In this document: positions 1 to 30,724 of the stretch, in pieces | Layout of the letters: each line of letters starts with the position of its first letter | How positions within the stretch are numbered: the stretch's first letter is position 1 | Virus record (IMG/VR): IMGVR_UViG_3300029448_000245 | Span: 1 to 30,724 of that record | Source: a virus | DNA length: 30,724 nt | Strand: one strand, 5' to 3' | Notes under the pieces: model-generated | The model's input: only the letters and a program-made list of their open reading frames with translations | What the model was told of the DNA's origin: nothing | The model's database searches: none | Translations under genes and position numbers: made by a program

Positions 1-172
1 TATCTACTATGATTTCTGATGATGAACCACTTGTAACATTACCAGATGCAACTAAAATTTCCTCTGAACTAATCCCTGTTAAACTCGCACCGCTGATAGC
101 TGGCAAGTTTCCTGTTAGCTTTGTTGCGTCAAGTGATGTTGCTGATTGTGTGTTTAATTTTATTAATGGCAT
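1..172 (-). CDS. Tail fibre / receptor-binding protein, N-terminal part (gene crosses the window ends)
   Basis: This is the first part of a gene that continues at 30724-30237. The ATG is at 172-170, with AGGAA about 6 bases upstream, overlapping the stop of the fibre gene before it (TAG at 184-182). The reading frame is open to base 1 and stays in frame when base 1 is joined to base 30724. The N-terminus (MPLIKLNTQSAT...LDATKLTGNLPAISG...) is of the type found at the start of fibre proteins in marine phages, where it probably anchors the protein to the tail. The joined protein would be about 219 residues, or 217 if the shared 6-base end is a duplicated overlap. Family resemblance is from memory; the continuous frame is seen directly. 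Confidence 0.8.
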   Translation of the reverse strand, partial: MPLIKLNTQSATSLDATKLTGNLPAISGASLTGISSEEILVASGNVTSGSSSEIIVD

Positions 173-181
173 AATTTATTC

Positions 182-1186
182 CTATGTTGATGATATTTTA
201 AATCCTTCAAAAAAAGATTGTCTTGCTCCATAACCAATATTCTCACCAGTTTGTAAATACACTTGCACATCAAAAGTATCACTTCCATTTGCTGTTGCGA
301 TACAAGATGTTTCTAATGTAAAAGAAGCATTGTAGTAAGCTCTATAAATTTGTTGAGATAACGTAGTAGTATTTTTTCTTATATATATAATATAAAAATT
401 TCCTTGGATTGTTCCAGCATCAACAGTAAGTCTGGAGTTTAAAAAATATTTTCCAGCTTCAGGTGTCCACTTATAAGTTCCAGAATTCCAATCGCTTCCA
501 GTATCAAGATCAACTTGATTAAATTGAATAGTTGTGTCTGTAGTTGCACTAACAGCATGATAACTGCTTTGCCTACTAACTTGAAAATATGGTGTATTAT
601 CTCCACCAGCATCACCAAAAGATAACTGACCTATTCCTGTTGCACCTGAACCTGATACTGATGCAACTTTTAAAACTTTATCTGCTGTTACATTTCCTGT
701 TGGTAAAATAAGTTCATAAGATTGACCTGAACTATGTGCTGGGCTAGAAATTTTAACACCATGAGTATTTTGAGAACAGTTTAATTGAATTGTACCATTT
801 TCTGAACTGCCATCACCTTTAACTGTAAGACCAGCAGAAGATGAATCTGATATTAAATTTAGTTTGCCTTTTGTAATAGCTGAGTCTGCTACTGATGACG
901 CTACGCCTACGTCAAGCACATTCCCATATACCATAATAAAATCAATGCTATCAGAGGACGATAAAGTACCACTAGACGGCAAAAATGTAATTGTACTGCC
1001 CGATATAGAGAAACTTGTGTTTGGGGCTTGGATAACACCATTTAACGATACAAGCATATGATTAGCCGACTCTGGGCTAAAATTTACGCTATTGTGTTGC
1101 ATGGTGTACGAATTTGTTGAACTCGTACTTATATCGTCCAGTTTAATGAACGAACCAACAGTGGGTGTCTTTCCAATATAGGCCAA
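182..1186 (-). CDS. Tail fibre protein with C1q-like C-terminal head (334 aa, TTG start)
   Basis: The protein starts MAYIGKTP, an N-terminal signature shared with the 2100-2984 fibre (MSYIGVPP). A beta-rich region follows (LNGVIQ...SGSTITF...SSSDSIDF), and the C-terminal ~135 residues begin GGDNTPYFQ and contain a GKYF motif. This tail resembles C1q/TNF-like heads that form trimeric tips on phage fibres. The start is a TTG at 1186-1184 preceded by AAAGGAG at good spacing; no ATG fits both the spacing and the family N-terminus. It belongs to a set of fibre genes sharing the GGxNTPxF junction, so it probably arose by duplication and diversification. The receptor is unknown. Confidence 0.75.
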   Translation of the reverse strand: MAYIGKTPTVGSFIKLDDISTSSTNSYTMQHNSVNFSPESANHMLVSLNGVIQAPNTSFSISGSTITFLPSSGTLSSSDSIDFIMVYGNVLDVGVASSVADSAITKGKLNLISDSSSAGLTVKGDGSSENGTIQLNCSQNTHGVKISSPAHSSGQSYELILPTGNVTADKVLKVASVSGSGATGIGQLSFGDAGGDNTPYFQVSRQSSYHAVSATTDTTIQFNQVDLDTGSDWNSGTYKWTPEAGKYFLNSRLTVDAGTIQGNFYIIYIRKNTTTLSQQIYRAYYNASFTLETSCIATANGSDTFDVQVYLQTGENIGYGARQSFFEGFKISST

Positions 1187-1197
1187 AATTTACTCCT

Positions 1198-1542
1198 TTA
1201 TTTTGGGTTATCTGATCTAACTTTATCGTTATGGTCTTTAAATGTAGATGTACCATCTTTCTGATCCTTATACAACATTTCAAGCTGAGTCGACCAGTCT
1301 CCGTACTGAGATCGTCTAGTCGCATCTATACCAGCATTTGTTTCAGCAGTATCGCCAGCAGTATCATAAGATGCTAACTGACTATCAGTTGGTTGTGTTA
1401 AACCATCTACTGACCAAGTTTTGATGTAAGGCCCGTTTCCATCAGAATCATCTTGTAACGCTACATTTCCCTCTGGGCCAAAATCAGCAACCTTGCTGTT
1501 TGCCTCGCAGTAGAGTTTTATTTTTGTACTTAGTTGTGCCAT
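1198..1542 (-). CDS. Small tail-associated protein, XkdW / tail assembly chaperone-like (114 aa)
   Basis: The start ATG follows a strong AAAGGAG. The central part holds LQDDSDGNGPYI and a PTDSQLASY segment, and the C-terminus has a helix with DWSTQLEMLYKD followed by FKDHNDKVRSDNP. Short proteins with a PxxxxL segment and a C-terminal amphipathic helix of this kind occur next to fibre genes and are often annotated as XkdW-like or fibre-assembly chaperones. The gene lies between two fibre genes, which fits a dedicated folding or assembly helper. The assignment is by resemblance and position only. No catalytic motif is visible. Confidence 0.5.
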   Translation of the reverse strand: MAQLSTKIKLYCEANSKVADFGPEGNVALQDDSDGNGPYIKTWSVDGLTQPTDSQLASYDTAGDTAETNAGIDATRRSQYGDWSTQLEMLYKDQKDGTSTFKDHNDKVRSDNPK

Positions 1543-1566
1543 AGTTTTCTCCTTTCTTAATCTATC

Positions 1567-2097
1567 CTATTCTATAATTTTATATCCCAAGAAAAATGAA
1601 TCTTGTGATGAGTTGTAAGTATTCATATTTCCACCTGAATTTTGGAAACCATATACCTCAAAATAATCTCCTACGCCTGCGTTATATAATGCTGATTGAC
1701 CATAAACCTGAATTGAGGCATCTGAACCATGATGATAAAATCTTTTTCTTGTTCCGTTAGTATTTTCAGCACCATTAATATACAGTATTGGATATAAAGC
1801 ACTAGCATCAGAACTAGAATTTATACCTATGCTGAAACGAAAAAAATATTTTCCCGCTTGTCCGCTTGGAACTGTAAATCTGCTTGAAGAATATGCACCA
1901 GCACTATCAAAAACTTCATTCGACATATCTACTTTTGTAAAAGAATTATTTGAAAGAGTTGTTGCTGAAGCTTGATAAGCATAAAAATTAGGGGTATTAG
2001 CACCACCAATACCAGCACCATTTTGTTGTAATGTTCCTGTAAAGTTGTATGCATCTGTTAAATCCATACTCTCTGCTATAATTTTACTAAATGCCAT
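1567..2097 (-). CDS. Short fibre protein with C1q-like head (176 aa)
   Basis: After about 25 residues of neck (MAFSKIIAESMDL...), the protein enters the same module as its neighbours: GGANTPNFYAYQAS, then a GKYFFRF strand, and the closing SFFLGYKI. This C-terminal module resembles C1q-like heads. The YIG-type N-terminal anchor of the 334-aa and 294-aa fibres is missing, so it is either a fibre tip that docks on another fibre or an independent short adhesin. The start ATG is preceded by GGAG. It reads from 2 bases past the stop of the 294-aa fibre, so the two are probably co-translated. Confidence 0.65.
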   Translation of the reverse strand: MAFSKIIAESMDLTDAYNFTGTLQQNGAGIGGANTPNFYAYQASATTLSNNSFTKVDMSNEVFDSAGAYSSSRFTVPSGQAGKYFFRFSIGINSSSDASALYPILYINGAENTNGTRKRFYHHGSDASIQVYGQSALYNAGVGDYFEVYGFQNSGGNMNTYNSSQDSFFLGYKIIE

Positions 2098-2099
2098 AA

Positions 2100-2984
2100 T
2101 TAAACTCCTATTAATTTATATGCACCCATCATACCATCTTTGATAATTGCATTTTCTGAACTATAAAAAAATAACTCATAATAATCTCCTGAACCATTTG
2201 CACTATCAACAAATGTTCCAGATAATGAACTATCTTGTCCGTCTTGATACTGATCTACATTTGCAAATTGTTGGTCGATAGAATAATTTTGTATTGGATT
2301 ACCATTTTTGTAAATCTGAAGATAGGCATCTTCCATACTACTACCATTTGGTGCAAATCTGCAAAAAAAATTAAAAAAATATTTTCCAACAGTTGTAGGA
2401 GTAAATCTATTTGAGGAAAAATTATTATCTGTGTCATAAGTTTCGCTATCAAAAGTTATTTTTGTTGTACCTCCACCACTTACGTTTTGATTTGATGAAC
2501 CTGAAATTTTAACTGCTTGAAATGCTGGTGTATTATCTCCACCAACTAACGATACATCTACTCTTTTTAAAACTCCAGCATCAGATACTAATAATTCATC
2601 TGTTGAGGCTGGTGCTGTTGCTAATTCTGTTTGTGCTGAAATTACATCTGTATTAAGTTTTGCCCCTGTTACTGCTGTATCATTGATAGTTGCTGTTGTT
2701 ACACTACCAGCAGATGGTGCATTTGTTTGACCTACTATGTTAAGATAGTGAACTTCTACAATATCAGATGAAACTAAAGTTCCGCCTAAAGTTAAAGTTT
2801 TATTTCCTGTTCCACCAACTGAATATGTTGTGCTGTCTTGTTTTACAAAATTAACAAAAACTACAATATCGTTTTCTGATGCGATGTCATGCGTTAGGGT
2901 TACAGTCGTACCCGTTGTTGAGGTAAACCGATCTAATAGACCACTTGAAAATGTTGCTTGAGGAGGAACACCAATATAACTCAA
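2100..2984 (-). CDS. Tail fibre protein with C1q-like C-terminal head (294 aa, TTG start)
   Basis: The N-terminus MSYIGVPPQATF...LLDRFTSTTGTTVTLTHD matches the pattern of phage fibres that begin M(A/S)YIG and continue to a VFVNFVKQ...YSV strand pair. A helical or triple-stranded neck (TTATINDTAVTGAKL) leads to GGDNTPAFQ, the start of a ~140-residue beta-rich head with the GKYFFNF motif and a final GAYKLIG. The start is a TTG at 2984-2982, six bases after AGGAGG. It shares N-terminal and C-terminal modules with the 182-1186 gene, so the two are paralogues. Role: host recognition at the tail tip, by inference. Confidence 0.75.
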   Translation of the reverse strand: MSYIGVPPQATFSSGLLDRFTSTTGTTVTLTHDIASENDIVVFVNFVKQDSTTYSVGGTGNKTLTLGGTLVSSDIVEVHYLNIVGQTNAPSAGSVTTATINDTAVTGAKLNTDVISAQTELATAPASTDELLVSDAGVLKRVDVSLVGGDNTPAFQAVKISGSSNQNVSGGGTTKITFDSETYDTDNNFSSNRFTPTTVGKYFFNFFCRFAPNGSSMEDAYLQIYKNGNPIQNYSIDQQFANVDQYQDGQDSSLSGTFVDSANGSGDYYELFFYSSENAIIKDGMMGAYKLIGV

Positions 2985-2994
2985 TCGCTACCTC

Positions 2995-3345
2995 CTATGT
3001 TATCTCTAATATGCTTAAAGCGGCATCAATCTTAGCCGCAACTGAACAATCAATTTTTATAACATCGGTAGCTTGCATTACATATTTACCACCCGATAAC
3101 AATTCCAAACTCGAACCAGCTGGAATCGACACATCTTTTGCTAATAATACTGTTTCGTTAGTCTCTGTATCTGATGTGTCTGAAACTAATTGCACATCGG
3201 CTGTTACGCCAGTTGTGTGAATATTACAAAGCGTTAATCCTATAATAATTGTTTGTGTCGAACTTGGACAAGTGTATAGGGTCAGAGGCGTTCCCGCACT
3301 TGCTGGCATAGCCCCGTTACTTTTCAGTTTAAAATTATTTGCCAA
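2995..3345 (-). CDS. Conserved phage structural protein, probably tail/fibre associated (116 aa, TTG start)
   Basis: The protein looks like a single beta-sandwich: MANNFKLKSNG...LYTCPSSTQTIIIGLTLCN, then SDTSDTETNETVLLAKDVSIPAGSS and a C-terminal strand pattern. It contains three cysteines. The start is a TTG at 3345-3343 preceded by GGGGGAAACA; the same sequence sits before the likely start of the replication gene at 20737. It lies between the J-like tail-tip block and the fibres, a place where small structural proteins of this type are common in marine siphoviruses. I do not know its precise role. Confidence 0.6.
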   Translation of the reverse strand: MANNFKLKSNGAMPASAGTPLTLYTCPSSTQTIIIGLTLCNIHTTGVTADVQLVSDTSDTETNETVLLAKDVSIPAGSSLELLSGGKYVMQATDVIKIDCSVAAKIDAALSILEIT

Positions 3346-3355
3346 TGTTTCCCCC

Positions 3356-3670
3356 TTATCCTAGAGCAATACTTAGAGCCGCCGCCTGTGGGTCTGTCTC
3401 TGAAATAGTCCCTGTTACTGATGCCGTACTCGTTATTGCGTTTGTTGAAATGTTAATACTAAATAATTCTATGTTATCTGAGCCGTCATTAATTTTAATC
3501 TTCAAAAATCCTGATGTCCCTGAATCAACCCAAATACTGCCTTGTGCAACTGAACTTGGTGCTGATGTTCCTAAATGACTTGTATTTAAAGCCGTTAAAA
3601 TATTATTAAGTTCAGTACGAAATGCACTGAAACCTTGATTCGCTAAACTTACATCTGATACCTGAGCCAT
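3356..3670 (-). CDS. Small tail/fibre-region protein (104 aa)
   Basis: A helical N-terminus (SLANQGFSAFRTELNNILTAL) is followed by a compact beta motif, GTSAPSSVAQGSIWVD and FLKIKINDGSDNIELF. This GSIWVD...LKIxxNDG pattern is a recurring short element in phage fibre and tail-tip proteins, often near trimerisation regions. The ATG has AGAAAGGA a little far upstream. It follows the J-like gene directly and is probably part of the virion tip. Exact function not recognised. Confidence 0.6.
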   Translation of the reverse strand: MAQVSDVSLANQGFSAFRTELNNILTALNTSHLGTSAPSSVAQGSIWVDSGTSGFLKIKINDGSDNIELFSINISTNAITSTASVTGTISETDPQAAALSIALG

Positions 3671-3693
3671 AATAAATCTATATCCTTTCTCTA

Positions 3694-6600
3694 TTAACTT
3701 TGCAACCCGAAACCTTTAGCAATATAATCAAAAGTTCTATCGACAGCCGCACCGCTTGAATTTACAAAAGCTATACTGAAACCATTAACAGTTTTTGAAC
3801 TGATTGTAAATGTATCTCCCGAGTCCATATTTTGAGCCGCTATACCCAAAGCTGGCACTTCAAAAAATGGATTTGTAAATGCAACTGTTTTTGAACCTGA
3901 CGATGTTGCTAAGTTACTTTCAGCAAAAGTTCTTTCTTCAATGTTTAATTTAATAGCTATTGTTTTTACATTACTAGAGGTTTGGTCATCATCGTTAGTA
4001 AGTTTTAATCTAAATTTTGCAAACTTAAATTTAAATGTTGCTGATTGTGTTATATCTACAAAAGATGTGCAATTAGCTAAAGATGTTGTTGAGGTTGCTA
4101 TTTGTACTCTGTGAAATGCGTGTAATTGTTCTGTCCCATCAAAAGGGGCTTTTGCCGAATCAAAGAATAAAGAACCTCTACCATTATCAAACAAATCATA
4201 AGGGTTTTCTGCATCAAGAGTAATACTAGGTACTACATCGCCATCATATATTTGTGTTAAAGATATTGAGTTAGAAAAATTATAAAAACCTTTTGCGTCC
4301 CTGTTTGTATTGTGTTTATTAGGATTAGAGGTTGTATCTGTGCCACCTAATTCAAAGTCTCCAGTTGGGCTATCAAAATTTCCAACAGTATCGTCAAAAT
4401 TCGTTACTGTATCTAGTGTTATAACAGTGTCCCCAGATGGGTCTATTTTAACTGCTAATGGTAAAGTTCCGTCCATTTGATCTGCCCCAGTAAATATGTC
4501 TGGTGTTTCTGTAAAACTAGACACTGTTTTATAAGCCTGTATGCCTGAGATATTAGTAGATACAATCGTTTCAGTTGCAGAACTATTGCCGTTTTTATCT
4601 ACTGCTTTGATAAGATAACTACCGACCCTAGCTGGCACGATTGCCGAATCGCATTTCCTACGAGGACATCTAACTAAATTTGTTGAGTTTATCCATTTAG
4701 CACCCGTTGTAACATCTTGAAACCTTATGTCGTAAAAAGAAATATCAAGATCGCTGTTTTGACTTGGTGGAGTCCAAGTTAATTTCATGTGATGAGAGCC
4801 GTGCATTTCTACTGCAAAATCTTCCACATCTGAGGGAACTTCAACACCTCCAACAATTTTTCGAGTTGCAGATACAAATGTTGATTTGGCATTAATAGTA
4901 TTTACTGCCCTTACCCTTACTTGATAAGTGGCCTCATCTATTACATTTAAGTGTTGGTAATTTAATATTTTTCCAGTTGCTATCTCTCTAAACGAATCAC
5001 TTACAGCGTTTCCATTCGGGTCTAATGTTTGTTTTATTTGTACCTCGTAGTTTTCTACAAATTTATCTGGCGATACGCCTACTGTTATAAGCATTCTAGT
5101 GATAACAATTCCATCTGCATACTCAATCAACTCATCATCTAAAGTAACACTAGCTGGTGGTTGGACACTAAATGGGTTTGGCAAAGTAGTATCTGGTATT
5201 GTTGCGGGTGCTACCTGAGTTCCAAAAGCATAGTATGAGTCTTGATGCTCACTCAGTTGTAAAGTGATTGTATGATCTGTATTGATAGTCATTCCTTGAA
5301 TCCTAAAAGGTTTAGCCGAGAAAGACGGCGTAGCATGGGTAATATTAACGATATCTCCAATAGCTAAATCTAAGGCAGTACCATCACATTTTAATGAAAC
5401 ATCTAAACTTGATCTTGACCTACGCAGTATAATTTCTGCAAGTTCTTGGGCTTGGTGTTGGTTTACGATCATAGGAAAATCAAACTTACCCTCTAGCAAT
5501 ATGCCCCCGTCTGCCGTTTTCATGTTGCTATGTGTATCAGCACTGGCAAGTCCTGTTTCATCAACTGGAGGAAACTGAGCGGTATCTGATTGATAATTTT
5601 TTGATGGATTAGTAAAATTAACTATAACTCTATTATAACGAGAGTTTTTATTTTTACTGGCCACATTTATGCCACCGATAATATTGTCTTCGGTCAGTGT
5701 AACAGATGCACTACCAGTTGTTTCAACTAATACTTTGTATTTTCCAGCAGTAAAATTTAGATATGACCTAGTTCCTTTTACTAAGTCTGCTACAAGATCA
5801 ATAGCTTTTCTTGATGTATCTATGACTGGGTGGCTATCTAATAAATCAATCTGACTTGCACCACTAAAAGGTGTAATATTGGCATCAACTACATCGCCAG
5901 CAGTTTGCCAGTCTGCAAAATTACTGTCAAAATAACTATCTGCAATACCCATACCAAATCTTTCGTTTCTTAAATAATCTAACATTTGGTAAATGCCGTT
6001 GTCTGAATATTCCCAAGTAGTGCTATCTCCTTTTCTGTGAGAACCAGAACCGCCAGTAACAGTGCTGTCTAAGTTTGGATTATAAACTTTTCTACCTTTA
6101 ACGATTGCTGTAACTTGAGGCAAAGAACCAAAAGCATCAGAGTTCCATTTAAATTTAAGTGCTATATATGCCAGCCCTCTGAGTCTATGGTTTGATGTCC
6201 ATGATGATAAACCTGATAATAAAGTAGATGCACTTTGCGAATCAGTTCCATAATGAGGTTCAACAGTAATTAAACTTTCTGCACTCGAATCATCATCTGG
6301 TGCTTTAAAATAGTTTGCATCAGAACTATCAACTGTTCTTTGAGTGTTGTCTGCCAAGTCTCCACTAAAAGTTACCTCATTATCATTTACAAATATTTTA
6401 GTAATATCGTCTATTTCGCCCTCAGATACTATTATGGCCATATACAAAAACTCGTTGTCAGTTCCCGAAGTCTCTACAAAAACCACATTTCCCCCGACCT
6501 TTCTTGTTCCGTAAACTACTGGTATATGTGCATTTGCACTGATTTTATTGATTAATACGCCTCTAGCATTTACATCTGGTTGATTGCCTCCAAAGTCAGG

Positions 6601-6717
6601 TATCTCAGGAATAGGGTTTATCCAGCTAATTACATCAACTACAAGATCAACAACAAAATCTACTACATCAGTAATTACATCAAGTGTATCTTCAATTATT
6701 TCGCCTACATCACACAT
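3694..6717 (-). CDS. Tail tip / host-specificity protein, J-like, with fibronectin III domains (1007 aa)
   Basis: This is the largest tail protein after the tape measure in gene order. An acidic N-terminal segment with a hydrophobic heptad-like stretch (IIEDTLDVITDVVDFVVDL) leads to NARGVLINKISANAHIPVVYG and FVETSGTDNEFLYM, typical of the gpJ family that caps siphovirus tails. Two fibronectin type III-like domains are visible at about residues 515-620 and 624-720 (LTWTPPSQNSDLDISFYDIRF). A longer frame from a TTG at 6750 exists, but the ATG at 6717 has GGAG eight bases upstream and overlaps the preceding stop by 8 bases, so it is preferred. Role: forms the tail tip and probably engages receptors. 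Confidence 0.88.
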   Translation of the reverse strand: MCDVGEIIEDTLDVITDVVDFVVDLVVDVISWINPIPEIPDFGGNQPDVNARGVLINKISANAHIPVVYGTRKVGGNVVFVETSGTDNEFLYMAIIVSEGEIDDITKIFVNDNEVTFSGDLADNTQRTVDSSDANYFKAPDDDSSAESLITVEPHYGTDSQSASTLLSGLSSWTSNHRLRGLAYIALKFKWNSDAFGSLPQVTAIVKGRKVYNPNLDSTVTGGSGSHRKGDSTTWEYSDNGIYQMLDYLRNERFGMGIADSYFDSNFADWQTAGDVVDANITPFSGASQIDLLDSHPVIDTSRKAIDLVADLVKGTRSYLNFTAGKYKVLVETTGSASVTLTEDNIIGGINVASKNKNSRYNRVIVNFTNPSKNYQSDTAQFPPVDETGLASADTHSNMKTADGGILLEGKFDFPMIVNQHQAQELAEIILRRSRSSLDVSLKCDGTALDLAIGDIVNITHATPSFSAKPFRIQGMTINTDHTITLQLSEHQDSYYAFGTQVAPATIPDTTLPNPFSVQPPASVTLDDELIEYADGIVITRMLITVGVSPDKFVENYEVQIKQTLDPNGNAVSDSFREIATGKILNYQHLNVIDEATYQVRVRAVNTINAKSTFVSATRKIVGGVEVPSDVEDFAVEMHGSHHMKLTWTPPSQNSDLDISFYDIRFQDVTTGAKWINSTNLVRCPRRKCDSAIVPARVGSYLIKAVDKNGNSSATETIVSTNISGIQAYKTVSSFTETPDIFTGADQMDGTLPLAVKIDPSGDTVITLDTVTNFDDTVGNFDSPTGDFELGGTDTTSNPNKHNTNRDAKGFYNFSNSISLTQIYDGDVVPSITLDAENPYDLFDNGRGSLFFDSAKAPFDGTEQLHAFHRVQIATSTTSLANCTSFVDITQSATFKFKFAKFRLKLTNDDDQTSSNVKTIAIKLNIEERTFAESNLATSSGSKTVAFTNPFFEVPALGIAAQNMDSGDTFTISSKTVNGFSIAFVNSSGAAVDRTFDYIAKGFGLQS

Positions 6718-7156
6718 TTGGTAATCTCCATAATCCACCCATTTTTTCAAATCCGTATCTGTCTAATAATTTATCAGCCATCAATTTTGTAGAAATAGAT
6801 AAATGTATATCTCTACCTTTAGCTTGATTTTTTACAATATCCATAGTTTGATTGAATAATTTTAATGATCGATATTCTTTTAATATATAAATTACTTGAA
6901 TGGATAATAGTTGTTCTTTAGACCAAAGGTACTCGGTAAAAAGAAAAATTGTAAGTCCAACTATTTTATTTTTATCTAAATCTTTAATTAAAATTATTTT
7001 TCCTTTTTGTAAAAACATCATTAAAGTTTGTTTCATCTTTGCTCTGTGAATATGAGGATAATCTAAAGCTGGGGCTTCTTTCTCAAACTCATTTAATATT
7101 TCAAATATCTCGTCCATGTTTTTATTAGATGCCTCGTAGAAATGAAAACTAGACAT
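6710..7156 (-). CDS. GNAT-like acyltransferase-fold protein in the tail-tip cassette (148 aa)
   Basis: The order of elements fits a GNAT fold: an N-terminal helix pair (MDEIFEILNEFEKEAP), a strand KGKIILIKDLDKNKIVGLTIFLF, a central LLSIQVIYILKEYRSLKLFN resembling motif A, and a C-terminal LLDRYGFEKMGGLWRL like the usual YGF ending of GNATs. The acetyl-CoA loop is not a clean Q/RxxGxG/A, so catalytic activity is uncertain. It sits exactly where many siphoviruses carry an NlpC/P60 tail hydrolase, between the DUF2163-like hub and J. It may modify a host or virion component. Start TAATG overlaps the upstream stop. Confidence 0.6.
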   Translation of the reverse strand: MSSFHFYEASNKNMDEIFEILNEFEKEAPALDYPHIHRAKMKQTLMMFLQKGKIILIKDLDKNKIVGLTIFLFTEYLWSKEQLLSIQVIYILKEYRSLKLFNQTMDIVKNQAKGRDIHLSISTKLMADKLLDRYGFEKMGGLWRLPNV

Positions 7157-7722
7157 TAATCTCTACCCCACTTAATATCTCTTACAGTCAAAGCCGCAAA
7201 TTCCATACCTTTATCTCCACTAAAAAATCTTTGTTGAGAATTATCTGTTGTAACTCTGCCGCTTGTCTTTTGAAAGTTTCCCCAATGCGAGGTAAGGTTT
7301 AAAACTAAGTTTGCTGTGCTTGTAGTGTCAGTTATTCTGTATTCATCTATCGTTCCAAAGAATAATAAAAATGGGTCAGATATAAGAGCATTACTTGAGT
7401 CTAAGAAACCTCTGTATATATAAACTTCTTTGTTAATTATATTTTCTGATAAAGCTATTGATATGTATGTTTGATCGACTCCTGAAAGTGTAATTTGTAA
7501 ACTATTTTTTGTAGGTTTGTTTGTTTCGTTTATGCCTGTAATATTCTTTAGATGGCCATTTGTTAGATAAGTTCTTGATGAACCTGATACACTAGATGTT
7601 ATGTCAAAGGGTGCATTTGTTAAGTAGATTGGTGTACCAAATTCTATTTCAACTAATAATACAGGGTCAATGACCCCTGTTGCTAATTCTGTTTTTACGG
7701 AACTCGATAATCCTCTTGCCAT
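7156..7722 (-). CDS. Tail-tip hub protein, DUF2163 / lambda gpL-like (188 aa)
   Basis: MARGLSSSVKTELATGVIDPVLLVEIEF opens the protein, followed by a beta-rich body with a GTIDEYRITDT segment and HWGNF, and an ending that contains DNSQQRFFSGDKGMEF. This arrangement is typical of the DUF2163/TIGR02218 N-terminal hub domain found between the distal tail protein and J in Gene Transfer Agents and related siphoviruses. The metal-binding Cys cluster of larger gpL homologues is not seen. Start TAATG is coupled to the gene before. Confidence 0.65.
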   Translation of the reverse strand: MARGLSSSVKTELATGVIDPVLLVEIEFGTPIYLTNAPFDITSSVSGSSRTYLTNGHLKNITGINETNKPTKNSLQITLSGVDQTYISIALSENIINKEVYIYRGFLDSSNALISDPFLLFFGTIDEYRITDTTSTANLVLNLTSHWGNFQKTSGRVTTDNSQQRFFSGDKGMEFAALTVRDIKWGRD

Positions 7723-8330
7723 TATAAACTCTCAATAACATCAAACTCAAAATTAAAAAGTAAGTTACCATCTTTGTCGTTTGCATTTGTTTCAAACTCT
7801 TGCATATCACTATTAAGATGAACTGTTGCTGGCACAGATTTATAAGTTACAGAACTATTATCTGCTAAAGCAGTTCTTAGTGGTGGCTCTATTGTAACAG
7901 TTGCGGCGTTACTAGATGAGGTTACATCTTCAACAACCATATATAATTTATCGTGAGCAAACTTAATTAAGTCTCCCGCTTTTAATCTTCCAGCACCATC
8001 GCCAGCAAAGGCATCAATCGCAATAGTTGTATCTCCAGCAGAATGCGACCCGTTCACTAATAAAGTTCCTGTTTCGTTACCTTGACTATCAAATGTAGTT
8101 GGCAAAGTAATTGTAAAATTTTCCTTACGACTCCGTTGTTTTACAATAAACGCCATGATCGGGGCAAAGTCTGATCTAGTTAATGTTGGGTAAGATAATG
8201 TAAAACTAAATCTCTGGCCTTGTACTTGTCGTCTAAATGTTTTGCCACTATCTGTTTCACTAAATAAAGTTTTTTGATTCGATCTAAAATTGATTGCGTT
8301 AAACGCAGTGTTAGGTAAAGACCCACTCAT
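7722..8330 (-). CDS. Distal tail / minor tail protein (202 aa)
   Basis: The sequence starts MSGSLPNTAFNAINFRSNQKTLF, continues with VQGQRFSFTLSYPTLTRSDFAPIMAFI, a short inserted beta domain (GTLLVNGSHSAGDTTIAIDAF), and ends with LLFNFEFDVIES. The split 'N-terminal strands, RSDFAPIMAF helix, inserted beta domain, C-terminal FEFDVIE' pattern is typical of distal tail proteins encoded right after tape measure genes. Its ATG (8330) overlaps the tape measure stop in an ATGA, so the two genes are translationally coupled. It probably joins the tail tube to the tip. Confidence 0.65.
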   Translation of the reverse strand: MSGSLPNTAFNAINFRSNQKTLFSETDSGKTFRRQVQGQRFSFTLSYPTLTRSDFAPIMAFIVKQRSRKENFTITLPTTFDSQGNETGTLLVNGSHSAGDTTIAIDAFAGDGAGRLKAGDLIKFAHDKLYMVVEDVTSSSNAATVTIEPPLRTALADNSSVTYKSVPATVHLNSDMQEFETNANDKDGNLLFNFEFDVIESL

Positions 8331-10405
8331 ATCAATGCCGCCTTACCTTTTTCATTAACAGCACTGTTTATCATGTTTACAATAACACCTCTGCTATTAA
8401 CTAATAACTCATTAAATCCTCTTGCATCAACAGTATTAATATTAAAGTTTACTGTTACTGGTTGTCCGCCACCAAGTTTATTATTTGGAATAACATTTGA
8501 TGCTCTGTCAGGAACTACCATTTCTGGCCCTCCCTCTCCAACCATATACGGCTGTCCTTGATTCATTCTACCACCAAGCCTACGACCTTGATATTTTTGT
8601 GATGCTATTGTTGCAATTTGAGCCGCACCTAAAGCACCAATCGCAATAGCTAAAGGAATACCAAACGGGCCAAGTCCTAATGCTTTTGTTACACCTCTTG
8701 CAGTATTAACAACAGCGTCTTTTATTGCTAATGCCTTATTAATTTGGAATACTGCTTTATTGTGTTTACTTAATTCGTCTAATACTTCTCTACCAGTTGC
8801 TTTTGTTAAATCTTTTATTTGATCTTTTGTAAGTTTTTCTAATTCTAACTCTTGGAAATTTCTATTTTTTATAGCGGCTAAATTTTTATCGTAATTCCTT
8901 TGCATTGTTTCTTCTATTTGTTTTAATTCATCTTTTATTAGTTTTAATCTTTCTTTAGCACCCTCTGACGCAATCATAGTTTTAAGTTTTTCAAATTCTC
9001 TCATTCCCTCTAAAAGTTTATGATTAGCCATTTCTTGAGTTAGTTCCCCGTCAATAACTTGTTGGTCTAATAAAGTTTTTAGGGCCGCTTTTGATTCTCT
9101 TACTAATTCTAGTTCTCTATCTACTCTTTCTTGAATAAGTTGATGCTCTGTTTTATTTCTTTCTTTTATATCGTCAAAAACTTTTTGGTTTTCAGTAAGT
9201 AGTTCTTTTGATGCTTTTTTGATGTCAAATATTTTATGTTCTACAATCTCCATAGCTTTTGCCGCCTCTTTAGCACCATCACCAGCCGCTTTCATTCCTC
9301 CATGCAATCTTTGTCCAAAATGTTCCGATGCTTGTCCAGCCTCGTCTAAACTTATTAGAAAATTGTCAAAAAGATCATCTATTTTAGCAAATACTAAAGC
9401 ACCAATACCACCAGTTGCAAAGATACCAAGTAAACCAGCAAAACCTTTTTTAAGAGCAGATGTTCCAGCGGCTAAGGCCATAGTAGCTTTTGCAACATTT
9501 AATACAGCAGTTGCTATACTCATAAATGTTTTTGCTATTGATAAAGATATAATTACTTTTATTGCAAATATAAATTTATCTAAATTTTCATTTATAAATC
9601 TAAAACCCTCTCCAATTTTAACAACAGTTACAGCCAACCCTTGACCTAACTTTTTTGCAAAGGCATCTACTGTTTCTTGATTATCTTCTATAAATGTATT
9701 TAGGTCGCCAAACTGTCTTTTAAGTTCTGGAAAAAAACCAGCCTCTACTAAAGTTTTCTTAAATGAAAATACTTTGTCTCCAAGCATTGATAAAGTACCC
9801 TCAAATGTTTTTGCTAATTCAGATGTTGTATCTCCAAATCTACCACCTTTACCAAATACTTTTTCAAAAGCCGCAATAGTTTCTTCCGCCGATACTGTTG
9901 CACCCGCAGAGAACCCAAGCATATCTCTAACGCCTTTTTCTCTAAATATATCTGCCGCCGCTATACCACCAGCAAATGATCTTTGAATTTGATTTGCGGC
10001 AGTTACAAAATCAAGTCCTGTTACAGCGGCTACATTACCAGTAATCTCTAATATTTTTGCTAAGTGGTCTGCATCATCTGATACAACTGCAAGGTTTCCC
10101 GCACCAGCTTGAATTTGATCTAGCGAGAATGGAACTTTGGCCGCAAATTTAGCCATATTATCAAAGGCTTTTGCACCCTCTTCAACACTACCAAATAAAA
10201 ACTTTAATCTAACTTGTAGTGATTCGACTTGTACTCCAACATTAACTAAATTTTTAATTGCAAGGCCAGCACCTAAACCAATAAAAGCATTTCTTAAATT
10301 AAAAACAGATTTTTTAAGGCCGTCTAAATTACCTCTAATATTATTTAAGGCTTGTTTAGATTTATCTCTTGCAACGATATCTATATTAACTTTTTTTGTA
10401 GCCAT
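8327..10405 (-). CDS. Tape measure protein (692 aa)
   Basis: Long alpha-helical protein with an N-terminal VNIDIVARDKSKQALNNIRG segment, a lambda-gpH-like helical region (QIQAGAGNLAV...GKGGRFGDTT), hydrophobic segments near residues 280-340, a charged coiled-coil stretch around 385-560, and a Gly-rich end with GQPYMVGEGGPEMVVP, the hallmark C-terminus of many tape measure proteins. It sets tail length and helps DNA ejection. At the usual ~1.5 angstrom per residue it would predict a tail near 100 nm. Its ATG overlaps the stop of the frameshifted chaperone in TAATG. Confidence 0.92.
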   Translation of the reverse strand: MATKKVNIDIVARDKSKQALNNIRGNLDGLKKSVFNLRNAFIGLGAGLAIKNLVNVGVQVESLQVRLKFLFGSVEEGAKAFDNMAKFAAKVPFSLDQIQAGAGNLAVVSDDADHLAKILEITGNVAAVTGLDFVTAANQIQRSFAGGIAAADIFREKGVRDMLGFSAGATVSAEETIAAFEKVFGKGGRFGDTTSELAKTFEGTLSMLGDKVFSFKKTLVEAGFFPELKRQFGDLNTFIEDNQETVDAFAKKLGQGLAVTVVKIGEGFRFINENLDKFIFAIKVIISLSIAKTFMSIATAVLNVAKATMALAAGTSALKKGFAGLLGIFATGGIGALVFAKIDDLFDNFLISLDEAGQASEHFGQRLHGGMKAAGDGAKEAAKAMEIVEHKIFDIKKASKELLTENQKVFDDIKERNKTEHQLIQERVDRELELVRESKAALKTLLDQQVIDGELTQEMANHKLLEGMREFEKLKTMIASEGAKERLKLIKDELKQIEETMQRNYDKNLAAIKNRNFQELELEKLTKDQIKDLTKATGREVLDELSKHNKAVFQINKALAIKDAVVNTARGVTKALGLGPFGIPLAIAIGALGAAQIATIASQKYQGRRLGGRMNQGQPYMVGEGGPEMVVPDRASNVIPNNKLGGGQPVTVNFNINTVDARGFNELLVNSRGVIVNMINSAVNEKGKAALI

Positions 10406-10922
10406 TATTTTAAGTTGTTTTTATATTTATTCTGCTCTTGTTCAATCTCTAATCTTTGTTGTTCAAAATATGCTAGCCACATATTAAACTCAAAGCAACT
10501 CATTTGCAATATTTCAGGTATAGTTTTATGGAGTCTCTCTGCAAGAGCAACTACATTATAAATCTCAGGATTTTTTAGTTTTTTTTAGCGTCATCAAAGT
10601 TCGAACCTAGTATTTGGTTCGATACTCTTGCAATAACATCTGTATCTGCTTTTGTTTTAAAACTAAGTATGTGAGTGGCATTAAACATTTTATTATGATC
10701 TTTGTCTAATGCTTTTTCAATTATGACATCAATAAGAATATTTAGATCGTTGTTATTTGCACCCTTAAATAGTTTGGATTTCTCCATCATATTAAAAGGT
10801 TTAGCGTAAATAGCTTTATCGCCTATTAGTCCCCACTCAGGAACTTCAATAACTCTTATTTCAGTTTCTTCGAAATGATTTCTTATTCCGTCAAAATAAT
10901 CAGGTTTTTTATCATCTGGCAT
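10405..10922 (-). CDS. Tail assembly chaperone, long -1 frameshift product (gpGT-like, 172 aa)
   Basis: Reading the 10575-10922 frame to the slippery A-AAA-AAC and slipping back one base gives 57 further residues (LKNPEIYNVVALAERL...EILQMSCFEFNMWLAYFEQQ...YKNNLK) ending at TAA 10407-10405, which overlaps the tape measure ATG by one base. The extension has the charge-rich, W/F-containing character of the T domain of lambda gpGT and its relatives, which binds the tape measure while the G part contacts tail tube protein. The 518-base span equals 172 codons plus a stop minus one slipped base. The frameshift itself is inferred. Confidence 0.8.
10575..10922 (-). CDS. Tail assembly chaperone, short form (gpG-like, 115 aa)
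   Basis: The unshifted product ends at TAA right after GCT AAA AAA AAC. It has an EVPEWGLIGDKAIYAKPF strand region then helices (MMEKSKLFKGANNND...LIDVIIEKALDKDHNKMF), the pattern of siphovirus tail chaperones whose N-domain resembles tail assembly chaperones of DUF-type families in marine phages. It lies between the tail tube gene (9 bases away) and the tape measure gene, the fixed position of gpG in this gene order. No good Shine-Dalgarno is visible, so expression may depend on read-through coupling from the tail tube gene. Confidence 0.75.
   Translation of the reverse strand: MPDDKKPDYFDGIRNHFEETEIRVIEVPEWGLIGDKAIYAKPFNMMEKSKLFKGANNNDLNILIDVIIEKALDKDHNKMFNATHILSFKTKADTDVIARVSNQILGSNFDDAKKN
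10578..10584 (-). other. Programmed -1 frameshift site (A-AAA-AAC)
   Basis: The minus strand reads GCT AAA AAA AAC TAA. The heptamer A AAA AAC, in the zero frame, ends one codon before the stop and is a classic X-XXY-YYZ slippery site. Slipping by -1 opens a 57-codon frame up to the tape measure start. No clear downstream stem-loop is visible. The stop codon directly after the slip site could itself help pausing. Confidence 0.8.
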
Positions 10923-10930
10923 AAATTAAA

Positions 10931-11317
10931 TTATACTGTTCCGATAGTCAAACCGCCGTTACCTTGTAAAGATACTGTTCTTGTAGTTACTCCATCTAAA
11001 GTTACACCTACTGACATACCAGTTATAATTCCTGTTCCTGACAATTTTTGTTCGCCTGAACCTGAACCCTCTGGCATAAATTCAAAACTTAAACTAGAGC
11101 CTTGAACTAATGTATTTTGAGCAGTATCGTCATCATCAAAATTCATATCAATAGACGCTGTAAATGTTCCTCTTCCAACTACATAAGATTTCATTGACGA
11201 ACCTAAAGCTGTGTCCTCCACGATATCGTGTGTTGTATCAACAGTAAATCCAGTCGCCTGACCAATATTAGTGCCGCCGACATGAACCACTGCGTCTTTA
11301 CCATGATGCGTAGCCAT
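10931..11317 (-). CDS. Major tail (tube) protein (128 aa)
   Basis: A compact beta-rich protein: HHGKDAVVHVGGTNIGQATGFTVD, then RGTFTASIDMNFDDDDTAQNTL, and a C-terminal strand LDGVTTRTVSLQGNGGL. The pattern of 'VxxGGTxIGxxTGFT' followed by alternating strands, its size and its place directly before the split chaperone and tape measure fit a siphovirus tail tube protein, as in Gene Transfer Agent-like tails. The ATG is preceded by AAAAGGAG lying at the end of the small gene upstream. Expected to be one of the most abundant virion proteins. Confidence 0.75.
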   Translation of the reverse strand: MATHHGKDAVVHVGGTNIGQATGFTVDTTHDIVEDTALGSSMKSYVVGRGTFTASIDMNFDDDDTAQNTLVQGSSLSFEFMPEGSGSGEQKLSGTGIITGMSVGVTLDGVTTRTVSLQGNGGLTIGTV

Positions 11318-11323
11318 AATTTA

Positions 11324-11494
11324 TTACTCCTTTTCTTTCTTTAACTCTTTTATAACTTTTTGAGTTTCTTTTTCAACTGATATTTTTTGTTTTTTCTCTC
11401 CAACAGTAAAACCTTGTTTCTCATAATACTCTTGAAAGTCAGGCGATATTTTAACAGTCATATTTCCCTTACTCATTACTATGTCTTTTGCCAT
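11324..11494 (-). CDS. Small charged protein between tail terminator and tail tube genes (56 aa)
   Basis: This frame begins at an ATG that overlaps the stop of the gene before it (TAATG) and ends at TAA 11326-11324, six bases before the tail tube ATG. The N-terminal half (MAKDIVMSKGNMTVKISPDF QEYY) looks like a small beta hairpin; the rest is Lys/Glu-rich helix. Tight packing on both sides and a GGAG for the next gene inside its end support it being real. Function unknown; small proteins at this site may be connector accessory or tail assembly factors. Confidence 0.65.
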   Translation of the reverse strand: MAKDIVMSKGNMTVKISPDFQEYYEKQGFTVGEKKQKISVEKETQKVIKELKKEKE

Positions 11495-11937
11495 TATGCA
11501 GTCCCCCTTGTAAATTGATACATTACACGCACTGTTATTCTAACTCCACCATAAGGGTAAATAGTTCCCTCGTCTGATGTTGCCTCAACAATTTGTGTGT
11601 CTAACGCATTTCCATTTCTTGTTATATCATTATCCAGAGTTTCTTCAACTACCTCGATTATTTGGTTTCTTACTGTATCTATATTTGCGGTTGTACCTTT
11701 ACCAAATGCAACTATAAGAAAATCTATTGTTCCCATGTATGTGCCAGAACCTGTAGCACCGATAGATGATGGTTCTCTTGATTCGTCTCCAGCTTGAATA
11801 AAAGCGGCTGGAAATTGTGCATCTGCTAATTCTTCAACCTCAAAGGGTTCTCTAGTTAATTTTTTAAATTCGATAGGGCTAGTAACGGCATCTAGCTTGC
11901 TAATAATATCGTTTGCGATGTTTTCTCTTTTACTCAT
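11494..11937 (-). CDS. Tail terminator-like protein (147 aa)
   Basis: The first 25 residues are helical (ENIANDIISKLDAV), followed by EFKKLTREPFEVEELADAQFPAAFIQAGDE and a strand-rich half with TYMGTIDFLIVAFGKG and VRITVRVMYQFTRG. Minor-capsid/tail terminator proteins of siphoviruses have the same alpha/beta layout ('...PAxxIxxGxE...' and a C-terminal VxYxFxR strand). It would cap the tail tube and join head and tail. Position between tail-completion and tail tube genes supports this. The match is by pattern and order. Confidence 0.6.
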   Translation of the reverse strand: MSKRENIANDIISKLDAVTSPIEFKKLTREPFEVEELADAQFPAAFIQAGDESREPSSIGATGSGTYMGTIDFLIVAFGKGTTANIDTVRNQIIEVVEETLDNDITRNGNALDTQIVEATSDEGTIYPYGGVRITVRVMYQFTRGTA

Positions 11938-12404
11938 AATCCAAGTTGTTTAAAATAAACCTTACTAAATTCTTCTTTTATCTTATCTTCTTCTTTATTA
12001 CCAATAGCAAAAAATGGTCTTTTAACTTTTCTTTTTCCTACACCAAAGCTATCGTGAAAACTAGCAATCTTTTCCCGTTCTTTATTAGCAAAAAATAATG
12101 TGTTTTTATAACCTATGTTTCTAAAATCTAAACTACGAAACATTTTACCAGTATCAGTTAAATCAACAAATCCTGTTTGTCTCCCTCTTTTGTCTCTGTC
12201 CTTTTTAGTAGATTTTGCATAAGCTATCATTTTGCCACCATCAGGTAATTTACCTGACTGGGTTCTTTTTGTAATCATCAAAACAGCCATGTTGGAAACA
12301 TTATTTAATGATGTTGTTATAGCTTTTCTTTGTTTTGTAGTGATTCGTTTTATAAATTTATTTACCTCAATGGTATTTAATTTTACCTTGACATCGGCAA
12401 CCAT
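11934..12404 (-). CDS. Tail completion / morphogenesis protein, HK97 gp10 or Mu gpG-like (156 aa)
   Basis: Basic protein beginning VADVKVKLNTIEVNKFIKRITTKQRKAIT. The middle has QSGKLPDGGKMIAYAKSTKKDRDKRG, an equivalent of the 'P...G..W..l......r..g..l..tG.l..s' core of Mu gpG/HK97 gp10 proteins: here VDLTDTGKMFRSL. The end RPFFAIGNKEEDKIKEEF matches their 'R-P-F-f-g' ending. This family works at the head-tail joint during assembly. The ATG sits in TAATG with the gene upstream, and its own stop lies within the start of the terminator gene. Confidence 0.65.
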   Translation of the reverse strand: MVADVKVKLNTIEVNKFIKRITTKQRKAITTSLNNVSNMAVLMITKRTQSGKLPDGGKMIAYAKSTKKDRDKRGRQTGFVDLTDTGKMFRSLDFRNIGYKNTLFFANKEREKIASFHDSFGVGKRKVKRPFFAIGNKEEDKIKEEFSKVYFKQLGL

Positions 12405-12880
12405 TATCTCACTAGGCGTAATTGGTGTAACGACTCTTTTTCGCTATCAGATACAGTCCCCCCGCCGTCCTCATCATATTCGACCCCGTCCCTAAGTATA
12501 GCTTGGAACTCTTCGTCATATCTGTCCCTGTAAAAATCTATTTGTACTTGAAATGTATCTTTACCCTCGCCTGTGTCTGGGTCTCTCCATTTAGTTAAAA
12601 TTGGATAAATATATTTCCAAAGTGCAAGGTAAACAACTGACTGAATCCATTGTGAGTTAGTCAGTTTGCTATTGGTCATTTCAACAGATGTAACTTTAGT
12701 TATGTCTTTGTATCTAACTTGGTGTCTGTATCTTTCCCACCATTCCTCTCTAATTCTTCTTAGAACATCATTTTCAGCAAACTGCATTTGATTTTCAAAA
12801 TCCGTAATACCAAACCCTAATATATCTGGCTGTATTTTTTGCAAATCGCTATGAGCAACACTGAATAGAGTGGTGGCCAT
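12404..12880 (-). CDS. Head-tail adaptor / head completion protein (158 aa)
   Basis: Mostly helical: VAHSDLQKIQPDILGFGI...FENQMQFAENDVLRRIREEWWERYR, then LTNSQWIQSVVYLALWKYIYPILTKW and FQVQIDFYRDRYDEEFQAIL. The DLQKIQPD...A...V...L pattern and a helical bundle of this size match Mu gp36/DUF1320-like and SPP1 gp15-like adaptors, which bind under the portal. It is the second gene after the capsid gene, the usual place. The Asp/Glu-rich segment near residue 135 probably is a flexible tail. Identification is by layout, not by a diagnostic motif. Confidence 0.55.
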   Translation of the reverse strand: MATTLFSVAHSDLQKIQPDILGFGITDFENQMQFAENDVLRRIREEWWERYRHQVRYKDITKVTSVEMTNSKLTNSQWIQSVVYLALWKYIYPILTKWRDPDTGEGKDTFQVQIDFYRDRYDEEFQAILRDGVEYDEDGGGTVSDSEKESLHQLRLVR

Positions 12881-13092
12881 TATTTTTTAGTTTTCTTTTT
12901 TTTCGTAACTTTCTTAACGACTTTTTCAGCTTTTATAACTGGTTTCTCAGTCTTAGCTTTTGCAGTTTTACCATCGTGTAGACTCCAACCACGCAGTGTC
13001 CAAATTTGCACATTGTTTTCGTAGTCTACTTTTTTTCTTTCAATGATAGCACCATTTTTATCATTAATAAGTTTTACAGTTTCAATAGTCAT
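12880..13092 (-). CDS. Small protein with Lys-rich tail after the capsid gene (70 aa)
   Basis: The first ~40 residues (VKLINDKNGAIIERKKVDYENNVQIWTLRGWSLH) look like a small beta domain with a conserved-looking W-T-L-R-G-W. The last 30 are almost only Lys, Val, Ala and Thr. It lies directly after the capsid gene and its hairpin and before the head-tail adaptor, so a capsid decoration, DNA-contact or assembly role is possible. No family recognised. The stop overlaps the next ATG (TAATG). Confidence 0.6.
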   Translation of the reverse strand: MTIETVKLINDKNGAIIERKKVDYENNVQIWTLRGWSLHDGKTAKAKTEKPVIKAEKVVKKVTKKKKTKK

Positions 13093-13107
13093 AATTTTTT
13101 ATATCAG

Positions 13108-13134
13108 ATAAGGGGTGGGTGTTCCACCCCTTAT
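13108..13134 (-). terminator. Perfect hairpin after the capsid gene (attenuator or partial terminator)
   Basis: ATAAGGGGTGG (13108-13118) and CCACCCCTTAT (13124-13134) form an 11-bp perfect stem with a 5-base loop. It lies alone in the only 50-base gap of the structural operon, just past the capsid stop. In the leftward direction the following bases are A/T-rich but without a clean U run, so it may be a leaky terminator or an RNA-stabilising 3' end that keeps capsid mRNA high relative to downstream genes. Confidence 0.65.
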
Positions 13135-13146
13135 TTAGTTTATTGA

Positions 13147-13986
13147 TTACGCCGCTAATGTATCAGCAGTTAGTTTAACTCCATAAGAATCATGAAGTTC
13201 GCTAACTCCGAACACTGCGGTTGCTACGATCTCATCGGCTCTTAAACTAGCATCACGCTGAGACTCAACTTTTAAGTCTTGCATCATCGCTAGTCCTAAA
13301 GCGTCTTGAGAGAATACCCCTCCGATAGAATCATCAGAACCATCTACTGTAATATTAGATGTTTCAAAGATTTGTATTCCAGCAATATTGCCGACAAATC
13401 CAGTTCTCATAGCCTCGTTAGATAACTCTGTGTCTCTACCAACAAAAGTATTAGTCAAAGATTTTTTGACATTAAAAATTTGTTTAGGGTGGAACACGCC
13501 GTAGTATGGTGCGGGTGCTTTATTAGTTTTCAATTCAGCCGCCACTTCAAATAAATCTTGAACTGTCAACTCTTGACCAGCACCGCCAGCTTTCTCAGTT
13601 GAGAACCCTGTAAACAAACCAGTCAATTCAGTATCAATCTTAGTTGCAATCGCCTCGCCAAATAATTTGCCGATATCAGCCGCAACATTTCTTGATGCTG
13701 AATTTCTTGCTAGGTCTGTTAAAGTTGTCATAATTCCAAACTCTGATGCTGTTATAGTAACAGATGATGGATTTACTGCCGTGTTAGAAAGATCAGTTGC
13801 CTCATTAACTGCCGCCGCTGATACATTTGCATAAATCGGTACTTCTACCGCTTTACCTCCACCAGCTATCGTGTAGTTTTTGACAAGACCTCTCATTATT
13901 GATTGTTCGCTTGCTACGAACAATGCCTCAGCAACGATTTCAGTATATAGTTCTGATATCGTGCTACTTGTCGTTTCATTAGCCAT
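13147..13986 (-). CDS. Major capsid protein, HK97 fold (279 aa)
   Basis: Typical HK97-fold coat protein: N-terminal SELYTEIVAEALFVASEQSIMRGLVKNYTIAGGG KAVEVPIY, a central TDLSNTAVNPSSVTITASEFGIMTTLTDLARNSASRNV (long strand plus spine helix), a helix with LFGEAIATKIDTEL, and a C-terminal GVFHPKQ plus GNIAGIQIFETSNI and KVESQRDASLRADEIVATAVFGVSELHDSYGVKL. The ATG has AAAGGAG. It follows the scaffold gene by 18 bases. No N-terminal delta domain or protease gene is seen, so assembly relies on the separate scaffold protein. Confidence 0.9.
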   Translation of the reverse strand: MANETTSSTISELYTEIVAEALFVASEQSIMRGLVKNYTIAGGGKAVEVPIYANVSAAAVNEATDLSNTAVNPSSVTITASEFGIMTTLTDLARNSASRNVAADIGKLFGEAIATKIDTELTGLFTGFSTEKAGGAGQELTVQDLFEVAAELKTNKAPAPYYGVFHPKQIFNVKKSLTNTFVGRDTELSNEAMRTGFVGNIAGIQIFETSNITVDGSDDSIGGVFSQDALGLAMMQDLKVESQRDASLRADEIVATAVFGVSELHDSYGVKLTADTLAA

Positions 13987-14004
13987 TTTTTACTCCTTTA
14001 ATGG

Positions 14005-14730
14005 TTATTTATTGTTGAGAACAATCTTTGTGGGTTGAGAATTTCTTTGCTTTCTGTACTCAGCATATCTTTTCTTATCCGCTGGATTGTTCATATCTAA
14101 ATCACTCAGATTGAAAGGTTTACTGAGTTCTGACCTATCCACATTTGACACTGAGCCACTACCACTTGGGGTAGCAACGACAAAGTGCGGGTTCTGTGTT
14201 AAAAACTCTTGAACATACTCGTCAGTTGTTAAAAGTTCCCCCTTACTATTATATCTAGCTATACCATTTTTATCTAGAATTTCAACACTACCTGAATCAT
14301 TTAATTTTATATTTTTATTTAATAACTCGACTACTTGATCTGGGTTTACTGCTTTGTTTTTTGATGCAGATGATAATAAAGATTTATTTACTTTTATATC
14401 TCTTAACTCTGTCTCTAAGCCACTAAGTTTTTTTCCAAACTCATCAGATTTTTCTTTAAGGATTTTTTCAAACTCTCCCTTTTGAATTTGTTTTTGTTGC
14501 TCTGCCTCTTTGGTTGCTTTGACTGCACTGACGGCTGTATCTAAATCCTCAACATCTAATTTTTTATAAATTGATGCTCTTTCTTTTGCCAGTCTTTGTT
14601 TGACAATATTATTTACATCTTCCTCAGTAAATTTAGTCTCAGGTGCTTTCGTAACCTCTTGGTTAGTTTGCTCTTCTTTTGTTTCTTGGGTTTCAGTAGT
14701 TTGTTCTACTGTTGGTTGTTCATCGGCCAT
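14005..14730 (-). CDS. Capsid scaffolding protein (241 aa)
   Basis: An acidic, Glu/Thr/Gln-rich N-terminus (residues 1-35) leads to FTEEDVNNIVKQRLAKERASIYKKL, a long coiled-coil (about 45-115: KGEFEKILKEKSDEFGKKLSGLETEL) and a C-terminal Asp/Asn-rich region with SELSKPFNLSDLDMNNPADKKRYAEYRKQ. This is the usual composition of DUF4355/GPO-like scaffolds encoded just before a HK97-fold coat gene. The short basic C-terminus could bind the coat protein. ATG after AAGGAG. A scaffold without a recognisable protease domain. Confidence 0.8.
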   Translation of the reverse strand: MADEQPTVEQTTETQETKEEQTNQEVTKAPETKFTEEDVNNIVKQRLAKERASIYKKLDVEDLDTAVSAVKATKEAEQQKQIQKGEFEKILKEKSDEFGKKLSGLETELRDIKVNKSLLSSASKNKAVNPDQVVELLNKNIKLNDSGSVEILDKNGIARYNSKGELLTTDEYVQEFLTQNPHFVVATPSGSGSVSNVDRSELSKPFNLSDLDMNNPADKKRYAEYRKQRNSQPTKIVLNNK

Positions 14731-14740
14731 TTATATCTCC

Positions 14741-15643
14741 TTATATGTTCCAATCAGGATTTGTTGGAATCCAAGTATGGCGGCATCTATATCCCCCTCT
14801 AACTATAAAAGGGTCTCCAGAACTTTTGCCAGCCCATGACTGAGAGTTCCATCTATCCCGAATTTCTTTTTCGGTTAAAGTTTTGTTTACCATATCTCGG
14901 CAAAAAGGTCTAGAATCTCTTACGAGAGTTCCAGTATATCTAAAATGATTTAAACCACTGTCTTTTGCTTTTTTTACTGTAAATTGACCATGAAACTGCA
15001 TTATTGAGTCATGTGCTAGTTGGCCAGCATATTTTCTTAAATTTTCTCCAGCCCTATCGGCGGCGTATTGTGTTCTAAGTTTAATTATGCTTTCTTCAAC
15101 TTTAGATTTTAAACTTGGGTTGTATTTATTTTCATTAATATAATCAACCAATTCGTTTATTTCTCTCTGGTTTGACTGCTGATATACGCCGTTAATGTGT
15201 GATCTTATATTCTTTTCTACATCAGCAAAGGGTCTGCCAACTATGGTACTTTGATAAACCTCGTCATTTATTACTTTAAGAAACCTCTCAGCTATATCTT
15301 CGAACCCACTGAAAGATTGATATTTAAGTGCATTGATAGTTTGTAAATCTATTTGTGTTAAATTTTTAAATTTTGCGGGTATAGGCATTTTGCCGAAAGT
15401 ATCTAAAACCTCTTTCGCTATTAAGTTGTACTCAGAGTTTATAAGTAAGTCAGCCTCTTCTAAAAATGTACTTTCAATAATAGATCGTAGTTCAGGTTGT
15501 AGTTGTATAGCTAATCTTGTTGAAACTAACTCGCCACCCGTTGTTTTACGAACAGCGGTAATAACATCTTCCTCTAGTTTATAGAGAACATTGATGATTC
15601 GTTCTTCGTGTTGATCTGCAAGTTTATCTAATATTGCACTCAT
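14741..15643 (-). CDS. Mu gpF-like minor head protein (300 aa)
   Basis: The N-terminal two-thirds are helical. The C-terminal third is the MuF-type domain: RTQYAADRAGENLRKYAGQLAHDSIMQFHGQFTVKKAKDSGLNHFRYTGTLVRDSRPFCRDMVNKTL, then RGGYRCRHTW, with paired Cys/His residues (C in FCRDM and C in YRCRH). MuF proteins are packaged in the head or near the portal and are often ejected with DNA. It overlaps the gene before in ATGA. Located between three small basic proteins and the scaffold. Good match in architecture and motif. Confidence 0.8.
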   Translation of the reverse strand: MSAILDKLADQHEERIINVLYKLEEDVITAVRKTTGGELVSTRLAIQLQPELRSIIESTFLEEADLLINSEYNLIAKEVLDTFGKMPIPAKFKNLTQIDLQTINALKYQSFSGFEDIAERFLKVINDEVYQSTIVGRPFADVEKNIRSHINGVYQQSNQREINELVDYINENKYNPSLKSKVEESIIKLRTQYAADRAGENLRKYAGQLAHDSIMQFHGQFTVKKAKDSGLNHFRYTGTLVRDSRPFCRDMVNKTLTEKEIRDRWNSQSWAGKSSGDPFIVRGGYRCRHTWIPTNPDWNI

Positions 15644-15915
15644 TTTATACTGTTACGCCATGAATAGAGAGACCAATATGCTGGCGATAATGTTTTTTGG
15701 CCTTTTACCTTTTTTAAAACTCCGCCCATACGAGCCATGAAACTACGCTTTCTAGCTGGTATATTAGATTTGATTGACATTGATTTATCTCCAAACCTAA
15801 TTTTTTTTACATTTTGTGTTTTTCTATCTCTGACATAAACAGCAAACTTTTTACTTTGACTTGGTGTTCTAAATGGCTTTCCCAGCTTGACTGTCTTACC
15901 CTGATACTTAGCCAT
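15640..15915 (-). CDS. Small basic protein, KFAVYVRD...KKIRFGD family (91 aa)
   Basis: A beta-type core SKKFAVYVRDRKTQNVKKIRFGDKSM is followed by KSNIPARKRSFMARMGGVLKKV and TLSPAYWSLYSWRN. Proteins with 'VYVxDxxTGNVKKVxFGD...RKSFxARH...ARYWSCxxW' are widespread in marine phages, and often end in a Cys-containing motif; here the paired Cys are replaced (ARMGG, YWSLYSW), so a metal site, if any, is lost. The function of the family is unknown; position between portal and MuF suggests a head-associated or DNA-binding protein. Confidence 0.65.
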   Translation of the reverse strand: MAKYQGKTVKLGKPFRTPSQSKKFAVYVRDRKTQNVKKIRFGDKSMSIKSNIPARKRSFMARMGGVLKKVKGQKTLSPAYWSLYSWRNSIK

Positions 15916-16184
15916 TATTTTCTTCTTCGTTTTCTTTTACTTGCTCTTAAAATAATATCTCTATCAAATGTTCCTGATCTTCCTCTACTAATTAGTTTAT
16001 TAACTCTGGCCATTGACCACTGAGCCATACCAATACGAGGCCTCGACCCCGAGGATAAAAACGCCCCTTGGCCTCTCCTATACGAGGCTTTTAAGTCTGC
16101 AAGATTAAATAATTTAGATTTTTTTGCTTTTGTTTTTAAAGTTCTAACTGTGCTTGCTGAAAGTGCTTTTCTTTTGACTGCCAT
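15915..16184 (-). CDS. Small basic protein, YRRGxGAF...AxARVN family (89 aa)
   Basis: The core FNLADLKASYRRGQGAFLSSGSRPRIGMAQWSMARVNKLISRG resembles a phage element of the type 'YxRGxGAFxxSxRPxxxxxxWAxARVNxFL', which I recall from DUF5824-like regions of other marine phages. Both flanks are Lys/Arg-rich, and the C-terminus ends RKRRRK. The gene is coupled by TAATG on both sides. It pairs with the 91-aa protein, and similar elements occur together in other phages, so the two may work as a unit. Function not known. Confidence 0.6.
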   Translation of the reverse strand: MAVKRKALSASTVRTLKTKAKKSKLFNLADLKASYRRGQGAFLSSGSRPRIGMAQWSMARVNKLISRGRSGTFDRDIILRASKRKRRRK

Positions 16185-16372
16185 TATTTTACTCTTGCTT
16201 TAAACATTGATTTTGGAATAAAACCACCAGATTTATACAATGATGACATTGATTTTAACAAACTAGCTCTACTACCTCTTTTTCTTCCACGCAATCCCGA
16301 CAAATACTTTTTAGGTAAATCAGTATCTTTATCTTTTGGTACTTTTCTAACTCGTTTCTTCTTCTTGGCCAT
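16184..16372 (-). CDS. Small Lys/Arg-rich protein overlapping the portal gene end (62 aa)
   Basis: The ATG at 16372-16370 begins MAKKKKRVRKVPKDKDTDLPKKYLSGLRGRKRGSRASLLKSM. A longer frame to 16441 exists but runs inside the portal gene without a suitable start. This start lies 26 bases inside the portal gene end, after AGGGACAG. The DxDLPKKYLSGL segment looks like a conserved core. It is the first of three very basic proteins between portal and MuF genes and is probably virion associated or DNA binding. Function not known. Confidence 0.6.
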   Translation of the reverse strand: MAKKKKRVRKVPKDKDTDLPKKYLSGLRGRKRGSRASLLKSMSSLYKSGGFIPKSMFKARVK

Positions 16373-17777
16373 CTGGAGTCTGTCCCTCAATTTCAGTTGT
16401 CGTAAATTGTCCTCTAGTAGTTCTGGTGCTATCAATCTCATCGTTAATTGTTTTTATCATTTCATTATCATCAATAACTGCCTCTGCTATTTGTTTATCT
16501 AATTCTTTGTTAAATGTTTCTGATTTTATTCCACTAGCTTTTGCCATCTGTAAGAATTGTAAATCATTAGCCCAGTCTCTAACATCAAATGTATCAGGGT
16601 AATCTACTGAGCCGTCCCATTCTTTGTCTTGCCATAACGCAAACAAATCCCAAATCTGCTCTTCCGCATTTTCTAAATAATCTGCTTTCTCTGATAGTCT
16701 TGCATTCAATAATTGAAACTCTGTTTGTAACGCAATACCACTAGAGATTTGATTTCCTGATGTACCTCTAACTGAACCCATGTGAGTAATACGATCTATT
16801 GCATCAATTTTATTTTGAATACATTTCATAATACCCTCTAAGTTTTGGCCACTAGGTTGAATGATGTAAGGTTTAAGATCAGCTTGCATATCCTCTGGTA
16901 TTTCTATGATAGAACCAGCACCAGCACTAGCCTCAACATTTGGAGTCTTAACAAGACTTGGGTGGTTAGCTAATCTTATTAATTGTTCTTTCTCTGAATA
17001 GTCGTTGTAAATACTTTGTTGTAAATAAGCGACATCTGCAAGATCGCTAATACCTATTGGTCGTTTACCACCTTTTAAATTATAAACATTAATACATGGT
17101 ATTTTACCAATAGCATTTGGCACTTGCTCAATGATCTTTACATCGCCCTCTGCATATTCTTTTTCATAATCAGTAACATGGTAAGTAGTAATCTCTTCTT
17201 CGGTAAATAATTTTAATACTGCTCTTTCAGAATTAATATCTTCTACAACTAAAAGCATATCTAAATAGAACCTACCACTTGCGGCTCTACTATAATTCCA
17301 GTTTACAATATTCTCTGGTGTATAGATCGACATATAAGGTCTGATGTCTTGATCTAGTTCCTCTGCTCTAGTTCTTGAATTGGTTTGTGGTTTATCAATG
17401 ATAACCCAACAGTTCCCGTAGATGCTGGCGTTCATCTGCACCTCTCTCATAATAGTATTAAATGATCTGCCATCTAAGTCTGCATCATTAACAAAAGACT
17501 CTAAAGCTGGGTCTCCACTTAGAGAACCATAGTCTCTAGTTGGTGGTACTCTCCATAAAAAACTTGTATAGATTTGAACTACATTTTTGCAGTGATTATC
17601 AACGGGTGTATGTCTAACTCTTTGATCGTATTCCTCTGGAGTCTCTAAGATATATCTGTGTAGGTAATAACCATTTTTATAATCATTTCCTCCAAGATAA
17701 CTACGAATATAAAACTCCCAGTTCTGAATATTAGCGTGCCAGAGTGGGTGCTTTGTTGTTAAAAATTTTCTGTCCAT
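16347..17777 (-). CDS. Portal protein (476 aa)
   Basis: The protein carries portal features in order: DRKFLTTKHPLWHANIQNWEFYIRSYLGG, CKNVVQIYTSFLWRVPP, a GNCWVIIDKP strand, IYTPENIVNWNY, the wing strands LLVVEDINSERAVLKLF, then the crown/stem helix region with AYLQQSIYNDYSEKEQLIRLANHPSLV and SSGIALQTEFQLLNARLSEKADYLENAEEQIWDLFA. It resembles SPP1 gp6/DUF4055-type portals. A GTG start at 17786 is possible, but the ATG at 17777 in TGATG overlap with the TerL stop is better supported. It forms the dodecameric DNA gate. Confidence 0.88.
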   Translation of the reverse strand: MDRKFLTTKHPLWHANIQNWEFYIRSYLGGNDYKNGYYLHRYILETPEEYDQRVRHTPVDNHCKNVVQIYTSFLWRVPPTRDYGSLSGDPALESFVNDADLDGRSFNTIMREVQMNASIYGNCWVIIDKPQTNSRTRAEELDQDIRPYMSIYTPENIVNWNYSRAASGRFYLDMLLVVEDINSERAVLKLFTEEEITTYHVTDYEKEYAEGDVKIIEQVPNAIGKIPCINVYNLKGGKRPIGISDLADVAYLQQSIYNDYSEKEQLIRLANHPSLVKTPNVEASAGAGSIIEIPEDMQADLKPYIIQPSGQNLEGIMKCIQNKIDAIDRITHMGSVRGTSGNQISSGIALQTEFQLLNARLSEKADYLENAEEQIWDLFALWQDKEWDGSVDYPDTFDVRDWANDLQFLQMAKASGIKSETFNKELDKQIAEAVIDDNEMIKTINDEIDSTRTTRGQFTTTEIEGQTPDGQEEETS

Positions 17778-18985
17778 CAACTCCACCTTTTAAGAGGGCT
17801 AGGTTTAAAATCCCTTTTAACAGGAAAATTATATTCTACCATGTAACCTAACGCATCGTTAAAATGGTCAAAACCAGAGTCTTTGTCAGGCACATTTGTT
17901 CCCTCTTTGTATATCTGTCTTTCTATCGACTTAATAACATTTTTGCAAGATTTTAAAACAAATAAACTATTTACACCTTTAGCATTTTTAAATTTAGAAT
18001 TGACTGCATTTATTCTGTCTCGAACTAATGGTGCTTTGTTTCTGACACGAACCTCAAACCCAGCATTTTTTAAAAGTGCAAGATCAGTCATACCACCAGC
18101 AGATGTCTTTCTAGCTTTAGAACTTGGGTCAGGATAAATAATAATTTTTTTATTTGGATATCTATTTTTTATTTCGTCTATCATTTCATTTGTATTTGAT
18201 GACCATATTTGTATTTCGTCAATAATAGTTATCTTATCATTTTCTATTTCAGAAACAACAGCCGCCATCGGGTCTATATTAAAATCTTGGCCAATATGTA
18301 TTGTGTTTGATTTGCTCTTAAAGTCATTGATAATATTTTTATCTCTATCAAAGTTATAATAAATGATACCAGCATAATTAACAAAGGTTGCTAAATACTC
18401 TTGCTGAAAAGTTCTCTCATCTAAATCATTCTTTGCTTGCTCTATTTCTTCTTCTAATACTTGGCCACCCTCTAATGTTGTATATTTAAAACTCTGCCAC
18501 TCAGGGTCTTGTTTAGTATATAAATCATAAGCAAAGTTAAAGCCTTTAGGCGAAGAGCAAAACAGGGCATGGCCTAATGTATCAGATAATGTAGGTCTTA
18601 ATACCTCGTACCAAGCCTGTGGTTTGATGTCAGCAAATTCGTCTAGCACAATAAAATTTAGCCCAACACCACGAAGAGATTGATCGTTGTCTGCCCCCTT
18701 TAGACTTATAAGTGTATTGTTTTTTAATAATAAGGATAAATCAGACTCATTAATTCTTTTGACCCATCTATGCCTTAGCATCATTTCTTTAAGCATATCC
18801 CAGCAAATAGTTTTACTTTGTCTGTAACTAGGGGACACATACCAAACACGCTGATTTGGAAATCTAGCAAACTTTGCCATTTCTTGTATTGCTAAGAATG
18901 TTTTACCGAACCTACGGCCAGATATAAGCACTCTAAATCTTTTGTTACATTTTATTACAGCCCTTTGAGGGTCAGTTAATGGCAT
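17777..18985 (-). CDS. terL: Terminase large subunit (402 aa)
   Basis: ATPase and nuclease motifs are complete. Walker A is GRRFGKT at residues 23-29, Walker B FIVLDEF at 111-117, coupling motif LFCSSPKG near 141-148. The nuclease domain has IGQDFNIDP (D234, D238), IIYPDPS (D286) and a terminal FDHFNDALGY (D373, H374, D377). ATG at 18985 overlaps the methyltransferase stop in TAATG; a TTG start six codons earlier is less likely. It packages DNA into the prohead with ATP hydrolysis and cuts the concatemer. Length is slightly short of a typical TerL but all motifs are present. Confidence 0.95.
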   Translation of the reverse strand: MPLTDPQRAVIKCNKRFRVLISGRRFGKTFLAIQEMAKFARFPNQRVWYVSPSYRQSKTICWDMLKEMMLRHRWVKRINESDLSLLLKNNTLISLKGADNDQSLRGVGLNFIVLDEFADIKPQAWYEVLRPTLSDTLGHALFCSSPKGFNFAYDLYTKQDPEWQSFKYTTLEGGQVLEEEIEQAKNDLDERTFQQEYLATFVNYAGIIYYNFDRDKNIINDFKSKSNTIHIGQDFNIDPMAAVVSEIENDKITIIDEIQIWSSNTNEMIDEIKNRYPNKKIIIYPDPSSKARKTSAGGMTDLALLKNAGFEVRVRNKAPLVRDRINAVNSKFKNAKGVNSLFVLKSCKNVIKSIERQIYKEGTNVPDKDSGFDHFNDALGYMVEYNFPVKRDFKPSPLKRWS

Positions 18986-19524
18986 TAAATCTGATCTCCC
19001 CAACTATCCCAACCATCTGCTTTTTGTCTAGCAAACAATTCTATTCTAGGTAGATCGCCACATAACTCTACAATATTATCTCTAATAATAGCTGGTTTCT
19101 TACTATGCTCTTGTCTTTTACTAATTACTAATTGTTTTACTGATTTAGAAAATCTTTGTGGTTTACCTTTAGTTGCAAGTAAACATTGTTCAGGGTTACA
19201 TCTTGACCAATAACCCATGCCTGTAAAATATCCATCTGATTTTATGTTTTGTTTGACCCATGTAAAACCAACTGTTTTATATGTAAAACCCCACTCTTCA
19301 ATAACACGAAAAGCCTCTGGCAACATCGAATCAATAGCCCAAAGAAATAGAGTGCAATTATCGTCAGAAATATCAGGAATAGGTAACTTACAAATATCGT
19401 CAATACTAAGGGTATTATAATAGCGGGTAGCAGATCGTTTCTGTCCCTTTTCAGAGTATGTTTTAAATGTCCACGCTGGGTCTGCATATATTATATTGTA
19501 GCGTTTCTGTGGGAATGGTATCAC
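18985..19524 (-). CDS. MT-A70 family DNA N6-adenine methyltransferase (179 aa, GTG start)
   Basis: YNIIYADPAWTF at residues 9-20 carries the DPxW catalytic signature of MT-A70 methyltransferases (usual form DPPW, here DPAW). Supporting motifs are TRYYNTLSIDDICKLPIPDI, CTLFLWAIDSMLPEAFRVIEEWGF and a SAM-binding end NPEQCLLATKG with HSKKP...RIELFARQ. The start is GTG at 19524 within GTGA overlapping the TerS stop. It probably methylates adenine in phage DNA, for self-protection from host restriction or to mark DNA for packaging. It lies between small and large terminase genes, which suggests a link to packaging. Confidence 0.88.
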   Translation of the reverse strand: MIPFPQKRYNIIYADPAWTFKTYSEKGQKRSATRYYNTLSIDDICKLPIPDISDDNCTLFLWAIDSMLPEAFRVIEEWGFTYKTVGFTWVKQNIKSDGYFTGMGYWSRCNPEQCLLATKGKPQRFSKSVKQLVISKRQEHSKKPAIIRDNIVELCGDLPRIELFARQKADGWDSWGDQI

Positions 19525-19823
19525 TCAACAGACCAAGCCAATGGTTCGTCATCTTCCGTAATAGTATTCTCCGATTGACCTAATATTTGTTTACCTAACC
19601 ATATCTGCATTACGACATTTCCCTTAGTTGCACTCTTCCATTGTAGCTGTCTAAGTCTCATTTTCATTTCGGCTCTACCTTTTGTCAGATATTCCGAATA
19701 ACTCTTTTCAATAAGGTCAGCACTACAACCGAAGAAATCTCCGATCTCTTTATTCGTACACCCAAGAATAGCTAATTTTTTTACTTGTTCAGTATCAATA
19801 TTATATTTTTTTGGTCTCGCCAT
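19521..19823 (-). CDS. Terminase small subunit candidate, HTH protein (100 aa)
   Basis: MARPKKYNIDTEQVKKLAILGCTNKEIGDFFGCSADLIEKSYSEYL is a helix-turn-helix of the terminase small subunit type, and QWKSATKGNVVMQIWLGKQILGQ is the typical oligomerisation part that follows ('...AxKGNxxMxIWLGKxxLGQ'). TerS binds the packaging site and hands DNA to TerL. It is the gene before the methyltransferase and TerL, as expected. The ATG has AGAGGA upstream. A generic regulatory HTH protein is the alternative, but the C-terminal motif and context favour TerS. Confidence 0.8.
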   Translation of the reverse strand: MARPKKYNIDTEQVKKLAILGCTNKEIGDFFGCSADLIEKSYSEYLTKGRAEMKMRLRQLQWKSATKGNVVMQIWLGKQILGQSENTITEDDEPLAWSVE

Positions 19824-19888
19824 AATCCTCTTACCCTATGAGTTAGGTAAGTTTTGTTTATCATAAAAACATAATAAATACAGTAAAT

Positions 19889-20737
19889 TTATCTATACTC
19901 GTTTTTCATACCAAGATCATTAATTGCTTGTTCTTTTGTTATAAATCCTTTCCTTATACCCATATCAATCACATCTTTATTCTTAGCGGCATAATCTTTA
20001 ATAAACCTTGTTACTTTGTTGTTTTTGATAGCATCTGTAAACATTTTAACTCTGTCCTCATCTTTAGTTATAGTGATACCAAAATTATATTCTTTCTTAG
20101 GAACGACATCTAAATATTTCTTAGCTGAGAGCCAGAATGCGGGCTGTTTGGCAAATTCTTTATCCTTAACCGAATCATAATAAGAATTATACATTTCGGC
20201 TAATTGCTCTGGTTTATCTAGCCAATCTTTCTCGATCTTATTAAAGTTCTTTTCTGCTGTTCCCTTACTGACCTTGTTGCTGATCTTATCCCAGAACTTG
20301 TTAAACTTTGGAGAGTATTTATTAGTAGATGTATTGGTAGGGGTAGAGGTAGGGGTAGGGGGGTTATCGCTAGGTTTTTTTGGCCGCCCTCCCAACTTAC
20401 CATTTACTTTTGAGGCATCTATTCTCTTACGAATATATAAATATTCTTGTAGCTGTCTCTCGTTTTGATAGTGATTTTCTACTAAAACAAAAAATTCATT
20501 TAGTATCTTTTCACATGAAAGTTTCTCGCTATCAGTAAAGCAAACAGCGATTCGTTTTATTGTATCAATATTATTAGGTAAACCAACACAGCGTTTATTC
20601 CAATTCCAACATAGTAATCTAATGTAAATTCCTATCTCTTCATTTGTTAAGTGTGATGTGCCAGCAGTAAAATCTTCGGTAAATAAATACCATGCTTTGA
20701 GTTTTTCTTTAGGTTTCGAGTTCTCGTCTATAAACAT
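19889..20737 (-). CDS. Replication initiation protein, DUF1376 (YdaU-like) domain (282 aa)
   Basis: The N-terminal ~100 residues (KAWYLFTEDFTAGTSHLTNEEIGIYIRLLCWNWNKRCVGLP) match DUF1376, found in phage replication proteins and lambda-O-like initiators. A basic GGRPKK and a Pro/Thr/Ser-rich linker follow, then a C-terminal helical domain with NFNKIEKDWLDKPEQLAEMYNSYY. The ATG at 20737 has GGGGGAAACA before it; an alternative ATG at 20749 has no such site. The linker is encoded by tandem GGTAGG repeats on the plus strand, a possible origin. It likely recruits the host replisome. Stop is 65 bases before the TerS gene. Confidence 0.75.
   Translation of the reverse strand: MFIDENSKPKEKLKAWYLFTEDFTAGTSHLTNEEIGIYIRLLCWNWNKRCVGLPNNIDTIKRIAVCFTDSEKLSCEKILNEFFVLVENHYQNERQLQEYLYIRKRIDASKVNGKLGGRPKKPSDNPPTPTSTPTNTSTNKYSPKFNKFWDKISNKVSKGTAEKNFNKIEKDWLDKPEQLAEMYNSYYDSVKDKEFAKQPAFWLSAKKYLDVVPKKEYNFGITITKDEDRVKMFTDAIKNNKVTRFIKDYAAKNKDVIDMGIRKGFITKEQAINDLGMKNEYR
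20336..20359 (+). repeat. Four tandem GGTAGG hexamers inside the replication gene linker
   Basis: The plus strand carries GGTAGG, GGTAGA, GGTAGG, GGTAGG in direct tandem at 20336-20359, followed by GGGG. On the minus strand this codes for alternating Pro/Ser-Thr in the linker. Lambdoid origins lie as iterons within the initiator gene linker, so this is an origin candidate. A low-complexity protein linker is a simpler explanation. The G tracts might also form a G-quadruplex. Confidence 0.5.
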
Positions 20738-20960
20738 TGTTTCCCCCATTTCTTAATGTTTTATAAATTTCGTAGGTAACGACATCTACTCTATCGTCAA
20801 ATTCTTTCTGCGAATAAGTTTTTAAAATAAATTCGTCTGTAACCTTTGTAATGGCTTTTGATTGTGCTTGCAACCATAAACCTATTAATTCGTCTTGGTT
20901 CTTAAAATTTTTTGGTAAATAGATTTTTCTATTGTTTCCAATATCTACGATTAATGACAT
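20709..20960 (-). CDS. Small protein, first gene of the leftward operon (83 aa)
   Basis: A short beta start (LIVDIGNNRKIYLPKNF) is followed by helices DELIGLWLQAQSKAITKVTDEFI and SQKEFDDRVDVVTYEIYKTL. It is the first gene after the divergent control region and overlaps the replication gene start by 29 bases. No Shine-Dalgarno precedes its ATG; a TATAAT hexamer lies only 6 bases upstream, which raises the chance of a leaderless mRNA. Not recognised as a known family; small partners of replication initiators are common at this position. Confidence 0.55.
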   Translation of the reverse strand: MSLIVDIGNNRKIYLPKNFKNQDELIGLWLQAQSKAITKVTDEFILKTYSQKEFDDRVDVVTYEIYKTLRNGGNNVYRRELET

Positions 20961-20966
20961 GACTTG

Positions 20967-20972
20967 ATTATA
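20967..20972 (-). promoter_or_regulatory. Candidate -10 box (TATAAT) for the leftward operon
   Basis: The minus strand reads AAAATATATAATCAAGTCATG; the TATAAT hexamer is 6 bases upstream of the ATG at 20960. Transcription would start at or next to the ATG. A weak -35 (TTATCC, 20995-20990) can be drawn at 17 bases. In AT-rich DNA such hexamers arise by chance, so this is a suggestion only. Confidence 0.3.
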
Positions 20973-20985
20973 TATTTTTTAGTAT

Positions 20986-21080
20986 GAGGGGATAAGCGAA
21001 AAAAGCATTTCAATGACTAAACTTACCCCCTCGAATCGGTAGATGAAATGGGTTATCTACCTAGTTCAGATTGCTACAAT
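20986..21080. promoter_or_regulatory. Structured element with three inverted repeats in the divergent control region
   Basis: Arms 20986-20996 and 21022-21032 (GAGGGGATAAG / CTTACCCCCTC) pair over 11 bases with one A-C mismatch. GGTAGAT (21038-21044) and ATCTACC (21055-21061) pair perfectly with a 10-base loop. ATTG-CTA-CAAT (21070-21080) follows. All lie between the divergent operons. They could be operators, a structured RNA or part of a replication origin. No ORF with a plausible start is present in 20961-21236, and no tRNA can be folded. Confidence 0.45.
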
Positions 21081-21174
21081 GCCTAGCTAAGAAAAGAACT
21101 ATTTTTATTATTAGTCAAAAATCGTTGGGAATCAAGGCTTTTTTTATGTAAAAATAATTAAAATATATCTTGAA

Positions 21175-21198
21175 TAACCTAAAAAAATCGTTAGGTTA
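21175..21198. promoter_or_regulatory. Palindromic operator-like element before the early operon
   Basis: TAACCTAA (21175-21182) and TTAGGTTA (21191-21198) are perfect inverted 8-base arms separated by 8 bases. The element lies about 40 bases before the first early ATG, where an operator or a 5' UTR hairpin would act. A TTGAAT at 21170-21175 abuts it, but no good -10 follows at the right distance. Confidence 0.45.
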
Positions 21199-21209
21199 TA
21201 GGTATGTTA

Positions 21210-21236
21210 AATAATAATAATAATAAGGAGACTACA
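21210..21236 (+). promoter_or_regulatory. AAT-repeat leader with strong ribosome binding site
   Basis: A run of five to six AAT triplets leads into AAGGAGACTACA and the ATG at 21237. Very similar leaders precede the genes at 21766 (TAATAATAAGGAGAAAACA) and 22426 (AAT repeat, then AAAGGAAAACTACA). The unstructured A/U-rich run is probably a translation enhancer shared by early genes. Confidence 0.5.
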
Positions 21237-21719
21237 ATGCAAAAGACTAAAAACAAACTAACATTAGAATCATTAAAAAAAATAATGATTAAATTAGTTA
21301 AAGACAATCAAGAACACGCTGAAAATATTAGAGTACAAAAAATTGATGACAAAAGATTTTATGTACTTTGTGATATTAGATACCCAGATGTAATTGCTAA
21401 AGAAGATTACAAAAAATGGGTACAAGACCCTGAGTACACTGGTTGGATTGAATGGAAAAAAGGAGATAACCTTAAACAAAAAGATCAGTTGAATGTTAAA
21501 TGGGTACAGTTTGGTATTGACAAAAATTACCACAACAAATTTTATTATTCGATTGATGGATTATCTTCACAAGATTATTTTTTAGATAGTTTTGGATATG
21601 GAGTAATAAATAATGAAAAAGCCATTGAGGGTTTGCAAAAAGATATGTCTGAGTATGGAATGATATTTGAACCATACCACTCAATGACAGGCGTTTGTGA
21701 CCACGCTTGTGAATTATAA
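21237..21719 (+). CDS. First early protein, unknown (160 aa)
   Basis: A frame from 21204 exists, but the ATG at 21237 follows AAGGAGACTACA, a strong site, so this start is used. The protein is charged: KLTLESLKKIMIKLVKDNQEH, DDKRFYVLCDIRYPDVIAKEDYKKWVQ, a GWIEWKKG region and a C-terminal SMTGVCDHACEL with two Cys close to the end. The alternating strands and helices look like a small globular domain. I do not recognise a family. As the first rightward gene it is expected to be made early and might target a host function. Confidence 0.65.
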   Translation: MQKTKNKLTLESLKKIMIKLVKDNQEHAENIRVQKIDDKRFYVLCDIRYPDVIAKEDYKKWVQDPEYTGWIEWKKGDNLKQKDQLNVKWVQFGIDKNYHNKFYYSIDGLSSQDYFLDSFGYGVINNEKAIEGLQKDMSEYGMIFEPYHSMTGVCDHACEL

Positions 21720-21725
21720 CAATCA

Positions 21726-21745
21726 GGGGGGTGTAACAGCCCCCC
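21726..21745 (+). terminator. GC hairpin between early genes 1 and 2
   Basis: Six G (21726-21731) pair with six C (21740-21745) around an 8-base loop. It stands out in AT-rich DNA. It follows the first early gene's stop by 6 bases. No U tract follows, and the RBS of the next gene lies close behind, so it is more likely an mRNA-stability or attenuation element than a full terminator. Confidence 0.5.
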
Positions 21746-21765
21746 GTAATAATAAGGAGAAAACA

Positions 21766-21936
21766 ATGCCTAAACTAAACAGACTTTTTAAGAAGATACA
21801 AAAGTTTGATGTTATCGAAAACGATAAAGTTAAACATCTTTTTAAAATAACTCATCTTGATAACTCTACTGCTGTCTATGATAACGATGGTAATTTAGTT
21901 ATGAAGAGTGCAGTCAAACAAGCTAAGAAGAAATAA
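21766..21936 (+). CDS. Small early protein, unknown (56 aa)
   Basis: The ATG at 21766 follows AAGGAGAAAACA. The product is basic and beta-rich: MPKLNRLFKKIQKFDVIENDKVKHLF, then KITHLDNSTAVYDNDGNLVMKS and a Lys-rich end. An SH3-like or RNA/DNA-binding mini-domain is possible, but no family is recognised. A longer frame from 21697 would run through the GC hairpin and has no RBS. Followed after 4 bases by the lipoprotein gene. Confidence 0.55.
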   Translation: MPKLNRLFKKIQKFDVIENDKVKHLFKITHLDNSTAVYDNDGNLVMKSAVKQAKKK

Positions 21937-21940
21937 TTTT

Positions 21941-22402
21941 ATGAAAAAAAATAAAAAATCAAAAACTTTATTTCCCTATGGCATAGAACATAGGGAGATA
22001 ATCGGTTACTCGATGGATAAAGACAAGACTCCACTCTATCGGGTAACAAGAATTTTACCTAAAAAGAAAACTAACTATAAGTCTATTTTTAGGGTATCAA
22101 TGGTTTTGCTTTTACTTATATGTGGTGCTGTGTTCCTTGCTGGGTGTAGCACCACGCCAATAGTAGATAGTAGGGGCAAAAGTTCCGCCAATATTGAGGG
22201 GACGGCGGAACGATATCACGATGACTATTATACTTGCAAAAGTATTGTTGAAGATAATACCAATGCTTTGGTTGATAAATCAAAAGCGGTGTATAATGGT
22301 CTGCGTTGGAGGGTGTTATGGCTTTCTCCCAAACTTAAAACTAGACAAGATTTAATTAATGTTTGTTTAGAGGGAAGAGGTTATAATGTCATTAACAAAT
22401 AA
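21941..22402 (+). CDS. Early lipoprotein with long cytoplasmic N-terminus or internal start (153 aa)
   Basis: Residues 1-50 are basic and hydrophilic (KTLFPYGIEHREIIGY...RVTRILPKKK). A hydrophobic segment VLLLLICGAVFLAGC (residues 55-69) ends in a canonical lipobox LAGC with C69. The mature part has C-containing YYTCKSIVEDNTNALVDKSKAVYN and DLINVCLEGRGYNV. An ATG at 22100 with AGGG 5 bases upstream would make a 100-aa standard lipoprotein starting right at the signal. An early lipoprotein may act on the host envelope, for example in superinfection exclusion. Which start is used is not decided by sequence. Confidence 0.65.
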   Translation: MKKNKKSKTLFPYGIEHREIIGYSMDKDKTPLYRVTRILPKKKTNYKSIFRVSMVLLLLICGAVFLAGCSTTPIVDSRGKSSANIEGTAERYHDDYYTCKSIVEDNTNALVDKSKAVYNGLRWRVLWLSPKLKTRQDLINVCLEGRGYNVINK

Positions 22403-22425
22403 TAATAATAGAAAGGAAAACTACA

Positions 22426-22887
22426 ATGTCTAATATAGTTGATAAAGTCTTTGACAATAGCGAAGATGGTAAACCAAACTATGCAATAGATTTAGTCGAT
22501 GGCACTAGGTTATATGCACGGGGAAAAGTTATAAACCCGTTACCCCAATCAGGAGAGGCGATTGATTTCACTGTTATAAATGTGAAAACATCTGATAAGG
22601 GCAATCAATATACTAATGTCAAAGATGTTGTTATTGCACATAATCATACACTCGATGATGATTTACCAGTAGAGCAAACACCAGCTAGAGTTCCGATGAG
22701 ATCAGGTGGTGCTAGTAATACGACATCAATGCCTTTTAATAACAAGAATGAAACTCAAAGAATGGATATTTTTGTTACTGGTGTTGTTGGTCGATCTATG
22801 GGTAGCGGTCATTTCAGTGTAGAGGATATAAGTGATTTGACAAAAAATGCAGTGAGAGCATTTAATGACAACCTCAAAAATATCTAA
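22426..22887 (+). CDS. Early protein, possible OB-fold nucleic-acid-binding protein (153 aa)
   Basis: The first ~75 residues (NYAIDLVDGTRLYARGKVINPLPQSGEAIDFTVINVKTSDKGNQYTNVKDVVI) alternate strands as in OB folds, and YTNVKDV resembles the exposed strand of such proteins. A linker follows and then NETQRMDIFVTGVVGRSMGSGHFSVEDISDLTKNAVRAF. I recall this last motif from other marine phages, always without a named function. Position beside HNH and exonuclease genes fits a single-strand DNA-binding protein in recombination or replication. Strong AAAGGAAAACTACA before the ATG. Confidence 0.5.
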   Translation: MSNIVDKVFDNSEDGKPNYAIDLVDGTRLYARGKVINPLPQSGEAIDFTVINVKTSDKGNQYTNVKDVVIAHNHTLDDDLPVEQTPARVPMRSGGASNTTSMPFNNKNETQRMDIFVTGVVGRSMGSGHFSVEDISDLTKNAVRAFNDNLKNI

Positions 22888-23167
22888 AAATTACAGAAAG
22901 ATATTTTTTGACTATTGGGGGTTATCTATTGTTGATATCCCCCAGTGTTGGGGTTGCTACCAAAGGCCAGCAGTTGAAATACATCATCTTAAATCAAAAG
23001 GTTTTGGAGGCAGTAAAAAAAACTCTTACAATGTACCAAACAATTTATTTCCCGTTTGCCGTCCATGTCATACTCTGGCCCATAGTAATCGGCAAGTTAA
23101 TGAAGAATTTAAAAAAGATTTACAACAAAAAATAGACGAAAAGGAGTTTGAACAAAATGGCATCTGA
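22865..23167 (+). CDS. HNH-type endonuclease-like protein (100 aa)
   Basis: Two CxxC motifs (C28-C31 and C65-C68) frame the core. EIHHLKSKGFGGS gives H40-H41, N60 lies in NNLFPV, and CRPCHTLAHSN supplies H69 and H73. This is the layout of HNH nucleases with a structural zinc. It overlaps the stop of the gene before by 23 bases. A role in DNA branch or end processing next to the exonuclease is likely; a packaging HNH is possible, but it lies far from the terminase. No DNA-binding extension is seen, so a free homing endonuclease is less likely. Confidence 0.75.
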   Translation: MTTSKISKNYRKIFFDYWGLSIVDIPQCWGCYQRPAVEIHHLKSKGFGGSKKNSYNVPNNLFPVCRPCHTLAHSNRQVNEEFKKDLQQKIDEKEFEQNGI

Positions 23168-23516
23168 TATTTATTCTTTAGATTTTAACCCAAATATTCT
23201 TTCATCTAAGCAAGAGGAATTAGGCTTAGAGTTTTCAGATAATGATACAGCAGTGGAATTAATGAAAAAAGAAGAGAAAATGATTATCGCAGAATTAACG
23301 CTGGAACATACTCGTAACAGCAGTTATAAGAATACAACAGAATTAAATGGACTCATTTATTCTGATAACAAGTTTAAGCAGTTCTTCGACAGATACAGCG
23401 GAACTCTTAAAGCAAGGAATCGTTCTAAAATTAGATACGAAACCTTTAAGGCTTTTCGTGATGACCTCAGAACTAAGGTCGTAAACGAAAGGGAATTGGC
23501 AAAAAATAACTTATAG
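23157..23516 (+). CDS. Early helical protein, unknown (119 aa)
   Basis: The ATG at 23157 is 10 bases after AAGGAG; a TTG at 23148 is too close to that site. After an unstructured start (ASDIYSLDFNPNILSS) the protein is helical and charged, with MKKEEKMIIAELTLEHTRNSSYKNTTELNGLIYSDNKF and FFDRYSGTLKARNRSKIRYETFKAFRDDLRTK. The pattern recalls small proteins found with recombination genes in other phages, with no known function. It overlaps the HNH gene end by 11 bases. Confidence 0.6.
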   Translation: MASDIYSLDFNPNILSSKQEELGLEFSDNDTAVELMKKEEKMIIAELTLEHTRNSSYKNTTELNGLIYSDNKFKQFFDRYSGTLKARNRSKIRYETFKAFRDDLRTKVVNERELAKNNL

Positions 23517-23528
23517 AAAGGAGTCATT

Positions 23529-23732
23529 ATGCCAGAACTAACACAAAACCAACAAATACTTGATTATCTTAAATCAGGTAAAAAACTAACCCCACTTGTA
23601 GCTTTAGAAAAGTTTGGCTGTTTTAGATTAAGTGCAAGAATATTTAATCTACGAGAAGAGGGTCATGCAATCATAACTAAAAATGTTACCCGTAAAGGTA
23701 AAACATTTGCAGAATATAGTTTGTTGCAATAG
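23529..23732 (+). CDS. Winged-helix / helix-turn-helix DNA-binding protein (67 aa)
   Basis: The whole protein is one small HTH domain: LTQNQQILDYLKSGKKLTPLVALEKFGCFRLSARIFNLREEGHAIITKNV, then a wing KGKTFAEYSL. This is the known phage HTH family 'QxxILxYLxxGxxLTpxeAlxxFGxxRLsaRIxxLRexGhxI' (HTH_39-like). It has a clear GAAAGGAG before its ATG. It may be the early or middle transcription regulator of this phage; the palindrome at 21175-21198 is a possible target. Confidence 0.75.
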   Translation: MPELTQNQQILDYLKSGKKLTPLVALEKFGCFRLSARIFNLREEGHAIITKNVTRKGKTFAEYSLLQ

Positions 23733-23734
23733 CC

Positions 23735-23995
23735 ATGAGTAAACCTGATAAAGAATATTTTAACATATCAGATCAACAAATCGCAGAAATGGAAGATGGT
23801 CTTGATATGGATAAAATGCGGGCTTTTGATAAACATAATGAAGATGTTAAGATCATGGAACTAACAAAAACTGGTCTTGAACTTTATATCAAAAGGTTTG
23901 GCAAAGAGAGCAATATCTATCAACAATGTAAAAATCTTATAGTGGAACTTGATAACAATATCGAGCATACTGAGAAATATAAGGATTTACTATGA
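23735..23995 (+). CDS. Small early protein, unknown (86 aa)
   Basis: Acidic and helical: DKEYFNISDQQIAEMEDGLDMDKMRAF, then MELTKTGLELYIKRFGKESNIYQQCKNLIVELDNNIEH. It begins 2 bases after the HTH gene and its stop overlaps the exonuclease start (ATGA at 23992-23995), so all three are probably made together. It may be a partner of the exonuclease, but no family is recognised. Confidence 0.55.
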   Translation: MSKPDKEYFNISDQQIAEMEDGLDMDKMRAFDKHNEDVKIMELTKTGLELYIKRFGKESNIYQQCKNLIVELDNNIEHTEKYKDLL

Positions 23996-24777
23996 TAGAT
24001 TATTTTAAAAAATTTGATGAGGGCGATAAAACTTTATTGCCCTTATCGTTTAGTCATATCAACGAGTTTGCATTTAACAGATCACGATGGGCATTAAGGC
24101 GTATCTTTGGATATCAGTTTGCATCATCGGCGGCGGCAGAACGAGGTAAAGCTGTCGAGTCTGGTCTTAATATGTGGCTCAATGGAATAGACTATGAGGA
24201 GGCAGTCGATAAGATGTATGATGAGTTTAACGCTAACTGTGCTTTGTTCAATGACCTAAAGACTGACGAGGAACGAGATAATTTAATTCCTTTGTTTGGC
24301 GAGGGCGTTAGAGCATTCAAAGAGTTTGGTTTTAAATGGAATCTTTTAGGATATCAAAAGAAAGTAGAATTAAATATTCATGGTGTACCGCTGATCGGAT
24401 ATACCGACTTTCATTTTGAAGATAAACAAACCAAAGAGGATTTCTTTATCGATCTTAAAACAACCAAGCGTAAACCTAGCGGCTTATCTATGTCTCATGC
24501 TATGCAACAATCTATCTATCAAAGAGGCACTAACGCAAATCAGAGGCTTTGGTATCTGATAGCAAATAAAAGTGGTGCTAAGTTTGAGAGTATGAGCCTA
24601 ACTGATTATGATAAGCCTATGAAAATATGTGAGCATATCGTTTCAGCTATGGCCAATTACTTAAAATCGGTTGATACCCTAGATGATGTTAAAAATACTC
24701 TGATACCTAACCCAGATGACTGGATTTGGAAAGAGGAGGCCGTTTTAAAGGCAAGACAAGAGGTTTGGGGCTACTAA
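23992..24777 (+). CDS. PD-(D/E)XK nuclease, RecB/Cas4-like exonuclease (261 aa)
   Basis: Residue motifs fit the PDDEXK_1 superfamily: SFSHINEFAFNRSRWALRRIFG near the start, RGKAVESGLNMWL (E57), then GVPLIGYTDFHF (D139), FFIDLKTTKRKP (D154, K156) and a MQQSIYQRG helix (Q172, Y176). Such phage exonucleases degrade one strand for recombination or process replication intermediates. It closes the early operon and overlaps the last leftward ORF by 4 bases tail-to-tail. No recognisable RecT/Erf partner is present; the 153-aa putative OB-fold protein is a candidate. Confidence 0.85.
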   Translation: MIDYFKKFDEGDKTLLPLSFSHINEFAFNRSRWALRRIFGYQFASSAAAERGKAVESGLNMWLNGIDYEEAVDKMYDEFNANCALFNDLKTDEERDNLIPLFGEGVRAFKEFGFKWNLLGYQKKVELNIHGVPLIGYTDFHFEDKQTKEDFFIDLKTTKRKPSGLSMSHAMQQSIYQRGTNANQRLWYLIANKSGAKFESMSLTDYDKPMKICEHIVSAMANYLKSVDTLDDVKNTLIPNPDDWIWKEEAVLKARQEVWGY

Positions 24778-24923
24778 GTAGCTTTAGACCTTAATAGTCG
24801 CTGAGAGGCCTTTAAATTGCGATTCTGGGGTGCTCTAAGAGTAATCTTAACCCGTCTTTTGCGATTTATGGGCCTTTTGTTAATTAACTCTGAAATTGTA
24901 GAGGTTGTTGTAAATCCACTCAT
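24774..24923 (-). CDS. Tiny Arg/Lys-rich protein, last of the leftward transcript (49 aa)
   Basis: ATG at 24923 overlaps the stop of the ORF before in ATGA. The product runs MSGFTTTSTISELINKRPINR and then a strongly basic part (KRRVKITLRAPQNRNLKA...LLRSKAT). The stop TAG overlaps the exonuclease stop by 4 bases on the opposite strand. Coupled start and close packing support it, but short length limits confidence. Nucleic-acid binding is plausible from the charge alone. Confidence 0.45.
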   Translation of the reverse strand: MSGFTTTSTISELINKRPINRKRRVKITLRAPQNRNLKASQRLLRSKAT

Positions 24924-25024
24924 TTTTTCTTTTTCTTTTTATGAGCAGAGTTTTTCATCAACCGCCCATCAGGCATATAGTGATACCCTCTAGGCGGTTT
25001 TTTTCTTTGTTTCTTTTTTGCCAC
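24920..25024 (-). CDS. Tiny Lys-rich protein with RGYHYMPDGRLM core (34 aa, GTG start)
   Basis: The GTG at 25024 overlaps the previous stop in TAGTG. A core PPRGYHYMPDGRLMKNSAH is flanked by Lys runs on both sides. A very similar 'RGYHxMPDGRLMK' core recurs in small phage proteins as I recall, which makes this a real gene rather than chance. It lies across the putative early terminator in antisense. Function unknown. Confidence 0.55.
   Translation of the reverse strand: MAKKKQRKKPPRGYHYMPDGRLMKNSAHKKKKKK
24960..25004 (+). terminator. Putative rho-independent terminator for the early operon
   Basis: On the plus strand AACCGCC (24960-24966) and GGCGGTT (24993-24999) form a 7-bp stem with a 26-base loop that itself can hold ATCA/TGAT, followed by a run of T up to 25004. 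It lies 183 bases past the exonuclease stop, inside a tiny leftward ORF. This is the only T-tract hairpin seen after the early genes. Confidence 0.5.
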
Positions 25025-25128
25025 TATTTTTTTTTCTTCTTCTTTTTTGGTCTAGTCATTTTTGACATTTTAGACATCTTTGATTTCTTCATGCCTCTTC
25101 GACCAGAGTTTCCGTAATGACTTGGCAT
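25024..25128 (-). CDS. Tiny Lys-rich protein (34 aa)
   Basis: Starts MPSHYGNSGRRGMKKSKMSK, with three repeats of a KMS-like unit, and ends in seven Lys. The ATG is preceded by GGGGAAATAAA. The stop overlaps the next start by one base. Small proteins starting MPxHYG and ending in Lys are familiar from other marine phages. Function unknown. Confidence 0.5.
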   Translation of the reverse strand: MPSHYGNSGRRGMKKSKMSKMSKMTRPKKKKKKK

Positions 25129-25129
25129 T

Positions 25130-25237
25130 TTATTTCCCCTTTTTTTGTTTTTTCAAAATTGCCATCTGTAACGCTTTAGGCAACTTTTTCTGTTTCGTGG
25201 TCAAACCACCAACCATTTTTTTTTTCTTCTTAGCCAT
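25130..25237 (-). CDS. Tiny Lys-rich protein (35 aa)
   Basis: MAKKKKKMVGGLTTKQKKLPKALQ followed by MAILKKQKKGK. The ATG is three bases after the stop of the TM protein and the stop is one base before the next ATG. LPKALQMAIL is a possible short helix. The MAKK-start recurs in several small genes of this genome. Function unknown. Confidence 0.5.
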   Translation of the reverse strand: MAKKKKKMVGGLTTKQKKLPKALQMAILKKQKKGK

Positions 25238-25240
25238 GAT

Positions 25241-25369
25241 CTAATGAAGAATATAGTTGTGAGCCGCTACAATCACTGCAACAGCTATTATGATTTGCAC
25301 CCAAGATTTCATTTCTGTGAATGCGTGCCACCATTTAGTAACTTGTTGTTCAATTTTCTTTTTGACCAT
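25241..25369 (-). CDS. Single-TM mini protein after the holin (42 aa)
   Basis: The N-terminal half is basic/amphipathic (MVKKKIEQQVTKWWHAFTEM), and WVQIIIAVAVIVAAHNYI is a transmembrane helix. It starts 3 bases after the 3TM holin gene. It could be a second holin-like or an antiholin component. A small membrane protein at this place is probable, but its class is unknown. Confidence 0.55.
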   Translation of the reverse strand: MVKKKIEQQVTKWWHAFTEMKSWVQIIIAVAVIVAAHNYILH

Positions 25370-25372
25370 AAA

Positions 25373-25804
25373 TTACTCCTTTCCCTTATCGGTGTTGATT
25401 TTCTTGAGTTTCTCAAACGATCTTATACCCGACATACCCAAGAGTGCCATTACTAGGGGCATAAGTGTTCCCATGTCCATCTGAGGTATATTTTGAACCT
25501 CATACTGGAATAAGCCGCAAATAAATAAAATAAATTTTGATAATACATATTCCCAGAATATTGCTAAAGCACAGGACATACCAATCAAAGGCCGCCATGC
25601 TCTTTGTAAAAATCCACTAATTCCACCAGCTTGACTCTTTGCATCTGCCAAGTTGATAGACATTTGTTTTTCTTTTAGTTTTGCCTCTATCTCAGCAAAT
25701 CTGTTTTTTAGTTGTAGTTTTTCCTCGTCACTAGTGTGTAAGTCATCAATAACTCCAGCAACAGCCTTTATAGTTCCACCACTTAATAATTTTCCTAAAA
25801 CCAT
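25373..25804 (-). CDS. Holin, GTA_holin_3TM family (143 aa)
   Basis: The pattern is an N-terminal VLGKLLSGGTIKAVAGVIDDLHTSDEEKLQLKNRFAEIEAKL amphipathic helix and then RAWRPLIGMSCALAIFWEYVL, a second hydrophobic span (FILFICGLFQYEV), and a third, MGTLMPLVMALLGMSGIRSFEKL. The 'RAWRP...MP...LLGMsgiRs.EK' signature is typical of the GTA_holin_3TM family next to GH24-type endolysins. It forms lesions in the inner membrane that release the endolysin. ATG after AGGAGACTTAAAA. Strong context: endolysin gene directly upstream. Confidence 0.85.
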   Translation of the reverse strand: MVLGKLLSGGTIKAVAGVIDDLHTSDEEKLQLKNRFAEIEAKLKEKQMSINLADAKSQAGGISGFLQRAWRPLIGMSCALAIFWEYVLSKFILFICGLFQYEVQNIPQMDMGTLMPLVMALLGMSGIRSFEKLKKINTDKGKE

Positions 25805-25806
25805 TT

Positions 25807-26262
25807 TTAAGTCTCCTCAATCATTTTTGCAAGTGGCTCATATCTTGATGTTAAAGTTCTGTATAGTTTGGAGTCTCTTAACTCTGCCGCCATACCTACC
25901 CAGTCGCCCTCTTGCATCTTTGCTCTCATGTTTTTAAACATAAATAATCTTGGTTCTCCAATATTATAAGCTGTCTCAATAATTATTTCTTTTATGTGTT
26001 CAGGTACTTCGCAATCGCCTATGTATCTATCAGCGGCGTGTAAATACACAGTAAAGTCTTTTTCAAACTGTTGTTCTAAAACCTCTGTTGAATAATCTAC
26101 ATTCGGTTGATATGGGTCTCCATCTACGCATTTGTGGCCATAACCAATAGTCATAAAATCTTCTTGGATATCTTGGCCATCAGCACCTTTATATTTAAGG
26201 AAATATCCTCTATTTGAGAAACCCTCTGATGCTTTGATTTTCTTTTTTACTGATTCGTACAT
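25807..26262 (-). CDS. Endolysin, GH24-type lysozyme (151 aa)
   Basis: SVKKKIKASEGF gives the catalytic Glu (E13), and MTIGYGHKC contains the T-x-G-Y-G-H element of phage lysozymes, with an insertion between the two (residues 20-36) compared with T4 lysozyme. The rest follows the family: ETAYNIGEPRLFMFKNMRAKMQEGDWVGMAAELRDSKLYRTLTSRYEPLAKMI. The ATG at 26262 is in TAATG with the TM gene stop; a frame from 26325 gives an unrelated N-terminus. No signal sequence, so it is released by the holin. It cleaves peptidoglycan. Confidence 0.85.
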   Translation of the reverse strand: MYESVKKKIKASEGFSNRGYFLKYKGADGQDIQEDFMTIGYGHKCVDGDPYQPNVDYSTEVLEQQFEKDFTVYLHAADRYIGDCEVPEHIKEIIIETAYNIGEPRLFMFKNMRAKMQEGDWVGMAAELRDSKLYRTLTSRYEPLAKMIEET

Positions 26263-26450
26263 TAGCCTATCATTCGTAAAACAAACGCAATAAACTGAGT
26301 TGCAACCATAAAACCTATTGTCCAAAGAACATAATTAAGTTTTCGCACCTCTTTTTGAAGATGGGAAATATGATTTGATTCCAGCAACTCAATCTTATTA
26401 TAAATATTTATAATATGTTCTTTTGTTGTCTTTGGTAGTATTTTCGTCAT
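26262..26450 (-). CDS. Small membrane protein next to the endolysin (62 aa)
   Basis: A helical N-terminal part, KEHIINIYNKIELLESNHISHLQKEVRKLNYV, ends in LWTIGFMVATQFIAFVLRM, one transmembrane helix. It is encoded between the 103-aa exported protein and the endolysin, with ATGA and TAATG overlaps. Topology would place the helical part in the cytoplasm or periplasm. It may be a lysis regulator; I cannot name the family. Confidence 0.6.
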   Translation of the reverse strand: MTKILPKTTKEHIINIYNKIELLESNHISHLQKEVRKLNYVLWTIGFMVATQFIAFVLRMIG

Positions 26451-26758
26451 AATTTAAACTCTAGTCCTATTACAATCCCATAATTACCTGACATTTCATA
26501 AGCTGGTGCAATAAAAAATTTATCTTTTTTGTATCGTACCATTGGCAAAATATCTCCACCTGAATATCCTGTAACTACTCCATATTCAATATTTTTATAT
26601 TTCTTTCCGTAAAAAAGACTAACATTTTTTTCACTGTTGTAAAACCCCCCATAAATAGTTTGATCTTGCGTGCATCTTATTTGAGGGTGGTAAGGATTAT
26701 AGTCATTCTCTAAACCAAGATGTAGACTCACAGCAAATAATAAACTTAGACAACTCAT
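26447..26758 (-). CDS. Exported beta-strand-rich protein, possible mini outer-membrane barrel (103 aa)
   Basis: A short signal-like start (MSCLSLLFAVSLHLG) precedes LENDYNPYHPQIR, YGGFYNSEKNVSLFYGKKY and YGVVTGYSGGDILPMVRYKK, FFIAPAYEMSG and a final IVIGLEFKL with a strand pattern and a hydrophobic end like outer-membrane beta barrels. The NxYNxxxP...GxYxNSxxxxSxYxG...GxxTGY...PxxR pattern recalls small bacterial barrel or palmitoyltransferase-like proteins, in shortened form. The gene sits in the envelope cassette. Function unknown. Confidence 0.55.
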   Translation of the reverse strand: MSCLSLLFAVSLHLGLENDYNPYHPQIRCTQDQTIYGGFYNSEKNVSLFYGKKYKNIEYGVVTGYSGGDILPMVRYKKDKFFIAPAYEMSGNYGIVIGLEFKL

Positions 26759-26991
26759 GTATTTTCAACTTTTAATACCATGCACTCAAATTTAATAACT
26801 AATTTTTCTTGTTCTATATAATCTTTTTCAAATTCTTCCATTTTTTCTAAACTACGAAAACTATTATAAGCCTGATTATATCCAGCAATCACACAGTCAT
26901 AATGGTTGTTAAATTGATAACCAGATATAGTATTTGAAAGACACTCGCCATTAACCATACTGCACATATGTAAAATTAAAATATATTTCAT
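26755..26991 (-). CDS. Small Cys-containing protein in the envelope cassette (78 aa)
   Basis: MKYILILHMCSMVNGECLSNTISGYQFNNHYDCVIAGYNQAYNSF is followed by a helical, charged MEEFEKDYIEQEKLVIKFECMVLKVENT. Four Cys (10, 17, 33, 70) suggest disulfides in the periplasm, but the hydrophobic start is short for a signal peptide. Short proteins with 'CSMxxGxC' at the start occur in other marine phages, in my recollection. Coupled by ATGA on both sides. Confidence 0.55.
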   Translation of the reverse strand: MKYILILHMCSMVNGECLSNTISGYQFNNHYDCVIAGYNQAYNSFRSLEKMEEFEKDYIEQEKLVIKFECMVLKVENT

Positions 26992-27131
26992 CTAATACTT
27001 TCATGTGGAGTCCAGCCGTATCTATCCCAATAATACTCGTAACAACTGGTATATTTGGTTTTATCGCACTGTGCTGGTTTGAATGATATGGCACAGCTAT
27101 TTAATAAAAGTAATAATATCAAATATCTCAT
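26988..27131 (-). CDS. Small lipoprotein, o-spanin candidate (47 aa)
   Basis: MRYLILLLLLNSCAIS gives a short signal with an L-N-S-C lipobox (C13), and a 35-residue mature part rich in aromatics and Cys (QCDKTKYTSCYEYYWDRYGW). It overlaps the coiled-coil membrane gene by ATGA and the next gene by ATGA. A small lipoprotein directly after an N-terminal-anchor coiled-coil protein is the arrangement of i-spanin/o-spanin pairs. It lacks the Pro-rich character of lambda Rz1. Confidence 0.6.
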   Translation of the reverse strand: MRYLILLLLLNSCAISFKPAQCDKTKYTSCYEYYWDRYGWTPHESIR

Positions 27132-27622
27132 TTCATACTATTTAACGGATTTTCTAAAGCATTACGAATTTTCTTATCTGTCTTTTCTTCTAAATCCGTC
27201 ATTTCTTGTTTTAGTTCGTTAATAGTTTCTTTTAAGTCTTTTGCGTTTTCTCTACTATCTTCTTTTACTCTTTGCTCTACATCTTCTACAATAGTCTCAA
27301 TTCTTCTAACATCTGCCTTTAGATCGTTTTTTAGTTCCTTTGCAACATCAGCAACTAAAGAAACCTCCTCTAATATTATGGATATCTCTGATTGCAACAT
27401 ATCTACCTCAGTATTTACAACCTCTAATTTTTTATCAAAGCCAGATAGATCAGGGCTTACAAAACTGTCTATTTTGGCCTCCATATCAAGATATCTTTGG
27501 TATGCCTCAAACCCACCCCATAAAACACCAATAAATGAACTTAAAATAGTGATTATGAGAAAAACCCTACCGCCCTTAAATTTTACACCGCCTATATCTA
27601 TTTCTGTTTGTTGTTTTGCCAT
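27128..27622 (-). CDS. Membrane-anchored coiled-coil protein, i-spanin candidate (164 aa)
   Basis: After a short basic N-terminus (IGGVKFKGGRVF), residues 18-37 (FLIITILSSFIGVLWGGF) form one transmembrane helix. The remainder (about 45-155) is a long, charged coiled coil without Cys (VNTEVDMLQSEISIILEEVSLVADVAKEL..., ENAKDLKETINELKQEMTDLEEKT). This is the topology of Rz-type i-spanins: anchored inside with a periplasmic coiled coil. The small lipoprotein gene that follows fits the partner o-spanin. A structural tail-related role is an alternative. Confidence 0.65.
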   Translation of the reverse strand: MAKQQTEIDIGGVKFKGGRVFLIITILSSFIGVLWGGFEAYQRYLDMEAKIDSFVSPDLSGFDKKLEVVNTEVDMLQSEISIILEEVSLVADVAKELKNDLKADVRRIETIVEDVEQRVKEDSRENAKDLKETINELKQEMTDLEEKTDKKIRNALENPLNSMK

Positions 27623-27762
27623 TACTTACCTTGTCCTCTATATTTCTTTGAAAACCCTCGTCTTTTATCCTTATTCATTTTTTGTTTACTGGGGTTTCTA
27701 CCAATACTTGTTTTGTGATAAACCGATTCGTGAGCCTCGTAGTTTTTAAACTTTTTCGCCAT
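27622..27762 (-). CDS. Tiny basic protein, KTSIGR...KKYRGQG family (46 aa)
   Basis: ATG overlaps the stop of the 566-aa gene in TAATG, and the stop overlaps the next ATG likewise. Product MAKKFKNYEAHESVYHKTSIGR, then NPSKQKMNKDKRRGFSKKYRGQGK. I recall 'HKTSIGRS...NKxKRRsxKKYRGQG' proteins from cyanophages and other marine phages, with no known function. Strongly basic; RNA or DNA binding is a guess. Confidence 0.65.
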   Translation of the reverse strand: MAKKFKNYEAHESVYHKTSIGRNPSKQKMNKDKRRGFSKKYRGQGK

Positions 27763-29462
27763 TATTTATATTGACTATCAATAATTTCATTCATTAATCC
27801 ATCACTCCCTACAAATAAAAAGTACCCAGCCATATCATTATCAGAAATTACGGCATCTGGCAAAGTAACATCTGTAAAAAAATCTACCCTGTCATTTAAC
27901 TGTTGTTGGCTATCAAAAAATGTTTTAGTGTTTCCCAATACTTGCATAACAACGAGAGTTTTTATTTGACTACTTTCATCATATCTTTTTTTATCATCAA
28001 TCTTTTTCAAAACTTTTTTAGCGGCCTTTTCTTTAGATGATTGTTTTTTCTCTGCTGTCTTGGCTTTTTCGGTTTTCTTTGTCTCTTGTTGTGGCTCTTC
28101 TTTCTTTTCTTCTTTTATTTTTTCAACTACTTTGCTTTGCTCTTCTTTGGATTCCTCGTCTGCTTGCGTCTTTTGTTTTTCCTCTTTTGCCTCTGAGGTT
28201 GGTTCGTTGGTTTCTTCCACATCGTTCTCGGATTGCGTACTTTCTGTTTGGTCTGGCTCTTGTGTTGATTCTGTGTTTGTTTCTGTATTCTCTTCTCCAC
28301 CCACATCTGTATCAGCAACTATTTCAGGCTCTACACTAACCTCCAAATCTAATTCCATTTCTAACTCCATTTCCAACTCCATTTCGATCTCTGTCTCTAC
28401 TTGGACGACATCAACCTGAACCTCTGTATTAGTCATTTCAATACTAGCAACTTGAATTTCTTCTATTTCGATTTCTGCAATTTCTATTTCAACTGATTCG
28501 TAAGTAATCTCTTCAACCTCAATAGGCTCAAACTCCATACCAACGTCAGTTTCAACGGGTGTGTTTACCTCAAATATATCTTCAACAACATCGAGTACCT
28601 CTTCGGGTGCATCAGTATTTAAAGCAACAAACATTTCAACGCTTGTTATAGTTTGTTCAACAATAGTATTTACAACATTGTATAAAACATTAACCTGAAC
28701 ATCATCAAACATCGGGCCAACAGCTAGGTTTATATCTCTGCCACCCACCTCAATAATTATAGTTGTTAAGCTACCACCAAAATCAAATCCGCCTGTGTAT
28801 GTTTTAAATCCACTATCTACGCCGCTGGCACTAAGAATATCAGTGCCACTAAAAACATTTGTAGTTCCGTCTCGGCCTGTTATGTGCATATAAATTGAGT
28901 CTTGGCTATCTTGTTTTTCAACCTTTATAGAGTAATTGGTTTCGCCACCTTTAGAGATATTAAGATTAGAAATATCGACAGTATTTATAAATGTCGTTCC
29001 CATGTTAGCGACACCCATCGTACTGGTTGAATTTCCACTACCCGTAATCATGGCACATTTATCACTCCCTAGTTGTCCGCATGAATTACCGCTTGGCATA
29101 GATGCTGGGCCTTGTCCTCCCCAATCTATGTCCATATCTCCCTCTTTAGAACTGACGACATAATCATTAGAGCCGTCTAATATATCGGCGGAGTCTTCAT
29201 TTGTAACAGTGGTTGTGGTGGTGTTGGTGGTTGTTTCAGTAGTTATTGTGTAACCAGATGATTCGTATTCAATAGTTTCAATAGAACTTTCCTCAATGAT
29301 TTGCTCGATAGTAGGCGTGCAAAGTCCCACAGTATCAGTATTGCAATCAACAGCTTTGCTATAAGAGGGGTAAAAGCATAAAAGTAGCCAAAGTAAAAAA
29401 CACCCTCCAGCCACTTGGTTTGCCATCTTCTTCTCTTTGTTTTTTAATTTTTTCTTTTTCAT
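27762..29462 (-). CDS. Large secreted protein with Glu-rich middle (566 aa)
   Basis: A basic n-region and VAGGCFLLWLLLCFYPSYSKA form a signal peptide (to about residue 37). A Thr-rich segment (TTTNTTTTTVT) and a domain of about residues 90-270 with CGQLGSDKCAM and FGGSLTTIIIEVGGRDINLAVGPMFDD follow. Next come an Ile/Val/Glu-rich stretch (about 300-380, MELEMELEMELD repeats), a Gln/Lys/Glu linker (about 395-490) and a globular end (VVMQVLGNTKTFFDSQQ...GYFLFVG). Start could also be ATG 29426. Its job is unknown; it may be exported to the envelope or attached to the virion. Only 10% or so of the sequence is ordinary globular repeat-free protein in the last half. Confidence 0.7.
   Translation of the reverse strand: MKKKKLKNKEKKMANQVAGGCFLLWLLLCFYPSYSKAVDCNTDTVGLCTPTIEQIIEESSIETIEYESSGYTITTETTTNTTTTTVTNEDSADILDGSNDYVVSSKEGDMDIDWGGQGPASMPSGNSCGQLGSDKCAMITGSGNSTSTMGVANMGTTFINTVDISNLNISKGGETNYSIKVEKQDSQDSIYMHITGRDGTTNVFSGTDILSASGVDSGFKTYTGGFDFGGSLTTIIIEVGGRDINLAVGPMFDDVQVNVLYNVVNTIVEQTITSVEMFVALNTDAPEEVLDVVEDIFEVNTPVETDVGMEFEPIEVEEITYESVEIEIAEIEIEEIQVASIEMTNTEVQVDVVQVETEIEMELEMELEMELDLEVSVEPEIVADTDVGGEENTETNTESTQEPDQTESTQSENDVEETNEPTSEAKEEKQKTQADEESKEEQSKVVEKIKEEKKEEPQQETKKTEKAKTAEKKQSSKEKAAKKVLKKIDDKKRYDESSQIKTLVVMQVLGNTKTFFDSQQQLNDRVDFFTDVTLPDAVISDNDMAGYFLFVGSDGLMNEIIDSQYK
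28351..28386 (-). repeat. Three 12-base tandem repeats in the Glu-rich gene
   Basis: On the plus strand AATTCCATTTCT, AACTCCATTTCC and AACTCCATTTCG follow each other. They code for repeated Met-Glu-Leu-Glu. The copies differ by only one or two bases, so recent slippage is likely and copy number could vary between strains. Confidence 0.7.
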
Positions 29463-29937
29463 CTTGTTTCATGCTGGCAAATATTAAACTGCCCTCTGGT
29501 ATTTTATCTTTGTTTTCCTCCCACCCTTTTTTAGCATCTTCGCCAATACTTGCGTTGTATGGGCAATAAGTACCAGCATTCCACATCGCATCAAAGACTC
29601 TAGAGTCTGCACATAATGTTGAGATTGCCGCTACTTTCATGCCCATAGCATAGAGAGAGCGAGAGAGTTTAAGTCTTTCACAGTTTTCATCACGCACAGT
29701 CATACCGCTACTGATACCTAATATCTGAGTTTGAACTGCACCAGCTACGGCAGTTTTACATACATCAGAATTATTTACGACAACTGATGGTGCGTTAGCA
29801 GTAGGTGGTGTGTTGTTAGTTACGACTGTTGATGAAACTGTATTTGTCTCTGCCCCAAGAGCAGAGTTCATTAATCCGTTAAGAAACCAGATAAGTATTG
29901 ATGCAATTATAATTCCTATAATAAAAGGGTTTCTCAT
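29359..29937 (-). CDS. Exported membrane protein with conserved Cys domain (192 aa)
   Basis: Residues 7-28 (IGIIIASILIWFLNGLMNSALGA) form a signal or anchor. A Thr/Asn/Val linker leads to a domain SDVCKTAVAGAVQTQILGISSGMTVRDENCERLKLSRSLYAMGMKVAAISTLCADSRVFDAMWNAGTYCPY, with Cys at regular spacing. A charged helix (KEKIKKQREEDGKPSG) and a C-terminal hydrophobic span WRVFFTLATFMLLPLL close the protein. Homologues in marine phages are known to me by pattern but not by function. Its end overlaps the start of the 566-aa gene by 104 bases. Confidence 0.65.
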   Translation of the reverse strand: MRNPFIIGIIIASILIWFLNGLMNSALGAETNTVSSTVVTNNTPPTANAPSVVVNNSDVCKTAVAGAVQTQILGISSGMTVRDENCERLKLSRSLYAMGMKVAAISTLCADSRVFDAMWNAGTYCPYNASIGEDAKKGWEENKDKIPEGSLIFASMKQDEKEKIKKQREEDGKPSGWRVFFTLATFMLLPLL

Positions 29938-29943
29938 TTGTCA

Positions 29944-30237
29944 TTATGGTTTTGTAGGAAAAGTGACTGCATCTACCTCATCTGCTGTTGTAAGTCCGTT
30001 TGTAATATCTCTAAGTTCTTGACGATATGTTTCCATATCACTAGACATAGTAACATCTGACAAAGCATAAAAATCTGTTTCTGCTAATAATTGATTACGA
30101 CTTGATCTTAACAAGGCAATTTTATTTTCAAATGTATTTGATTCAGCTGATTCATTATTATAAGCAATTAAATCATCTCCTGTTATTTCCTCAGATTTTA
30201 AAACTGAATTTATCCAAATATCTCTAAATATTGCCAT
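29944..30237 (-). CDS. Tail fibre assembly chaperone, Phage_tail_APC-like (97 aa)
   Basis: LLRSSRNQLLAETDFYALSDVTMSSDMETYRQELRDITNGL and VDAVTFPTKP match the 'RNxLLxxTDwxxxxD...YRqaLRDiT...WPxxP' motif of small tail assembly chaperones. Such proteins fold or trimerise adjacent fibre proteins. It lies directly after the receptor-binding gene that crosses the window ends and is coupled to it by TAATG, so it probably serves that fibre. One of the clearest identifications in the region. Confidence 0.8.
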   Translation of the reverse strand: MAIFRDIWINSVLKSEEITGDDLIAYNNESAESNTFENKIALLRSSRNQLLAETDFYALSDVTMSSDMETYRQELRDITNGLTTADEVDAVTFPTKP

Positions 30238-30724
30238 TATGCTAGTCCTAACACTCTATATTTATAATTTGTAAAATTTCTGCTATCCGTATTATATAAA
30301 TTAAATCCTGTAATAGTAAGAGCATCAGTTATTCCTCCGCCACCATTACTCCAAATCATATTATCATTTGAACCACTATGTTGAGCAGAGAGATTCCATA
30401 GAACTTTTGCTTGGAAACCATTTGTATTAAATATTCTCATTTCAAAAGCCATAGCATTATTTGAGTCTGATGAACCATATTGTATTGCACTGTACGCTAG
30501 TTTAAAATGATCTACTCCAGACACATTATCTGTTTCATAATTTGAATGACCACTGTAATTTCTTAAGCATCTTGCAAAATATTGGCTTGAATTATAATTT
30601 GTTCCACTTCCACCGCCTGTTCTTACCTTAAAACGAGTGTCGGTACTGTTCGTTCCACCATTGGTCATCACATCAAAAAAAATAATTCTGTATGATGTGT
30701 AGGTAGATGTAAAACAATTATCTA
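30237..30724 (-). CDS. Tail fibre / receptor-binding protein, C-terminal part (gene crosses the window ends)
   Basis: This continues the frame that starts at 172. Near the end of the window the frame reads DNCFTSTYTSYRIIFFDVMTNGG, a strand pattern typical of phage fibre heads ('YxxYRIxFxxV'), then CLRNYSGHSNYETDNVSG and a Gly-rich core GGGGITDALTITGFNLYNTD ending in YRVLGLA. A GTG at 30671 could start a shorter protein, but it would remove the first strand of the domain. The stop overlaps the fibre chaperone start (TAATG). It resembles other fibre tip domains more than the C1q-like heads of the neighbouring fibres. Confidence 0.8.
   Translation of the reverse strand, partial: DNCFTSTYTSYRIIFFDVMTNGGTNSTDTRFKVRTGGGSGTNYNSSQYFARCLRNYSGHSNYETDNVSGVDHFKLAYSAIQYGSSDSNNAMAFEMRIFNTNGFQAKVLWNLSAQHSGSNDNMIWSNGGGGITDALTITGFNLYNTDSRNFTNYKYRVLGLA

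Follow-up and report, generated by a model that had tools for sequence, protein, structure and literature searches.

In microviruses, the packaging protein J/VP8 uses one part to bind the capsid wall and a basic part to bind DNA (PMC11281519). The virion of the chlorovirus PBCV-1 contains basic proteins (A278L, A282L and others) that have been proposed to neutralise the packaged dsDNA, and phages are held to neutralise their DNA mostly by cations and polyamines rather than by basic proteins (PMC3281028). Other roles are known for small phage proteins, which often target the host (PMC11323111) and which include the disruptins, an accepted class of lysis protein (PMC12819732). Relatives of the genes reported here lie in the pelagiphages HTVC026P, HTVC202P, HTVC111P and HTVC112P. 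In the openly accessible literature we found no paper on lysine-rich pelagiphage proteins, nothing informative on DUF5872 or DUF5824 and none on DUF6496, and a cassette of this kind is not described there.

The window analysed here, a stretch of 30,724 bp with 35% GC, is IMG/VR record IMGVR_UViG_3300029448_000245. It carries terminase, portal, tape measure and lambda-J-like tail genes, which identify it as a tailed phage, and its pelagiphage relatives point to a probable host in SAR11 or in a related group of marine alphaproteobacteria. The late genes lie on the minus strand and close with a row of five small ORFs behind the holin (a to e, Table 1), each found exactly where an earlier note on this DNA had placed it. 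ORF e is the final gene of the late operon, and its 3' end overlaps a convergent PD-(D/E)XK nuclease gene by 4 bp. No terminator was found downstream of ORF e, and promoter-like sites occur at chance frequency.

Table 1. Positions of the small basic ORFs and of the lysis and border genes in the window.
Feature	Position	Strand	Remarks
h, small basic protein	15640..15915	-	homologue adjoins c and d1 in L101, and stands between d2 and the capsid gene on contigs from SAR11 single cells
g, DUF5824 small basic protein	15915..16184	-	Pfam PF19141, E=3.9e-6
f, small basic protein	16184..16441	-	VPKDKxTxLPKKYLSGL core; directly after portal
PD-(D/E)XK nuclease (also termed exonuclease)	23992..24777	+	convergent; border of the ORF a-e row
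ORF e, 49 aa	24774..24923	-	core GFTTTxTISELIxKRP, basic tail
ORF d, type d1, 34 aa	24920..25024	-	GTG start; GYHYMPDGRLMKNSAH core between Lys-rich ends
ORF c, 34 aa	25024..25128	-	MPxHYG core, poly-Lys tail
ORF b, 35 aa	25130..25237	-	core LTxKQKKLPxxLQxAI, Lys-rich ends; optional member
ORF a, 42 aa	25241..25369	-	basic N-terminus, one TM helix, C-terminus HN(Y/F/W)(I/L/V)LH
Holin, GTA_holin_3TM / phrog_3427	25373..25804	-	PF11351 and phrog match
Endolysin (phage lysozyme)	25807..26325	-	start codon uncertain
Candidate o-spanin, 47-aa lipoprotein	26988..27131	-	lipobox LNSC; inferred from sequence features
Candidate i-spanin, 164 aa	27128..27622	-	N-terminal TM, then long coiled coil; inferred from sequence features

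The coupling of these ORFs by TAGTG, ATGA or gaps of at most three bases is likewise as described earlier: ORF a, preceded by the SD sequence AAAGGAG, begins 3 bp after the holin stop, 3 bp (TAG atc ATG) separate a from b and 1 bp separates b from c, c and d overlap by one base in TAGTG, and d and e overlap by four in ATGA. ORFs b to e encode proteins with a net charge of +12 to +15 and zero or one acidic residue each. The description of four ORFs as extremely rich in Lys and Arg holds for b (40% K+R), c (44%) and d (44%), but it overstates e, which at 27% is clearly lower; ORF a is indeed the one member with a TM helix, and its single-TM product has a net charge of +3. The next most basic genes in the window, with 27–32% K+R, belong to the same class as b to e and are those labelled f, g and h. 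A run of nine A residues stands ahead of the stop of c (AAAAAAAAATAGTG, window ~25035–25024, minus strand), with the -1 frame open into d. A programmed -1 frameshift from c to d at this run before TAGTG was considered and dropped because the run is missing from most relatives, which end in KR.

To assess chance, the 600-bp region was shuffled 1000 times with its dinucleotide composition preserved; coupled rows of ORFs of 30 aa or longer reached a length of three in 7/1000 shuffles and more than three in none (0/1000), against the five observed. An IMG/VR search with the holin yielded 80 viral loci, among which a was recognised in 75/80, e in 63/80, d1 or d2, the two occupants of slot d described below, in 62/80 and b in 47/80; most loci without a given member lie on contigs that break off before it, and the others belong to lineages that truly have no b. 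Behind the holin these relatives keep the same order, offsets and junction types, and the check that the earlier note had proposed, on conserved starts and stops and on in-frame stops in close relatives, came out in favour of the row. Median dN/dS (NG86) is 0.15 for a, 0.056 for b, 0.115 and 0.094 for the c1 and c2 types of c, 0.074 for d1, 0.11 for d2 and 0.31 for e, with 0.11 for the holin as control, so that b and d1 have the lowest values in the row; codon position 3 takes 48–71% of the differences. All five ORFs are real conserved genes, as had been proposed: that they are spurious products of A-rich DNA, where AAA runs are stop-free in every frame, is refuted for all five by purifying selection (dN/dS 0.06–0.31), the conserved junctions and the shuffle result, and retains a negligible probability.

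The five do not form a single set, as had been assumed, since ORF a tracks the GTA-type holin, which it accompanies in all holin subgroups, whereas b to e are modules that occur independently of the holin. The basic N-terminus, single TM helix and conserved HNYILH end of ORF a suggest that it is probably an inner-membrane partner of the holin, belonging to lysis rather than to the basic set; a tblastn search with ORF a against known phages gave no match. The holin itself matches PF11351 with 35.5 bits (cut-off 24.8) and phrog_3427 with E=1.8e-25. Upstream of the endolysin, the candidate o-spanin gene is ATGA-coupled to that of the candidate i-spanin, whose Pfam matches are of coiled-coil type only, and neither protein of the pair (27622–26988) matches a spanin family. 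Including this candidate pair the lysis set looks complete, leaving no obvious lysis step open.

No Pfam or PHROG model matches ORF b, c or e. Slot c alternates among c1 (MPxHYG), c2 (MPRGVGYG) and an AT-hook-like c3 (MPxGKGTYG..GRP), the GRP motif being present in 29/31 c3-type ORFs. The AT-hook core, (R)GRP with basic residues on either side, is absent from the window's own c, and the AT-hook-like GRP of the c3 occupants is the only direct hint of possible DNA binding. In some other phages b and c are fused. Rows of several small basic ORFs, in which c3 is fused to d2 or to b, also occur near larger packaging-like genes in other marine phages (L308 and L441 on the minus strand, L500 on the plus strand).

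Slot d is occupied either by d1 (GYHYMPDGRLMK, 34 aa) or by d2, an unrelated helical protein of 60 aa (HARHHSLKHMRSM...; phrog_31838), and is exchanged cleanly between near-identical phages. The window and contig L002 are 97–99% identical in the holin, a, b, e and the nuclease end, with d1 in one and d2 in the other, and the same swap recurs between L054 and L050, whose surroundings are 96–98% identical. In 111 distinct rows, a sample gathered partly by d2 and e motifs, d1 was present in 15 and d2 in 91, never both together; the holin-based set alone gave 8 d1 versus 54 d2, again with no overlap.

The window's d conforms to the d1 core P-x-G-[YF]-H-x-M-P-[DN]-G-x-[LIV]-M-K, in which P10, G12, H14, M16, P17, G19, M22 and K23 are invariant across 23 sequences, and d1 matches phrog_30733 weakly (E=0.006). 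In an AF2 model, d1 has strands at residues 13–15 and 21–23 (pLDDT 87 at residues 11–20, 73.5 overall, pTM 0.32), which points, with modest confidence, to a possible small hairpin around MPDG. The model of d2 is helical with a pLDDT of 94; compared with PDB folds it gave no convincing match (all E above 1), and it has one short viral match (E=1e-3). Sequence searches of the PDB with d1, d2 and the baseplate wedge protein described below found nothing. A d2 alignment (L001:4778-4957) shows invariant His at 25, 28, 29, 33 and 51 and invariant Met at 34 and 37; residues 25/29/33/37 follow one another at i, i+4 along one helix or its edge, an arrangement that would suit metal binding. A host origin of d2 was examined and rejected, the SAR11 and other genome matches inspected all lying among phage genes.

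The recurrence of the RGYHxMPDGRLMK and MPxHYG cores, which the earlier note had put forward, is borne out. The first is present in more than 120 IMG/VR stretches, these cores also recur in the four pelagiphages named above, and DNA-pattern scans with the d1, d2, e and b cores returned at least ~120 stretches each. The four pelagiphages resemble the window in having the same cores in largely the same order and the same d1/d2 alternation. They differ from it in that the small ORFs follow the endolysin and the holin-linked ORF a is absent, and in HTVC026P (b-c-d1) and HTVC111P (c-d2) the f and g families come directly after d, whereas in the window f, g and h lie between the portal and capsid genes (16441–15640, minus strand). 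In the deposited pelagiphage genomes b, c and most d1 ORFs are unannotated (L082, L083, L204 and L206 for HTVC202P, HTVC026P, HTVC111P and HTVC112P). The protein f, which has no Pfam match, may be DUF5872-like, and its true start is probably at ~16372. The match of g to PF19141 scores 27.5 bits, with a gathering score of 25. With f, g and h at the portal and b to e at the end of the late operon, this one phage carries two groups of basic genes.

Beyond such rows, the cores are found inside larger virion and assembly proteins. The b core lies in acidic linkers of three T4-like head scaffolding proteins (PF25623/phrog_237), d2 lies inside an XkdF-type prohead protease (L257), and d1 sits at the C-terminal end of a Mu-type portal (L140) and within wedge proteins of T4-like baseplates (L137 and others). 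Cyanophage P-HM2 has a gene between the terminase genes gp16 and gp17 that combines d1 with DUF6321, and d1 occurs twice alongside DUF5824 in L084. The families that co-occur with the cores, DUF5824 (PF19141), DUF6321 (PF19846), DUF6496 (PF20106), phrog_31838 and phrog_30733, are all small or modular basic viral families. ORFs b to e belong to a wide range of such small basic modules. A further short module, PCWxGYxxxGMKxxxGKxVPNCVP, recurrently accompanies d1 in phage proteins of L092, L084 and L150. A d1-type ORF at L172:6093-6230 adjoins a 620-aa protein without a Pfam match, on a contig that by our impression is possibly from a virus of eukaryotes.

On unrelated contigs, the neighbours of free-standing d1, d2 or b include the terminase large subunit (8), GroES (8), virion structural (8), head-tail adaptor (7), head assembly (6) and scaffold (5) proteins; holin (5) and endolysin (4) are also among them. 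As controls we took ORFs of these loci that lie 3 kb or more from the module genes; terminase and GroES are not among the 25 commonest control families, while capsid genes are present there too because late genes cluster, and as it rests on these 25 families the comparison indicates a tendency and gives no exact enrichment. In L101, c and d1 adjoin h with a scaffold-like gene nearby, and contigs from SAR11 single cells place d2 and h between what we take, by sequence recognition, to be scaffold-like and T7-like capsid genes.

The reading that we favour, tentatively and with a probability of about 0.4, is that b to e are late proteins of the head/packaging stage that work in the manner of phiX174 J, each with a docking core and a DNA-binding tail. 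Like phiX174 J and gokushovirus VP8, which are about 40 aa long, strongly basic and almost devoid of acidic residues, b to e are small (34–49 aa), similarly charged and built of a short core and a polycation. The likeness is one of analogy, with no sequence relation claimed: J/VP8 belongs to the ssDNA tailless Microviridae, whereas the window comes from a dsDNA tailed phage with several different cores. PBCV-1 differs as well, being a large eukaryotic virus with other proteins, whose virion location was established by proteomics.

On this reading b to e, together with f, g and h by the portal, would form a group of late cationic mini-proteins of the head/packaging stage, in which the conserved core of each would dock on a virion or assembly partner and the Lys/Arg tail would bind DNA. 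Located in or around the capsid, they might aid the uptake or neutralisation of packaged DNA. As different cores fit one slot, the set would be exchanged as cassettes. A 31-kb genome has ~62,000 phosphates, of which ~440 copies of a protein at +14 would neutralise 10%, a number similar in magnitude to the copies of capsid protein in a T=7 head. The fusions, the neighbours, f, g and h, the charge, the GRP of c3, purifying selection and the complete-looking lysis set all favour this head/packaging role. The wedge fusion, the presence of b in acidic scaffold linkers and the position of the row directly after the lysis genes fit it less well, which is why docking and disruptin alternatives are retained, and the prevailing view that phages neutralise their DNA by cations and polyamines (PMC3281028) lowers the prior for DNA condensation, a role that the earlier note had raised and that is one variant of this reading.

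The baseplate wedge is not a DNA-binding position, and d1 there, like b in acidic linkers, suggests that the cores may be general protein-binding motifs. On this basis b to e could be general docking peptides of assembly, whose cores bind capsid, scaffold, chaperone or portal and whose Lys tails serve solubility or contacts rather than DNA. The GroES, scaffold and adaptor neighbours suit such a role, as do the lowest dN/dS values, those of b and d1. It leaves unexplained, however, the long polycationic stretch on nearly every free-standing version and the AT-hook-like occupants of slot c, and we consider it possible but doubtful.

The position of the row, right after endolysin and holin here and after endolysin in pelagiphages, would also suit cationic peptides of the disruptin kind, which would breach the outer membrane once holin and endolysin have done their work. 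The phiKT disruptin gp28, whose gene sits between endolysin and holin, is similarly small, cationic and encoded beside these genes. It is, however, amphipathic (43% hydrophobic, moment 0.68, net +7), whereas c and d are 15–18% hydrophobic with moments of 0.30–0.41 and show no sizeable hydrophobic face of an amphipathic helix; b and e are intermediate, and d has no sequence similarity to gp28. A phage relying on a phiKT-type disruptin is expected to lack a spanin, whereas the window has a candidate i-/o-spanin pair, recognised by sequence features, upstream of the row. Many relatives of b to e, moreover, lie away from lysis genes, among head genes or inside head proteins, in keeping with the earlier view that lysis alone does not account for the row. 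A disruptin role is thus unlikely, and the basic proteins would more probably assist in DNA handling or head building than in lysis.

Host takeover or late control, in which the peptides would bind host nucleic acid, polymerase or ribosome and which the earlier note had left open, is compatible with their charge and with the frequency of host targeting among small phage proteins, but the genes close the late operon, show no early-gene association and have their relatives among or fused to head and packaging genes, so that this role found no support and is very unlikely.

The head/packaging reading has a bolder form, which we regard as unlikely, in which marine tailed phages would possess an exchangeable protamine-like kit of mini-proteins that enters the capsid with the dsDNA, slot exchange tuning packing or ejection; if true, it would run counter to the view that basic proteins take no part in DNA packing by tailed phages. 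The row is a conserved block at the ends of late operons that standard gene calling has overlooked, and its cores occur in very many marine viral contigs, mostly unannotated or labelled 'hypothetical', cultured pelagiphages included. As hosts and phages are in culture, the question is testable now. If the mini-proteins are packaged with the genome, they would represent protein-assisted DNA packing in tailed phages; if they are only assembly peptides, they would still constitute a new family of exchangeable assembly motifs.
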